From: a candidate division KSB1 bacterium
Lineage (GTDB): Bacteria; Zhuqueibacterota; Zhuqueibacteria; JANLFK01; Oleimicrobiaceae
Length of the DNA: 54,670 nt
Direction of reading: 5' to 3'
Assembly: GCA_024655945.1 (NCBI GenBank)
Contig: JANLFK010000011.1
Location: 86,021-140,690, forward strand
How positions within the stretch are numbered: the stretch's first letter is position 1; the number at the start of each line of letters is the position of its first letter. The translations under genes and the position numbers were made by a program. Below are positions 1 through 54,670 of this stretch, one piece after another. The notes below the pieces were generated by a model, which saw only the letters and a program-made list of their open reading frames with translations, searched no databases and had not been told where the DNA came from.

Positions 1-706
1 CGATCCCCTTTTCTTCGCGCAAGAGCTCCACCAGCCGCTGCACGTCCGAATTGCCGTAATGGTAGGGGTAGAGGATTTTTGGCCGCACCATGCGCGCTGC
101 GTTGGCGGCCATCTCCGGCGTCATGGTGTAGGGGAGATTCATGGGCAGAAAGGCAATGGTAATGTCGCCGAGCTCCTGCATCTCGGGAATGTCCTCGGTA
201 TCGCCTGCGATGTACACGCGCGTCTCACCAAAGGCGACCACGTAGCCATTTCCCCGGCCGGGCGGGTGGAAAGGCTCGCCGCTGCTCCGCTTGTGCACGA
301 CGTTGTAGGCGGGCACCGCCTCCACAGGGAACCCCGCCAAGGTGTCCACCTCACCGTTGCGGAGGACGATTCCTTCGGGCACCATCGCGCTACCCGCCGG
401 GGGGATGGCTATTACCGTGGAGACTTTGCGTATTTGGCGCCAGGCCAGCGTGTCCAAATGGTCACGATGTTCGTGGGTGATGAGCACCAGATCAGCCTTG
501 GGCAGCGTGGCATAGTCGGCCTCGCGTGTGACTGGGTCCACATGGACGACCCTGTCCTGCCAAGTGAACATCACCGCGGCGTGGCCGATGAACGTGATGT
601 GCAGCGGCCCCTGCAGCGTGGCAATGGTATCTTGCTCATAAGGGCGCTGTCCTCTGGCCGCCAAAGCGCTGGCTGCGAGAATGACAAGGCAGAGAAGCGG
701 TCGCAT
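1..706 (-). CDS. MBL-fold metal-dependent hydrolase, secreted (3' end beyond window)
   Basis: Metallo-beta-lactamase-fold hydrolase resembling the UlaG/YtnP-like group; the substrate is unknown. I translated the minus strand from the ATG at 706; the frame stays open to the window edge, so the C-terminus is missing and 235 codons are visible. The first 20 residues look like a signal peptide ending near ALAARGQ, which suggests export. The metal site is visible as THEHRDH (HxHxDH), a downstream GDT aspartate and a YHYG histidine. A near-perfect Shine-Dalgarno (GGAGGTGA) lies 2 nt before the ATG. It is the last gene of the minus-strand run; the 214 nt separating it from the MFS gene leave room for its own promoter, although I see no clear one. 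The longer plus-strand reading frame over the same bases is its antisense shadow. Confidence 0.85.
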   Translation of the reverse strand, partial: MRPLLCLVILAASALAARGQRPYEQDTIATLQGPLHITFIGHAAVMFTWQDRVVHVDPVTREADYATLPKADLVLITHEHRDHLDTLAWRQIRKVSTVIAIPPAGSAMVPEGIVLRNGEVDTLAGFPVEAVPAYNVVHKRSSGEPFHPPGRGNGYVVAFGETRVYIAGDTEDIPEMQELGDITIAFLPMNLPYTMTPEMAANAARMVRPKILYPYHYGNSDVQRLVELLREEKGI

Positions 707-920
707 CGTCACCTCCGTCGCTTATGAAAGTGCAGGGAAGGCCGCCTGGGAACCTCCCGCGGCAAGAGCCCCGTGCCCTGCTCGCACGTATCCCCTTGGG
801 CTACCTCGCTGCTACCACTGGCCGGCCGCGCATTGGTGCGGACGCCAGCTACTCCGCCCCCAGCGCTGCATCCGGAAGTGCCACACGGAAGCAGTCCATA
901 GGAGGAGACCGAGTAGGTGT
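707..920. other. Intergenic spacer between MFS and MBL genes
   Basis: 214 nt separate the MFS stop from the MBL start. The only clear signal is the strong Shine-Dalgarno of the MBL gene near 709-716. Short reading frames cross it on both strands but none has a family resemblance or a ribosome-binding site. Confidence 0.4.
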
Positions 921-2324
921 TCACGGCGCACCTGTTTTTTCCGGGCCTCCTGCCCGCCACAATGAGGCAGCCAAGAGCAAAGACACCACCGAGGTACCTA
1001 ACCAAAACAGAGTCGGATAGTGAAAATCGTAGTGGCGCACGCCGTTCACCACAACAGTGGCCCGGTGGATGAGTAGGCCACTGACCAACTCCTGGAAGGC
1101 GGCACCGAGGTAGCTAAACACGCCGATGAAGCCCATCGCTGCTCCCGCAGCCTGCCTGGGCGCCAGGTCAATGGCGAACAAGCCGCCGAGCGCCGCCAGG
1201 ATGCCGCTCAACCCGAATCCGTAGAGCGCAAATGCTGCCGACAGCCACAGTGGGCGGTCTGCCGGGCAGAGGAAAATTGCCGCCAAGGCGCCCACCTCGA
1301 TGAGGCCAAAAAGCAGGTTGGCCGGCGGTCTCCTTGCCTTGAACAGGGTATCCGAAACGAAGCCGTATGCGACGCAGCCCGCGATACCGGCCACGGTGTT
1401 GATGGCCAACATGCTCCCCGCTTTGAGCAGGGTGTAGTGCTTTGCCTCCTGCAGGTAGAGAACGCCCCAGCTGTTCATGGCATAGCGGGTCGCAGACATG
1501 GTCATACAGGCCAAACCCAGCACCCACAAGGCCGGCATCCTCAGCACCCGCAGTTGGTCTTTGAACCTATCCCGACTGAGGGTCGACGCGGAGCCCGCAA
1601 CTTTCCCGCTCTGGCGCCACTGAGCTACGGACGGCAGTCCGAGCGTCTGCGGCCGGTCCGCCAGGGCCAGGTACAGGCCTACCGCCACCGCTACGCACAC
1701 GAGCCCCGGGCCGATAAAGCCAAAGCGCCATCCCAGGGCCGCGGCCACGGCAGCAGTTGCCACAAAGGTCAATCCCTCCCCCAGCGCGTGGGCCGTGCTC
1801 CAGATGCCGTAGAACCGCCCCCGCTCGTCGCCCGCGAACCAGTGGTTGAGCGCCACCACCGAAGACACAGAGCCAAAGCCCTGGAACCAACCATTGAGCC
1901 CCCAGAGGAGGACAAAGAGCCAAAAAGCAGTATTGCCACCAACTGCCAAATTGACCAAGGCCGACAGCAGCAGTCCCGCTGGGAAGAAGCGCTTGATGTT
2001 GGCGTGGTCAGCCAAAAAGCCGTTGGTGAATCGGCTCACTGCATAGGTATAGAAGAACGCCGCGCCAATAACCCCCAACTGCTCAGCGGTCACAATCCCG
2101 GTGTCGATGAGCGGCTTCTTGACCACTGAAATGCCGAGCCGGCAGAGATACGAAAGACCATAGCCCAGGGTAATGCCGACCATCACCGAGGCGCGGGTGC
2201 GTCGGTACAGGTGGTCGATCTCCTGCGCATCGTGGCGCGTGGGCCTGTCTGGCGCCGTCGCGAAGAAGCGAACGAACCTATTCATGGCCAGGCGCGCAAC
2301 AGTGAGCAAGTGCAGAGGTGCCAC
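921..2324 (-). CDS. MFS transporter, organophosphate:phosphate antiporter (GlpT/UhpT-like) family
   Basis: Inner-membrane carrier of the major facilitator superfamily, about 467 residues with roughly twelve hydrophobic spans. The N-terminal EIDHLYRRTR stretch followed by GYGLSYLCR, and the GLNGWFQGFG and WFAGDERGRFYGIW segments, are typical of the OPA subfamily, whose members exchange phosphorylated sugars or glycerol-phosphate for phosphate. The substrate cannot be read from sequence. The start is ambiguous: a GTG at 2324 has GGAGG at 2336-2340, directly after the stop of the phzF-like gene, whereas the ATG at 2285 gives an N-terminus that aligns better with GlpT but has no Shine-Dalgarno. 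I kept the GTG. It is probably co-transcribed with the PhzF-like gene. Confidence 0.85.
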   Translation of the reverse strand: MAPLHLLTVARLAMNRFVRFFATAPDRPTRHDAQEIDHLYRRTRASVMVGITLGYGLSYLCRLGISVVKKPLIDTGIVTAEQLGVIGAAFFYTYAVSRFTNGFLADHANIKRFFPAGLLLSALVNLAVGGNTAFWLFVLLWGLNGWFQGFGSVSSVVALNHWFAGDERGRFYGIWSTAHALGEGLTFVATAAVAAALGWRFGFIGPGLVCVAVAVGLYLALADRPQTLGLPSVAQWRQSGKVAGSASTLSRDRFKDQLRVLRMPALWVLGLACMTMSATRYAMNSWGVLYLQEAKHYTLLKAGSMLAINTVAGIAGCVAYGFVSDTLFKARRPPANLLFGLIEVGALAAIFLCPADRPLWLSAAFALYGFGLSGILAALGGLFAIDLAPRQAAGAAMGFIGVFSYLGAAFQELVSGLLIHRATVVVNGVRHYDFHYPTLFWLGTSVVSLLLAASLWRAGGPEKTGAP

Positions 2325-2340
2325 CGCTGTGTCAGCCTCC

Positions 2341-3237
2341 TCACCCGCTTCTCTCCAGCAGTTCCCCGTTGGCGACCATGATCACCTTTCCTCCCACCTC
2401 GACTCTCATCGTTTCTCCTTCTCTTCTGCTGCGCAGGAGGAGCAGGGAAGGCCGGCCCACCTCGTGGCCTTGTTCGACCCTTATGTCGATGGCGTCCGTG
2501 CCAAAGTAGCGATGGCGCACCAGATAGGCGGCCAGACAGCCGTTGGCGCTGCCGGTGGCCGGGTCTTCCGGCACGCCGTATTGGTGAGCGAAGACCCTCA
2601 CGCTCAGCTGGTTGGCAGGGGAGCGCGTTTCCGGGCAGAAGAGGAGAAATGCCATGAGCGGCAGCCGTTTGAGCAGCCTCTGGTCAGAAGTGAGGCGCGC
2701 TTTACTCAGCGCAGCGCGGCTTGCCAACGGGGCGATGATGAAAGGCAAGCCGGTGGAAACAACTTCTGCCGGCAAGGGGGCGAGCTCGCTGCCGGCAAGT
2801 CCCAAGGCTCGCTGCACGAGTTCTCTTTCCACCACAGGGCCAAATACCGGGCTGTTCTGCCTCATCCACAGCCGCTCGGGGCCCTCCTCGCCGTATTCGA
2901 ACCGCACCGGGATGCGGCCCACCGATAGCTCCAAGTTCACCTGCGGGACGCACTCTCCGGCCAATACCTCTTGTTGGATTACGAAGGCCGTGCCAAGCGT
3001 CGGGTGTCCGGCGAAAGGGAGCTCGGTGGCGGGCGTGAAGATGCGCACCGGGAAAGACTCTGCCGCCCTCCACTCGTCAACGATGAACGTGCTCTCAGAA
3101 AAGTTCATCTCCCGAGCCAGAAGCCGCATTTGCTCTGTGGTGAGATGCTGCGCGTGACGGAAGACGGCCAGCTGGTTGCCGCTGTAGCGCTCCTCGGCAA
3201 ACACATCGACGATGTAGAGCAGCACAGGTGCACTCAT
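2341..3237 (-). CDS. PhzF family isomerase/epimerase-like protein
   Basis: 298-residue member of the PhzF/diaminopimelate-epimerase-like fold. Family hallmarks are all present: SGNQLAVF near the N-terminus, NFSESTF carrying the catalytic glutamate, the FAGHPTLGTA loop, and EDPATGSANGCLAAYL in the second half. PhzF itself isomerises a phenazine precursor, but most genomic homologues have no known substrate and no other phenazine gene is visible here, so phenazine synthesis should not be inferred. It lies 25 nt downstream of the ABC permease and 16 nt upstream of the MFS gene (with its GTG start), so it is part of the same unit. It is a full-length cytoplasmic enzyme with no signal peptide. Confidence 0.9.
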   Translation of the reverse strand: MSAPVLLYIVDVFAEERYSGNQLAVFRHAQHLTTEQMRLLAREMNFSESTFIVDEWRAAESFPVRIFTPATELPFAGHPTLGTAFVIQQEVLAGECVPQVNLELSVGRIPVRFEYGEEGPERLWMRQNSPVFGPVVERELVQRALGLAGSELAPLPAEVVSTGLPFIIAPLASRAALSKARLTSDQRLLKRLPLMAFLLFCPETRSPANQLSVRVFAHQYGVPEDPATGSANGCLAAYLVRHRYFGTDAIDIRVEQGHEVGRPSLLLLRSRREGETMRVEVGGKVIMVANGELLERSG

Positions 3238-3262
3238 GGGGAATCAGCCCTTGGGCGAGCCC

Positions 3263-4036
3263 TCAATGTCCCACGTCACTGGTCTCGAACAGCAGCGAGC
3301 TGATGAGGAGCACGCCAGCGCAACTCAGCGCCAGGATGCCCAGGTCCAGGCCGAGAGGGAAGGCAGAAGAGCCCACCAGGGCCCCGCGCAGGCCATCCAC
3401 GCCATAGGTCAAGGGGTCGAGGTACGAGAGCAGCCGCAGCACGCGCGGCAGGTTCTGGATGGGAAAGAGCGCGCCCGAGAGGAAGAAGATGGGAAAGACC
3501 ACAAAGTTGACCACCAGCTGAAAGCCGTGCATGTCGTTCATGCGCGAGGCGAAGGCCAACCCCATGCCGATGAAGGTAAACGCGATGAGGAGCATGAACA
3601 GGCAGCCCAGCGCCAGTCCCCACCCGGTGTTGAGCGTGAACCCCAACCCCACGGCGCAGAGGAGGATGGCCAGGCTCTGCCCAATGGCGAGGGTGGATGC
3701 CCCCGCAAGGCGCCCCAGCACAATGGAGAACCGCGACACCGGCGTGACCATAATCTCCTTGAGGAAGCCGAATTCCTTGTCCCACAGCACCTGCAGCCCG
3801 CCAAAGGTGCTGCTGAAGAGCAGAGTCATACCCACCACTCCGGGGATCAAGAAGCTCATATAGTCCACCCCTGAGGGTACCCCAGGGAGGGCGGCCCTGC
3901 GGAACCCCGAGCCCAAGAAGAGGAGGAAGAAGAGCGGCATCATCAACGAGCCGATGATGCGGCTCTTGGCGCGCCAGGTTCGCTTCATTTCGCGCAGCCA
4001 GAGCATGTGGACAGCCTGCAAGCTCACTACCTTCAT
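3263..4036 (-). CDS. ABC-2 type transporter permease (DrrB-like)
   Basis: 257-residue membrane subunit of an ABC-2 exporter with about six hydrophobic spans. It begins with a short cytoplasmic LWLREMKRTWRAKSRI segment typical of DrrB/NodJ-type permeases, and carries FLREIMVTPVSR-like sequence (LKEIMVTPVSR) before the third span. It should pair with the ATPase encoded 33 nt upstream to export a hydrophobic small molecule or lipid-like compound; the cargo is unknown. AAGGAG precedes the ATG at 4036. Family members are commonly linked to drug or antibiotic self-resistance, but that is not demonstrated by this sequence. Confidence 0.9.
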   Translation of the reverse strand: MKVVSLQAVHMLWLREMKRTWRAKSRIIGSLMMPLFFLLFLGSGFRRAALPGVPSGVDYMSFLIPGVVGMTLLFSSTFGGLQVLWDKEFGFLKEIMVTPVSRFSIVLGRLAGASTLAIGQSLAILLCAVGLGFTLNTGWGLALGCLFMLLIAFTFIGMGLAFASRMNDMHGFQLVVNFVVFPIFFLSGALFPIQNLPRVLRLLSYLDPLTYGVDGLRGALVGSSAFPLGLDLGILALSCAGVLLISSLLFETSDVGH

Positions 4037-4069
4037 TCTCGCTCCTTTGTCCCCTGCGTGCAGGCCGGC

Positions 4070-5041
4070 CTAAGGGCGACGCGGCCGCCTGGGCCCGTGG
4101 TTTGCCGCTGCGTGGCGGTCACGAATGGTCGCCCCGGTGAAGCGCAGGAACACATCCTCGAGGCTTGGCTTGTGCAGCTCCACGCTCTTGATCTTGATGC
4201 CATGACGGTGCGCCACCTCCAAGAGAAGGGGTATGCTCCGCTCGCCGTTGTTCAGCGTAAGGGTGAGATGGTCATCGTGGGCCACCGCCGACTGCACCCA
4301 GGGGAGCTCCCGAAGTGGCTGGCAGTCGCCGGATTCCACCTCCAACGTCACCACGTCCGCCCCGATGAGGTCCTTGAGTCGTTTCGGCGTGTCCAAGGCC
4401 ACGATCTTGCCCAGGTCCATGATGCCCACGCGATCGCACAAAGCATCTGCCTCTTCCATGTAGTGGGTAGTGAGCACGATGGTGGTGCCTCGCTCCCGAT
4501 TCATGGTGCGGATGTAATCCCAAATCTTGCGGCGTGTCTGGGTGTCCAAGCCCAGCGTAGGCTCGTCCAGAAAGAGCACCTTCGGACAGTTGATTAGCCC
4601 ACGCGCTATCTCCAGTCGGCGCTGCATGCCTCCGGAGTAGTGCTCCACCAAATCGTCTGCTCGCTCGGTGAGCTCGACCAGTTCCAGCACCTCCGCGATC
4701 CGCGCCCGGCGTTCGGACTTGTTCAATCCGTACATGCGGGCATGAAAGTCGAGATTCTCCCGGCCGGTGAGTTGGCGGTCTAAGGCCGGTTCCTGAAACA
4801 CAATGCCGATGCATGCCCGCACCCGGTTGCGCGCCTTGGTCACCTCGTAGCCGGCAACAAAGGCCGTGCCGGAGGTGGGCTGCAACAGCGTGGTGAGCAT
4901 GCGCATGAGCGTCGTCTTGCCGGCACCGTTGGGGCCCAAGAGGCCAAAGAGCTCTCCCTGATCGACGGCAAAGCTCACCCCGTCTACCGCCGTGACTGTC
5001 TTGAACCTCTTGGTGAGCTCGTTAACTCTGATCGTCTCCAT
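4070..5041 (-). CDS. ABC transporter ATP-binding protein (DrrA-like)
   Basis: 323-residue ATPase of the daunorubicin-resistance DrrA/CcmA type. Visible motifs are Walker A GPNGAGKTT, Q-loop FQEPALD, signature YSGGMQRRLEIARGL, Walker B KVLFLDEPTLGLD and an H-loop in VLTTHYME. After the nucleotide-binding domain (about residues 1-220) comes the C-terminal DrrA-type extension containing KPSLEDVFLRFTG, which in this family follows the ATPase core and supports partner assembly. The final 20 residues are Arg/Pro/His-rich and look unstructured. It is coupled with the downstream permease (33 nt gap). The Shine-Dalgarno is weak. Confidence 0.92.
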   Translation of the reverse strand: METIRVNELTKRFKTVTAVDGVSFAVDQGELFGLLGPNGAGKTTLMRMLTTLLQPTSGTAFVAGYEVTKARNRVRACIGIVFQEPALDRQLTGRENLDFHARMYGLNKSERRARIAEVLELVELTERADDLVEHYSGGMQRRLEIARGLINCPKVLFLDEPTLGLDTQTRRKIWDYIRTMNRERGTTIVLTTHYMEEADALCDRVGIMDLGKIVALDTPKRLKDLIGADVVTLEVESGDCQPLRELPWVQSAVAHDDHLTLTLNNGERSIPLLLEVAHRHGIKIKSVELHKPSLEDVFLRFTGATIRDRHAAANHGPRRPRRP

Positions 5042-5090
5042 GGGCGAGGGACACCGATCCTCTCGAAGTCGCGAGTGAAGTGCGCTGAGC

Positions 5091-5933
5091 CTACCACCTT
5101 ATCCGGTCGCCGCTGATGTGGGTGTCCACGGGCGTGGCAGGATCGAAGGAGAAAACGCCTTCCGGTTTGGTCAGCCTCACGGCTTTGATGTTCTTGATTC
5201 TCTTCAGCGAGACGAGCTGGTCGCCGTAGCCGTTGGTGGCGCGTTGGCTGGACCAGTAGAGCATCTTCTTGTCCCCCTTGACCTTCGCCCACCCGAGAAA
5301 GATGACCGAGTGGCCGAGCCCACGCTGCCAGGAGATGTTGACGAAGTCGCCTGGCCGCAGCTCTTCCGGGGCGATTGCCTCTCCCATCTTGCCGTACTGC
5401 ACCAAGGCATAGTGGGAACCGAAGCCATCGGCGTTCCAATATCCCCAGAACTTGACGAGGTCTTCGCGCCTACTGCCGTCCGGCTCTTGCATGCGCAGCG
5501 CTTCGTAGCGTTCTTCGCTCAGCTCTCCGCCGCGCTCACTCAGCAAGAGATTGAGCGCCTCAATGAAGGCCGTGTAGGTAGCACCACTGCAATAACTGGA
5601 GTGCCTGGGCACCTCGATGAGCGGCCTGCCAAAAAGGTGCAGGTTGTAGTAGACGGGCGATTCGGTGGGCACCGAGTCCTTTCCCGTGAAATAGCCACCG
5701 CCGTCCATGGCGTGAGCTTGCACGATGTCTATTGCCTGCAAGATGGCGGTGTTGATACCATTATTGAACCCCTCGACATACTTGCCGAAGACCTCCAGAT
5801 GTCGGGTATGATGGGCCCCCAACGAGAGGTCCGCGCTCTCCAAGACACACCACTTCTTGGGACTGGAAGCCAGAAAGAGGACGCATCCGCCGACCAGCGC
5901 ATATTTGACCAGGGAGCTGCGTTTCATAGCCAT
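5091..5933 (-). CDS. Putative exported NlpC/P60-like or papain-like hydrolase
   Basis: 280-residue protein with a short N-terminal hydrophobic segment (YALVGGCVLFLAS), either a signal peptide or an anchor. A cysteine in HSSYCSGATY (about residue 115) and a histidine in RGLGHSVIFLGW (about residue 208), preceded by LRPGDFVNISW, match the Cys/His layout of NlpC/P60-CHAP cysteine hydrolases. In those enzymes the LxPGD(LV) strand precedes the catalytic histidine. I therefore infer a cell-wall amidase or related thiol hydrolase, but I recognise no specific family and the Cys-His spacing is long. The start is taken as the ATG at 5933, with AAGGA 6 nt upstream; an in-frame GTG lies directly before it. 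It sits between the S9 peptidase and the ABC exporter. Confidence 0.6.
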   Translation of the reverse strand: MAMKRSSLVKYALVGGCVLFLASSPKKWCVLESADLSLGAHHTRHLEVFGKYVEGFNNGINTAILQAIDIVQAHAMDGGGYFTGKDSVPTESPVYYNLHLFGRPLIEVPRHSSYCSGATYTAFIEALNLLLSERGGELSEERYEALRMQEPDGSRREDLVKFWGYWNADGFGSHYALVQYGKMGEAIAPEELRPGDFVNISWQRGLGHSVIFLGWAKVKGDKKMLYWSSQRATNGYGDQLVSLKRIKNIKAVRLTKPEGVFSFDPATPVDTHISGDRIRW

Positions 5934-5963
5934 CACGGGTCCTTTCTTGTCGGTCTGCGGTTT

Positions 5964-8180
5964 CTACTCAGCAGTCTCTTCGGTTGGCAAATCCTTGCCG
6001 AGGAAGTGACGGAACCAAAATTGCACACTTGCCTTGCGCGCATGGACGCCCTTCCTGCCGCCGATGCCATGCCGGGCGTTCGGATAGAGCATCAGCGAAA
6101 ACTCCTTGTTGAGCTCCTGCAGGCGGTCGATGAACTGAATGGTGTTCTGCATGTGCACGTTGTCGTCCATTGTGCCGTGGGTGATGAGCAGGTGCCCTTT
6201 GTACTTGTCGGCGTGGGTGAGCACCGAGCCGAAGCTGTAGCCATCGGGATTTTCCGCAGGTGTGTCCATGTAGCGCTCGGTGTACACCGTGTCGTACAGG
6301 CGCCAATCCGTCACCGAATACTCGGCGACGCCATGCGTGAAATAGTCCGCTCCGTAGGTGAGGGCCATGCACGTGGTATAGCCGCCGTAGCTTCCGCCCT
6401 CGATGCCGATGCGCGCCGGGTCGACAAAGGGTTGCTGGCGCAGCCATTTGACGGCGGCAATCAGGTCGTGCATCTCCCATTTGCCCAGGTTGCGATGCAT
6501 GGCCGCCACTCCCTTCTTGCCAAAGTGGCCAGAGCCGCGGTGGTCAACAGAGATGACGATGATGCCCTGCTGGGCCAAATAGTACCAGCTCAGCCTGCGG
6601 AATGAGTTGGACACCGTGGGAGAGGCTGGTCCGCCGTAGATTTCGAAAAGGACCGGATAGCGCTCGGCCGGATCAAAGTCCGGCGGGAGCACCCATACCG
6701 CGGGGAGGTCGTAGCCATCACCAGAAGGGATGGTGAAAAGCTCCACTTTACCGAGGGCGTATTCGTCCATAATTGGCAGCCGGGTGTCCCCGAGGCTGCG
6801 CACCAAGGTGCCGTCCGAGGAGCGCAGCTCCATTCTGGAGGGGTGCGCGATGCTGCTATAGGTGTCGATGAAGTAGCTCCCTTGCGGCGAGACATTGCAC
6901 CGGTGGCTACCCGGAACAGTGGTGAGCTTCTTGAAGCCCTTGCCATCGAGCCCCACGCGGTAGAGGTGGCTCTCCACGACCCCCTTCGGGGCGCCCTGGA
7001 AGTAGACGACCCTGTTCGCCTCGTCCACTAAATTGATGGAACTTACGGTAAACTCGCCGCTGGTGAGGCGTTGCCGCAACTTGCCGCTCATATCGTAGTA
7101 GTAGAGGTGGTGCCAGCCATCCACGCAGGAGCGGAGCAAAAAGCCGCTGCCGTCTTTGAAAAGGTAGAGGTCTTCGAAGAATTCCACCCAGGAGGTCTGT
7201 TGCTCACTGTAGACCTCGGTGACCTTTCCCGTGCTCGGCTCGGCGGCGAGGATCTTCAGCTGGTCCTGCCCGCGGTTCATCCACTGGAAGAGGAGTTGCT
7301 TGCTGTCCGGTGTCCAGAAGGGCCAGGCCACGTAGTGGTCTGCCTTTTCATCCCTTTCAACCCAGACGATCTTGCCGTCGTCCACGTGGGCGATGCCTAA
7401 CTTCACGTAGGGATTGGGGTCGCCTGCCTTCGGGTAGCGGGTCATTTCCAGTTCGCCGTGGACCCCGTCCGCGCGGAAGAGGGGGAAGGTCGGCACCGGG
7501 CTATCGTCGAAGCGCAAGAAAGCCACCATCTGACTGTTGGGCGCCCACCAGAAGGCCGCGTAACGGGAAGCGCGGCCCAGGATCTCCTCGTAGTAGACCC
7601 ACGAAGCCCAGCCGTTGTAGACCGTCTCCGAGCCGTCGGTGGTCAGCTGATGCTCAAGCCCAGACGCAATGTCCAGCACGAAGAGGTTATTGTCTCTGGT
7701 GTAGGCCACTCTGCTTCCATCAGGTGAAAAGCGGGGATTCTTCTCCTGGCCTGGGGTGGCAGTGAGCCGTTTGAACTCACCAGTGGCTGCCGAAAAGTAG
7801 TAGAGGTCATTCTGGCGTGGCAGCAGGAAGGCGGAATAGTCCGGCGTGTGGTCCACCGCCGCCTGGAGGAAGAAGCCCTTTGGCAGCTTCTCTTTGAGCT
7901 CTGCATAGTCGAGAAAAACCGTCGATTCGCCTGTTGCGGCGTTGACCTTCATGAGCCGGCTGCCGCCCTCCTGTCCTTCGCCTTGCACGGCCCGTTCTAA
8001 GTAGTGCTGGTCGTCCAACCACCCCTCGATGCGCGAGAGTTGGCCGAACAGCCGTGGCGGTCCTCCCTCGTAGACCTGTTTGTAGGTGAGCATTTTCTTC
8101 TGGGCAAGCGCAGCGGGAGCAGCCACAGCCAGCACCGCAGCCACCACGCACAGGCTGGTTCTCCGGGTCCAGGTTCCCAT
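5964..8180 (-). CDS. S9B dipeptidyl-peptidase IV family serine peptidase, secreted
   Basis: 738-residue exported prolyl-type peptidase. A signal peptide (TSLCVVAAVLAVAAPAALAQ) is followed by a DPP-IV-type beta-propeller (about 30-470) containing WVYYEEILGR, the double-Glu motif that binds the substrate N-terminus in DPP IV. The alpha/beta-hydrolase domain has the triad Ser597 (GGSYGGY), Asp672 or 673 (HGTMDDNVH) and His704 (ARHGIGG), with spacing like DPP IV. It should release N-terminal X-Pro or X-Ala dipeptides in the periplasm or outside. I chose the ATG at 8180 over an upstream in-frame start because GGAGG lies just before it and it begins exactly at the signal peptide. It is the first gene of the minus-strand run and has a promoter candidate at 8288-8316. 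Confidence 0.93.
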   Translation of the reverse strand: MGTWTRRTSLCVVAAVLAVAAPAALAQKKMLTYKQVYEGGPPRLFGQLSRIEGWLDDQHYLERAVQGEGQEGGSRLMKVNAATGESTVFLDYAELKEKLPKGFFLQAAVDHTPDYSAFLLPRQNDLYYFSAATGEFKRLTATPGQEKNPRFSPDGSRVAYTRDNNLFVLDIASGLEHQLTTDGSETVYNGWASWVYYEEILGRASRYAAFWWAPNSQMVAFLRFDDSPVPTFPLFRADGVHGELEMTRYPKAGDPNPYVKLGIAHVDDGKIVWVERDEKADHYVAWPFWTPDSKQLLFQWMNRGQDQLKILAAEPSTGKVTEVYSEQQTSWVEFFEDLYLFKDGSGFLLRSCVDGWHHLYYYDMSGKLRQRLTSGEFTVSSINLVDEANRVVYFQGAPKGVVESHLYRVGLDGKGFKKLTTVPGSHRCNVSPQGSYFIDTYSSIAHPSRMELRSSDGTLVRSLGDTRLPIMDEYALGKVELFTIPSGDGYDLPAVWVLPPDFDPAERYPVLFEIYGGPASPTVSNSFRRLSWYYLAQQGIIVISVDHRGSGHFGKKGVAAMHRNLGKWEMHDLIAAVKWLRQQPFVDPARIGIEGGSYGGYTTCMALTYGADYFTHGVAEYSVTDWRLYDTVYTERYMDTPAENPDGYSFGSVLTHADKYKGHLLITHGTMDDNVHMQNTIQFIDRLQELNKEFSLMLYPNARHGIGGRKGVHARKASVQFWFRHFLGKDLPTEETAE

Positions 8181-8287
8181 GACGCCATCCTCCGCAGTTA
8201 ACGGTCGTTGCCAGCGATGGATCGCAATGTCCAGTCTCCTCGGGTGCATCATCGCGCCGCGCCTTGGCGCAGCGAAAAGGTACTGTT

Positions 8288-8316
8288 AGTTTATGGAAAT
8301 TTCTGGAGAAAATCAA
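8288..8316 (-). promoter_or_regulatory. Promoter candidate for the S9 peptidase run
   Basis: On the minus strand, TTGATT (8311-8316) and TAAACT (8288-8293) are separated by 17 bp; ATTTCCA directly precedes the -10. It points to the S9 peptidase start at 8180, leaving a leader of roughly 100 nt. Confidence 0.45.
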
Positions 8317-8442
8317 GAGGTTTGCCCCGCAGAGGCGGGAATTGGCGCGAAGAGTGTGTCAGGGCGTGCTCGCCCGCCTCTGCCTGGCGCCCAAGCCCAG
8401 AACCGAGGAGCGCCCGTCGCGGCCAGAGATGGTGCTTATCGG

Positions 8443-8471
8443 TTGACATTTACCCGGAATTTCACTATCTT
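8443..8471 (+). promoter_or_regulatory. Sigma70-type promoter for the heptose kinase-pur operon
   Basis: TTGACA (8443-8448), a 17-bp spacer, then TATCTT (8466-8471), with ATTTCAC running into the -10. It lies 35 nt before the ATG at 8507, so the leader is short. It is divergent from the candidate at 8288-8316. Confidence 0.7.
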
Positions 8472-8506
8472 TGCTCACCACTTGCTCCGGGCCATAGAGG
8501 ATTTGT

Positions 8507-9502
8507 ATGATTGCTATTTCAGCTACCCGTGCGCGGCAGCTCTTTGCTGCGTTCAGCAACCTGCGCGTTGCCGTTCTCGGCGACGTGATGTTAGACCGCT
8601 ACATTTGGGGCTCTGTCGAGCGCATCTCACCAGAGGCGCCGGTGCCTGTGGTGGTGGTGGAGTCTGAGTCGGTGCGGCTTGGCGGCGCCGCCAACGTCGC
8701 CCACAACCTTGCCTCCCTGGGCGCCAGGCCGGTGCCTGTTGGGGTGGTAGGCAGCGACCAGCATGCCGCCGTGCTCCGGCAGCTCATGGAGGAGTTGCGC
8801 TTTCCAACAGAAGGGATCCTCACCGATCCCAGGCGCGGCACCACGGTGAAGACGCGCGTCATCGCCCACAACCAACATGTGGTGCGCATAGACCGGGAGA
8901 CGCGGCACGCAATTGGGGAGGAAGTTTGCGGTCACTTGCTGGACTTTCTCCGGCACATCTTACCCGAGGTTCAGGCACTCATCATCGAAGACTACAACAA
9001 GGGACTCATCACCTCACCATTGATTCAGGGGGCGTTAGAGCTGGCCCGCAGTCGTGACCTGCCGGTGATGGTGGATCCGAAGTTCGATCACTTCTTCGAG
9101 TATCAAGGGGTTTGTACGCTCAAGCCCAACCGGCGGGAGACCGAAGAGGTGCTGGGCAGGCGACTGGCAAGGGATGAGGATGTCCGCGCTGCCGGCGAAG
9201 AGTTGCTGCACAGGCTGGCCTGCGAGAACGTGCTCCTTACCCTGGGCTCAGATGGCATGTTTCTATTCCAGCGGAACGGCGCAGCTGCTCACGTTCCCAC
9301 CAAGGCGCGCAAGGTGCACGACGTCTCCGGAGCCGGCGACACGGTGATTAGTGTCTTCACGGCGGCTTATGCTGCCGGAGCTTCCCCGCCAGAGGCAGCG
9401 ACCATCGCGAACTACGCCGCCGGCCTGGTGTGCGAAGAGGTGGGTGTGCTTCCTGTGGACAGGGAGCGGCTCTTGCAGAGGCTCATCGACGACCAGAAAT
9501 GA
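8507..9502 (+). CDS. rfaE1: D-glycero-beta-D-manno-heptose-7-phosphate kinase (HldE kinase domain, stand-alone)
   Basis: 331-residue PfkB/ribokinase-fold kinase matching the N-terminal half of HldE (RfaE). It phosphorylates heptose-7-phosphate at C1 in ADP-heptose synthesis for the LPS inner core. Signatures are GDVMLDRYIWG near the start, RISPEAPVPVV, LGGAANVAHNL, and the C-terminal anion-hole/catalytic motif DVSGAGDTVI. The adenylyltransferase half found in bifunctional HldE is absent; a separate RfaE2 is expected elsewhere. AGAGG precedes the ATG at suitable spacing. The gene is followed 23 nt later by purSL, an unusual pairing of LPS and purine genes. Confidence 0.9.
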   Translation: MIAISATRARQLFAAFSNLRVAVLGDVMLDRYIWGSVERISPEAPVPVVVVESESVRLGGAANVAHNLASLGARPVPVGVVGSDQHAAVLRQLMEELRFPTEGILTDPRRGTTVKTRVIAHNQHVVRIDRETRHAIGEEVCGHLLDFLRHILPEVQALIIEDYNKGLITSPLIQGALELARSRDLPVMVDPKFDHFFEYQGVCTLKPNRRETEEVLGRRLARDEDVRAAGEELLHRLACENVLLTLGSDGMFLFQRNGAAAHVPTKARKVHDVSGAGDTVISVFTAAYAAGASPPEAATIANYAAGLVCEEVGVLPVDRERLLQRLIDDQK

Positions 9503-9525
9503 GCGAAGTGTTCAGAGGGTAGCCA

Positions 9526-12390
9526 GTGACCACGCGGATCGAGATCGCGCTTAGACCAGAGTTCTTGGATACCGCGGCTGCGGCGGTGAGTTCCGGACTC
9601 CAGGACTTGGGTTTGGCCGCAGCAAAGTGCCAGCATGCCGTGCAAGTCTACTACCTGCAAGGCGCTCTCAGCGCGTCAGAAAAGGAGCGCATCGCCAGCG
9701 AGCTGCTCGCGGACAATGTGACTCAGGTGTACGCCGTGGATGGCGAGGTGCTGCCGCCACCTGGGGCGGATGAGTGGGACGTGGAGATTACCTACAACCC
9801 TGGGGTCATGGATCCTGTGGAAGAGAGCGCCATGAAGGGGATCCGCGACTTGGGGATCCGCTCGCTCACCGCCGTCAAGACGGCGCGCAGATACCGGCTG
9901 CTGGGCCACCTCAGCGAGGCGCAGAAGCAGCTCATCGTCGACAAGCTGCTGGCGAACAAGGTGGTCGAGCACGTGGTGCGGCCAGGGGAGCAAATCTTCC
10001 ACGGCACCATCGAGTATGCCTTCAAGCTGGTGGAGATCGAGCTCCTTGCGGCCGATGACGCCCGCCTGCGGGCGATAAGCAAAGAGCGCAGCCTGTTTCT
10101 CAACATGGAAGAGATGCGCGCCATCCAGTCGTACTACCGGGGCTTGGGGAGGAATCCCACGGATTTGGAGCTGGAAACGTTGGCCCAAACTTGGTCGGAA
10201 CACTGCAGCCACAAGACGTTGCGCGGCCTGATCAGGTACGGTGGCACCACCATCGATAACCTCCTCAAGCAGACTGTCATGCGCGTCACGCGCGAGTTGG
10301 CGTTGCCATGGTGCGTGTCCGTGTTCGTCGACAACTCCGGGGTCATCGAATTCGATGATGAGTATGACGTCTGCTTCAAGGTGGAAACGCACAATCACCC
10401 TTCGGCAGTAGAGCCCTATGGCGGCGCCAATACCGGCATCGGTGGCGTCATCCGCGACCCGCTGGGTACCGGCCTCGGGGCAAAACCAATCGTCAACACC
10501 GATGTCTTCTGCTTCGGCCCGCCGGATTTTCCGCTGCAACGGCTGCCCAAAGGAGTGCTCCACCCGAAGCGCATCATGAAAGGCGTAGTGGCAGGGGTGC
10601 GCGACTACGGCAACCGAATGGGCATCCCCACGGTGAACGGCGCGGTGCTGTTCGATGAGCGCTACCTCGGCAACCCCCTTGTCTATTGCGGCACGGTTGG
10701 CCTTCTGCCCAAAGGGATGCACCGCAAGGAGAGCGTGCCCGGCGACTACATCGTGGTCGTGGGCGGGAGGACAGGGCGCGACGGTATCCATGGCGCCACG
10801 TGCTCGTCAGGCGAGCTGACGGTGGAGTCCGAAGTGGAATGGGGGGGCGCTGTGCAAATCGGCAACGCCATCACCGAGAAGAAGGTGGTTGACACTCTCC
10901 TTCAGGCGCGCGACCGCGGCCTGTACCGGGCCATCACCGATTGCGGCGCCGGCGGACTTTCCTCCGCCATTGGCGAGCTGGCGCGCGAGACAGGCGCGGT
11001 GGTGGACTTGGAGAAGGTGCCGCTCAAGTACCAGGGCCTCAGCTACACGGAGATTTGGATTTCCGAGGCCCAGGAGCGGATGGTGATCTTTGTGCCTCCG
11101 GAAAAGCTGCAAGAAGCGCTCGCCTTGTTCGCTAGCGAAGACGTGGAAGCAACGGTGATAGGCCAGTTGACCTCCGACCGCCAGCTGGTGGTGCGCTATC
11201 AAGGGCACGTCGTAGGCCGGTTGGATATGGAGTTCCTCCATGAGGGCTTGCCGAGGTTGGTGCGGGAGGCACGCTGGCAGGCGGCGAGCTGGGAGGAAGC
11301 AACCTTCGAAGACCCACAGGACCTCACCCCCTATTTGCACCAAATCCTCGGTTCCTGGAACGTGTGCAGCAAGGAATGGGTGGTACGCCAGTACGACCAC
11401 GAGGTGCAAGGTGGTAGCGCCCTCAAGCCGCTTGTCGGGGCCAATAACGATGGTCCGGGGGATGCCAGCATCGTGCGGCCCCGCTATGACTCTTATCGCG
11501 CGATCGTGGTGGCTAATGGGATCAACCCCAAATACGGCCAAATCGACCCCTACTGGATGGCGGCCGCCGCCATAGACGAGGCCTTGCGCAACGTGGTGGC
11601 AGTAGGCGGTCAAGTGTCGCGCACCGCACTGCTGGACAACTTCTGCTGGGGGAACCCGGACAAGCCCGACCGATTGGGAGGGCTGGTGCGCGCCGCCCAG
11701 GCCTGCTACGACATCGCCAAGGCCTACGGCACCCCCTTCATTTCGGGCAAGGACAGCCTGAACAACGAGTACACCACCGAGCAGGGGGAAACCATCGCCA
11801 TTCCGCCGACCCTGCTCATCTCGGCCATCAGCATCATGCCGGACTGCCGGAAAGCGGTCTCCATGGACCTGAAACGTGCCGGCGACTCCCTGTACGTGGT
11901 GGGCATGACGCGGGATGAACTGGGCGGGAGCCACTACTACGCGGTGCGCGGATTCGTGGGTAACGGCGTGCCCAAGGTGGAGCCAAGCGAGGCGCTGCGC
12001 CTGTTTACCGCCCTTTCTGAGACCATGCAACGTGGGCTGGTGCGCGCCTGCCATGATTGCTCCGAGGGTGGACTGGGCGTGGCAATCGCGGAGATGGCCT
12101 TTGCCGGGAACCTGGGGGCGCAGGTCGAGCTCGCCGCGGTGCCTTACGCGTTTTCCCATGTGAGAAACGACACCTTGCTCTTTTCTGAATCGTGTAGCCG
12201 CTTTGTCGTCGAGGTGTCGCCCGGGGCGGCCAAGGCTTTCGAGGAGCTTATGCGCGGCCTGCCTTGTGCCAAAATAGGGCAGGTGCAAAACGATCCGCGG
12301 CTGGTGGTCAAAGGAGTCTCGGGAAAGGTGGTAGTGGACGCCCCTATCGCCGAGCTGAAGGAGAGCTGGCAAGCGCCCCTACGGTGGTAA
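9526..12390 (+). CDS. purL: Phosphoribosylformylglycinamidine synthase, PurS-PurL fusion (PurSL)
   Basis: 954-residue synthetase that converts FGAR to FGAM in purine biosynthesis, using ATP and ammonia from PurQ. About residues 1-80 and 85-165 form two successive PurS-like modules, followed by a complete PurL (AIR-synthase-like) core: TWSEHCSHKTLRGLI, the ATP/Mg motif KVETHNHPSAVEPYGGA, GGRTGRDGIHGA, and GAGGLSSAIGELARE in the first half, and GKDSLNNEY plus CHDCSEGGLGVAIAE in the second. Stand-alone PurL is around 730 residues and the large single-chain enzyme around 1300, so this is the intermediate PurSL form. The start is the GTG at 9526 with AGAGGG upstream. PurQ follows 90 nt later. Confidence 0.95.
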   Translation: MTTRIEIALRPEFLDTAAAAVSSGLQDLGLAAAKCQHAVQVYYLQGALSASEKERIASELLADNVTQVYAVDGEVLPPPGADEWDVEITYNPGVMDPVEESAMKGIRDLGIRSLTAVKTARRYRLLGHLSEAQKQLIVDKLLANKVVEHVVRPGEQIFHGTIEYAFKLVEIELLAADDARLRAISKERSLFLNMEEMRAIQSYYRGLGRNPTDLELETLAQTWSEHCSHKTLRGLIRYGGTTIDNLLKQTVMRVTRELALPWCVSVFVDNSGVIEFDDEYDVCFKVETHNHPSAVEPYGGANTGIGGVIRDPLGTGLGAKPIVNTDVFCFGPPDFPLQRLPKGVLHPKRIMKGVVAGVRDYGNRMGIPTVNGAVLFDERYLGNPLVYCGTVGLLPKGMHRKESVPGDYIVVVGGRTGRDGIHGATCSSGELTVESEVEWGGAVQIGNAITEKKVVDTLLQARDRGLYRAITDCGAGGLSSAIGELARETGAVVDLEKVPLKYQGLSYTEIWISEAQERMVIFVPPEKLQEALALFASEDVEATVIGQLTSDRQLVVRYQGHVVGRLDMEFLHEGLPRLVREARWQAASWEEATFEDPQDLTPYLHQILGSWNVCSKEWVVRQYDHEVQGGSALKPLVGANNDGPGDASIVRPRYDSYRAIVVANGINPKYGQIDPYWMAAAAIDEALRNVVAVGGQVSRTALLDNFCWGNPDKPDRLGGLVRAAQACYDIAKAYGTPFISGKDSLNNEYTTEQGETIAIPPTLLISAISIMPDCRKAVSMDLKRAGDSLYVVGMTRDELGGSHYYAVRGFVGNGVPKVEPSEALRLFTALSETMQRGLVRACHDCSEGGLGVAIAEMAFAGNLGAQVELAAVPYAFSHVRNDTLLFSESCSRFVVEVSPGAAKAFEELMRGLPCAKIGQVQNDPRLVVKGVSGKVVVDAPIAELKESWQAPLRW

Positions 12391-12480
12391 GGGAAAATCC
12401 CCAGGGAGTGGCAGAGTATGCGGAGAAGGGCGCCGGGCAAGCGCGCGTGGTCAACCTGCACGGCGAAGGGACAAGACAGG

Positions 12481-13278
12481 ATGCCGAGGATGAAAAAGGT
12501 CAGAGTTCTGGTGCTGCGCGCGGCAGGCTCCAACTGCGATCAGGAAACCGCCTTCGCTTTTCGGGCAGTGGGAGCGGAGGCCGATCTCGTGCATGTCAAT
12601 CGTGTAGTAAGCGGGCAGCTCAGTCTGCATGACTATCACATCTTGGCGATTCCGGGGGGTTTTACCTACGGCGACGACGTGTCGGCGGGCAAGATCCTGG
12701 CCAACGAGCTGAAGTACAAGCTGGGCCTGGCCTTGGTGGAGTTCCACCGGCAAGGCAAGCTCATCATCGGCATCTGCAACGGCTTTCAGGTGCTGGCCAA
12801 GGCTGGGCTTTTGCCCGAGGTCGACTTGGGCGCCCCACAGCGGGTCACGCTGACCAACAACGACTCCGGCAAGTTCGAAGACCGGTGGGTCTACCTGCGC
12901 ATCAACTCCGGCCCGTGTGTGTTCACAGCCGATGGACCAGAGCGCATCTACCTTCCTGTTGCGCACGCGGAAGGCAAGTTTGTGGCTGCCTCGAAAGAGC
13001 TCATCCAGGGCCTACAGAACAACGGCCAGGTGGTACTGCAATACATCCACCCCGAGGGAGCACCCTGTACCTACCCCTGGAACCCCAATGGCTCGGTGGC
13101 GGGCATTGCTGGCATCTGCGACCCGTCTGGTAGGGTGTGTGGGCTCATGCCTCACCCTGAGCGGCACTTTGATCCCACGCATCATCCCCGCTGGACAAGA
13201 GAAGGGCTGAGGAGCGAGGGCGACGGCGTTTTCATCTTTCGCAACGCCGTGAGCTATGTTGCGGGCAACTTGCTTTGA
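12481..13278 (+). CDS. purQ: Phosphoribosylformylglycinamidine synthase, glutaminase subunit PurQ
   Basis: 265-residue class I glutamine amidotransferase supplying ammonia to PurSL. It starts with the VLRAAGSNCDQETAFAF strand typical of PurQ, carries the nucleophile elbow GICNGFQVLAKAG with the active cysteine, and ends with the catalytic His/Glu motif MPHPERHFDP. The C-terminal lobe (residues about 120-200) includes the VAHAEGKF segment. I took the ATG at 12481, with AAGGG upstream, rather than the longer frame from 12418; a second ATG at 12490 is also possible. It forms the functional complex with the gene directly upstream. Confidence 0.95.
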   Translation: MPRMKKVRVLVLRAAGSNCDQETAFAFRAVGAEADLVHVNRVVSGQLSLHDYHILAIPGGFTYGDDVSAGKILANELKYKLGLALVEFHRQGKLIIGICNGFQVLAKAGLLPEVDLGAPQRVTLTNNDSGKFEDRWVYLRINSGPCVFTADGPERIYLPVAHAEGKFVAASKELIQGLQNNGQVVLQYIHPEGAPCTYPWNPNGSVAGIAGICDPSGRVCGLMPHPERHFDPTHHPRWTREGLRSEGDGVFIFRNAVSYVAGNLL

Positions 13279-13302
13279 GTTGGACAAGAGGAGGAAGCTC
13301 CC

Positions 13303-14226
13303 ATGAAAGCACTTGTGAGGGGTCTCCGGCATCGTGCTCTGATTTTCGGTGGGTTGTTCGTGCTCGTGCTCCTGGTGGCGTGTGGCCAACAGCAGCAGTC
13401 GTTCCGCTTTGTGTTCATGACTGACATCCACGTACAGCCTGAGCAGCGGGGTGCCGAGGGCTTCCGCGCTGCCATTCAGGCGGTGAATGCCCTGCGCCCC
13501 AAGCCGGCCTTTGTCATCACCGGCGGCGACTTGATCATGGATGCGCTTGAGCAGGGCTGCGGCCGTGCCGACTCTCTCTACATGCTCTACCTTGCCCTGG
13601 TCAAGGAGTTCCAGATGCCTCTGTACAATTGCATTGGCAATCACGAGGTGTTTGGCCTGTACAAGAGCAGCGGGGTCGACCCCAGTCACCCCGAATTTGG
13701 CAAAGAGATGTTCAAGAAGCGCATCGGAGAGGGGCGCACTTACCGCTCCTTCGACCACGCGGGGTGGCATTTTGTGCTCCTGGATGCCATTGGCTTCACC
13801 CCTGAGCGCACCTACTACGGCTACGTCGATTCGCTCCAGTTGGCCTGGTTGGCCAGCGACCTGGCACAGGTAAAAAAGGGCACGCCGGTGGTGTTGGTCA
13901 TGCATATCCCCTTGTTCTCGGTAGCGGAGCAATTCGCCCGCGGCCCGCTGGCCGCATTGGATCGTGCCTTGGCGGTGACCAATGCCCTGGAGGTCGTGCG
14001 CACCTGCGGCGACCACTATGTGCCCCTGGTCCTGCAAGGACACATGCATGACGTGGAAGAAATCGTGATGAGAGGAACCCACTTTGTCACCGGCGGCGCG
14101 GTTTCAGGTGCATGGTGGGGAGGACCATACCGTGGCTTCTCCGAAGGATTTGTGGTGGTGGACGTGAAAGGGAGAGACTTCCGCTGGCAGTACCAGACGT
14201 ATGGCTGGCAGGCAAATGCCAAGTAG
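13303..14226 (+). CDS. Calcineurin-like metallophosphoesterase, lipoprotein
   Basis: 307-residue metallophosphoesterase with a lipoprotein signal (hydrophobic VLVLLVACG; the Cys is the predicted lipidated residue), so it is probably anchored to a periplasmic membrane face. The five-motif metal site is visible: FMTDIHV, GGDLIMD, IGNHEVF, VMHIPLF and QGHMHD. The substrate is unknown; relatives include Icc/CpdA-type phosphodiesterases. AGAGGAGG precedes the ATG. It lies 24 nt after purQ and 43 nt before the repeat protein, so it is likely in the same transcript, though a link with purine synthesis is not obvious. Confidence 0.9.
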   Translation: MKALVRGLRHRALIFGGLFVLVLLVACGQQQQSFRFVFMTDIHVQPEQRGAEGFRAAIQAVNALRPKPAFVITGGDLIMDALEQGCGRADSLYMLYLALVKEFQMPLYNCIGNHEVFGLYKSSGVDPSHPEFGKEMFKKRIGEGRTYRSFDHAGWHFVLLDAIGFTPERTYYGYVDSLQLAWLASDLAQVKKGTPVVLVMHIPLFSVAEQFARGPLAALDRALAVTNALEVVRTCGDHYVPLVLQGHMHDVEEIVMRGTHFVTGGAVSGAWWGGPYRGFSEGFVVVDVKGRDFRWQYQTYGWQANAK

Positions 14227-14269
14227 ATGTCTACACAGACGCTGCGCAGTGAGAGTGGAGGGTCTGGCT

Positions 14270-14914
14270 ATGACTTGGGCGCAAAGATGTCTCGCACTCT
14301 ATCTGGTTGGCGGTCTGGTCGTCGCCTCGGGGTACAGTCAGGAGACGACAGGCACGGAACAACTTCCCACCTTGTACTCCGACGTGGCCGCCATCTACTA
14401 CTACGGCAACGGCGTGCCGCGTATCCATACCTGGATCAACAACGGTGGCGCTGGTTTCAAGTACTCTGATTCCAACGGGTGGTTCAGCACAAACAAGGGA
14501 GGCTACGAGGCCGACCGGCTGGTGAAGGTGGCCTGCGGCGATTTTGACGGCAACGGCCTGGACGACCTTGCCCGTTTCCATTACTACGGAAACGGCAAGA
14601 CTGCCATTCATGTCTGGCTCAACAATGGGCTGAACCGCTTCGAATACAAGACGTCGGCAGGCTGGTGGCGGCAAAAAGCGGGCTATGATGCCACCAAGCT
14701 CGCCGGCGTTGCTGCCGGCGACTACAATGGCGACGGGTTTGATGACCTTTGCGGCTTCTACAACTATGGAGGCGGTAAGGTACATATTCACGTCTGGCTG
14801 AGCGACGGGGTGTCGGCTTTCGAATACCAGGGTTCGGACGGCTGGTGGAAGGTGAATGCCGGCTATGAGGCGGAGGGCATCAGGCATGTGCTCGGAGGGG
14901 AGTGCGCCCCGTGA
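14270..14914 (+). CDS. Small secreted protein made of three VCBS/FG-GAP-like repeats
   Basis: 214-residue exported protein: a signal peptide (LALYLVGGLVVASGYSQ) followed by three tandem repeats that fill the rest (residues 38-98, 99-158, 159-214). Each repeat has YYGNG, an IHxWLxxG strand, a GWW/GWF segment, GY(E/D)A and, in the first two, a calcium-loop-like ending (GDFDGNGLDD, GDYNGDGFDD). The resemblance is to FG-GAP/VCBS repeats, which usually form seven-bladed propellers. Three repeats cannot close a propeller alone, so it may oligomerise or be a fragment. GGAGGG lies 7-8 nt before the ATG; the upstream in-frame extension lacks these features. Function unknown; possibly a surface or adhesion module. 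Confidence 0.7.
   Translation: MTWAQRCLALYLVGGLVVASGYSQETTGTEQLPTLYSDVAAIYYYGNGVPRIHTWINNGGAGFKYSDSNGWFSTNKGGYEADRLVKVACGDFDGNGLDDLARFHYYGNGKTAIHVWLNNGLNRFEYKTSAGWWRQKAGYDATKLAGVAAGDYNGDGFDDLCGFYNYGGGKVHIHVWLSDGVSAFEYQGSDGWWKVNAGYEAEGIRHVLGGECAP
14381..14911 (+). repeat. Three in-frame tandem repeats of about 180 bp
   Basis: Repeat units at 14381-14563, 14564-14743 and 14744-14911 encode 61, 60 and 56 residues of the same motif. Identity is clear at protein level, notably in IHVWL, GWW and AGY. The last unit lacks the calcium-loop ending and terminates in GGECAP. Confidence 0.75.
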
Positions 14915-14928
14915 TCAGGAGGCCGGTC

Positions 14929-16266
14929 ATGGATGGCAAGTCACTTCGCCATCGCGCGCTCGCGGCGCTGGTCTGGACCGCGGCGTGGTGTGTCGTTGCC
15001 ACAGCTGCCAAGGCGCAGCCTGCTGAGGAATACGAAGCGCGTCGCGAGGCGGTGCGCAAGCTTCTTTCGCCCCGGGGCGTGGCAGTGTTCAAGGCCCAGG
15101 AGCGGTCTGCCGAAAGTTACGGCTGCCCATTTCGCCAGGAGAGCAATTTCTACTACCTCACCGGCATCAACCAGCCGGGTGCGGTGCTGGTACTGAGCAG
15201 ACGCGGGCTGCCGATTGTGGGTCAAGAGCGACCTGCCAAGGAGGTCATTTTCCTGGAAAGACCTACTGGCGGGGAAGAACTGACTCCGGAGCAGCCCACC
15301 AGCGAACTGCTCATCGATGTGGCGCGCCCGCTGCATGAGTTCTACGGGGTCTTTGCCGAGGCACTCACACGTGCCGATACGCTCTACTTCAGGGCGCCGC
15401 GCCTGCGCTTGGAGGAGCCGCTCACCAAGGAGCTGGAGCTCATCGAGGCGGCGCGGTTGCGCCACTATCCCGTGGTGGTCAGCAACCCAACGGGCCTGCT
15501 GGCCGGGCTGCGGGTCATCAAGAGCCAGGCAGAGGTGGAGCTCATCCGCAAAGCGGCGCAGCTCACCTGCGCAGCCCAAGTTGAGGCCGCCAAGTCCGTG
15601 GAGCCCGGCATGTGGGAGTACGAGGTCGCTGCCTTGGTGGAGTACCTGTTCCGCCGCGGGGACGGCGATGGCTCGGCCTTCGCTCCCATCATCGGCTCGG
15701 GACCCAATTCTTGCCGCATCCACTATAGCGAGAACAAGCGACAGATGGAAGCGGGGGACCTGCTCGTTGTGGACATAGGAGCATCGTACCGGCACTACTG
15801 CGCGGACGTCACCCGTACCATGCCGGTGAGCGGCACCTTTTCGGAGCGACAACGCGCGGTTTACGAGATAGTGCTCAAGGCCCAGACGGAGGCCATTGCC
15901 ATCGTCAAGCCAGGAGTCAGAATGTCCGATGTCCACGAGAAGGCGGCGCAGGTCATCGGGCAGGGGCTTGTGCAGCTGGGGCTCATCAGCCGTCCTGGGG
16001 AGTATGGCAAGTATTTCGTGCACGGCACCAGCCATCAACTTGGCCTGGACGTGCACGACGTCGGCGAGGCAGCGGTGCTGCAGCCCGGAATGGTTATCAC
16101 CGTCGAGCCGGGCATCTACATCCCGGAGGAGAACCTGGGAGTGCGCATTGAGGACGACGTCCTTGTCACGGTACAGGGTCACGAGGTGCTTTCAGCTGCT
16201 GCACCTAAGACGGTGGCCGAGGTAGAGGCCCTCATGTGCGAGGTGGGCATAGGGAACATGAAGTGA
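14929..16266 (+). CDS. Xaa-Pro aminopeptidase (M24B family), exported
   Basis: 445-residue metallopeptidase that removes an N-terminal residue preceding proline. After a signal peptide (ALVWTAAWCVVATAAKAQ) comes the creatinase-like N-domain (about 25-180) and the pita-bread catalytic domain. Metal ligands are visible in VVDIGASYRHYCADVTRT (two Asp), HGTSHQLGLDVHD (His), TVEPGIY (Glu) and VRIEDDV (Glu). AGGAGG (14917-14922) sits 6 nt before the ATG at 14929, which decides the start over the GTG at 14902. Fifteen nucleotides separate it from the repeat protein, and it ends the plus-strand operon. With the secreted DPP-IV homologue at 5964 it would degrade proline-rich peptides outside the cytoplasm. 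Confidence 0.93.
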   Translation: MDGKSLRHRALAALVWTAAWCVVATAAKAQPAEEYEARREAVRKLLSPRGVAVFKAQERSAESYGCPFRQESNFYYLTGINQPGAVLVLSRRGLPIVGQERPAKEVIFLERPTGGEELTPEQPTSELLIDVARPLHEFYGVFAEALTRADTLYFRAPRLRLEEPLTKELELIEAARLRHYPVVVSNPTGLLAGLRVIKSQAEVELIRKAAQLTCAAQVEAAKSVEPGMWEYEVAALVEYLFRRGDGDGSAFAPIIGSGPNSCRIHYSENKRQMEAGDLLVVDIGASYRHYCADVTRTMPVSGTFSERQRAVYEIVLKAQTEAIAIVKPGVRMSDVHEKAAQVIGQGLVQLGLISRPGEYGKYFVHGTSHQLGLDVHDVGEAAVLQPGMVITVEPGIYIPEENLGVRIEDDVLVTVQGHEVLSAAAPKTVAEVEALMCEVGIGNMK

Positions 16267-16334
16267 GCACCTGGGGGGATGCCTGCTTGTTGCGTTGCCA
16301 CGCAGGGTCGAGTCCAGAGCCGTCAAAAGGCAGT

Positions 16335-16355
16335 CCTGCCAGCGCAGGGCAGGGC
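16335..16355. terminator. Hairpin between convergent genes
   Basis: CCTGCC and GGCAGG flank a short loop between the M24 peptidase stop and the STAS gene stop. No T-tract follows on either strand, so intrinsic termination is uncertain. Confidence 0.3.
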
Positions 16356-16357
16356 GG

Positions 16358-16702
16358 CTAAGCAGGAGACGGGGAAGTTAAGGCCTGTTCCACCGACTCG
16401 AAGGTCGGCATGACTTGATTCAGCTTGGTGATAGTCATGTAGTGGCGCACCCGCTCGCTGAGGCATGCTAAACGAAGCTCGGCTCCATGGCTCTGCAGCG
16501 TCAAGAAGCACTTGATGAGCGCGCCGATGGCGGTGCTATTTGCCCAGCGCACGCGGCTCAAGTCCAGAACGACCTTGCGGTAGCCGGCACGGTCCAGCTT
16601 CTCGACTTCCTGGCAAAGGGTGGCGGTCTCCGGGCCGCCCATGAGTTTCCCCTCGGGAGTAATCAGCGCGACTTTGTCCTCGAGAGTACTGACCATGATC
16701 AT
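16358..16702 (-). CDS. STAS-domain anti-sigma factor antagonist
   Basis: 114-residue single STAS domain of the SpoIIAA/RsbV type. The fold motifs are visible: TLEDKVALITPEGKLMGG at the start, then VVLDLSRVRWANSTAIGAL, where the serine in NST is the usual phosphorylation site. Such proteins bind an anti-sigma kinase when unphosphorylated and release a sigma factor or another client. No partner kinase or phosphatase is nearby. The ATG at 16702 has a weak GGATGGG upstream; an extra 19 residues from a GTG at 16759 look non-native. It is a single-gene unit pointing against the M24 peptidase. Confidence 0.8.
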   Translation of the reverse strand: MIMVSTLEDKVALITPEGKLMGGPETATLCQEVEKLDRAGYRKVVLDLSRVRWANSTAIGALIKCFLTLQSHGAELRLACLSERVRHYMTITKLNQVMPTFESVEQALTSPSPA

Positions 16703-17073
16703 CGTCCCATCCAAGGCAATTGTCTGACGAAATGGCAACTGTGCGAGCCAGTGTGGCACAAAGCGTTCACCGCCTTAGACCAGTCGAAGCGCGAAAAAGT
16801 TGCACTCGACCAAGAAGGCGCCTGGCGGTGCAGAATGTTACAGCTGAGTGGTGGTACAAGGGGCAGGACCAGGAGGGAATGGCGAACACTCCGGAGGGTC
16901 CGGCGCCAGGTGTCGAGAAGAGTCGGCAATCGCAACTGTCGTCACGACGAGGGCTCGGTGCCAGTCCTGCGGGTGCCACTGCACGAAAGGGGGAGACGCG
17001 GGCGGCCTCTGCCGCGACCTTTGCCAAGATCTGGTCACAAGCAAAACTTTGAGCTGACATCCGGGAGGGAAAG
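16703..17073. other. Spacer upstream of STAS and DUF2207 genes
   Basis: 371 nt between divergent genes. I found no convincing promoter matching the window pattern on either strand. The only potential coding content is the cysteine-rich frame listed separately at 16848-17057. Confidence 0.35.
16848..17057 (+). CDS. Possible small cysteine-rich protein (zinc-ribbon-like)
   Basis: A 69-codon frame from a GTG, ending 16 nt before the DUF2207 gene. Its C-terminal part holds a tight cysteine cluster, CQSCGCHC followed by LCRDLC, in the pattern of a small metal-binding ribbon. The N-terminal part is glycine-rich and nondescript. No good Shine-Dalgarno precedes the GTG; AGGAGGG at 16871-16877 is inside the frame and would better serve a different frame. 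It could be chance in GC-rich DNA. Confidence 0.25.
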   Translation: MVVQGAGPGGNGEHSGGSGARCREESAIATVVTTRARCQSCGCHCTKGGDAGGLCRDLCQDLVTSKTLS

Positions 17074-18909
17074 ATGCCGACAGTCCAGACCGGCGTGTTG
17101 TCACATCGGCCCCAGACGATGATGTTCGTTCGGCGCTGGGTTGTTGCTGCGCTCATGATGCTGTTCTGCCTGTCCCCTCTTCAGGCGGCCGGCAAGAGGT
17201 ACGACATCCTGGGCGTATGGGTGAACGCCTACCTGCACGAGGACGGAAGCATGGATGTGGTCGAGCAGCGGCAGTATCGGTTTGTGGGCAACTTCACCTG
17301 GGCGAGCTACGAGTTGCCGCTGGCCGGCACCGGGGGCGTCCGCGATGTGCGGCTGAGCGAAGGAGAAATGGAGTATTGCTTGGATGACTCGCAGGAACCT
17401 GGCACCTACACCATCGAACAGACCGCCGAGCTCTTGCGCGTGCGCTGGTATTATCGCGCGCGCAACCAGGTGCGCACCTTCACGCTGCGGTTCCGCCTGT
17501 TGGACGTCGTACGCCGTCACCCGGACGTTGCCGTCCTCTACTACCAGTTCGTGGGGAGTGGTTGGGACAAGCCAAGTGGCTCGGTGACCGTGCGCATTGT
17601 GCCGCCGCAACCACTTGCGACAGGGCAAGTGCGCGCTTGGGCGCATGGTCCCCTCTGGGGGAATGTTCTCATTCGCGACGACGGGACCATTTTGGCCGAC
17701 GTGGCACAGCTTCCCAAACGGCGTTTCTGGGAGGTAAGGGCCCTATATCCTGCACAAGTCTTTGCGGGCGCCCCGGTGCAGCCAGACTCCGTCCAGGCGG
17801 TTATTCTGCAGGAGGAGGCTGCGTGGGCCGAGCGCGCCAACCTCGAGCGGCAGCAGGCTCTGGCAGGTGAGGCCAGCAAGAAGGCGCGAAAGGAGCACGG
17901 CAGGTGGTTTGTCGCACTGCTCAGCGTCGGTGGGCTGCTGAGCTGGTGGAACATCTACCGCGTCTACGGTCGCCGCCATCCGGTGCCAGGGCAGCCAGCC
18001 TTGTCCGGCGTCCCCCCGACGGATACGCCACCCGCCTTGGTCAGCTACCTGGTCTTTGACCGCACCGTGAGCGCCAATGCCATGGTGGCCACGCTCCTGG
18101 ACTTGGCGCGGCGCGGGCTCATCAAGATCGTCGAAGAACAGCCCGCAGGCGACAGGCGCGGCCGAATCCCAAAGCCCGAATATGTGCTTGAATTGGACAG
18201 GGAGCGCGCACGCCGCGATGCAGACGAGGGTCGCCTGCTGCTCTATGAACGGACGCTGCTGGCCTACCTTTTCGGACCTCTTTCGGACGGAGAAACCCGC
18301 CTCAGTCTTGCGGAGCTGAAGAGACACCGAAGTGCGACGGCTTCGTTCTTTTCCCAGTGGAGCAAAGAGGTGGCCACGGAGGCCAGGGCGCGCAACTTCT
18401 ACGACCAGGAGAGCTTACGCGCCATGAAACGTTCGTTGCTCCTTTCCGGCCTGCTGCTTCTGTTGACGGTGGCAGCCGGTTTCTTGGTGGAGGAGTGGGC
18501 TTTGCTGTTGGCTGGTGTCACGCTCGGTGTGTTTGCCCTCTCCTTTCTCGTGCCGCGCCGCACTCCTGAGGCGGAGGTCGAAGCCCGGCAGTGGAAGGCC
18601 TTGTCCAGATACTTGGCCAAATTCGGGGCAAAAGATGCGCAATTCACGGAGTACCCATCTGAGGTTGACAAGCTGCTGGTGTATGGCACCGCCCTGGGTG
18701 TTCGTTCCAAAGCGATGGAGGCGTTCTTGGGGCAGATGCCTGAGGAACAACTGGCCACCTTTTCCTGGTATGTGGGGGGCATTGCCTCGCGGCCAGGAGG
18801 AGGAATTGCCGAGGCGCTGAGCTCGATGGTTTCGACGGTGACCAGCAGCGTGAGCTCGGCCACCGGCGCTGGCGGTGGCGCTGGTGGTTCTGGCGGCGGA
18901 GCTGGCTAA
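17074..18909 (+). CDS. DUF2207 (YciQ-like) domain membrane protein
   Basis: 611-residue membrane protein. An N-terminal signal or anchor (RRWVVAALMMLFCLSPLQA) is followed by an extracytoplasmic DUF2207 domain (about 40-260; YDILGVWVNAYLHEDGSMDVVEQ). One hydrophobic span follows around 285, then a cytoplasmic part containing TPPALVSYLVF and LLDLARRGLIKIVE, a winged-helix-like segment found in this family. Two further spans lie near 455-485, and a low-complexity Gly/Ser/Ala tail (GGGAGGSGGGAG) closes the chain, as is usual for YciQ-like proteins. Function unknown. GGGAGG 5 nt before the ATG at 17074 supports this start. Confidence 0.85.
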   Translation: MPTVQTGVLSHRPQTMMFVRRWVVAALMMLFCLSPLQAAGKRYDILGVWVNAYLHEDGSMDVVEQRQYRFVGNFTWASYELPLAGTGGVRDVRLSEGEMEYCLDDSQEPGTYTIEQTAELLRVRWYYRARNQVRTFTLRFRLLDVVRRHPDVAVLYYQFVGSGWDKPSGSVTVRIVPPQPLATGQVRAWAHGPLWGNVLIRDDGTILADVAQLPKRRFWEVRALYPAQVFAGAPVQPDSVQAVILQEEAAWAERANLERQQALAGEASKKARKEHGRWFVALLSVGGLLSWWNIYRVYGRRHPVPGQPALSGVPPTDTPPALVSYLVFDRTVSANAMVATLLDLARRGLIKIVEEQPAGDRRGRIPKPEYVLELDRERARRDADEGRLLLYERTLLAYLFGPLSDGETRLSLAELKRHRSATASFFSQWSKEVATEARARNFYDQESLRAMKRSLLLSGLLLLLTVAAGFLVEEWALLLAGVTLGVFALSFLVPRRTPEAEVEARQWKALSRYLAKFGAKDAQFTEYPSEVDKLLVYGTALGVRSKAMEAFLGQMPEEQLATFSWYVGGIASRPGGGIAEALSSMVSTVTSSVSSATGAGGGAGGSGGGAG

Positions 18910-19154
18910 ACCCAACGGGCGGACTTCAGCGTCCTGGGCACCCTGCGCTGGCGAGGGGGCCCTCCTGGCGGCAAGCCGTGTGGCTTCCGGGGCCACGGCG
19001 GCAGGCCCGTGGCGGGGGGCTCCTCCTCTGGCTGGGCACCGCCGAGCCGTTCCTGACACTCTATCACGCGAAGGCAAAAGCGGCGAAGGCCAGGCCCTGC
19101 CGTCAGGGGAACAACAAGCTCAATGCTGCACGTCGGCCCCGCAAAGGTCGCGCG
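18910..19154. other. Convergent intergenic region with hairpin
   Basis: Between the converging DUF2207 and small membrane-protein genes. A hairpin with arms GCCACGG (18992-18998) and CCGTGGC (19007-19013) could help termination, but lacks a T-tract. Nothing else recognisable. Confidence 0.3.
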
Positions 19155-19535
19155 CTACCAGCTCCTGATCAGGAAGAAAAGAGCCCACACGGCTGAGATG
19201 AGCAGAAACACGATCGGTTGTACCGCAGGGAGCACGCGGGCGCCGCAGAACTTGGCCGCGGCAAGCCCGGCGTTGAGCACGCTTAGGAGCAGCCACCACC
19301 AGGCAAAGCGGCGGCTGAGGTGAATGGAGGCGAGCATCGAAAGAGGGAGCCACGTCGAACGTCTCCAGCACCAAAGCGACCCCATCTGTCCCCTGAGACG
19401 GCGCGGCGTCAGGAAAACGCGGTGGTACTCCCACTCTTCCCAAAACCGCCACACGACGTGCTCACTGAGGTGATATGGGGTGAGCAGGACCCACTTTCGC
19501 GGCGTGCGCACCGCGCTTATGACCGGTGCACCCAT
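19155..19535 (-). CDS. Small hypothetical membrane protein
   Basis: 126 residues from the ATG at 19535. The N-terminal half is rich in Trp, Arg and His (LSEHVVWRFWEEWEYHRVF), and the C-terminal half has two strongly hydrophobic segments (WWWLLLSVLNAGLAAAKF and VFLLISAVWALFFLI), predicting two membrane spans. GGGGAGG lies about 11 nt upstream. I do not recognise a family. The hydrophobic pattern argues for a real gene; the isolated location and lack of a promoter keep confidence low. Confidence 0.45.
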   Translation of the reverse strand: MGAPVISAVRTPRKWVLLTPYHLSEHVVWRFWEEWEYHRVFLTPRRLRGQMGSLWCWRRSTWLPLSMLASIHLSRRFAWWWLLLSVLNAGLAAAKFCGARVLPAVQPIVFLLISAVWALFFLIRSW

Positions 19536-19818
19536 AGAACGGCTGGCCTCCCCACTTTGGCCCTCCGGCAAACGCCGCTCAGCGCCCCACCTCAAGCCCC
19601 AATCGCAGCCGCCTCCGGTGCCACCAAGTGTGGTGGGAACCGTAGCGCCTCGGCGGCAGGGCAAAATGAAAAGCGCTCGCTTACACGAGTTGAAACGCGC
19701 AGCAGTTTTCAGTCAAGAGGCTGTGCCCCCAGGGGTGGATGCAAGATGGCGCGGCTCCCGCCCCCTGACGCCGGTAAGATAACATGCAAAGCGCAATTTT
19801 TTTTGCGTCACAAAGAGC
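19536..19818. other. Non-coding spacer upstream of the DHH gene
   Basis: No gene visible. It holds a small inverted repeat (CCACCAAGTGTGGTGG, near 19620) and a T-rich palindrome near 19793-19808, where GCAA and TTGC flank a T run; the latter could act as a weak terminator for either strand. The DHH promoter starts directly after. Confidence 0.35.
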
Positions 19819-19847
19819 TTGACCCTTGTGCGCAGATTTCCTAAATT
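19819..19847 (+). promoter_or_regulatory. Promoter for DHH phosphoesterase operon
   Basis: TTGACC (19819-19824), 17 bp, TAAATT (19842-19847), with GATTTCC directly before the -10. The first good ATG is at 19951, so the leader is about 95 nt. Confidence 0.6.
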
Positions 19848-19950
19848 TTCGCTGCCCTCCTGCGCAAGCCGTGGCCACAGGCCTGAGACCTGGCCGAGCG
19901 CCCGCGGCAGGAGCGCCCAGAAGCCACCACGTAGCTGGGAAGCCAAGTGG

Positions 19951-20931
19951 ATGTACCAGAAGATAATCACGCACGAGGACTTTGACGGGTTGGCCTGTGC
20001 CGTCCTCTGTTCACACGCCTTGCATGTGAACCACATCGAATTCACCGGGCCGCGGACGGTGAGCGAGGCGCGCATCACCATTACCAAAGCGGATGTTGTC
20101 TGTGACCTGCCCTACCCGTTGGAGTGCGGGCTGTGGTTCGATCACCACGAGGCCAACCTCGAGGAGTTGCACTTACGCGGGATTGACCCTGAGCAGGTGA
20201 GCGGCCGGTTTGCCCCGCGTGACTCATGTGCGCGTGTGCTCTACGAGTACTTCACCGAGCAAGGGATTGCTCTGCCCGCGCACTTTGCCGAGCTGGTGGC
20301 CGAGGCGGACGTGATCGATGCCTTCCGCTTTGGGTCGGTGGAGGAATGGCGCAAAGAGACGCCAGGCAAGGTGGTGGATGGCACGATCAAGCTCCTCCAG
20401 CAGCAGCCCGACGGTGGCAAGTGGCCGTACTTACGCTCCTTGGTGCAGCGGTTAAAGGAGGAACCCCTGGGGAGCGTGGCTGCGCAACCGGATGTGCAAG
20501 AGCGCTTTGCGCGCTACCGGCGGCTCGAACAGGAGATGCTGGAGCTCGTCCGCGCCGATGCACGCTTCTTGCCAGAAGACCCGGAGCAGGAGCTGGTGGT
20601 CTTGGACCTCACCCGCCACAATCGCAGGCCCCAGGTGATACGACAGCTCGCCTATCTGCTCTTTCCGCAGGCGAAAGGGGTCATCGAGGTGCGCAACCTG
20701 TTCCGCGATGGCACCAAGACTACTGATCTCAGCATCTCCTTTTCTCTCGGCGTCACCATGGCTGCAGAGCAACACAGCAAGGACGTGGGCGAGATCATGC
20801 GCCAGCTGAACATCGGGAGCGGGCACAAGGGAGCAGCCGCCGGCACCATTTTCTGTTCCTCCAAGGAGGAAATGATGAAGGTCAAGGAGCAGACACTTCG
20901 CCAAATGGTCACGCTATTCCGGCAGCAGTAG
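19951..20931 (+). CDS. DHH family phosphoesterase
   Basis: 326-residue DHH/DHHA1 phosphoesterase. The first metal motif appears as THEDFDGLACA, the second as CDLPYP, and the family signature as WFDHHEANLE. The C-terminal DHHA1-type substrate motif is GSGHKGAAAGT. Relatives include nanoRNases, cyclic-di-AMP phosphodiesterases and exopolyphosphatases; no extra domain indicates which. I placed the start at the ATG opening MYQKIITHEDFDG: the upstream 44 codons overlap the promoter and look non-coding. It is the first gene of a unit with the aconitase-type enzyme 17 nt downstream. Confidence 0.85.
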   Translation: MYQKIITHEDFDGLACAVLCSHALHVNHIEFTGPRTVSEARITITKADVVCDLPYPLECGLWFDHHEANLEELHLRGIDPEQVSGRFAPRDSCARVLYEYFTEQGIALPAHFAELVAEADVIDAFRFGSVEEWRKETPGKVVDGTIKLLQQQPDGGKWPYLRSLVQRLKEEPLGSVAAQPDVQERFARYRRLEQEMLELVRADARFLPEDPEQELVVLDLTRHNRRPQVIRQLAYLLFPQAKGVIEVRNLFRDGTKTTDLSISFSLGVTMAAEQHSKDVGEIMRQLNIGSGHKGAAAGTIFCSSKEEMMKVKEQTLRQMVTLFRQQ

Positions 20932-20948
20932 CAGCGGCAAGGAGTGCT

Positions 20949-22862
20949 ATGGGACAGACGATCATCGAGAAAATCATCTCCGCTCATGCGGACCGCCAGG
21001 CGCGGGCCGGCGAGATTGTGTGGATGGACATCGACCTGCGCAGCGCGCGCGACTTTGGCGGGGCCAATGTGGTCAAGAACCTGCGCGAGCACTACCAGGG
21101 CAACTACGTGGCCGACCCGTCGCGCACCGTGTTTACCTTCGATTGCAACGTGCCGGCCAACACCGCCGGCTATGCGGACAACCAACAAATCTGCCGCCTG
21201 TTTGCCCGCGAGCAGGGTATTCGCGTCTACGACGTCAACCAGGGGATTGGCTCGCACGTGGTTATCGAGCAGGGATTGGTGGTGCCCGGCGAAGTGATGG
21301 TCGGGACCGATAGCCATCTGAACATCCTCGGGGCCATCGGTGCATTCGGCCAGGGAATGGGCGACCAGGACATTGCTTTCGCCTTCAAGACGGGGCGAAC
21401 CTGGTTCGAAGTGCCGGCGACTATTCGTGTCAACCTTTACGGTACCTTCCACTATCCCACCACGGCAAAGGATCTGACGCTGTACATCGTGGGCAAGTTA
21501 GGGACAAAAGGGGCACTGGGGAAGGCGGTGGAACTCTACGGCCCGGCCATCGACCAACTCTCTCTTGCCGGCCGCATCACCTTGGCGAGCATGGCCACCG
21601 AGATGGGTGCCATCGCTGCGTTCATGGTGCCCAATGAGGAGGTCCTGTCCTACTGCCGGGCGCGCTCTGGGCGAGCGGTAAGTCCGGTGACTGCCGATTC
21701 CGATGCGGAGTACGTTCGGGTCATCGACATCGACGTGAGCCATTTGCGCCCGCAGGTGGCCAGGCCGAACAGTCCTGCCGATGTCGTGCCGGCCAGCGAG
21801 CTGGGCGGCGTGCGCATCGATTCGGTCTTTATCGGCTCCTGCACGAACGGACGGTACGAGGACTATGCGGTGGTGGCCAGCATTCTGCGTGGCCGGGGCG
21901 TCGCAGAGGGCGTGATGCTCAAGATCGTCCCGGCCACGGCGGAAGTGTACGACCGGCTGTTGGACGATGGACTCATCAAAATCTTCCGCGAAGCAGGGGC
22001 GGTGGTCAGCCACCCGGGCTGTGGCGGATGTGCCTCTGGCCAGATTGGCATGGTGGGAGAGCATGAGGTGCAGATCAGCACCTCCAACAGGAACTTTCGC
22101 GGCAAACAGGGCAAAGGCGACACCTACCTGGCCAGCCCGGCCACTGCAGCGGCCAGTGCCCTGCGGGGATTCATTACCTGCCCGACGACTGTGGCCCATA
22201 CGCTCATCGATTTTGTGCCCGATGGCCAGTGTTTGGTGCGGAGAAGTGAGGCGACGCCTTCCGCTGCGGTGCGCCCCTCTCGCCCGGCGCAGGCAGAGGT
22301 CTTCTCGCCGACTCCTTCGACACCTGCCGGTGGAGCCGAGCTCATCGTGGGCAGGGTGTTCAAGATCGTGGACGAGCGTGGGGACCTGATCGACGACATT
22401 GACACCGACATGATTTTTCACAACCGCTATTTGCACATCAGGGACGTGGCCCAGATGGGGCAGTACACATTCGACAACCTGCGCGGGTACGAAGATTTTG
22501 GCCGCAGGGCCACGCCCCAGGATATCGTCGTGGTGGGCAAGAACTTTGGCTGTGGCTCCTCCCGGCAACAGGGGGTGGATTGTTTCCGCACCTTAGGGAT
22601 TAAGCTCATCATCAGTGAATCCACCGGCGCCATCTACAAGCGTAACGCCATCAATTCTGGCTTGGGGCTGTTGGAGTGCCCGGGCCTCGGCGACGCCCCC
22701 CTTAACCATGGCGACGAGATCGAGGTGGACGTGGCGAGCGGTCGCATCGTGAACCGCACCAACGGTGCCACGATCAATGCAGTGCCGTTCTCGTCGGTGC
22801 AGCTGGAAATCTACCGCGCCGGTAACCTCTTTGCTTACGGAACGCAGCTGATGGGGGAGTGA
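20949..22862 (+). CDS. Fused aconitase/3-isopropylmalate dehydratase-type hydro-lyase
   Basis: 637-residue [4Fe-4S] hydro-lyase carrying large and small subunits in one chain. Residues about 1-430 are LeuC-like: FTFDCNVPANTAGYADNQ, GSHVVIEQGLVVPGEVMVGTDSH (in part), cluster cysteines in GSCTNGRYEDY and in HPGCGGC. A Pro/Ser/Ala linker (about 430-460) leads to the LeuD-like swivel domain with IDTDMIFHNRYL and KNFGCGSSRQQGVDCF. Candidates are isopropylmalate isomerase, homoaconitase, aconitase or a methylmalate-type enzyme; specificity cannot be settled here, though the HACN-like large subunit and small size exclude classical AcnA. AAGGAG precedes the ATG. The aminotransferase follows 54 nt later. 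Confidence 0.85.
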   Translation: MGQTIIEKIISAHADRQARAGEIVWMDIDLRSARDFGGANVVKNLREHYQGNYVADPSRTVFTFDCNVPANTAGYADNQQICRLFAREQGIRVYDVNQGIGSHVVIEQGLVVPGEVMVGTDSHLNILGAIGAFGQGMGDQDIAFAFKTGRTWFEVPATIRVNLYGTFHYPTTAKDLTLYIVGKLGTKGALGKAVELYGPAIDQLSLAGRITLASMATEMGAIAAFMVPNEEVLSYCRARSGRAVSPVTADSDAEYVRVIDIDVSHLRPQVARPNSPADVVPASELGGVRIDSVFIGSCTNGRYEDYAVVASILRGRGVAEGVMLKIVPATAEVYDRLLDDGLIKIFREAGAVVSHPGCGGCASGQIGMVGEHEVQISTSNRNFRGKQGKGDTYLASPATAAASALRGFITCPTTVAHTLIDFVPDGQCLVRRSEATPSAAVRPSRPAQAEVFSPTPSTPAGGAELIVGRVFKIVDERGDLIDDIDTDMIFHNRYLHIRDVAQMGQYTFDNLRGYEDFGRRATPQDIVVVGKNFGCGSSRQQGVDCFRTLGIKLIISESTGAIYKRNAINSGLGLLECPGLGDAPLNHGDEIEVDVASGRIVNRTNGATINAVPFSSVQLEIYRAGNLFAYGTQLMGE

Positions 22863-22916
22863 TGCCGAGCGTGGCTTAGGGCTTGATGCAGCATGGAGAA
22901 CATCCAGGAGGTAGGA

Positions 22917-24146
22917 ATGGCAGGAGACGGAGTGATTGTGCCGGCCCGCCGCACGGAGAAGATTACCTATGCGGTGCGGGACATCGTGATCTTGGCCGAG
23001 CAGGCGGCCAAACAGGGCAAAGAGATGCTGTACCTGAACATCGGCGACCCGAATGCCTTTGACTTCCAGACGCCACGGCACATTATCGAGGCGACCTACC
23101 GGGCCATGCTGCGCAACATGAACGGCTACTCCCCTTCATCCGGGGTGCAGGAGGCTCGCGACTCCATTGCGCGAGCGGCTCGGGCCAAAGGGATCGACAA
23201 CATCTTAGACGTCTTCATCACCACCGGCGCCAGCGAGGCCATCGACGTCTGCCTGACCGCCCTTGCCAATGAGGGGGAGAATGTGCTCCTCCCCTCGCCG
23301 GGTTACCCGCTCTACAGCGCCCTCCTGAATAAGCTGGGCGTGGAGGTCAATGAGTATTATCTTGACGAAGAAAGCGACTGGCAGCCGGACGTGCGCGACA
23401 TCGCTAAGAAGATCAACGGGAAGACCAGGGCGATCGTGCTCATCAACCCCAATAACCCCACCGGTGCTCTGTATCGCGAAGAGGTGCTGCAAAACATCAT
23501 CGAGCTTGCCTTGCGGCATCGTCTGGTGATCTTTGCCGACGAAATCTACGACAAGCTCATCTTTGACGGCCTGCGCCACGTGTCTATCGCCGCGCTCAAC
23601 GCAGAGGTGCCGGTGGTCACCTTGAACGGACTGTCGAAAGCCTACTTGGTGCCCGGGTTCCGGATCGGCTGGGGGATCGTCAGCGGCAGGGCCGAATGGC
23701 TCAAAGACTATGTGGAGGCAATCAACAAGCTGCTGCGCGCCAGGCTGTGCGCCAATCACCCAGAGCAATGGGCCATCCGCCCGGCCCTGGAAGGGGACCA
23801 GAGCCACCTGGAAGATGTGATGGCGCGCTTGACCAGGCGTCGGGACATTACCGTGCGCATGTTGAACGCGATACCGGGCATCTCGTGCGTCAAGCCACAA
23901 GGTGCCTTCTATGCATTCCCCCGCCTTGATGTGGACGGAACAGACGACGACTTTGTGCGTGCCCTCATTTTGGAAACGGGCGTGGTGGTAGTGCCGGGAA
24001 GTGGGTTCGGTCAGAAACCCGGCACGAAGCACTTTCGGGTGGTGTTTCTGCCCCCGGAAAAGGTGTTGGAGAGCGCCTATGAGCGCATAGGCGAGTTCTT
24101 CGCGCGCTATGCGCGGATGGGATGCCAGCTTAGCGCAGGTGGGTAG
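22917..24146 (+). CDS. Class I/II pyridoxal-phosphate aminotransferase
   Basis: 409-residue fold-type I aminotransferase resembling alanine/aspartate or AlaA-type enzymes. Motifs: LNIGDPNAFDF and NGYSPSSG near the N-terminus, INPNNPTGALY, FADEIYDKLIFD, the Schiff-base lysine in LNGLSKAYLVPGFRIGW, and the C-terminal arginine in FRVVFLP. The amino donor is not predictable. AGGAGG (22906-22911) lies 5 nt before the ATG at 22917, which decides against the upstream ATG at 22893. With the dehydratase upstream it could act on 2-oxo acids of a branched-chain, lysine or glutamate-type route. Confidence 0.9.
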   Translation: MAGDGVIVPARRTEKITYAVRDIVILAEQAAKQGKEMLYLNIGDPNAFDFQTPRHIIEATYRAMLRNMNGYSPSSGVQEARDSIARAARAKGIDNILDVFITTGASEAIDVCLTALANEGENVLLPSPGYPLYSALLNKLGVEVNEYYLDEESDWQPDVRDIAKKINGKTRAIVLINPNNPTGALYREEVLQNIIELALRHRLVIFADEIYDKLIFDGLRHVSIAALNAEVPVVTLNGLSKAYLVPGFRIGWGIVSGRAEWLKDYVEAINKLLRARLCANHPEQWAIRPALEGDQSHLEDVMARLTRRRDITVRMLNAIPGISCVKPQGAFYAFPRLDVDGTDDDFVRALILETGVVVVPGSGFGQKPGTKHFRVVFLPPEKVLESAYERIGEFFARYARMGCQLSAGG

Positions 24147-24161
24147 GGTGTCAGTTTCACG

Positions 24162-24190
24162 TTGACATTGAGGCGGAGTTTGTGTACATT
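24162..24190 (+). promoter_or_regulatory. Promoter for the histidine kinase gene
   Basis: TTGACA (24162-24167), 17 bp, TACATT (24185-24190). It sits in the 138-nt gap before the kinase ATG, giving it independent expression from the aminotransferase operon. Confidence 0.6.
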
Positions 24191-24284
24191 GTAGCGTGGT
24201 CAGGCAGCCCCGGGCGGGGCAGGCAGTGGAGGTGAAGAGGTGTTGAGGGTGTGAGGACTGGTCGTTGCCGCGGAGGTGTCTGAC

Positions 24285-27200
24285 ATGATATCGGCGCCTG
24301 CTGCCGAGGAGGTGCATGCCCGCCTGCAAGCGGTTCAGGATGAGCTGGCCCAGAAATACCACGTGGCCATCGCCATCCGTGACCGCCACGGTCACTCACT
24401 TACCACCCCGAGCAAATCTGTCGAACAGAAGGCCTCCCTTTCGGCCTCGGCCCTACAAGGTCTCTACCACTGCCTTTCTGCCAACTGGCTGCTGCGTGAC
24501 CGGGACGCGATGCAGGGCAAGCGCCTTGTGGCCACGCTCTTTTGCGGTGGCGTAGCCTTAGCGGCGCTGCCAATGGTCGTTGACTCGGATGTGGCTGCCG
24601 TGGTGCGGGTGGCGCAGACCTTTGGCGAGGTGCGGCGCCAACTGGAGCTGCTCAATGAGCAAGTCGTGAGCAGCGGGGGAGCCGTCTCTGGCGAGGATTT
24701 TCTTGACCCGGTAGACGTCTATCTGGGGGCCAACTTCCTCACGATGCTGGAAGCCATCGAGCAGGCGGTGGGAGAGGCGCTGGGTGTGCCGCCGGCCGCG
24801 CCTGCCCCAGAGGCCCCTGCGGCCCTGCCTTCGCTCCTGGTGACGGAACGGCTGTTAGCACTCATTCCGGCAGGCGCTTTCGTTGCCACAGTGGACTGGC
24901 AAATCAGCGCGGCGAACCAGGAACTGGCCAGGATGCTCGGCTACGCCGGGGGCCAGGCATTGGTGGGGCGCAACCTGCTCGGCGACCTCATAGACTTGGA
25001 GTGCCTGCCGCTGCTGGAGGAGCTGCAAGGCAAAAATGAAATCGTCGCGCGGCAGGTGACAGTGCGCACCGCTGATGGCGACCAACTGCCGACCGTGCTG
25101 AGCATGGCCGCTCTCGAGAGGGAAGCAGGTGCGCCTCCCACGTACCTGGGAGTGGTGCAGCGCGTGGAGACGGGGATGCAGCCACCCACTGCGCCAGCAT
25201 TGGCGACTGCGCAGCTGCAGGCCCTTGTGGAAGGGTGGCCAGGGCCGGCGCTCCTGGTGGACAGTTCGCAGCGGATCCTGCGGCACAGCCGGGCGGTGGA
25301 GCAAGAGCTGGGATACGCAGCCGGCGAGCTTGCGGGCGCCCACTTGCAGTCGGTCATCGCAGGGGCAGAGGGGCTCTTTGAGGTGGCAGAAACTTCCCCA
25401 TCGCCCGCGCCCAGGGTGCTTGACGTGCAGCTCCTCCACAAGTCGGGTGACCGCACAGGCGCGCGCTGTATGGCAATCCCTGCAGGTGGAGCGGTGGCCC
25501 TCTTGGCTTTGCCGGCGCCTTCTACGCCTGGAGTTCGACCGGATGCAGGTGACTTGCTCAGGTCTCTGGTGGCGGGCCTCCCGCTTGCTTGCTTGGTCTG
25601 TACAGCGGACGGGAAGATCTTTCATGCCAATGTCGCATCGGCCGCCCTCACTGGCTATGCAGAGGAGGAATTGCGCGGACGCTCCCTTGCCGAGCTCGTG
25701 GCGAGCGACGAGCAGGCGAACGCGGCCGGATGGCTGAGCGGCGCGGAGGCCGGCAAGCTGATCGGTGTCTCCCTAACTTTGCGCAGGAAAGACGGCGCCC
25801 TGGCAGCCGTGGGCGCACGCATGTTCACCGTCTACGGGGAAAACCACACCCGGCTCGTGGTGGTCGCGCTTCAAGAGGCGGGAAAAGTGAGCGGCGCCGA
25901 TGCCGACCAGTGCTATCGGCAGTTGGTCGAGACCTCGCGGGATCTCTATTGGGCTATTGAAATTCCCGACCCTGAGCATTTCGAGCTGGCAATTCCCCTG
26001 CAGCTCAGCCGTGGCTTTGCCGACATCCCTGACCTGGCTACGCTGAAGGCCGAAGGCGGCTTGGTGCGCGCCAAGATAACGCACACGCCGGAGAGCTGGG
26101 AGACATTCCGTCGTTCCTGCTTAGCGGTCTTCCGAACTGGGCGGGTGATGTCCGGCGTGCGCACCGTGCACGTCGACCGCGAACGTAAGGTGGTACAGAC
26201 CTTCTCGACCGAGATCCTTCCGCTCTATCGCGAGGGCAAACTGGTGGGGGTGCACGGCCTGGCGCGCGACACTACCGAGGAGTACCTCCTTCAGCAGGAA
26301 CTGCGGCGCTCTGAAGAGAAGTACCGGGCTTTGGTGGAACACGCAGCGGTGGGCGTATGCCTGGTGGACCGCCAGGGGAGGGTCATCCAGGTCAACAGCG
26401 CTGGCTTGGAGATTCTCGGCGCCTCCGCTGTTGAGGAGCTCAATCGGCGCGGAATCGCCTCCTTGCTGGACGAGCAGGCTCGCCAGGTGCTGGCCCGCGA
26501 GCTGGCCAAAGGGCCGTTGCGGGCGCGGGAGGTAACGGCCACTCGGCTTGACGGGCGCAAGGTCGAACTGGTAGTGCATGCCCGGGAGGTCACTACGCCG
26601 GACCACGGCCAATGCATCGAGGCCTGGTTTACCGACGTGACCCGCCGCCGCACTGCAGAGCGCCGCCTGCGCGAGTCGGAAGAGCGCTTCAGGTCGTTCG
26701 CAGAGAGCATCGCCGAGGGGGTGGTCATTGTCAACACCGCCGGCGGCATTGTGTACGCCAATCGTCGCGTGGCCGAGGTTTTCGGCTACACGCGCAAAGA
26801 ACTCGCCGGCATGGAGTTGTGGGAATTCTTTCATCCCACCGAGCGCGAGTCGCTGCGCGGCCTTTTTGCCCAGCTCATGCAGGGGCAGGCCAGCAGGGTG
26901 CAGACGGAGGGCGACGGCCTGACCAAGAGCGCGGCAATCCTTCGGCTGGAGGTGAGTCTCACGCCGCGGCGTAAGAGGGGAAAAGTGGTGGGCGCCTTCG
27001 TGGTACTGCGGGACGTTACCCAGCAGCGTTCCCTGGAGGAACAGCTCCAGCAGGCGCAGAAGATGGAAAGCGTCGGCATGTTGGCAGGCGGCATTGCCCA
27101 CGACTTCAACAACGTCCTCACCGAAATCCTGGGCTACGCCTCGTTGCTCGACGCTGAGGAGGAGCTCCCGGAGCACCTGCGCGGGATGGTGAGGCAGATC

Positions 27201-28193
27201 ATCGAGCTTGCCTCTATGGCGGGCTCGCTGACCCAGCAGCTCATCGCCTTCAGTCGCAACACCAGGCCCCAGCGCCGCCCCATGCAGCTCAACGAGGTGG
27301 TGCGCGAGACGGCGCGCTTTCTTTCGCATAGCCTGCCCGAGGGGATCGCGCTCAGGACGCATTTGGCCAAAGACCTGCGCATCATCTCCGGCGACCCGGT
27401 GCAGCTGCAGCAGGTGCTCATCAATCTCTGCGTCAATGCACGCGACGCCGTGCCCGAGGGGGGCAAGATCGTCATCAAGACGGACAACGTTACCCTCACC
27501 GACGAGCAACGGCGTCAGTTCAAGAATCAACAGCTGCATGAAGTGGTGCGGCTGCGCGTCTCCGATACAGGCGTAGGCATGGACCAAGAGACGATCAAGC
27601 ACATCTTCGAGCCTTTCTTCACCACCAAGTCGAAAGGGAAGGGCTCCGGATTGGGCTTGTCCATCGTCTACGTCATCGTGGCCGGGCACGGCGGTGAGAT
27701 CCAGGTGAGCAGCGCGCCAGGCCAGGGCGCCACCTTTGACATTTACTTGCCGGCACTGACGGAACAGCTCAAGCCTGAGCCGGAGAAGAAACGGTTGCCG
27801 CTCAAGGGGGGCAATGAGTGTATCCTGCTCGTTGACGACCAGGAAGAGATGCTCGAATTGGGTCAGAGGATGCTCAGCAGGCACGGCTACGAGGTGTTGA
27901 CCGCCAAAGGGGGTGTGGAGGGCGTGGATCTCTTCCGCCAGCGGGCCGACGAAATCGACCTCGTGATCGTGGACCTTCTCATGCCGGACCTACCCGGTGA
28001 AGAGTGTGCCCGCACCATCCGTTCGGAAAAGCCGGAGGTAGCCATACTCTTGACCAGCGGTTTCGTTCCCGCCCCACGCGGGCAGGAGGAGTTGGCGCAG
28101 GTCAGCGACGGCATCCTGCAGAAGCCCTTCGACTTGCGGCAGTTGCTCACGGTGGTGCGCGCTACCCTTGACGCCAAGAAGTCGCCCGACTGA
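24285..28193 (+). CDS. Multi-PAS hybrid histidine kinase with receiver domain
   Basis: 1302-residue soluble sensor kinase with no signal peptide or membrane span. Order: an N-terminal sensory segment (about 1-165) that distantly resembles a PocR-type ligand domain; about six PAS units (roughly 190-300, 310-410, 425-540, 545-670, 680-790, 800-920); a HisKA helix with GGIAHDFNNVLTEILGYA carrying the phospho-histidine; an HATPase domain with N-box INLCVNARDA, DTGVGM and GSGLGLSIVY; and a receiver with phospho-acceptor Asp in VIVDLLMPD and Lys in LQKPFD. No output domain is attached, so a separate regulator is needed. CGGAGG (24271-24276) 8 nt before the ATG at 24285 sets the start. Confidence 0.9.
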   Translation: MISAPAAEEVHARLQAVQDELAQKYHVAIAIRDRHGHSLTTPSKSVEQKASLSASALQGLYHCLSANWLLRDRDAMQGKRLVATLFCGGVALAALPMVVDSDVAAVVRVAQTFGEVRRQLELLNEQVVSSGGAVSGEDFLDPVDVYLGANFLTMLEAIEQAVGEALGVPPAAPAPEAPAALPSLLVTERLLALIPAGAFVATVDWQISAANQELARMLGYAGGQALVGRNLLGDLIDLECLPLLEELQGKNEIVARQVTVRTADGDQLPTVLSMAALEREAGAPPTYLGVVQRVETGMQPPTAPALATAQLQALVEGWPGPALLVDSSQRILRHSRAVEQELGYAAGELAGAHLQSVIAGAEGLFEVAETSPSPAPRVLDVQLLHKSGDRTGARCMAIPAGGAVALLALPAPSTPGVRPDAGDLLRSLVAGLPLACLVCTADGKIFHANVASAALTGYAEEELRGRSLAELVASDEQANAAGWLSGAEAGKLIGVSLTLRRKDGALAAVGARMFTVYGENHTRLVVVALQEAGKVSGADADQCYRQLVETSRDLYWAIEIPDPEHFELAIPLQLSRGFADIPDLATLKAEGGLVRAKITHTPESWETFRRSCLAVFRTGRVMSGVRTVHVDRERKVVQTFSTEILPLYREGKLVGVHGLARDTTEEYLLQQELRRSEEKYRALVEHAAVGVCLVDRQGRVIQVNSAGLEILGASAVEELNRRGIASLLDEQARQVLARELAKGPLRAREVTATRLDGRKVELVVHAREVTTPDHGQCIEAWFTDVTRRRTAERRLRESEERFRSFAESIAEGVVIVNTAGGIVYANRRVAEVFGYTRKELAGMELWEFFHPTERESLRGLFAQLMQGQASRVQTEGDGLTKSAAILRLEVSLTPRRKRGKVVGAFVVLRDVTQQRSLEEQLQQAQKMESVGMLAGGIAHDFNNVLTEILGYASLLDAEEELPEHLRGMVRQIIELASMAGSLTQQLIAFSRNTRPQRRPMQLNEVVRETARFLSHSLPEGIALRTHLAKDLRIISGDPVQLQQVLINLCVNARDAVPEGGKIVIKTDNVTLTDEQRRQFKNQQLHEVVRLRVSDTGVGMDQETIKHIFEPFFTTKSKGKGSGLGLSIVYVIVAGHGGEIQVSSAPGQGATFDIYLPALTEQLKPEPEKKRLPLKGGNECILLVDDQEEMLELGQRMLSRHGYEVLTAKGGVEGVDLFRQRADEIDLVIVDLLMPDLPGEECARTIRSEKPEVAILLTSGFVPAPRGQEELAQVSDGILQKPFDLRQLLTVVRATLDAKKSPD

Positions 28194-28269
28194 GCCACAG
28201 GTGGCTTGCTGACCTGACAGGCCCTGAATGCATAGAGAGGCAAGGACAAATCCACAGGAGGGAAGCCGG

Positions 28270-30525
28270 GTGTTCGACATTGAGCGCTCGTTGGACGAAC
28301 AGATACTGGCCATAGAGAAGATCAAGCCCACGGCCATCTTCGCGGACGGTTTGGACCCACGGGTCATCATGGCCGCGGCGCGGCTGGTGCGTTTTGCCAA
28401 GATCGTTATCCCGGCAAGCGAAGAAGAGATTGCTGCCTTTGCCAAGCGCGCCTGTCCGCAAATGGACGCCACTCGCATCGAGTACTTGCTCGCTAATATC
28501 AAAGCGGTGGACCTGGCGAAGGAGGAAGAGCTCCTCGAGGAGTTCGCGCGGGAGTACGTGCGCATCGGGCGCAAACACGCATGGTTGGGCAGCGAGGAGG
28601 AGGCGCGCGAACTCGTGAGCCAGCCCCCCATGTTTGCCATCATGGCCGTCAAGTTGGGGTATGCCGACATGGCGTTCGGCGGCCTCAAGTATGGGCCGCG
28701 CGAGTTCTTTCGACCCTTCATGCGCATCGTCGGCCAAAAGGGCACGGCCTTCGAGGCGGGGATCTTCGTCCTGCCAGAAGGGCACACGGAGCAGTTTTAC
28801 GAGCAGAACATCGTGGCCTTTGGCGACGTGGCCGTCAACGCGCGTATGACGCCCGCGCGCCTGGCGGACGTGGCCGTGGGCACCTGCAAGATTGCCCGCG
28901 ACATCATCCCGCAGGATGTGCTTCCCTGCATCAACGGCTGCATTGTTTCCTACTCCACCAAGGGGTTGGACGAAGGGCCGTCGGTGGACTTGGTGCGCAA
29001 GGCGGCGGAGCTGGTGCCGCAGCGCTTGGCAGCCTTGGTTCGCCGCGACCCGCGGTACGCTACCATCCGCATCGACGCGGAGGTGCAGATTAGCTGCGCC
29101 ATCTCCCGCGAGGCAGCAGTGGTGAAGTTGGGGGAGCGCTACCATCCCGATTCACCCCTCGGCAGGGTCAACGTCCTCATTGCCCCTAACCTAGACCTGG
29201 GCAATTTTCTCTACAACATGTACGCCACCCGCTACCCGACGGCAAAAAAGTTCCCTGTCTCAGGTGGACTGGCCAACAAGGTCGTGGACTTTTCCAAAGA
29301 GTCCACCGAGAGCGACGTGGTGCTTGGTGCCAAGGCCAACATCCTCATGCTGCTCAAGTCCGGCAAGTGGCAGGCGACCCCGCGTGACCGCTTCTTTCCC
29401 GGCTACCGCATCCTGGCCATCAATCCCGGGTCCACTTCGACAAAGGTCGCTTACTTTGAAGGGGACATCGAGGTCTACGCTGGGGAGATAAAACACAGCG
29501 CCGAGGAACTGGCGCCGTTTGAGGAAATCACCGAGCAGTACGATTTCCGCAAGAGAGTTATTCTCTCGGAACTGCAAGCCAAGCAGATTGACATCAGCCG
29601 CCTGGACGCCGTAGTGGGAAGGGGGGGTCTGATCTGGCCAGTGCCCAGCGGCACCTTTCTGGTCAACGAGTGCATGAAGCAGGACCTGCGCGCCTGCGTA
29701 CAGGGCAGTCATGCCTCGAACCTCGGCGGACTCATTGCCGCCGAGATCGCCGAAGAGCTGGGGATTCTGGCCTACATTGTCGACCCGGTGGTGGTGGACG
29801 AGGTGAGCGAGATCTACAAGATCACCGGCCTGAAGGAGTTGCGGCGCAAAATCATCTCGCACGCGCTAAGCCAGATCGCCACGGCCAAGCGCTATGCAGA
29901 GGAGACGGGCCGCTTCTATCGCGAGATCAACGTCATCGTCGCCCACCTTGGAGGCGGCATTAGCATTGGAGCGCACTTCAAGGGGCGCTATGCCGAGGTC
30001 AACAACGCGCTGGATGGCGAAGGCCCATTCACCCCGGAGCGGAGTGGGTCACTTCCCGTTGGCCAGCTCATTCAGCTTTGCTACTCGGGAAAGTACACGC
30101 TGAAAGAGATGAAGCTGAAGAACAAAGGCCGGGGTGGGCTCATCGACCTGGTGGGAACCTCGGACTTTCGCGAGGTGGAGCGACGCGTGCTGGCCGGCGA
30201 GCCTGAGTTTGTGGCAGTGTTCGAGGCGATGGCCTACCAGGTGGCGCGGTGGATCACCTCTCTTCTGCCCGCCTTTGAAGGAGAGCCGGTTGACCAGGTG
30301 TTGCTGACCGGAGGGCTCGCCCGGTGCCAGCCCTTTGTAGAGCGCATCAAGCAACGCATTGCGGCGCTCAACGTCGGGGTGACCGTCTACCCTGGAGAGA
30401 ACGAGATGACCGCCCTCCGCGACGGGGCGCTGCGCGTCCTCATGGGTAAGGAGAAGGTCAAGACCTATTTGGGAAAGCCATCTCCGGCCGAAGAGGCACA
30501 GGCTGCGCCGCTGGCGGTGAGCTGA
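28270..30525 (+). CDS. ptb-buk: Phosphotransbutyrylase-butyrate kinase fusion
   Basis: 751-residue two-domain enzyme. Residues about 1-385 form a PTA/PTB phosphoacyltransferase: FADGLDPRVIMAAARL, CIVSYSTKGL, VNVLIAPNLDLGNFLYN and a closing VVDFSKES. Residues about 395-740 form a butyrate-kinase-type acetokinase: ILAINPGSTSTKVAYFEGD, VGRGGLIWPVPSGTF, QGSHASNLGGLIA, VIVAHLGGGISIGAH and LLTGGLA. One chain would convert acyl-CoA to acyl-phosphate to free acid plus ATP (or the reverse) in butyrate or branched-chain acid metabolism. The order matches the usual ptb-buk operon. The start is a GTG at 28270, with AGGAGG at 28256-28261 and 8-nt spacing. No frameshift or stop lies at the junction. Confidence 0.92.
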   Translation: MFDIERSLDEQILAIEKIKPTAIFADGLDPRVIMAAARLVRFAKIVIPASEEEIAAFAKRACPQMDATRIEYLLANIKAVDLAKEEELLEEFAREYVRIGRKHAWLGSEEEARELVSQPPMFAIMAVKLGYADMAFGGLKYGPREFFRPFMRIVGQKGTAFEAGIFVLPEGHTEQFYEQNIVAFGDVAVNARMTPARLADVAVGTCKIARDIIPQDVLPCINGCIVSYSTKGLDEGPSVDLVRKAAELVPQRLAALVRRDPRYATIRIDAEVQISCAISREAAVVKLGERYHPDSPLGRVNVLIAPNLDLGNFLYNMYATRYPTAKKFPVSGGLANKVVDFSKESTESDVVLGAKANILMLLKSGKWQATPRDRFFPGYRILAINPGSTSTKVAYFEGDIEVYAGEIKHSAEELAPFEEITEQYDFRKRVILSELQAKQIDISRLDAVVGRGGLIWPVPSGTFLVNECMKQDLRACVQGSHASNLGGLIAAEIAEELGILAYIVDPVVVDEVSEIYKITGLKELRRKIISHALSQIATAKRYAEETGRFYREINVIVAHLGGGISIGAHFKGRYAEVNNALDGEGPFTPERSGSLPVGQLIQLCYSGKYTLKEMKLKNKGRGGLIDLVGTSDFREVERRVLAGEPEFVAVFEAMAYQVARWITSLLPAFEGEPVDQVLLTGGLARCQPFVERIKQRIAALNVGVTVYPGENEMTALRDGALRVLMGKEKVKTYLGKPSPAEEAQAAPLAVS

Positions 30526-30570
30526 AGGGGGCTGTGTCGCCTGACCCATCAGCAGAACGGAAGAGAGCAC

Positions 30571-31284
30571 GTGAGGAAGATGCAATCGCCGCGTAGAGTC
30601 TGGGGCGCGCTTGTCGGATGCCTTTTGCTCTTGCTCGGTGCAACCGCCCCGGTGCACTGCCAGCTGGCAGGAGGCCAGGCCGGAGTGGGTCTGCCGACGG
30701 CCAGTTTCGCCAGACCGCCGCATGACGACCCGGTGGCGCAGGGGGCGCAGCCAGGCTTCTGGTTGCAGGCACTCTACCTGCACCCGCTCGGACCGGTTTA
30801 CCTGCGCACGACCTGTGCCATTGCCTCGTTTGGCGAGAAGGAAAAGACCTTTACCTCAGCAGGGACTATCGCCGGTTTCCGACACGACGTTTTCTCTTTG
30901 GGCACTGGCGTGGAGATTGATCCCTGGAGCGAGTCTACGGTGCGGCCTTTTGCGCATGGCGGAGGCGGGCTCTACCTCTACTCTGGACGGGCCGTCGATG
31001 TGGGCCGAGGTGGGCAGGACACACCCATCGCCCGCGAGGAGTTCCGCTTCAAGTGGAAGCTGCGCTTCGGCGTTGAGTTCGGTGGGGGCTTCATTGTCCA
31101 GCTCGTGCCTGAGCTTGCGCAGCTGCGCCTGAGCCTTGCGTACACCACTGTGTTCAGTGGCGAACTCCGGGGCATGGTGGGCTACGAAGCCGGCGCGCAG
31201 CTGTTCGAATACCCCTACCCTTATCCTGCCAAGCGCCTCGACTACCTGCTGCTGGGCTTGGGTCTGGTCTTTCAACTGCAGTGA
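30571..31284 (+). CDS. Hypothetical exported beta-barrel-like protein
   Basis: 237-residue protein with a signal peptide (GALVGCLLLLLGATAPVHC) and a body of alternating aromatic/small residues arranged as beta-hairpins (HPLGPVYLRTTCAIASFGEK, RPFAHGGGGLYLYSG, WKLRFGVEFGGGFIVQL), ending in LLLGLGLVFQLQ. This predicts an eight-to-ten-strand outer-membrane barrel. The start is a GTG at 30571 with GGAAGAGAG upstream; an ATG at 30580 is also possible. It follows the ptb-buk gene by 45 nt and ends at a shared terminator. Confidence 0.6.
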   Translation: MRKMQSPRRVWGALVGCLLLLLGATAPVHCQLAGGQAGVGLPTASFARPPHDDPVAQGAQPGFWLQALYLHPLGPVYLRTTCAIASFGEKEKTFTSAGTIAGFRHDVFSLGTGVEIDPWSESTVRPFAHGGGGLYLYSGRAVDVGRGGQDTPIAREEFRFKWKLRFGVEFGGGFIVQLVPELAQLRLSLAYTTVFSGELRGMVGYEAGAQLFEYPYPYPAKRLDYLLLGLGLVFQLQ

Positions 31285-31310
31285 CGCTACGCGGTTCCTA
31301 GTCAAAAGCA

Positions 31311-31341
31311 AGAGGCCGACTGCTGAGGGCAGCCGGCCTCT
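31311..31341. terminator. Bidirectional terminator between convergent genes
   Basis: Arms at 31311-31323 and 31329-31341 (AGAGGCCGACTGC and GCAGCCGGCCTCT, one mismatch) around a 5-nt loop. On the minus strand it is followed by TTGCTTTTGA, a T-rich tail; on the plus strand the tail is poor. Confidence 0.65.
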
Positions 31342-31362
31342 CGTATGTTCGGCAGTTGGCCG

Positions 31363-31995
31363 TCAGAACACGATGCCGGCGGTAATACCGACAAAGGTAG
31401 TGGCCTCATCCTTAGTAAAAATGTGGCGATAGAGGCCCTGGATGATCAAGTTCATGCTCTCCGAGAGGGGTGTCTCGAAGCCGGCGCCCGCCGCAATGCC
31501 GAACTTGTTCTCATCATCCTTGTACGTCTCCTTTTCGGAGTAGTAGCCCGGGATGTCTATCTTGACGGTCATTTCGGTGCCGAGCATGTTGTACGTGCCC
31601 TGGCCAAGCAGGAAGAACTGGGTGTGCGCAGTTGCCGGCGTGAGGTAGGGCCGCAGGCCAACGGCGAGCTCGACGATGTGTCCGTTCCCGGTCACGTCGA
31701 AATAGTCCCGGTACGGACCGATCGTCGTCTGCAGCTCGTCCAAGAACTTGTCGCCGTTGAAGGAGAACAGTTCATAGGCGGCACCAAAGGTCACGCCCAG
31801 CCGCTCCGAGGGGAACATGACGTACTGGCCGTGCAGGCTGTAGCCTACCTTGAAATAGTCCTTGAATTCATCCGGTGCGAGAGGGATTGCTCCCCCCGCG
31901 AACAACTCAATCTGGCCGCGACGGGCTTGGGCCAGGGCCTGGCCGGACAGGACAAAAAGCGCCAGGACAAGCAGGACAGTGGTCGTGCGTCTCAT
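31363..31995 (-). CDS. Outer-membrane beta-barrel protein
   Basis: 210-residue protein with a clean signal peptide (TTTVLLVLALFVLSGQALAQ) and amphipathic strands throughout (GQIELFAGGAIPL, RLGVTFGAAYELFSF, HIVELAVGLRPYL, NLIIQGLYRHIFT), ending in ITAGIVF. The terminal Phe is the outer-membrane assembly signal of OmpA/OmpW-like barrels. Function unknown. AAAGGAGGG precedes the ATG. It lies 81 nt downstream of the TPR-CsgG gene and may share its transcript, although a hairpin lies between. Confidence 0.8.
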   Translation of the reverse strand: MRRTTTVLLVLALFVLSGQALAQARRGQIELFAGGAIPLAPDEFKDYFKVGYSLHGQYVMFPSERLGVTFGAAYELFSFNGDKFLDELQTTIGPYRDYFDVTGNGHIVELAVGLRPYLTPATAHTQFFLLGQGTYNMLGTEMTVKIDIPGYYSEKETYKDDENKFGIAAGAGFETPLSESMNLIIQGLYRHIFTKDEATTFVGITAGIVF

Positions 31996-32033
31996 AGGTG
32001 ACCCTCCTTTGGAAGTGAAGCGTTGCGCAGCGT

Positions 32034-32052
32034 GGGCGGTTCTTGCCGCCCG
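32034..32052. terminator. GC hairpin between CsgG-like gene and OMP gene
   Basis: GGGCGG (32034-32039) and CCGCCC (32047-32052) form a compact stem with a 7-nt loop. No T-tract follows; it could attenuate or protect a processed end. Confidence 0.3.
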
Positions 32053-32076
32053 TGTCAGCTAAACGGGTATTTCTGC

Positions 32077-33234
32077 CTACTTGGTGATGACCCGGTCACG
32101 CAGCGCCGGCGCCCCGGCCTTGGTCTTGGTGACCGTAGCAAGGCTATAGGACTCGAACACATCGGTGACCTGCACCTCGCAGAGCTCGTCGATCATCCTG
32201 CCGATCACCTTGCCTGAGACCGGATGCACGATGGGTGCCCCTTCCCGGTAGATGATGCACTTGCGCCCCTTTTTCAAGCCGCTGCTTGAGCTAAGGTCGA
32301 GCGTGACGCGGCTGCCATCGATGCCGATGACATAGCCGTTTGCCAGCGGAAAGTCGTCCCGGAACTTGCCAGCCAGCTCGCTGATCATCTGCGACAGGCT
32401 CTGCAGGCTGATGCCGGTGACGAAAGCGTCCTTGGCTGAAATGATGGTGGCCGTCTCGGTGTCGATGAGTCGTGCGTCGATAGTCACCGAGTTGCCGCCC
32501 TGGGTGATGCTGCCGATCATGACGGCGTCTACGCCGATCCCCTTGCCGATCTGGGCAGCGGTGGAGGCATCCAGCACGCCCGACATGCCCAATTGCTGTT
32601 CGGCAAGGATCTTCTCCAATTGCGCCCGCTCAATGACCTTGAAGCGGTTGAGGTTGACCAGCTCGGTGATCACCTTGTCGAGAAGGTCGATTTGACCGAG
32701 CTCGCGGCCGATCCCTTTGCTGGCGAATGGCAGAACCGCAATGCTCAGCCGTTCCCCTACTGCCGTGGGTCCGGTCGGCTCGCGTTCTGTGGGCTTGGCA
32801 GGCGGCTCTTTGCCCAGCGGGGGTGGTTGTTCGTCAAAGGGGGGCACTTCGCCCTTGGGCGGTGCTTGGCCACGATTGACCAGGTCAAGGAAACGCCGCG
32901 CGCGAGGGGTGGGGGCTTGCGACAGAGAGATGTTCAACTCGCGGCGCGCGTTCTCCAAGTCGCCCAGGTAGTAGTAGCAAATCCCTAACTCCCTGTGCGG
33001 ATAGTACTCGATGAAAGTCGTGCCCTGGGCGCGCTGTTTGGCACTGTCCTTGGCACGAACCTTGAGGGCTTGCTGGAAAAGCTGCACCGCCTCTTGTAGG
33101 CGCCCTTCTTGCGCGGCCTGCAACCCCTGCACATAGTCGGCGTGCCATTGGGGAGTTGGTGCGGCGTGGAGGTCGACGAGCAGAAGGACGCTCACAGTCC
33201 CCGCCAGCGCTGCAAAGGCAACTCTTCGCTTCAT
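32077..33234 (-). CDS. TPR and CsgG-domain exported protein
   Basis: 385-residue exported protein. After a signal peptide (AFAALAGTVSVLLLVDLHAA) come TPR-like helices (about 28-115: YVQGLQAAQEGRLQEAVQLF, ELGICYYYLGDLENARREL), a Pro-rich linker (about 130-160), and a CsgG-like domain (about 165-300) with LSIAVLPFASKG, RFKVIERAQLEKILAEQ and DAVMIGSIT. A C-terminal beta-rich part (about 305-385) resembles FlgT-type ends. Such proteins are outer-membrane-associated assembly or secretion factors. GAGGG precedes the ATG at 33234; the 40-residue upstream extension overlaps the promoter and is unlikely. Confidence 0.8.
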   Translation of the reverse strand: MKRRVAFAALAGTVSVLLLVDLHAAPTPQWHADYVQGLQAAQEGRLQEAVQLFQQALKVRAKDSAKQRAQGTTFIEYYPHRELGICYYYLGDLENARRELNISLSQAPTPRARRFLDLVNRGQAPPKGEVPPFDEQPPPLGKEPPAKPTEREPTGPTAVGERLSIAVLPFASKGIGRELGQIDLLDKVITELVNLNRFKVIERAQLEKILAEQQLGMSGVLDASTAAQIGKGIGVDAVMIGSITQGGNSVTIDARLIDTETATIISAKDAFVTGISLQSLSQMISELAGKFRDDFPLANGYVIGIDGSRVTLDLSSSSGLKKGRKCIIYREGAPIVHPVSGKVIGRMIDELCEVQVTDVFESYSLATVTKTKAGAPALRDRVITK

Positions 33235-33304
33235 GGTAGGTCCCTCAGAGTTATTGCTCCCGCACTTCCGACGCCAGGACGGACGGAACTGTTTCCGGGC
33301 CTGT

Positions 33305-33333
33305 AAGGTACGCAAATACCGGCCAAATAGCAA
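33305..33333 (-). promoter_or_regulatory. Promoter candidate for TPR-CsgG gene
   Basis: On the minus strand, TTGCTA (33328-33333) and TACCTT (33305-33310) are separated by 17 bp, with ATTTGCG before the -10. It leaves a leader of about 65 nt to the ATG at 33234. Confidence 0.5.
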
Positions 33334-33390
33334 GCGATTTTTCCCACGATACAAGTGCCACTCGCGTAGGGCATCCTCTTGCTACCTCTG

Positions 33391-36111
33391 TCACTGCAGC
33401 TTGACCACCTTGCGCACTGCCCGAAAGCCCTGCGTCTCTAGGTGGAGAAGGTAGATGCCAGTGGGCGCAGAAGCTCCCGATTCTGTGTTGCCGTCCCATC
33501 GCATCTCGTGATGGCCTGCGGGGAGGTCGCCATCGTAGAGAAGCCGTACAGATTGGCCCAACATGTTTACCACTTTCAGGCGCACTCGACTCTGCCGCGG
33601 CACGGCGGCAAGGATGGTGGTGGCCGGATTGAACGGATTTGGGTAGGCCTCTGAAAGCCCAAAAGCTACCGGTGCCCCTACCGGTTCATTCGCCACTGAA
33701 GTCGCGCTGACCAGTGCGAACCTGACGTCGTCGATGTACCAGCCGGCCATGTTGACATCCGAGTCCGAGCCGAAGTGGAAGCGTATCTGCACCGTATGAC
33801 CGATGAAGGGCGTGAGGTCCACAGTTTCCTCGTGCCAAGAGTCGCCAGTACCCGACGGACCGCCGAAGGCAGGCTCTCCGCCCAGCGTGGCATTGTAAGG
33901 ATTGACGACATTGTCGTATCCGTCTTCAGGGTACGCCAAGGCGAAAGGTCCGCCATCGACAGAGATCTTGATATTGCCGCCGTCCCAGAGCGCGTCGGAG
34001 TACTCGAACTCGTACCAGTGCCAAAATCTCAGGGAGGCTGTGCGCAGAGTGGGCGGGAGCTGGACTGGCGGGGTGTCCAGGCGCGAATTGGAGTAGTTGC
34101 TGTAATTTCCGGCCAGGTTGGTTGCCCACAGGTGCAGTCCGGAGTGGGCCTGGCGGGGGCCGCTGGTCGGGCGGCCCCACTGCCAATCGCTCCCTGCAGA
34201 GGGGGTGAAGTGCCCTTCGCCCTCAAAGTCGAATACCAAGTCCCCGGTCACCCTGAAGGAGAAAAAGCCTGCTGCGGGCAGCATGGCCCGATTTGCGCGC
34301 CGGGAGGCGTCTACGGCGACGATGCGGTACTCCCACACATCGCCTTCCGCGCTCTGCTGGGCATCGATCTCCCCGCGATATTGGTCAGGCAGGCCAGTGG
34401 TGGTCAGACGGAGCGAATCAAGAGGGCCTCCATTCCGCCGGAATTGCACCCACACGGCCGCAATCCCCGCATTGTCCCTCACTTCGGCAATCACCGGAAA
34501 AGAGTGGTCGAATACCGACTTTTCCTGGATTGGGGTGTGGCTAATGCTCGGTGGCACAGTGTCGGGCCGCACGCTGAAGGAGTAGAGCGCCACTGGTGCA
34601 GGGCGAGGCGCCCTGCCCACACGCCCATTGCCATCCTGTGCAGAAAGGTAGTAGGAAATGGTGACGTCCGGGCCAAGGCCTGGCAGCTGAGCCGCGTACA
34701 GCCCTTGCTCTGCTTGAGGGAGCATGGCCAGCGAGTCGAAGCCAGCTCCGGTGTCCACGGTGAAGTACAGCCACACCGCATCGCTGCGGATGGGAGAGGC
34801 TGCGGCGGAACTCAAGGGGATGGCCGGGGAGACCCGCACACTCACCGAGTAGGGCCCGACATCGTCCTCCGTATCCTGCAGGGGCGTGTGCGCGATGATC
34901 GGCTCTTCGCCCACCGCATAGCACACGTAGAGGTTGGGGCCAAGGTTTTCCAGGATCTCCTGCGTAATTCTGGAAGTGTCGGGATGGAACTGCACGCCAA
35001 CCTCGGGGGTGAAGGCAAAAATTTTCTCCTTGGCCGTCTGCTCGCCGTAGAGCCAGTCGTCAGAGTCGCCGTTGGTAATGTAGATCGTGCCCGAAGCGGC
35101 ATTGCCGGGAGTGTAGTGGTTGTAGGCTACGCAGCTATCAGCCAACGCCCTGAATATCGTCTGGTCCGGGGTGTTCTGCTTCACGTAGCCCCAGGGATAA
35201 AGAAACAGCTGGCCATAGCTGTGATACGAGACCGAGATCCTGAAGCGATGCTGCAGGCAAAGGTCACGGATGGCCTGCACCTCCGGCTCCGAAAAGGCAG
35301 CCGGCCCACGGTAAGTCGCGTCCGAGGGCACCGGACTCGAGCCCTGGTTGTCATAGCCCCACATGTACCCGTAGTTGCGGTTCAGGTCAACGCCAAAGGA
35401 GCCGTCGCCATTGTTCCTTCTATTCTTGCGCCACCAGCGGTCGGTGGTGAAGACATAGGCGTGCCCATCGGGGTTGACCAGCGGCACCAACCAGATTTGG
35501 CGATTGTTGACAAGGTAAGTCACGTACGGGTCGGTGCCGTAGTTGGTGAGGAGGTAGTTCATGAAGTAGAGGACGATTTCCGGGGTGATAATTTCCCGGG
35601 CATGATGGCACCCCATGATCAGCACCTCTGGCTCCTCCTCCTGTTCTGCCACATTGTCGGAGATCTTTACTGCCCAGATGTCGCGGTCGGCCTTTCCCTG
35701 CGTCTTTTCCCAGGAGTCGCCGATGTCAATGACCCGCACTAGGTCGGGGTAGTGGCTCATAGCGGCGTTGAGTTCCGCCACCAGGCGCTCGTAGTTGTGA
35801 AAACGGTCAAGGTAGCCCTGGGTGCGCCACTCCCTATCCAAGGCCTCCAGGTCTGGGATTAGGGTTTCCATCTTCAAGCCCAAGCGGGCAAAAGCCGCGC
35901 GTTGTTCGGCGGTGGCAATCACCTCTACGTAGCTGCCGTCCCTGGCGCGACCAGCAATATCCGGCGCCAAGGTAGCAAAGGCTTTGAGCCTCAGAGCGTC
36001 CTCCTCGGCTACATAGACTCTCACCAGTTGACGTGCTGCACCCAAAAGTAAGCTTGTCCAGGTCATTAGTACGGTGAGCACCATCACAAAAAGGCTTTTC
36101 GTGCGACGCAT
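33391..36111 (-). CDS. Secreted M14 zinc carboxypeptidase with C-terminal sorting tail
   Basis: 906-residue secreted metallo-carboxypeptidase. Signal peptide (1-25), a propeptide-like region (about 28-95), then the M14 domain (about 105-400) with zinc ligands His170 and Glu173 (CHHARE) and His297 (SYHSYGQ), substrate residues in DLNRNYGY, and general base Glu370 (FTPEVG). Next come beta-sandwich modules (about 400-620), a jelly-roll or MAM-like module beginning VFDFEGEGHF (about 640-800), and a type A sorting tail with YPNPFNPATT and PTGIYLLHLE. The tail predicts type IX-like secretion and surface anchoring. GAAGGAG precedes the ATG. It lies 34 nt downstream of the S8 protease gene, and both share module types. 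Confidence 0.92.
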   Translation of the reverse strand: MRRTKSLFVMVLTVLMTWTSLLLGAARQLVRVYVAEEDALRLKAFATLAPDIAGRARDGSYVEVIATAEQRAAFARLGLKMETLIPDLEALDREWRTQGYLDRFHNYERLVAELNAAMSHYPDLVRVIDIGDSWEKTQGKADRDIWAVKISDNVAEQEEEPEVLIMGCHHAREIITPEIVLYFMNYLLTNYGTDPYVTYLVNNRQIWLVPLVNPDGHAYVFTTDRWWRKNRRNNGDGSFGVDLNRNYGYMWGYDNQGSSPVPSDATYRGPAAFSEPEVQAIRDLCLQHRFRISVSYHSYGQLFLYPWGYVKQNTPDQTIFRALADSCVAYNHYTPGNAASGTIYITNGDSDDWLYGEQTAKEKIFAFTPEVGVQFHPDTSRITQEILENLGPNLYVCYAVGEEPIIAHTPLQDTEDDVGPYSVSVRVSPAIPLSSAAASPIRSDAVWLYFTVDTGAGFDSLAMLPQAEQGLYAAQLPGLGPDVTISYYLSAQDGNGRVGRAPRPAPVALYSFSVRPDTVPPSISHTPIQEKSVFDHSFPVIAEVRDNAGIAAVWVQFRRNGGPLDSLRLTTTGLPDQYRGEIDAQQSAEGDVWEYRIVAVDASRRANRAMLPAAGFFSFRVTGDLVFDFEGEGHFTPSAGSDWQWGRPTSGPRQAHSGLHLWATNLAGNYSNYSNSRLDTPPVQLPPTLRTASLRFWHWYEFEYSDALWDGGNIKISVDGGPFALAYPEDGYDNVVNPYNATLGGEPAFGGPSGTGDSWHEETVDLTPFIGHTVQIRFHFGSDSDVNMAGWYIDDVRFALVSATSVANEPVGAPVAFGLSEAYPNPFNPATTILAAVPRQSRVRLKVVNMLGQSVRLLYDGDLPAGHHEMRWDGNTESGASAPTGIYLLHLETQGFRAVRKVVKLQ

Positions 36112-36145
36112 TTCTGCTCCTTCGGCGGTCGTGGTGTGTTGAGCG

Positions 36146-39100
36146 CTACTGCAACAGGATCATCTTCCGGGTAGCCTGGTAGCGGGGCGTCTCTAAGCGG
36201 TACAGGTACAGGCCACTGGGCAGACGCTGACCCGCATCGTCCACCGCCTGCCATTGGCACTTGTGTTCCCCTGCTGGCAGGAAGGTGTCGATGACGGTGG
36301 CAACTCGCCGTCCCAGAAGACTGAATACCTGCACTTTGGCAACCGCTGCCTCTGGCAACGAGAAGCGGATCTCGGTGGCCGGATTAAAGGGATTGGGGTG
36401 ATTTTGGTAGAGGGCGTAGGCGCTAGGTGCTTTCGCAGCCGCAGGCGTTTCCTCCACCTTCACCGTCGGCCCGGTCACTATGCGCACGTCGTCGATGAAC
36501 CAGCCGCGGAAGAGCGGTCCCTGTGCCGCATCGCTCACGAAGCGGAACCGGACCCGTACGTCACTGCGACCGGGCCCCGTGAACGGGCGCAAAGAACGGT
36601 ACTCTTCCACCCAGGAGGTACGCACACCGGTCAGGGGGTTTCCCAGCTGCATCCAGGTGTGCCCGCCGTCAGTGGAGACCTCTACATAGCCAAAGTCCTT
36701 GTTGAGTTCGATGTAGTATTTTGTCCAGAAATAGAGCGCGGCGCCGGTGGTCTGCGACAGGTCTGCGCCGAAGGCCATGGACAGGCTACCCTCATAGTTG
36801 GTCGGGTAGTTTTGGCCGGGACTCTGGTTGGCACTCAGACTTCCTGAGTGTGCGTAAAAGTCATCCAATCCCCAGGAGCCGGAGCTCTCCCAGTCGGCCA
36901 GACCACTTTCAAAGTCCTCATAGCCGACCACCAGGGCAAAGGTATCCGAGACGGCGGCGTTGCCGGCAGCGGAGCGGTCGCGCACCAGAAGAGTGTAGTG
37001 CACCGTGTCGCCGTAGGTGGCGATGGGCAGCAGTGGCGCGCGCCAAAGATGAGGCACCGCGGTGGGTAGAAGGTTGCTCTTGTGGTTTAGGGTTTTCACC
37101 CCGTAGTAGACGCACGCCTGAGTCGTGTCGATGCCCAAATTGTCCGTGAGCACCGCCTGCACCCATGCGGTGTCCGCCGCGTTGAACAGGCGCCGCAGCG
37201 GCTGATGGGTGATGGTCGGCGGGATGCGATCTTGCGCCACGCTGTATCGGTACAGCGCAGTGGGCGCCTGGAAGGGAAGGTGCATGCTGTAGTAGGCAGT
37301 GCCCACCGAAAAGAAATACTCCACCGTTGCCGTGTCGCCCGGAGCAGGGATTGCCGCCTGGTAGTCTCCGCGCGCCACCTGCTGCATGTCGATGACGTTG
37401 AACGTCTCCTGCCCGGCCTTCCGCCAATGGAGCTCAACGCGCGAGAGTCCGGGGAAAAGCCGCTGCATACGCAGGCTCACCACTCGCGTTGCCGTCGGAT
37501 CCTCAATGTCCGACAACGGGGTGTGCTGCACCGGGGTGAGCCACTCAAGCGCGCGGGCCATCACGGTGTGGCGCAGGGCCGAATAGGAAGTTGGCACCGT
37601 TGTGAACGTGGCATCCACTGCCTCGAGGCCGAAGCCAAAGTAGAGACTCCGGTAGTCACCCTGGTAGCGGACGGCCCCCACGCCTCCCGTCTTGTACTGG
37701 AAAACCGGAAGGCCACCTCCTATGGGCTCCAGCACCTCAGGATATTGCTCATCAGCCTGTCGGCCCGGCTGGTAGATGGAAAACGCTAACCCGTGGCCAA
37801 TCGGGTCGCCGGTCACACCAACCACCTGCAGTTGGTGGCTATCGTCGGCGACGTAGCGGGCGTGGAGGAATTGCTCCAGAAAGGTGATGCCTTCGGCACT
37901 GTACCATGGGCTGCTGGCGTCAGCTAAGCTGTAGGCCAGGTCCTGGCCGGTAATGAACAGGCTGCCGCCTGCCTCCAGAAAGCTGCGGAGGGCAGCCATA
38001 TCGATCGAGGTGAGATAAGGGAATGACCATTCGCACACCCAGATCACGATCGGGAACTGGCTGAGGAAACTTTCCGGTGGAGTGCCCAGAAGGCCGTGGT
38101 CCCACACGCCGTACGGAACGGCTATGTTGGCCAGAAGCTGCGTGTAAAACTCTGCCGGGTTCACCGCGCTATTCGCCGGGCTCCCCTGGCGATCTTTGGT
38201 GTCATCCACCACCAGCACGGGCGTCACTCCGACAAGCACGTGCACCGAGTCGAAGGACGTGGCTCCACCCTCGTACTCGATACCGAGGAGCAAAGTGGCA
38301 GTGTGCCCTTGCGCGTTGGGACGCACGCGTGCCACCAGGGGGGTGGACAGCTCCAGGTCCGCGTCTGCGTCCACCGTACCTACGAATACGCGTGGGGTAG
38401 GGAAATCAAATGAGGTATCGGCACTGCTCAGCACCAACGAGGCGTTGTTTGCCACCGTCACCGAGTAGTTGCGGATGCGGCCGGTGATGTAAATGAGCTC
38501 CCCGTGCTCGAACACTCCGTCGCCGTCGCCGCCGGCCTCGCGGACTATGAGGGTGTCGGTGTGTATTTTTGGCGGTAGCTGCACAGGCTCCGCCTCGGTC
38601 ACGGCGCGAAGAGCATTGACTCTGCCGCTGCCCAACTGCCCCTCAAATCCCGGGTTGACCCTGTCGACATTGTCGGCGGTGAGGACCACCTGCTGCATGA
38701 TGCGCAGTGGTGACCACTCAGGGTGCTGGGTGACTAGCAGGCCGCAGGTACCGGAAGCTATGGGCGAGGCCAAAGAACTGCCCGAAGCCAAGCCGTAGCT
38801 GCCCGCGCTGCGCGGAACGGTTGAAGAGATATTCAAGCCCGGAGCTGCCACGTCCACGGCCGGGCCGTGTGTACTTCCCACCCACTCGCCACTCTGATAG
38901 ACCGCGATGCGCTGGTCTCCTGAGCTCAGCCAGGTGACGCTGAGCACGTTGCGGTAGGCGCTCGGGTAGTGCAGCTCGTCGGTGACCGTGTTGCCAGCCG
39001 AGGCTACCACCACTGCACCCATCGCGGTGGCCGTGTTGATGATATCTTGCTCGCTGGCCATGGGCTGGCCAAAGCGGCCCCAACTGCAGTTGATGATCCG

Positions 39101-39979
39101 CGCCCCGGTGCGCGCCGCATAGAGGATGCCCTGGTAGCCAAACGACACAGAGCGGGGGCTGCTGTCGTAGCTTGTCTTAACAGGCATATAGCGACACCCC
39201 CAACTGGTGCCGGCAATACCGACCCCGTTATTGGTCACCGCGCAGGCTACCCCGGCGAGCAGGGTGCCGTGGTCGTAGTAGCCTTCGGCGTCTGGAGGGC
39301 AGTTGGTGGGATCGGGGTCCTGCTCGGCGATGTCGTAGCCGTAGACGTCGTCAACATAGCCGTTGCCGTCGTCGTCGACGCCGGCTAAACCACGCGCCTC
39401 CCTCCAATTGACCCACAGATTTTGCGCCAGGTCGGGATGCTGGTAGTCGACGCCGTTGTCGACAATGGCAATAACTACGCTGCTATCGCCCTTGGCCACA
39501 TCCCAGGCTTGGGGTGCCTTGATCTTCGGCAGGTACCACTGCTCGCCGAAGCGCGGGTCGTTGGGGGTCTCCTCGATGAAGTGGACAGCTACCGGATCGG
39601 CATACTCCAAGTAGGGGCTCGTGCGCAGCTCGGCAGCCACCTCCTCGGGGTCACGCGGCGCGGCAAAGGAAACGCGATAGATGCGCTCGCCGCCGTTCGG
39701 CGCATGCTTCAGGCCTTTGAGGAGCTGCTCGACCCTCTGCACGCCAATGCGCGCCAGCTGCTGGTCCACGGCAGGCGCACCCGTCGCCAGGCCATCGCTG
39801 AGCAGCACAGGGGCTGCGCCCGGTTTCAACTTGACAATCAATTCGCCAGGAACATACTGGGTCTTCTGAGGACGGTATGCCCTATCTGCCCATGGTCCCC
39901 CGTATCCTCCTTGGATGCCAAGAAAGAGAATTGCCACCACCCATGAGCTAAGCAGTAGTCGGCGGAACAGCGCGTGCAT
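36146..39979 (-). CDS. Secreted S8 subtilisin-like protease with C-terminal sorting tail
   Basis: 1277-residue secreted serine protease. A signal peptide (LLLSSWVVAILFLGIQGGYG), a fervidolysin-type propeptide (YVPGELIVKLKPG), then the S8 domain with Asp in AIVDNGVDYQHPDL, His in DHGTLLAGVACAV and Ser in SGSSLASPIASG. Behind it lie a beta domain, a segment resembling a class I glutamine-amidotransferase-like Rossmann domain (PVLVVDDTKD to GGSLFITGQDLAYSL), further beta-sandwiches, a MAM/immune-inhibitor-like module (YEDFESGLADWESSGSWGL), and the sorting tail (HPNPFNPATEIRFSLP). AAAGGAG precedes the ATG at 39979, where the signal peptide begins; 70 upstream in-frame codons are not supported. 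It probably forms a pair with the M14 gene downstream. Confidence 0.92.
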   Translation of the reverse strand: MHALFRRLLLSSWVVAILFLGIQGGYGGPWADRAYRPQKTQYVPGELIVKLKPGAAPVLLSDGLATGAPAVDQQLARIGVQRVEQLLKGLKHAPNGGERIYRVSFAAPRDPEEVAAELRTSPYLEYADPVAVHFIEETPNDPRFGEQWYLPKIKAPQAWDVAKGDSSVVIAIVDNGVDYQHPDLAQNLWVNWREARGLAGVDDDGNGYVDDVYGYDIAEQDPDPTNCPPDAEGYYDHGTLLAGVACAVTNNGVGIAGTSWGCRYMPVKTSYDSSPRSVSFGYQGILYAARTGARIINCSWGRFGQPMASEQDIINTATAMGAVVVASAGNTVTDELHYPSAYRNVLSVTWLSSGDQRIAVYQSGEWVGSTHGPAVDVAAPGLNISSTVPRSAGSYGLASGSSLASPIASGTCGLLVTQHPEWSPLRIMQQVVLTADNVDRVNPGFEGQLGSGRVNALRAVTEAEPVQLPPKIHTDTLIVREAGGDGDGVFEHGELIYITGRIRNYSVTVANNASLVLSSADTSFDFPTPRVFVGTVDADADLELSTPLVARVRPNAQGHTATLLLGIEYEGGATSFDSVHVLVGVTPVLVVDDTKDRQGSPANSAVNPAEFYTQLLANIAVPYGVWDHGLLGTPPESFLSQFPIVIWVCEWSFPYLTSIDMAALRSFLEAGGSLFITGQDLAYSLADASSPWYSAEGITFLEQFLHARYVADDSHQLQVVGVTGDPIGHGLAFSIYQPGRQADEQYPEVLEPIGGGLPVFQYKTGGVGAVRYQGDYRSLYFGFGLEAVDATFTTVPTSYSALRHTVMARALEWLTPVQHTPLSDIEDPTATRVVSLRMQRLFPGLSRVELHWRKAGQETFNVIDMQQVARGDYQAAIPAPGDTATVEYFFSVGTAYYSMHLPFQAPTALYRYSVAQDRIPPTITHQPLRRLFNAADTAWVQAVLTDNLGIDTTQACVYYGVKTLNHKSNLLPTAVPHLWRAPLLPIATYGDTVHYTLLVRDRSAAGNAAVSDTFALVVGYEDFESGLADWESSGSWGLDDFYAHSGSLSANQSPGQNYPTNYEGSLSMAFGADLSQTTGAALYFWTKYYIELNKDFGYVEVSTDGGHTWMQLGNPLTGVRTSWVEEYRSLRPFTGPGRSDVRVRFRFVSDAAQGPLFRGWFIDDVRIVTGPTVKVEETPAAAKAPSAYALYQNHPNPFNPATEIRFSLPEAAVAKVQVFSLLGRRVATVIDTFLPAGEHKCQWQAVDDAGQRLPSGLYLYRLETPRYQATRKMILLQ

Positions 39980-40124
39980 GGAGGTCTTCTCCTTTCTTGA
40001 GATGGTTTCATTGGTGGACGACTTGCTGAAAGACCCGAAACGCCATCGGTTCATGTGGTGACTTGCCGGGACGTGCCAGCGGCCTGCTTGCAAAGGCATT
40101 GCTCTCCCCAGGTGGAGAAAAGCC

Positions 40125-40976
40125 CTAAGAGCGTATCCTCCAGAGGGGATCGCGGTGGAGGCGACGGTACCGTCGCACCTGCACCACAACTACCCTCACG
40201 AGCACCGCCAAGGCGATGAGAGCGATGGCTGCGATGTTCGGCCACAGATAGCGACGCGTGGTCACCTCCATTACCTTCACGGCTTGTCCTTCGCGAAACT
40301 CCAAGGGCGAGACGTCCCACACGGCGATTTGTCCTTCCACCCAATCGGCATTGGTCGAAGAAATCGTCCCTGGGAGGCGCACGGCACAGGTGAGTTGACA
40401 ATCAGGAAAGGTTCTCGCCGCAAGCCTGAGGGCTTCCCTGGCAAGGTCGGCAGAGTCAGCCCTTGTACTGGCCGAAAACCGCCTCCCCAGGTACTGGTAG
40501 CGGAGAAAGTCGGGGATGCGATGGGTGTGCAGCTCCTCGCGGTAGTGATAGCGGTACATGACCAGGAGAAAAGTCCTGCGAAAAGCAACCCGATTGGTGA
40601 CACGCAGGGCCTGCGCCTTGGCTTCGAGGACGCGCCTTTCGGCGGCAAACTCCAACCACTCGCCGTCGGCCACGTGCTGGCTGGCGTCGAAGACGAAATC
40701 CGTGCCAATTGCGTTGGGGTTCTTGAGGAGAGCCCGCACCGTCGCCCCCGAGTCGGTGCGGCTCACTTCCCAAGGCTCGCCCGTGGGCATCAAGAAATGT
40801 TGCCAGGCCGGACCTGCGTAGTCGATCTGCCGCAGACAGGCTGTTCGCTCGTCAACCACTGTGCGTATCCGGACGTTGAACGCCACGCACCCGGGAAGTA
40901 GTGCCATTGCCAGGCAGGCCAATGCCAAAAGCCCACCCGCGCGGCGCCCGAGAGGCGCTCTGCTAAGAGGACTCAT
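40125..40976 (-). CDS. Hypothetical lipoprotein with C-terminal membrane span
   Basis: 283-residue protein with a lipobox (LALACLAMALLPGC), a periplasmic body containing paired Tyr/His-rich strands (FLLVMYRYHYREELHTHRIP), and a hydrophobic span near the C-terminus (IAAIALIALAVLVRVVVV) followed by an Arg-rich tail. Lipid at one end and a span at the other would tether both ends to the inner membrane. No family is recognised. The ATG at 40976 overlaps the 3' end of the YdjM-like gene by 14 nt, with GAAGGA upstream, so translation is probably coupled. Confidence 0.65.
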   Translation of the reverse strand: MSPLSRAPLGRRAGGLLALACLAMALLPGCVAFNVRIRTVVDERTACLRQIDYAGPAWQHFLMPTGEPWEVSRTDSGATVRALLKNPNAIGTDFVFDASQHVADGEWLEFAAERRVLEAKAQALRVTNRVAFRRTFLLVMYRYHYREELHTHRIPDFLRYQYLGRRFSASTRADSADLAREALRLAARTFPDCQLTCAVRLPGTISSTNADWVEGQIAVWDVSPLEFREGQAVKVMEVTTRRYLWPNIAAIALIALAVLVRVVVVQVRRYRRLHRDPLWRIRS

Positions 40977-41451
40977 GGCCAGTTCCTTCCGGTTGGTGCC
41001 GGAGCTTCCTCCAAAGAAAGAGGCCCGCTTCTGTTGCCGCCACGGCAGTGAGCAGAAAAGGCACTGCGCGCAGGGATTCCTCCGGCCAGAAGAGGCCAAG
41101 GGCAAAGCTCTTCCAACTGAAAGGGAAGAGACAGTAGTAGCCGCTCCCCAACTGTCGCTGGAGAAGGTCCAGGGCGAAATGCAGCGTTACCCCTGCGAAG
41201 AGGCCCGCCATGACACGGCGTCGAATCTCTTCTGCGCACAGCTCAGCAAACAGGAGGATAACAACGGAGGTAGCCACCGGCGTGTGCAGGCTGTACACGA
41301 CGTAGTAGGCGGGTGGATGCAGGATGTAAAGCGGTCGCGTCAGCAGATCGGGAAGCAGCGCGCCCACGTACAATGGCACGCGTGCGCTGCCCAGGCGAAC
41401 CGGGCGACTCACCAAGTGCGTGAAGGCCAAATGGGTCGTCAGGTCTGGCAT
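40963..41451 (-). CDS. YdjM/DUF457-like membrane-bound metal-dependent hydrolase
   Basis: 162-residue integral membrane protein. MPDLTTHLAFTHL at the start, GALLPDLLTRPLY and LHFALDLLQRQ match the His/Asp pattern of the YdjM (LexA-binding inner-membrane) family, which is often annotated as metal-dependent hydrolase. About four hydrophobic spans follow. The activity of the family is not well established. It overlaps its upstream neighbour by 13 nt and the downstream lipoprotein gene by 14 nt. Confidence 0.65.
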   Translation of the reverse strand: MPDLTTHLAFTHLVSRPVRLGSARVPLYVGALLPDLLTRPLYILHPPAYYVVYSLHTPVATSVVILLFAELCAEEIRRRVMAGLFAGVTLHFALDLLQRQLGSGYYCLFPFSWKSFALGLFWPEESLRAVPFLLTAVAATEAGLFLWRKLRHQPEGTGHESS

Positions 41452-41918
41452 TGTCTTCTCTCCACAAAGCAGAGCCGTTTGCGGTCGAACCGGTAGCTGC
41501 GGACAACAAGGACGGCAACCAGCAGTGCGGGCAGTAGGGAGATAGCCAGCTTCGCACGACGCTTTTTCGCCACATAGAGGCGCTGCAGGGTCAAGTGCCC
41601 ATCCTTGTGGAACTGAGCCTGCAAGCGCACAAAGTCGCCCACTCGCGCGTCTCCGGGATCGCCCTGTACGCGCACGAGCCGGCCCATCTGCCGGACCACG
41701 AATCCATCCTCGAGGATTTGCCCCACCGTCGCCTCGGTGCCCACCGTGATCGACACGCCGTCGAAGCGCTCCGGGTCACGCAGGCAGTCGACCAGCCGCA
41801 CTTCCGGGTAGGCGCGGTAGCCGTAATAGGTCAGCGTGGCGAGCAGGCAGAGGAGCAGCACGACTGTCACAAGGCGACGTGGGTGCACAGGTAGATTACC
41901 CGGAGTTCTTTCTACCAA
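41439..41918 (-). CDS. Hypothetical membrane protein with OB-like domain
   Basis: About 159 residues: an N-terminal span (LVTVVLLLCLLATLTYYGY), a small beta-rich extracytoplasmic region (VSITVGTEATVGQILEDGF, LVRVQGDPGDARVGDFVRL) reminiscent of an OB fold such as CcmE, and a second span (LAISLLPALLVAVLVV) before a basic cytoplasmic tail. The function is unknown. The start is uncertain: a TTG at 41918 would overlap the inositol monophosphatase gene by 23 nt, while a GTG at 41888 gives 149 residues; neither has a clear Shine-Dalgarno. Confidence 0.6.
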   Translation of the reverse strand: MVERTPGNLPVHPRRLVTVVLLLCLLATLTYYGYRAYPEVRLVDCLRDPERFDGVSITVGTEATVGQILEDGFVVRQMGRLVRVQGDPGDARVGDFVRLQAQFHKDGHLTLQRLYVAKKRRAKLAISLLPALLVAVLVVRSYRFDRKRLCFVERRQCQT

Positions 41919-42708
41919 AAACCGCGGTGATTACCTCCATCATGAGCGGATGGATGTGTCCATTGGAAGCGACGACGTTGCCCTTCCACCCGGCCGAAGG
42001 GGCGCCGGCAAAGTCAGTCACCCGTCCTCCGGCTTCTTCGATGAGCAGCTCTCCTGCGGCAATGTCCCAGGGCGACAGGCCCAGCTCCCAGAATCCCTCG
42101 CAACGCCCGCAGGCCACATAGGCCAGGTCCAGCGCGGCTGAGCCGGCTCGCCTGATGCCGCTGACTCGCTCGAAGAGCGCCGAAAAGGAGCGGAGGTAGA
42201 GCTCCAAGAGGTGCTTGGCGCGGAAAGGGAATCCCGTGGCCAGAAGGCAGCGCGCCGGGTCACTGATGGATGAGACGCGAATTGGCGCACCGTTAAGATA
42301 GGCCCCGCGGCCACGCTCGCCAAGGAACAACTCCTCTCGCACCGGATCGACGATGGCGCCTGCGATCACCTGGCCGGCCCGTTCAATAGCCACCGACACC
42401 GAAAACATCGGGTAGCCGTGCAGGAAATTGGTGGTCCCGTCCAGGGGGTCGATAATCCAACGATTGCCGTCTCCGGCTTCTTGCCGGGTTTCCTCCTCGG
42501 CATAGATTGTGTCAGCCGGAAAGTGCTTGGTGATGAACGCGGCCATCGCCTGTTCGGACGCGCAGTCGGCAGCCGAGACGAAATCAAAAGGTCGCTTGGC
42601 AGTTGCCTGGGCGATGGTGGCCTGGCCGAGATAGCGTTTGAGTGTGGTAGCGCCGATCCTTGCCACCTCTGCCGCTGCTTGCGCCAAATCGGAGAGCCTG
42701 CTTGTCAT
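41896..42708 (-). CDS. Inositol monophosphatase family protein
   Basis: 270-residue Mg-dependent sugar/inositol phosphatase (SuhB/IMPase fold). The metal-site motifs are complete: AEEET, WIIDPLDGTTNFLHGYP, and SPWDIAAGELLIEEAGG. Substrates could include inositol-1-phosphate, histidinol phosphate or NADP-type phosphates. The ATG at 42708 overlaps the mutS2 stop as ATGA, and GAGG precedes it, giving tight translational coupling; the longer upstream frame is not needed. Confidence 0.93.
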   Translation of the reverse strand: MTSRLSDLAQAAAEVARIGATTLKRYLGQATIAQATAKRPFDFVSAADCASEQAMAAFITKHFPADTIYAEEETRQEAGDGNRWIIDPLDGTTNFLHGYPMFSVSVAIERAGQVIAGAIVDPVREELFLGERGRGAYLNGAPIRVSSISDPARCLLATGFPFRAKHLLELYLRSFSALFERVSGIRRAGSAALDLAYVACGRCEGFWELGLSPWDIAAGELLIEEAGGRVTDFAGAPSAGWKGNVVASNGHIHPLMMEVITAVFGRKNSG

Positions 42709-45095
42709 GACTCCGTCCTCAGTTCTGCGATGGTCACGCCGCTGCCACCTTCGTTCCAAGCCCCGAGCCGCATTTCCTTGATGAGCGGGTGGGTGCGCAG
42801 GTACTCGCCGACGTTCTTGCGCAGCGTGCCCGTGCCTTTGCCATGGATCACTCTTACACTGTGCAGGCCGGTGAGCGCCGCGGTGTCCAAAAACTTGCCT
42901 AACTGTTCGATCGCTTCCTGGCTACTTAGGCCGCGCAGGTCGATCTCATCGCCGGCCGAGGCGGGACTGGTCACCTGATAGGTGACGCCTCCCCTATTGG
43001 GCCCCGGCTTGTCGGCAACTTTGGTGAGCTCGTCGAGATGAACCCATGTGGAGAGACTACCGGCCCGCAGCAGTACCTTTCCGCTGTCGTCTGCTTGCGA
43101 AGCAACCACGCCCATGGTGCCGTAGCGATTCCAGAGCACCGTGTCGCCCTTGCGAATGGGGCCTGGCGCGGTTTCCAGCCGGGCAGGGGGCTCCGGGAGG
43201 GGCTCGGCCGCCTGCGCCGCCAACTCTTCCACCTCCGCTCGTTGCGCGGCGATGATGTCCTTGGCCGCGTGAATGGCCTCCCGAGAGGCCTGCTGCTCGC
43301 GAATCTCACGAATGGCCTGCTCGACGGCCGCGTTGGCGCGCCGGAGCACTTGCTCGGCTCGCTCGGCTGCCTCTTTCTGCAGCGCGCCCGTCTGGCGGGC
43401 AAGGTCGGTACTCCGCTGCCGGTAGTCGCTCAGCAAGGCGGTCAATTGCCGGTCCTTCGCCTCGACCCCTGCCAGCAGCCTCCGGTACCGCAGCAATGTC
43501 TCTTCCAGCTCGGCGATTAGCCCCTCTACGGTGTTCTTCTGCGGTCCAACCAGCTCTCTGGCGCGCTCCAGCACCTCGGCGGGCAGCCCCAAGCGATGGG
43601 CGATCTGGAAGGCGTAGCTGGAACCCGGTATCCCTACGCGAAAGCGGTAGGTGGGGCGCAACGTCTCCGGGTCAAATTCCATGGAGCCGTTTGCCACGCC
43701 AGGCGTGCGGAAGGCAAATGCCTTCAGGGCGCCATGGTGGGTAGTCACTACCGTCCGACAGCCTCGCCTGGTGAGCAGCTCAAGGACGCTCATCGCCAGC
43801 GCCACCCCTTCTTCCGGATCGGTGCCTGCCCCGATTTCATCGATGAGCACCAGGCTCGACGAATCGGCCTCTTGCACAATTGCCCGGATGTTGGCCACAT
43901 GGGAGGAAAACGTCGACAAGTCCTGCTCGATGGACTGCTCGTCGCCGATGTCGGCAAAAAAGGACGAAAACAGCGCAAAGTCCGAGTCCGGGCTCGCCGG
44001 GACGTGCAGTCCGCTCTGCGCCATAAGCGTAAGCAGGCCGACAGTCTTGAGCGCCACGGTCTTGCCGCCGGCATTGGGCCCGCTGATGACCAGGGTGGTG
44101 AACTGCTCGCCGAGGGTGAGGTCCAGGGGGACGACCTCCTGGTGCCCCTGCTTCAGGACGAGAAGGGGGTGCCTTCCCTGCTGGATGCGCACTATGCCGC
44201 GCTCGTTGAGGGCAGGCTGGCTTGCCTGCAGTCTCTGCGAAAAGAGCGCCTTCGCATTGACAAAGTCCAACTCGGCTAAGGTATCCATGTCGCGCAGGAG
44301 GTCTTCGGCGCGGCTGCCCACCAGGGCGGTGAGACGACGCAGGACTTTCTCTTCCTCTTCTGCCTCCTTTAGGCGGAGCTCACGGACCAGGTTGTTCACC
44401 TCGAACGTCTCGATCGGTTCAATGAACAGGCTGGCGCCGCTGGCGGAACGCCCGTGGACAAACCCCTTCACTCTGCTGCGTAGCTCCTCCCTGACCACCA
44501 GCACGAGCCGGCCGTCGCGCAGGGTGCTCCCCTGTTCTTGCAGTGCCCCTTGGGCAGCGACGCGCCGCAGCACCTGTTCGAGGAGCTGCCGAGCCCGCTC
44601 CTGTTGGCGGACGATTTCCCGCCTGAGGCGGGCCAGCTCAGGACTGGCAACGTCGCGAATGGAGGCTGTCTGCGGATCGATGCAGCGCCGCAGCTCCGCT
44701 TCGATCTGGCGAAAGTCCCCCAATCCGGCGAGCAGCTCCTCAAGGAGGGGATAGCGGCCAGCACGCGCCTTGTGAAAGTCGCGGAGGCGCCTGATGACCT
44801 CCAGAGTCCTGAGCACGCGCACGCACTCTTCGGCGCTCAGCATGCTGCCGACGACAGCGGCCTTGCGCAGTTGCACGCGGATGTCCTGCAGCCCTGCCAG
44901 TGGAAGGGTCGTGTCGGTTTCCAGGAGGCCGCGTACTTCGCTCACTAAGCTCAGTGCGTGCTGCGCCCGGTCGCGGGTAAGAAACGGGCGCAAGCCTTGA
45001 ATACGCTCGCGCCCTAACTCGCAGATGCTCAGTGCGCTGAGGTGATTGAGGACCTTGTCATACTCAAGCAGAGTGCGGACTTTGTCGGAGAGCAT
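42705..45095 (-). CDS. mutS2: MutS2 family ATPase/endonuclease
   Basis: 796-residue MutS2. The N-terminal core and lever region leads to the ATPase with Walker A GPNAGGKTVALKTVG, Walker B region SSLVLIDEIGAGTDPEEG and VVTTHHGALKAFA. A long coiled coil (about 500-630) follows, then a KOW-like patch, and a C-terminal Smr domain with EIDLRGLSSQEA and VIHGKGTGTLR. MutS2 acts on recombination intermediates and, in some bacteria, on collided ribosomes; the latter would suit its position downstream of rpsU. The ATG at 45095 is preferred to a TTG at 45104; no strong Shine-Dalgarno is visible. Confidence 0.95.
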   Translation of the reverse strand: MLSDKVRTLLEYDKVLNHLSALSICELGRERIQGLRPFLTRDRAQHALSLVSEVRGLLETDTTLPLAGLQDIRVQLRKAAVVGSMLSAEECVRVLRTLEVIRRLRDFHKARAGRYPLLEELLAGLGDFRQIEAELRRCIDPQTASIRDVASPELARLRREIVRQQERARQLLEQVLRRVAAQGALQEQGSTLRDGRLVLVVREELRSRVKGFVHGRSASGASLFIEPIETFEVNNLVRELRLKEAEEEEKVLRRLTALVGSRAEDLLRDMDTLAELDFVNAKALFSQRLQASQPALNERGIVRIQQGRHPLLVLKQGHQEVVPLDLTLGEQFTTLVISGPNAGGKTVALKTVGLLTLMAQSGLHVPASPDSDFALFSSFFADIGDEQSIEQDLSTFSSHVANIRAIVQEADSSSLVLIDEIGAGTDPEEGVALAMSVLELLTRRGCRTVVTTHHGALKAFAFRTPGVANGSMEFDPETLRPTYRFRVGIPGSSYAFQIAHRLGLPAEVLERARELVGPQKNTVEGLIAELEETLLRYRRLLAGVEAKDRQLTALLSDYRQRSTDLARQTGALQKEAAERAEQVLRRANAAVEQAIREIREQQASREAIHAAKDIIAAQRAEVEELAAQAAEPLPEPPARLETAPGPIRKGDTVLWNRYGTMGVVASQADDSGKVLLRAGSLSTWVHLDELTKVADKPGPNRGGVTYQVTSPASAGDEIDLRGLSSQEAIEQLGKFLDTAALTGLHSVRVIHGKGTGTLRKNVGEYLRTHPLIKEMRLGAWNEGGSGVTIAELRTES

Positions 45096-45110
45096 AGGCG
45101 ACAAGAATGG

Positions 45111-45764
45111 TCAGGGGCGTCCGCGCTCGCCACCCCCAGAGCTCGTGGACCGCGTCGGGCGTTTCTTTGCCGGCGAGGGTGCTGACTGGAACGGCTGCTT
45201 TGCCTGCTCGACTACGGAAGTGGCCCCTGTCCGCTCGATCCTTTCCACCATGGTGCCCTTCAGCTGGGCAAAGGTCCTCTCTATGGGAAACATGCGGCGG
45301 GCAGCGTCGAAGAGCGCCGGGGCCACGCGTTCTGTGGGATGATAAAGCTGCGAACGTTCGATGTCTTGTTCCACCGCAGGTGCCAAGGGCGTGAGCGAAA
45401 AGAGGAAGATGAGGATGCTGGCGACCACTACTCCTTCCACGACTCCTAAGAGGAGCCCGCCGAGCTTATCCAACCACTTGATGGCCATAGGCGAGAGCAC
45501 CTTCTCCAGGGCGCTCTTGAAGATGTGGAAAAACATCCACACCCCGCCGAAGACTAAGGCGAAGCCAGCAAAGACAGCAAGGAGCTCGGGCAGGTGGAAT
45601 CGTCTGGCAAAGACGCGACCCGCGTCCGGACCGAAGCGCACCGCCATCACCAGCGCCGCGGCGATGCCGATCAAGCCCACCACCTCTGCCAAGAGACCCT
45701 TGCGCCACCCCACGAAGATGAAGATCAAGATGATGGTCAGGATGGTGATGTCAAAGTAGTTCAT
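45111..45764 (-). CDS. cvpA: CvpA family membrane protein
   Basis: 217 residues with four predicted spans in the first 130 (DITILTIILIFIFVGWRKGLL opening, LAVFAGFALVFGGVWMFF, GLLLGVVEGVVVASILIFLF), as in CvpA/colicin V production-like proteins, and a basic, proline-rich cytoplasmic tail. The precise role of the family is unsettled. GGAGGAGGT precedes the ATG. It lies 15 nt upstream of mutS2; the cvpA-mutS2 adjacency is common in bacteria. Confidence 0.88.
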   Translation of the reverse strand: MNYFDITILTIILIFIFVGWRKGLLAEVVGLIGIAAALVMAVRFGPDAGRVFARRFHLPELLAVFAGFALVFGGVWMFFHIFKSALEKVLSPMAIKWLDKLGGLLLGVVEGVVVASILIFLFSLTPLAPAVEQDIERSQLYHPTERVAPALFDAARRMFPIERTFAQLKGTMVERIERTGATSVVEQAKQPFQSAPSPAKKRPTRSTSSGGGERGRP

Positions 45765-45867
45765 GACTGCCCACCTCCTCCCCTCCGGCGCGCCCAGAAA
45801 GAGAAGAGTGAACTACGACGCCGCCAGAGCTCCGCGTGTTCACTCTCCATGCCCGCCGCGGGTGCGG

Positions 45868-46311
45868 CTAACTCAACCGGCGCCGTGCCAGCTCCTGAAC
45901 CAGCTTGCCGTCGGCGCGGCCCCGTAACCGTCGCATGGCTTCCGCCATGACCCTGCCCAAGTCTTTCATGCCCGCAGCTCCTAACTGGGAGATAATGGCT
46001 GCCAGCTCCTGGTCGATCTCTTCGGCGGAGAGCTGCTTGGGCATGTACGACTGAATCACCGCCAACTGTTCTTCTTCGCGTTGCAGGAGGTCTTTCCTCC
46101 CCGCCGCGGCAAAGGCCTCAATTGACTCCTTCTGCTTCTTCACGGCGCTGCTGAGGACCTGCAGTTCCTCCTCCGGCGACAGGCCACCTCCCTTGGCTAT
46201 GTCAGCATCTTTCAATTGCGCGCGCAGGAGGCGGATGGCTGCCAGACGCTCTTTCTGCCCGGCTTTCAGTGCCGCCTTCATGTCGTCAAGGAGTCTTTGC
46301 TGCAGGCTCAA
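45868..46311 (-). CDS. yqeY: YqeY/GatB-C-terminal-like protein
   Basis: 147-residue YqeY, related to the tRNA-binding tail domain of GatB. Motifs: LLDDMKAALKAGQKERLAAIRLL, QLAVIQSYMPKQLSAEEI and a C-terminal MAEAMRRLRGRADGKLVQELARRRL. I placed the start at a TTG at 46311 with AGGAG about 7 nt upstream because it gives the family's usual length and N-terminus; a longer in-frame extension to 46374 looks non-native. YqeY commonly lies downstream of rpsU, as here. Confidence 0.88.
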   Translation of the reverse strand: MSLQQRLLDDMKAALKAGQKERLAAIRLLRAQLKDADIAKGGGLSPEEELQVLSSAVKKQKESIEAFAAAGRKDLLQREEEQLAVIQSYMPKQLSAEEIDQELAAIISQLGAAGMKDLGRVMAEAMRRLRGRADGKLVQELARRRLS

Positions 46312-46457
46312 GGAGATACTCCTCTCGATGTCGCTTTCTGATGGTGCGCCCCCTCCGCTTTGGCCGCCAGTCATTGGCCTCCCGCGGAAAGTCCCGCCGA
46401 AAAAGACCCCGCCTTGGCGCCGCTAAAGTCGGCGGCAAGGCGAGGTGAGGCTTCATT

Positions 46458-46655
46458 TCAGCGGTTTTCCATGAGCATCAGCTTGCGCTGTTTACGCTTG
46501 GCCGCGTTGAGTTTGCGCTTGCGCCTCTCGCTTGGCTTCTCGAAGTGCTGGTGCTTCTTGATATCTGCCATCAGCCCAGCCTTCTCGCAAGCCTTGGTGA
46601 ATCTCTTTAGGGCTTTCTCAAAACTCTCGCCCTCGCGGACTCGCACTTTCGGCAT
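46458..46655 (-). CDS. rpsU: 30S ribosomal protein S21
   Basis: 65-residue S21: MPKVRVREGESFEKALKRF at the start, KKHQHFEKPSERRKRK in the middle and a basic tail. It takes part in initiation by binding near the 3' end of 16S rRNA. AAAGGAGGT precedes the ATG, and the promoter at 46702-46730 drives it. It heads the minus-strand run through yqeY, cvpA, mutS2 and beyond. Confidence 0.97.
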   Translation of the reverse strand: MPKVRVREGESFEKALKRFTKACEKAGLMADIKKHQHFEKPSERRKRKLNAAKRKQRKLMLMENR

Positions 46656-46701
46656 TCAGCGCCCGACCTCCTTTCTGTTGTAGGCTCTTCTGTTTGCTTG
46701 T

Positions 46702-46730
46702 AATATAGGGAAATTCGCCTTCAAATGCAA
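46702..46730 (-). promoter_or_regulatory. rpsU promoter
   Basis: On the minus strand, TTGCAT (46725-46730), 17 bp, TATATT (46702-46707), with ATTTCCC before the -10. Its TTGCCTTGCATT block (46724-46735) is repeated in the divergent promoter at 46793-46821. Confidence 0.75.
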
Positions 46731-46792
46731 GGCAATTTTCCGGTTTTACAACAGCTTGTTCCTTAGCCTTGTAAGGAGAACCACATTTTGCC

Positions 46793-46821
46793 TTGCATTC
46801 TTCGCCACGATTTCCTATATT
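46793..46821 (+). promoter_or_regulatory. Promoter for small protein-rhomboid unit
   Basis: TTGCAT (46793-46798), 17 bp, TATATT (46816-46821), with GATTTCC before the -10. It is a near-copy of the rpsU promoter, sharing TTGCCTTGCATT (46788-46799) and TTTCC then TATATT. Confidence 0.7.
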
Positions 46822-46861
46822 GCCAAGGAGCTGAAGGAAGACCCGCAGATGCGAACTGGAG

Positions 46862-47140
46862 GTGGATAGCTTGCACCGCGAGCGTGCTGCCAGACTGCGA
46901 GCCACGGCTGCGGTGGCCGGGTGGCTGCTGTCTCGGCTCGTTTATGGCTTTGAGCTTTCCCGCCTGACCATCTTCCGCGTGAGGCCCACGGCTCGCGTGC
47001 AATGGGTGCGGAAGGCGCAGAGTCGCTGGGGGGTCTGCCGATGGTTCTTCGCGCCTGAGCAGACCTACTGCCTGAGCGCGGGCAGCAAGGGCGACCGCCA
47101 GGTAGTGGTGGCGCAGCTGCCGCCCCTCTCCCGCAACTGA
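46862..47140 (+). CDS. Hypothetical small basic protein
   Basis: 92 residues from a GTG at 46862, lying between a strong promoter and the rhomboid gene. Composition is basic with several Trp and Arg (SRWGVCRWFFAPEQTY) and no signal peptide. No family recognised. The position about 40 nt after the promoter and the 23-nt gap to the next gene support it; the Shine-Dalgarno is weak. Confidence 0.5.
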   Translation: MDSLHRERAARLRATAAVAGWLLSRLVYGFELSRLTIFRVRPTARVQWVRKAQSRWGVCRWFFAPEQTYCLSAGSKGDRQVVVAQLPPLSRN

Positions 47141-47163
47141 GGGCACAAAATGCCAGGAGGACA

Positions 47164-47985
47164 GTGGCTAAGCACGGCGAAAGACATGCAATCCTCTGCC
47201 CCGCATGTGGCAAGCTGGTGAGCGCCGAGGCCGAGGTCTGTATCCACTGCGGCTATAGCCGGCCGGGAAAGTTGGGCTTCCACTCCGTGGTGCGTCGACT
47301 GGGTGGCCGAGGGGTGCGGGCCGTGCCGATGCTGGTGGCGCTGTGCGTGGTGCTCTACGTGGTGAGCCTGCTGCTCGACCTGCGCGCGGTGGCGCAGCCG
47401 CATGGCGTGACCGGGCTGCTGGCGCCGAGCATGCGGAGTCTGGCGCGTCTGGGCATGACCGGCGCGGCGGCGCTCTTTGCCGGGAGGTGGTGGACGCTCA
47501 TCACTGCGATCTATCTGCATGGCAACCTCCTGCACCTGCTTTTCAACGTGCTGTGGATCCGGCAGTTGGGGCCCGCTGTCGAGGAGCTTTTCGGCACGCC
47601 GCGCCTGTTGCTCATCTTCACGCTCTCCGGGGCCGCAGGCATGCTTTTCTCCGGACTGTTGGGCGTGGGCTTCACCATAGGCGCTTCGGGCGCCATCTTT
47701 GGGCTCATGGGCGCGCTGATCAGTTACGGCCGCATGCATGGGGGACTCATGGGGTCACTCTTGTCCCGCCAGCTCTTGCTCTGGGCAGTGGTACTGCTGG
47801 CCATGGGCTTTCTGATGCCTGGCGTGAACAATGTTGCCCACCTGGTGGGCTTTGCAAGTGGGTTTCTCCTTGCCCAGCTCCTCGGGTATGGCGAACGGCG
47901 CGGCAGCTCGTTGCGACTGCAGCTTGCGGCGGCAGCTACCGCGACGCTGACATTGCTCTGCTTTGTCCTTGCCCTCCTTGCCTGA
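47164..47985 (+). CDS. Rhomboid family intramembrane serine protease with N-terminal zinc ribbon
   Basis: 273 residues. An N-terminal cytoplasmic zinc ribbon (CPACGKLV then CIHCGYSR, residues about 12-32) precedes six predicted spans. Catalytic Ser lies in GASGAIFGLMG and catalytic His in NVAHLVGFASGF; WWTLITAIYLHGNLLHLLFN carries the conserved HxxxHxxxN. It should cleave transmembrane substrates; none is predictable. The start is a GTG at 47164 preceded closely by AGGAG. Confidence 0.9.
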   Translation: MAKHGERHAILCPACGKLVSAEAEVCIHCGYSRPGKLGFHSVVRRLGGRGVRAVPMLVALCVVLYVVSLLLDLRAVAQPHGVTGLLAPSMRSLARLGMTGAAALFAGRWWTLITAIYLHGNLLHLLFNVLWIRQLGPAVEELFGTPRLLLIFTLSGAAGMLFSGLLGVGFTIGASGAIFGLMGALISYGRMHGGLMGSLLSRQLLLWAVVLLAMGFLMPGVNNVAHLVGFASGFLLAQLLGYGERRGSSLRLQLAAAATATLTLLCFVLALLA

Positions 47986-48464
47986 AGGGGGCCTTGGAGA
48001 AGATGTTTTCATCACCCATGCGGCCAGGTGGCGCCTTCTTGCTGGCTGTTTCTGAGCCGTCCAATGCTGCGGGGTGGCCGCATTCCGTGAGTGAAGTGCA
48101 GGGTTGTACGCCTCAGTGCAGCAAAGACTCGCTATGCTGCAAAAGAACAGGCCGCACGCGGCACTGCTCTTGAGGTTGTCGGTACGCGGCGGGGTCCTGC
48201 GCAAGCAGCGCGGGTGGCGTCCGCGCGGGCCGACCCCCGGGTGGTTCTCGCAGGGCCGAGGAGTGGATGCGGCAGGAAGCCAGTGTGGCTGGACAACCTC
48301 CCGGAGGTCTTGCTCGGGGGGCTTTTTCCCTGGCTCCGCGGGACAGTCGGTCCCGCACCGGGGGCGGCGGCCACAACGCGGACATACCCTATGCTTGCCG
48401 GGGGTGCTCAAGGTGTGTGGTCAGTCCCTTCAGGCCACCAGTGACGCTTGCGACAAAATGATCC
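47986..48464. other. Non-coding or decayed region at the island edge
   Basis: About 480 nt with no recognisable gene on either strand, although open frames cross it because of high GC. Base composition falls after it. It marks the left border of the suspected acquired segment. Confidence 0.35.
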
Positions 48465-48493
48465 TTGATTCCCCAAGTCCACTTTACTATCTT
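48465..48493 (+). promoter_or_regulatory. Promoter of the sorting-tail cassette
   Basis: TTGATT (48465-48470), 17 bp, TATCTT (48488-48493), with CTTTAC before the -10. It points into the three linked sorting-tail genes. Confidence 0.55.
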
Positions 48494-48565
48494 TTCCATC
48501 GGCATGAGAGACCTCTTCGTAGCTCTGGGTACTGCGAAACGGCCCAAAAGTTACGAATATCTCTC

Positions 48566-49000
48566 ATGCCCTTCAAGTATTTACCTCAACCCCACGCTGC
48601 ACAAGTTCTGGAGAGGAGCCAGATATTTAAGAGTGTCGCACTGCGCGACTCCCTTGGCAACGACCGTCCTGCTCTGGCAACATGGCTCTCGTACTGTTCT
48701 GCTGCGACAGGAACAAGCAGCTCCTCTTCACCAATTGCAGGATATAGTTTGCAGCAGAACTACCCCAACCCATTCAATCCAACAACCACCATTCGCTTTT
48801 CCCTTCCGCAGCGCTCGCAGGTAACGCTGAAAGTCTTCGATGTCCTTGGCAAAGAAGTGGCGGCATTGGCAAATGGCGAACTTAACGCAGGTGAACATTC
48901 AGTTGTCTATGATGCTAAAGGTCTGCCGAGCGGTGTGTATTTCTACCGCTTGCAAGCAGGTAGTTTTGTTCAACAAAGAAAAATGGAGATGATAAAATGA
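48566..49000 (+). pseudogene. Remnant of a secreted protein: orphan type A sorting tail
   Basis: An open frame of 144 codons whose last 80 or so residues are a complete type A sorting domain (NYPNPFNPTTTIRFSLP, LKVFDVLGKEVAAL, LPSGVYFYRL). The upstream 60 residues have no signal peptide and no recognisable fold, so the passenger enzyme that the tail should sort has been lost, or the real start was displaced. The stop overlaps the next gene's ATG as ATGA. The frame stays open upstream to 48104, but that part looks non-coding. Confidence 0.6.
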
Positions 49001-51260
49001 AGAGGTTGTCTGTACTGTTCGCAATTGCATTGTGCATGGTGTCCGGCACGTGTGTGGGATCGCAGGACAGTCTGATCGCTCCACGGTCTTGTCGAACACC
49101 AGGGGAGGTAACATCGCGTCTACCTGCTTCTGGTGGCCACCCACCGGCGTCACCATTCGCTGACGCCTACGTAAAGCCTCACCCCCACCCTAACGCCAGT
49201 CTCCTCCACTATCCCCGCCTCCATGCTAACTTTTTCAGCCGCGCCCCTGAAAACGAGGCCGCCTACGAGGCCCTCGGCCTCTACGGCGCCGTCACCACCG
49301 GCGCCATCTTCTCCGACGGCCGGGAAGGGGGCTACGATCTCGGCCTACGCTAGGGCGTCGGTTCCTGGTCTGAGACGACCTACAACCTCAGCAACCCCGA
49401 CCGCAGCCCCCTCTCCCAGGTGATCGTTTACGAAGCCAAGAAGCGCAACCCGGACCTGACCACCTTCGCCCATCGCGGCCTGCAGCACATCGAGGCCTGG
49501 CATTTCGGTTACGGCACGAACAGCCCGGAGCGCTGGTTCATTGACCGCCTCAGCCCCCGCTGGTTCGCCTACACGCCGCTGATTGAGCTGCAGGAGCCGG
49601 TGACGCGCACCTCGCAGCTCACCTTCCGGTTCCGCCCCGAGGACGTGCAGCGCTGGCGCGACTGGGGCATGCGTGGGGGGAGGAGCTGGGCTTCAGCCAC
49701 TGGCGTCCTGCGAACCGCTACGATTGGTACTACCTCAGCTTCTTCGATAACGAGGCTGGTGCGGGCCGGGGCACGGTGGAGATCATGGCCATCCAGCGCC
49801 TGGACGGCCAGACGGGCGAGGTCACGGTGGCGGTGAAACTGGTGGACGGTGTACCGCGACGCACCATCTACGGCCGACCCCAGCGTTACCCCGCCGGCAG
49901 CCGCGCCGGCATCGTCCCTCACTCTTCAGAAAGTTTCGGCTCACCGGCCTTCCTCATGAACCGCTTTTGCCTCGATGGCTATCCCGACGGCTGCGAAGAA
50001 ACGGTGGTGGATGGTGTGGATTGGGTCGATGCGGCGGTGGAATACGTGCGGGAAATCCTGCCGACCTCGCGCTATCCCCTGGGCGCGCCCGATGAGACCT
50101 GGCTGGTGGACGGGGTGCTCATGGATGCCGACGACGAGGACTGGAAACCCTACGGCTTTCGCCTGGCCTATCCCGTCTACCATCTTGACCTGAACTTGGA
50201 TGGGGAAGTGGACGATCTGGATTCCGTTGAGGCGCGTATGCCCACGGTCTACGAGGAGTACGCCCGCCGGCTGAAAGAGGCTGCCGCCGCCATGGGCCGA
50301 GACATCTATGTCATCATTAATGGACATCTCGCCGGCTTCCCGCGGCCGTACCACAACGGTCGGTACTTCGAGGATTTCAACGGCGGCTTCCAGGAATCGT
50401 ATCCCCAGGCGGTTCGGCAGTACCTGGACCTCTTCACGCCGGGCAACCTGGCCGAGCCCATCTACGGGCTGGTCACGGAACGGGACCGCAACGCACTGTA
50501 CGAGCACAACTTCGCCGAGCACCGCCACATCCTGGCCCTGACCCTGGTGTTGGGGGAAGGCTTCTACGGCCACACCGGGGCATACGACTCCCGCATTCTG
50601 GCGCTATACGAGGACCCCTCGGGGTGGACCGGCCAGCCCGAGGACTGATTCGACGAGTACAGCGTGGATCCCTACGGCTACGCGGCGGACCACCCGCTGT
50701 ACACGGGCAGCGGCCGCGGCGACTACCTGGGCTGGCTGGGGGCGGCTCTCGGCCCCGGCTACGAGGTACCCGGCGTGCCCGGCGTCTACCGCCGCGACTT
50801 CGAGCACGGTGCCGCCATCTACAGCTACCAGGGCGGCACCATCGCCCTCGACCCGTCCCTGCGCCGCATCTGCGGGGTGGATCCGGGCAACGACGGCTCC
50901 CTGGTCACCCAGATCACCCTGGCGCCCAGGAGTGGGATCATCCTGCGGCGGGATGAGAATACCACGGGGGTCCGTGGAACATTTGAGAAAATTCCAAGTT
51001 CGTTCAACCTTTACCAGAACTATCCCAACCCCTTCAACCCAACAACCCCAATCCGCTTCTCACTTCCACAGCGCTCGCACGTCACGCTCAAAGTCTTCGA
51101 TGTGCTCGGCAGAGAAGTGACAACGCTGGTGGATGAAGAGTTAAGCGCAGGCGAGCATTCGGTGGTATTCAATGCGAAGGATTTGTCAAGTGGCGTGTAC
51201 TTATGCCGATTGACCGCCGAAACATTTGTTCAACAAAAAAAGATGATGGTGATGCGATGA
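48997..51260 (+). pseudogene. Broken secreted enzyme, glycoside-hydrolase-like, with sorting tail
   Basis: One ancestral gene of about 755 codons, now interrupted. It has a signal peptide (LSVLFAIALCMVSGTCVGS) and a body continuing in frame past a TAG at 49351-49353 (coding resumes as GVGSWSETTYNLSNP). The frame shifts at a run of six G at 49675-49680, where one G appears missing, then continues (ELGFSHWRPANRYDWYY) past a TGA at 50646-50648 (FDEYSVDPYGY follows) to a complete sorting tail (NYPNPFNPTTPIRFSLP). The body (VDGVLMDADDEDWKPYGF, YVIINGHLAGFPRP) resembles a carbohydrate-active TIM-barrel protein, but I cannot name the family. If the assembly is right it is a pseudogene; sequencing errors are the alternative, as both stops could be a single change from TGG. 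Confidence 0.75.
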
Positions 51261-53164
51261 AGAAAGAGAAGCAAATACTTTCAAGAATCTTTTTTATCTT
51301 GTTGTTGCTCTTTGCCGCCGTTCGACAAACGGATGCGCAGGAGAGTACCTATACAGAGTCACAGGGCAGTTTGATCACCCCACAGTTCTTCGGCATTGAC
51401 CCTTACGGTGGTAAAGACCCTGGTTGGCCCCAGTTCTTTGAGCTCCTTAACGAAGATAGCCTCAACTTTGGGCTTGTGGGATTCGGTATCGGTTGGGAGA
51501 GAATTGAGCCTGCTCCTCCACAAGGAGGGGTTCACTCTTACGACTGGTCATCCCTAGATGAGCGTATGCAAATTGTTGTCAAATCGGGGCGGATGGCTGA
51601 TTTGGATATCCTCTGTCGAAGTGACTGGGCTACAGTAGTTCCTTCTTCACAGATAGAAAGACCCCTCGGCATGAGCCCACCGAAGGAAGACGCCAACAGC
51701 GACACCACTTGGGGGATGACTGCCTATCAGGCTTGGAGTGATTTCGTTTTCAATCTTGTGGAGCGCTACGATAGCGACGGCATAGATGATGCCCCTGGAA
51801 TTACCCGTCCGGCTCTTCGGTATCTTCATTTAGGGAATGAGCCTGAAGCCCCCGACCATTTTCTGGCATACGGCGGATCACCGGAACTGTATGACCGGAT
51901 GCTCGCTGTCACTTATGAAGCAGCGAAGAGGGCAAATCCCAATATTTTGGTCGTCCGAGGGAGATCAAATCCCGGCAATATCTTCGACGACAATCCCGAC
52001 GAAGTAACTCTTCGCGCGCGAAGCGGCGATTACCTCGATTTCCTCACCACCAGTCTCCGCTTAGGCAGTGAACATTTCGATGTATTCGCCATCAACTTCA
52101 ACGATCACTACACCGGTCTTTTTCCCTTTGTTCGCTGGCTGAAGACGGAGATGGCCAAGAACGGTTACACCAAGCCCCTTCTGGTTGCTGCTGCCCGCAC
52201 TACGTTGTGCCCCCGGGATAACGACGCTCCCGTTCATATCCTGCCTCCGCGTTATCCACCCGGTTTCATGGAGAGCCTGAGGGATACGTCTCATCCCCAA
52301 CACATCGCCAATCGTACACTTTATCACGCTGATGAAGTGCGCCAGAGCCTGCGCAAGATGGTCGTGGCACTGGCTTCGGGGCAAGAAGCCATTTCCCTCC
52401 AGCCAGGAATAGGACCAGTTATTCATCCAAGAGCAATATGGCGGGATGCCGGACTGATCGATGCGCAGGTTTATCGGGCGACTGGGGACCTGCGTAAGGC
52501 GCGCAAACCTGTCTATTACGCCGCAAGACAACTGATGGATGTGCTGATCGGTGCTGACAAGCAGGTGAAGATTCTTGACCTCGGCGCAGATGTCTTCGCC
52601 TATCAGATTACAAAGCAGGGGAAGAACTTCTTCTTACTCTGGCATGAAGATCCCTTTGATGTGGATAGTCAAGGATTGGTGCGACGGGGTCAAAAGGTAG
52701 CAGTTGATCTGACGCCCTTTGTCTCAACTCCTCAGGTACGTGTGAAATATTTTGTCATTGAACTAGACTCAAACTATGCACCAATTTATCCATCTGATGT
52801 CATAGTCTCGGCTAACGGAGTGGTTATCGATGAGACTCCCTTGCTGGTTGAATCGCTAAACCCAACCTCGGTTGAAGACAAGCGCGAAAATATCCCGCAA
52901 AGATTTCTACTGTATCAGAATTACCCCAATCCTTTCAATCCACAGACTACGATTTGTTTCTATCTTCTGCGACGCGAACATGTAACTTTGAAAGTCTTTG
53001 ATGTGCTCGGGCGTGAGGTGGCAACACTGGTGGATGGAGAAGTAAACGCAGGAGATCACGCGGTTCTCTTCTATGCCAAAGATTTGCCAAGCGGAATCTA
53101 TTTCTATCGTTTGACTACTAGATCATTTTCACAAACAAAACTAATGGAGGTAGCAAAACTTTAG
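51257..53164 (+). CDS. Secreted clan-A glycoside-hydrolase-like protein with sorting tail
   Basis: 635 residues: signal peptide (IFFILLLLFAAVRQTDAQ), a TIM-barrel-like catalytic region (about 35-400) and a type A sorting tail (NYPNPFNPQTTICFYL, LPSGIYFYRL). RYLHLGNEPEAPD carries the Asn-Glu-Pro acid/base motif of clan GH-A (Glu195). At the strand where the nucleophile glutamate is expected, LLVAAARTT shows alanines (311-313), so the enzyme may be inactive or use another residue. The family is uncertain (GH39/GH5-like at most). The ATG overlaps the previous stop as ATGA. Base composition is clearly more AT-rich than the 1-47 kb genes, which suggests transfer. Confidence 0.75.
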   Translation: MKKEKQILSRIFFILLLLFAAVRQTDAQESTYTESQGSLITPQFFGIDPYGGKDPGWPQFFELLNEDSLNFGLVGFGIGWERIEPAPPQGGVHSYDWSSLDERMQIVVKSGRMADLDILCRSDWATVVPSSQIERPLGMSPPKEDANSDTTWGMTAYQAWSDFVFNLVERYDSDGIDDAPGITRPALRYLHLGNEPEAPDHFLAYGGSPELYDRMLAVTYEAAKRANPNILVVRGRSNPGNIFDDNPDEVTLRARSGDYLDFLTTSLRLGSEHFDVFAINFNDHYTGLFPFVRWLKTEMAKNGYTKPLLVAAARTTLCPRDNDAPVHILPPRYPPGFMESLRDTSHPQHIANRTLYHADEVRQSLRKMVVALASGQEAISLQPGIGPVIHPRAIWRDAGLIDAQVYRATGDLRKARKPVYYAARQLMDVLIGADKQVKILDLGADVFAYQITKQGKNFFLLWHEDPFDVDSQGLVRRGQKVAVDLTPFVSTPQVRVKYFVIELDSNYAPIYPSDVIVSANGVVIDETPLLVESLNPTSVEDKRENIPQRFLLYQNYPNPFNPQTTICFYLLRREHVTLKVFDVLGREVATLVDGEVNAGDHAVLFYAKDLPSGIYFYRLTTRSFSQTKLMEVAKL

Positions 53165-53301
53165 CTTTGCACAAATCACGTGGCATAGTGCATGAGAGTA
53201 GACCTCAGCCTTGCACTGCTGTATGGAACCAACAGAAGGTGAACTGGAAGCGATTGTTGCTTAATTCTACTGTCTCTGATGGTCTCTCCTACAGCGCGTG
53301 C
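53165..53301. other. Spacer between the island and the transposase remnant
   Basis: 137 nt with no gene. If the transposase belongs to an insertion sequence, its terminal inverted repeat should lie here, but the other end is outside the window, so it cannot be recognised. Confidence 0.3.
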
Positions 53302-54670
53302 TCAGGCCGCATGGCGCAATAGCTGCCGGATGGCTTTGGATTTTACGGCGTTTGCCGAGGCCTGCGATAAGATGCTGAAAATCGTTGCCGCCCGTGTGCG
53401 GCAGCGGAGTTGCTAAATCATGTCGGCCATCCTGGGTGTGGTCTTCTTGCGATACCAAGGAACCGGGTCCCAGAATTCCGGCCACGCCTGCAATGCCTCC
53501 TGGTAACTCCAGAGCATGAGCAGTGTGGTTGCCACACAGGTTAGGGGAACTGAGCGGGTCACGGCTACGTTGACCGGGCATTACCACTGCTCTAACCCCA
53601 GATGTTCTTTGGCGTCGCGGAAGAGGGTTTCCAGACTGCAGCGCGCCGCGATCCGGGTCAGGATGTCCTCAACCGACAGCGACCCGTCGGTTGAGAAGGA
53701 GGCAGGTTTCTTTCCCTTCTGGTAGTAGACGATCAGCACCTGCACCATCTGGCTGGCCGGTTTCCATGGGGCGGAGACTCGTTTGATGCGCAGCACCCGT
53801 TGTTTGCTATAAAGGTGAAGACGATACTGGTGAAAGTCGTTGCTGGTGGTGGCTAGAGTCGGAAGTGACGGCAGAGGTGCTCCAGAGTCTCTGGGACGGC
53901 CCCGCCCGGGGGGGGCGTCGGGCGGTGGGAGCCTCATCCAGGACGGCGTTCTTTTGCAGGCGGCTGATGAGTGTAACCCCTTTGGCACTAAAGGTGCGCA
54001 TAAGGGACCCTTTGGCAAATGCACCATCAACGACAAGGACAAATGGCTGTATCAAAAAGGTCTTTACCCGCCGGACCATGTCGGCAGCGATCTCCCCACG
54101 GCTGTGAGAGCTGACCCCGTCGGGAAGGTAGCTGTCTGGTACAACTAACCCCGCCATAAACGGCACACACGGCCACTTCTGCAACAGTGTGGCGTACAAG
54201 AGCACTCCCATGATGATCCACTCGTGGCCCCAGATGTAGGAGGCCAGATTGCGTTTCCTGGCGTAATTGAAATGAAAACTCCAGCCCAACATCGTTCGTC
54301 CGAATTTGCGGACCAGTGTACTATCCAGACTGAAGGTGAGTGGCCTGCGAAGAGCGAGCACCCGAACTACTACCACCAGGAGGGTCAACGCCAGCTGCCA
54401 GACGTCCCGGCGATATTGGCTAACGGTGAGATGCACGTTCGAGAAATGGCGTTCGAGATTGGCCAGTCGCACCGCGTGGTTACTACCTTCTTCTCCTGTC
54501 CAACAAGATGACGGCAATGAGTGCCTGAAAGTAACGAAAGATCGGAGCAGTGAACTCCTCCTGCAACTCCGAAACTGACCTGGCCAGGCAAGAGCTTCCC
54601 AGTGGTGTCGTGGTGGGGCTGGTGGAGGAGTTGGGCGGGGGTGAGGGCAGGTCTTGCCTCATGGGGCAGT
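53302..54670 (-). pseudogene. Decayed DDE-type transposase (IS4/IS701-like), runs off window
   Basis: Fragments in successive frames of one transposase read on the minus strand. The order is EEFTAPIFRYFQALIAVILL near 54585-54530; a frameshift; RLANLERHFSNVHLTVSQY, FSLDSTLVRKFG (first Asp), YIWGHEWIIMGVLL and VLVVDGAFAKGSLMRTF (second Asp) to about 53900; another frameshift; VLIVYYQKGKKP and TLFRDAKEHLGLEQW (catalytic Glu). An in-frame TAA at 53581-53583 then interrupts it, and the family-typical C-terminus (TRSVPLTCVATTLLMLWSY) continues to 53302 with one more in-frame TAG near 53417-53419. All three catalytic residues survive but no intact frame does. The exact IS family is not certain. Confidence 0.75.

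Follow-up and report, generated by a model that had tools for sequence, protein, structure and literature searches.

Butyrate kinase (Buk) and phosphotransbutyrylase (Ptb) are partners in one pathway. Ptb, for example that of C. acetobutylicum, belongs to the superfamily that also holds Pta/EutD (PF01515), with solved structures for the Pta of M. thermophila (Mt Pta, 1qzt) and that of P. gingivalis (PgPta, 6iow). In P. gingivalis Pta, alanine at the equivalents of Mt Pta D307, S309, R310 or D316 abolishes or sharply cuts activity (PMC6461089), and in CaPTB the residues Asp217, Lys228, Asn250, Lys254, Ser279 and Arg280 are among those common to Ptb and Pta (PMC9706017); in our alignment, they correspond to Mt Pta D246, K257, N279, K283, S309 and R310, respectively. 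A PTA fold that has become part of another metabolic enzyme is found in the MaeB/DME/TME hybrid malic enzymes, in which a malic enzyme carries a C-terminal PTA domain that has lost the catalytic PTA residues. The MaeB domain is without PTA activity and serves as an acetyl-CoA sensor and as the hexamer core, reporting to the catalytic domain (PMC7902834, PMC12704298).

Here we describe a gene in which a PTA-like domain is joined to a butyrate kinase, located in a 54,670-nucleotide stretch of DNA (the window) from a candidate division KSB1 bacterium. A literature search for a natural Ptb-Buk fusion, or for a butyrate kinase that carries a PTA domain, returned nothing relevant, although most subscription journals and all preprints were outside its scope, such that absence is not proof; as far as that search reached, the earlier statement, made from the DNA letters of the window, that the fusion is not a characterized enzyme stands. 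The two domains are known, as is the general principle, but the combination, its spread and the series of eroded forms set out below are, as far as we can tell, undescribed.

The fused gene and its relatives

The gene occupies positions 28270 to 30525 of the forward strand as a single unbroken frame of 751 codons plus a stop, and the open reading frame, Pfam and NCBIfam profiles and sister species all identify its product as a PTA-like domain followed by a butyrate kinase. An in-frame ATG is also present at 28228, giving an open reading frame of 765 amino acids. We prefer the GTG at 28270 because, on reading the sequence, a Shine-Dalgarno element (AGGAGGG, 28256 to 28262, forward strand) lies 7 nt upstream of it and because the Met start of the relatives falls in the same alignment column, making a start at the upstream ATG less likely. 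In the numbering of the 765-residue frame, Pfam PTA_PTB (PF01515) matched residues 31 to 365 with 103.3 bits (cut-off, 24), and the NCBIfam butyrate kinase model TIGR02707 matched residues 394 to 745 with 457.3 bits (cut-off, 289.1), covering positions 1 to 350 of its 351. Between the two domains lies a linker (residues 364 to 380 of the 751-residue protein; 29359 to 29409, forward strand) that, according to the alignment and the structure model, carries the pattern TPxDxFFPRxR, conserved across the fusion family, and is modeled with a pLDDT of about 87 to 91. The model of the whole window protein, built on a shallow alignment of 12 rows (mean pLDDT, 80.1; pTM, 0.80), supports both folds, and its structural matches include Buk, Pta and the PTA domains of MaeB.

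The same fusion is found in two sister species of the window's genus (97% and 88% identity), with the start and the junction conserved and no stop at the junction. The dN/dS values against these two species were 0.034 and 0.069 for the first half and 0.014 and 0.035 for the second, and since they are low in both halves, neither a frameshift artifact nor chance explains the fusion; a chance open reading frame is also ruled out by the profile scores. Although ptb and buk often lie next to each other, we found nothing in favor of the idea that an assembly or frameshift artifact had fused two such neighbors. This explanation has a negligible probability, given that the sister species carry the fusion too, that it recurs at no fewer than 53 loci across several phyla, that the linker pattern is conserved across the family and that dN/dS is low on either side of the junction; independent genomes carry the fusion, and the artifact explanation is thereby refuted. 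The sequence-only reading of this DNA had proposed one uninterrupted 751-codon frame, with a PTA/PTB-type domain first, a butyrate kinase second and a short junction, and had named a stop or frameshift between the halves as what would speak against it. The frame is upheld by the open reading frame, the Shine-Dalgarno element, the sister species and the dN/dS values, the domain order agrees with Pfam and NCBIfam, the junction is indeed short (about residues 364 to 380), and the sister genes run through it without a break.

Searching for proteins that align over both domains and listing their phyla, as that reading had suggested, we read 53 distinct full-length or nearly full-length fusions after removal of duplicates, so that the family has at least 53 members, and these span at least four bacterial phyla. 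The phyla were counted by the grouping of the genome search and not by record titles because the two disagree for some records (those titled 'Gemmatimonas' and 'Fibrobacter' belong by grouping to a Krumholz-type phylum). Within the window's phylum, full-length fusions were present in 5 of 82 genomes, three from the window's genus and two, with records titled KSB1 and Caldithrix, from another family. The Krumholzibacteriota-type phylum (80 genomes) yielded about 35 fusions, 29 of them near full length and the rest cut by contig ends, while the phylum of an Aminicenantes record (297 genomes) and that of a 'Deltaproteobacteria' record (284 genomes) yielded 28 and 10 full-length fusions, respectively. 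When genome contigs were scanned once with the first half as the query, 14 loci were obtained (11 full-length fusions, 1 interrupted fusion and 2 free-standing paralogues), clearly an undercount, because the later phylum searches found many more. This spread across phyla rules out a fusion unique to the window genome. At one locus (L061, 6432 to 8654, genome G090), a TGA breaks the fusion frame after ~460 residues, reflecting either a sequencing error or a broken gene.

Active-site residues of the two halves

The first half of the protein (residues 1 to 363; 28270 to 29358, forward strand) is a PTA-fold domain by its PF01515 match, its matches to PTA and MaeB PTA-domain structures in the PDB and its place in the tree, and it is a divergent Pta-like domain rather than a Ptb. 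Its best NCBIfam models are of the Pta/EutD type, all far below cut-off (pta TIGR00651, 91.1 versus 311.2 bits), and no Ptb model is among the NCBIfam models listed for it; the domain is also about 30 to 40 residues longer than Pta. In a quick tree of the PTA superfamily, with long branches, a branch with an SH-aLRT value of 100 had canonical Ptb on one side and Pta, the MaeB PTA domain and the fusions on the other. The profile models and the tree together rule out the identification of the first half as a phosphotransbutyrylase, and on this point the sequence-only reading has to be corrected.

To assign residues, we used an alignment to Mt Pta (1qzt), with one free-standing Pta, eight Ptb sequences and the Ptb domains of eight reverse-order fusions (see below) for comparison. 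D246, K257, K283, S309 and R310 were kept by all of the Pta and Ptb sequences compared, whereas all sampled fusions lack both D246 (replaced by S or N) and K283 (replaced by N, H or F). The window protein has S275 for D246, N316 for K283 and K343 for R310, but it keeps D340, S342, D349, K286, Q273, N312 and Y315. Its version of the Pta active-site motif, D340-F-S342-K343-E-S-T-E-S-D349 (29287 to 29316, forward strand; equivalent to Mt Pta D307, S309, R310 and D316), thus retains the Ser and both Asp residues, with Lys in place of Arg. The residue equivalent to D349 is the catalytic base in Pta.

Erosion has gone further in most relatives. In 46 of the 53 fusions, R310, K257 and Q244 are lost and S309 is nearly always lost, mostly leaving D-L-[P/A]-M-D...D in place of D-L-S-R...D, with M, L, V, I or Q at the R310 position and mostly P or A at the S309 position; one member, L053, has kept the Ser and lost the Arg. 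These lost-motif sequences form one clade of the PTA tree (SH-aLRT, 100), on which the loss is one evolutionary event. Other parts of the site have been retained throughout the family, D349 being invariant in all 53 fusions and the pocket residues N312, D340 and D349 being conserved in nearly all of them. Judged by sequence, the PTA half belongs to the PTA superfamily and is folded and under selection, but its catalytic site has eroded.

Two members of this PTA-like subfamily are free-standing (L062, 5321 to 6442, and L063, 8001 to 9125); they have 40 to 43% identity to the window's half, keep S-R-D and sit in KSB1 and Caldithrix genomes that also carry the fusion. They represent either the prefusion form or a split copy.

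The second half (residues 381 to 735; 29410 to 30474, forward strand) has the butyrate kinase motifs NPGSTST, RGG, GGG and TGG intact, as seen against TIGR02707, Thermotoga maritima Buk2 (1x9j) and the conserved columns, and these ASKHA motifs are invariant or at least 96% conserved across the 53 fusions. Relative to Buk2 and TIGR02707, this half is full length and about 46 to 48% identical to solved structures, the difference being the extra N-terminal part of ~380 residues. It reads as an intact butyrate kinase, akin to the free-standing butyrate kinases. In the Buk tree, most fusion kinases, including that of the window, form one group (SH-aLRT, 98), with the KSB1/Caldithrix and 'Deltaproteobacteria' pairs lying without resolution at the base. 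Two free-standing butyrate kinases (L129/L152 and L130/L153) nest inside the fusion clade, and there is no PTA-like gene in the neighborhoods of L129 and L130, which suggests that these two have secondarily lost the PTA half and implies that the kinase can do without it.

Separate Ptb genes and the role of the PTA-like half

A canonical Ptb gene (~305 amino acids, with an SR[AGS]D-type motif) lies directly downstream of the fusion in 38 of the 46 lost-motif loci, or 38 of the 43 with readable flanks. It is on the same strand and within 94 nt or overlapping in 31 of these loci (in L053, it begins at the stop of the fusion) and convergent within 1 kb in the other 7. Three of the remaining loci are at contig ends, and five, all of one clade, have no Ptb nearby but have one elsewhere in the genome. 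None of the five testable kept-motif loci, the window included, has an adjacent canonical Ptb, but every kept-motif genome checked has one elsewhere; the window genome has two (contig C1, 113627 to 114517 and 125010 to 125906), with a single separate Buk near the second. No other butyrate kinase is listed in the fusion-bearing genomes of the Krumholz-type phylum. Where the PTA half looks dead, then, the genome supplies what is by sequence a real Ptb beside its only apparent kinase. The motif was lost in a single event, which gives its association with a neighboring Ptb no independent replication; the two together are one strong natural case, not many. The downstream Ptb is the only widely recurring neighbor of the fusion; the others (an RNA methyltransferase, Omp85, radical SAM, peptidase M24 and flotillin-like proteins, in several genomes) form no consistent pathway.

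The explanation that we favor, with a probability of roughly 55%, is that this member of the butyrate kinase family is an acyl-phosphate kinase, predicted to be active, with a PTA-derived regulatory or oligomerizing N-terminal domain. The PTA half would no longer make acyl-phosphate in most of the fusions; a separate canonical Ptb would convert acyl-CoA to acyl-phosphate, the fused kinase would use acyl-phosphate and ADP to form the acid and ATP, and the PTA half would bind acyl-CoA or CoA, or build an oligomer, and so tune the kinase. We infer that it may follow the logic of the MaeB PTA domain, to which the window model matches about as well as to Ptas. One MaeB trait, a PTA domain without its catalytic residues, is present in 46 of the 53 relatives and partial in the window (D, S, K, D). 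The two systems differ in that the partner of MaeB is a malic enzyme, whereas here an N-terminal PTA-like half is joined to a butyrate kinase, the kinase of its own pathway, and in that R310 and D316 are gone but S309 is retained in the MaeB compared, whereas the fusions keep D316 and one clade loses S309 and R310.

Some observations sit awkwardly with a regulator. The invariance of D349 and near-invariance of D340 are not what one would expect of a dead site, S342 is still present in the window branch, where R has changed conservatively to K, and the free-standing paralogues with S-R-D may be active enzymes. These points bear on a different explanation, that in the window branch the protein is truly bifunctional, the PTA-like half converting acyl-CoA to acyl-phosphate by Pta-like chemistry and the kinase on the same chain converting this to acid and ATP. 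The two halves would then catalyze consecutive steps of one pathway, as their families do, and the kept residues (K286, Q273, N312 and Y315 as well as the Ser and both Asp residues), the retention of S-R-D by the KSB1 and Caldithrix fusions and two other relatives, the existence of S-R-D paralogues and the absence of an adjacent Ptb from kept-motif loci are all consistent with it. However, the window protein, like the other fusions, lacks D246 and K283, which are conserved in the Pta and Ptb sequences that we compared, a canonical Ptb is encoded elsewhere in each of the kept-motif genomes checked, and the closest sister clade has dropped the active site altogether. We consider full bifunctionality doubtful, at about one chance in three. 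As the window branch has been eroded only in part (it keeps S342, D340, D349, K286 and Q273), some residual transacylase activity is possible there but less likely than a regulatory role. The channeling of acyl-phosphate between the halves, as first suggested for this gene, is unsupported: D246 and K283 are lost in every sampled fusion, in most fusions the catalytic Ser and Arg are missing as well, and of the latter a separate Ptb adjoins 38 of the 43 with readable flanks.

The PTA-like half might instead be purely structural, setting the oligomer or recruiting the adjacent Ptb without binding a ligand. PTA-family domains do oligomerize (MaeB as a hexamer, CaPTB as an octamer), a Ptb gene adjoins the fusion in most relatives, and two kinases of the clade have apparently lost the PTA half, but the conservation of N312, D340 and D349 in nearly all 53 fusions is more than a pure scaffold needs, and we regard this explanation as improbable.

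Returning to the regulated kinase, a broader version of it, which we put forward tentatively and as slightly less probable than not, is that these multiphylum acyl kinases captured at their N-terminal end a PTA domain, a homolog of the enzyme that supplies their substrate, and that this domain became an acyl-CoA sensor for the ATP-forming step, with the real Ptb kept as a neighboring gene. The MaeB principle would then have arisen a second time, independently, and the window branch would stand half-way between enzyme and sensor. If the PTA half is a sensor, an enzyme domain has come to regulate the enzyme that follows it in the same pathway, and intermediates are still extant; gating of carboxylate and ATP formation by the acyl-CoA pool becomes testable, and an acyl-CoA-responsive kinase is a possible use. 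Automatic annotation would call these proteins either bifunctional Ptb-Buk or plain butyrate kinase, and with either label, the fermentation of poorly known phyla may be reconstructed wrongly.

Reverse-order fusions and other genes nearby

A different set of genomes of the Krumholz-type phylum encodes a protein in which the same two protein families are on one chain in the opposite order, Buk and then Ptb, mostly of about 730 to 880 amino acids. There are about two dozen loci of this shape (among them L099, 4585 to 7029; L102, 3782 to 6064; L100; L101; and L103 to L106). Both halves form clades of their own in the Buk and PTA trees, pointing to a separate origin, and the Ptb half is canonical, with all compared catalytic residues intact. 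On these residues, the reverse-order protein is a better candidate for a true bifunctional Ptb-Buk than the window fusion, and it might be used as a natural one-chain Ptb-Buk for carboxylate production.

Scans of the window for tRNAs and Rfam families gave no hits. Upstream of the fusion, and ending 76 nt before it, is a hybrid histidine kinase of 1305 amino acids (24276 to 28193, forward strand), in which Pfam recognizes a receiver domain and several PAS domains and which is kept in the sister species. It lies just upstream within the window's genus, and some relatives have other hybrid kinases near the fusion but not adjacent to it. Directly downstream (30571 to 31284, forward strand) is a 237-amino-acid protein that has no Pfam or NCBIfam match and is conserved in a sister species. 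Further upstream (20949 to 22862, forward strand), an aconitase/homoaconitase-type protein of 637 amino acids has its large and small domains on one chain. Elsewhere, locus L044 (6460 to 10539, genome G017) has two Ptb and two Buk genes in tandem, and in the window's phylum several genomes have Buk genes in pairs. In the window genome itself (contig C1; L040, 13262 to 15274), an iron-hydrogenase large domain and a histidine kinase core are combined in one protein, encoded near the separate ptb and buk genes and hydrogenase maturation genes.
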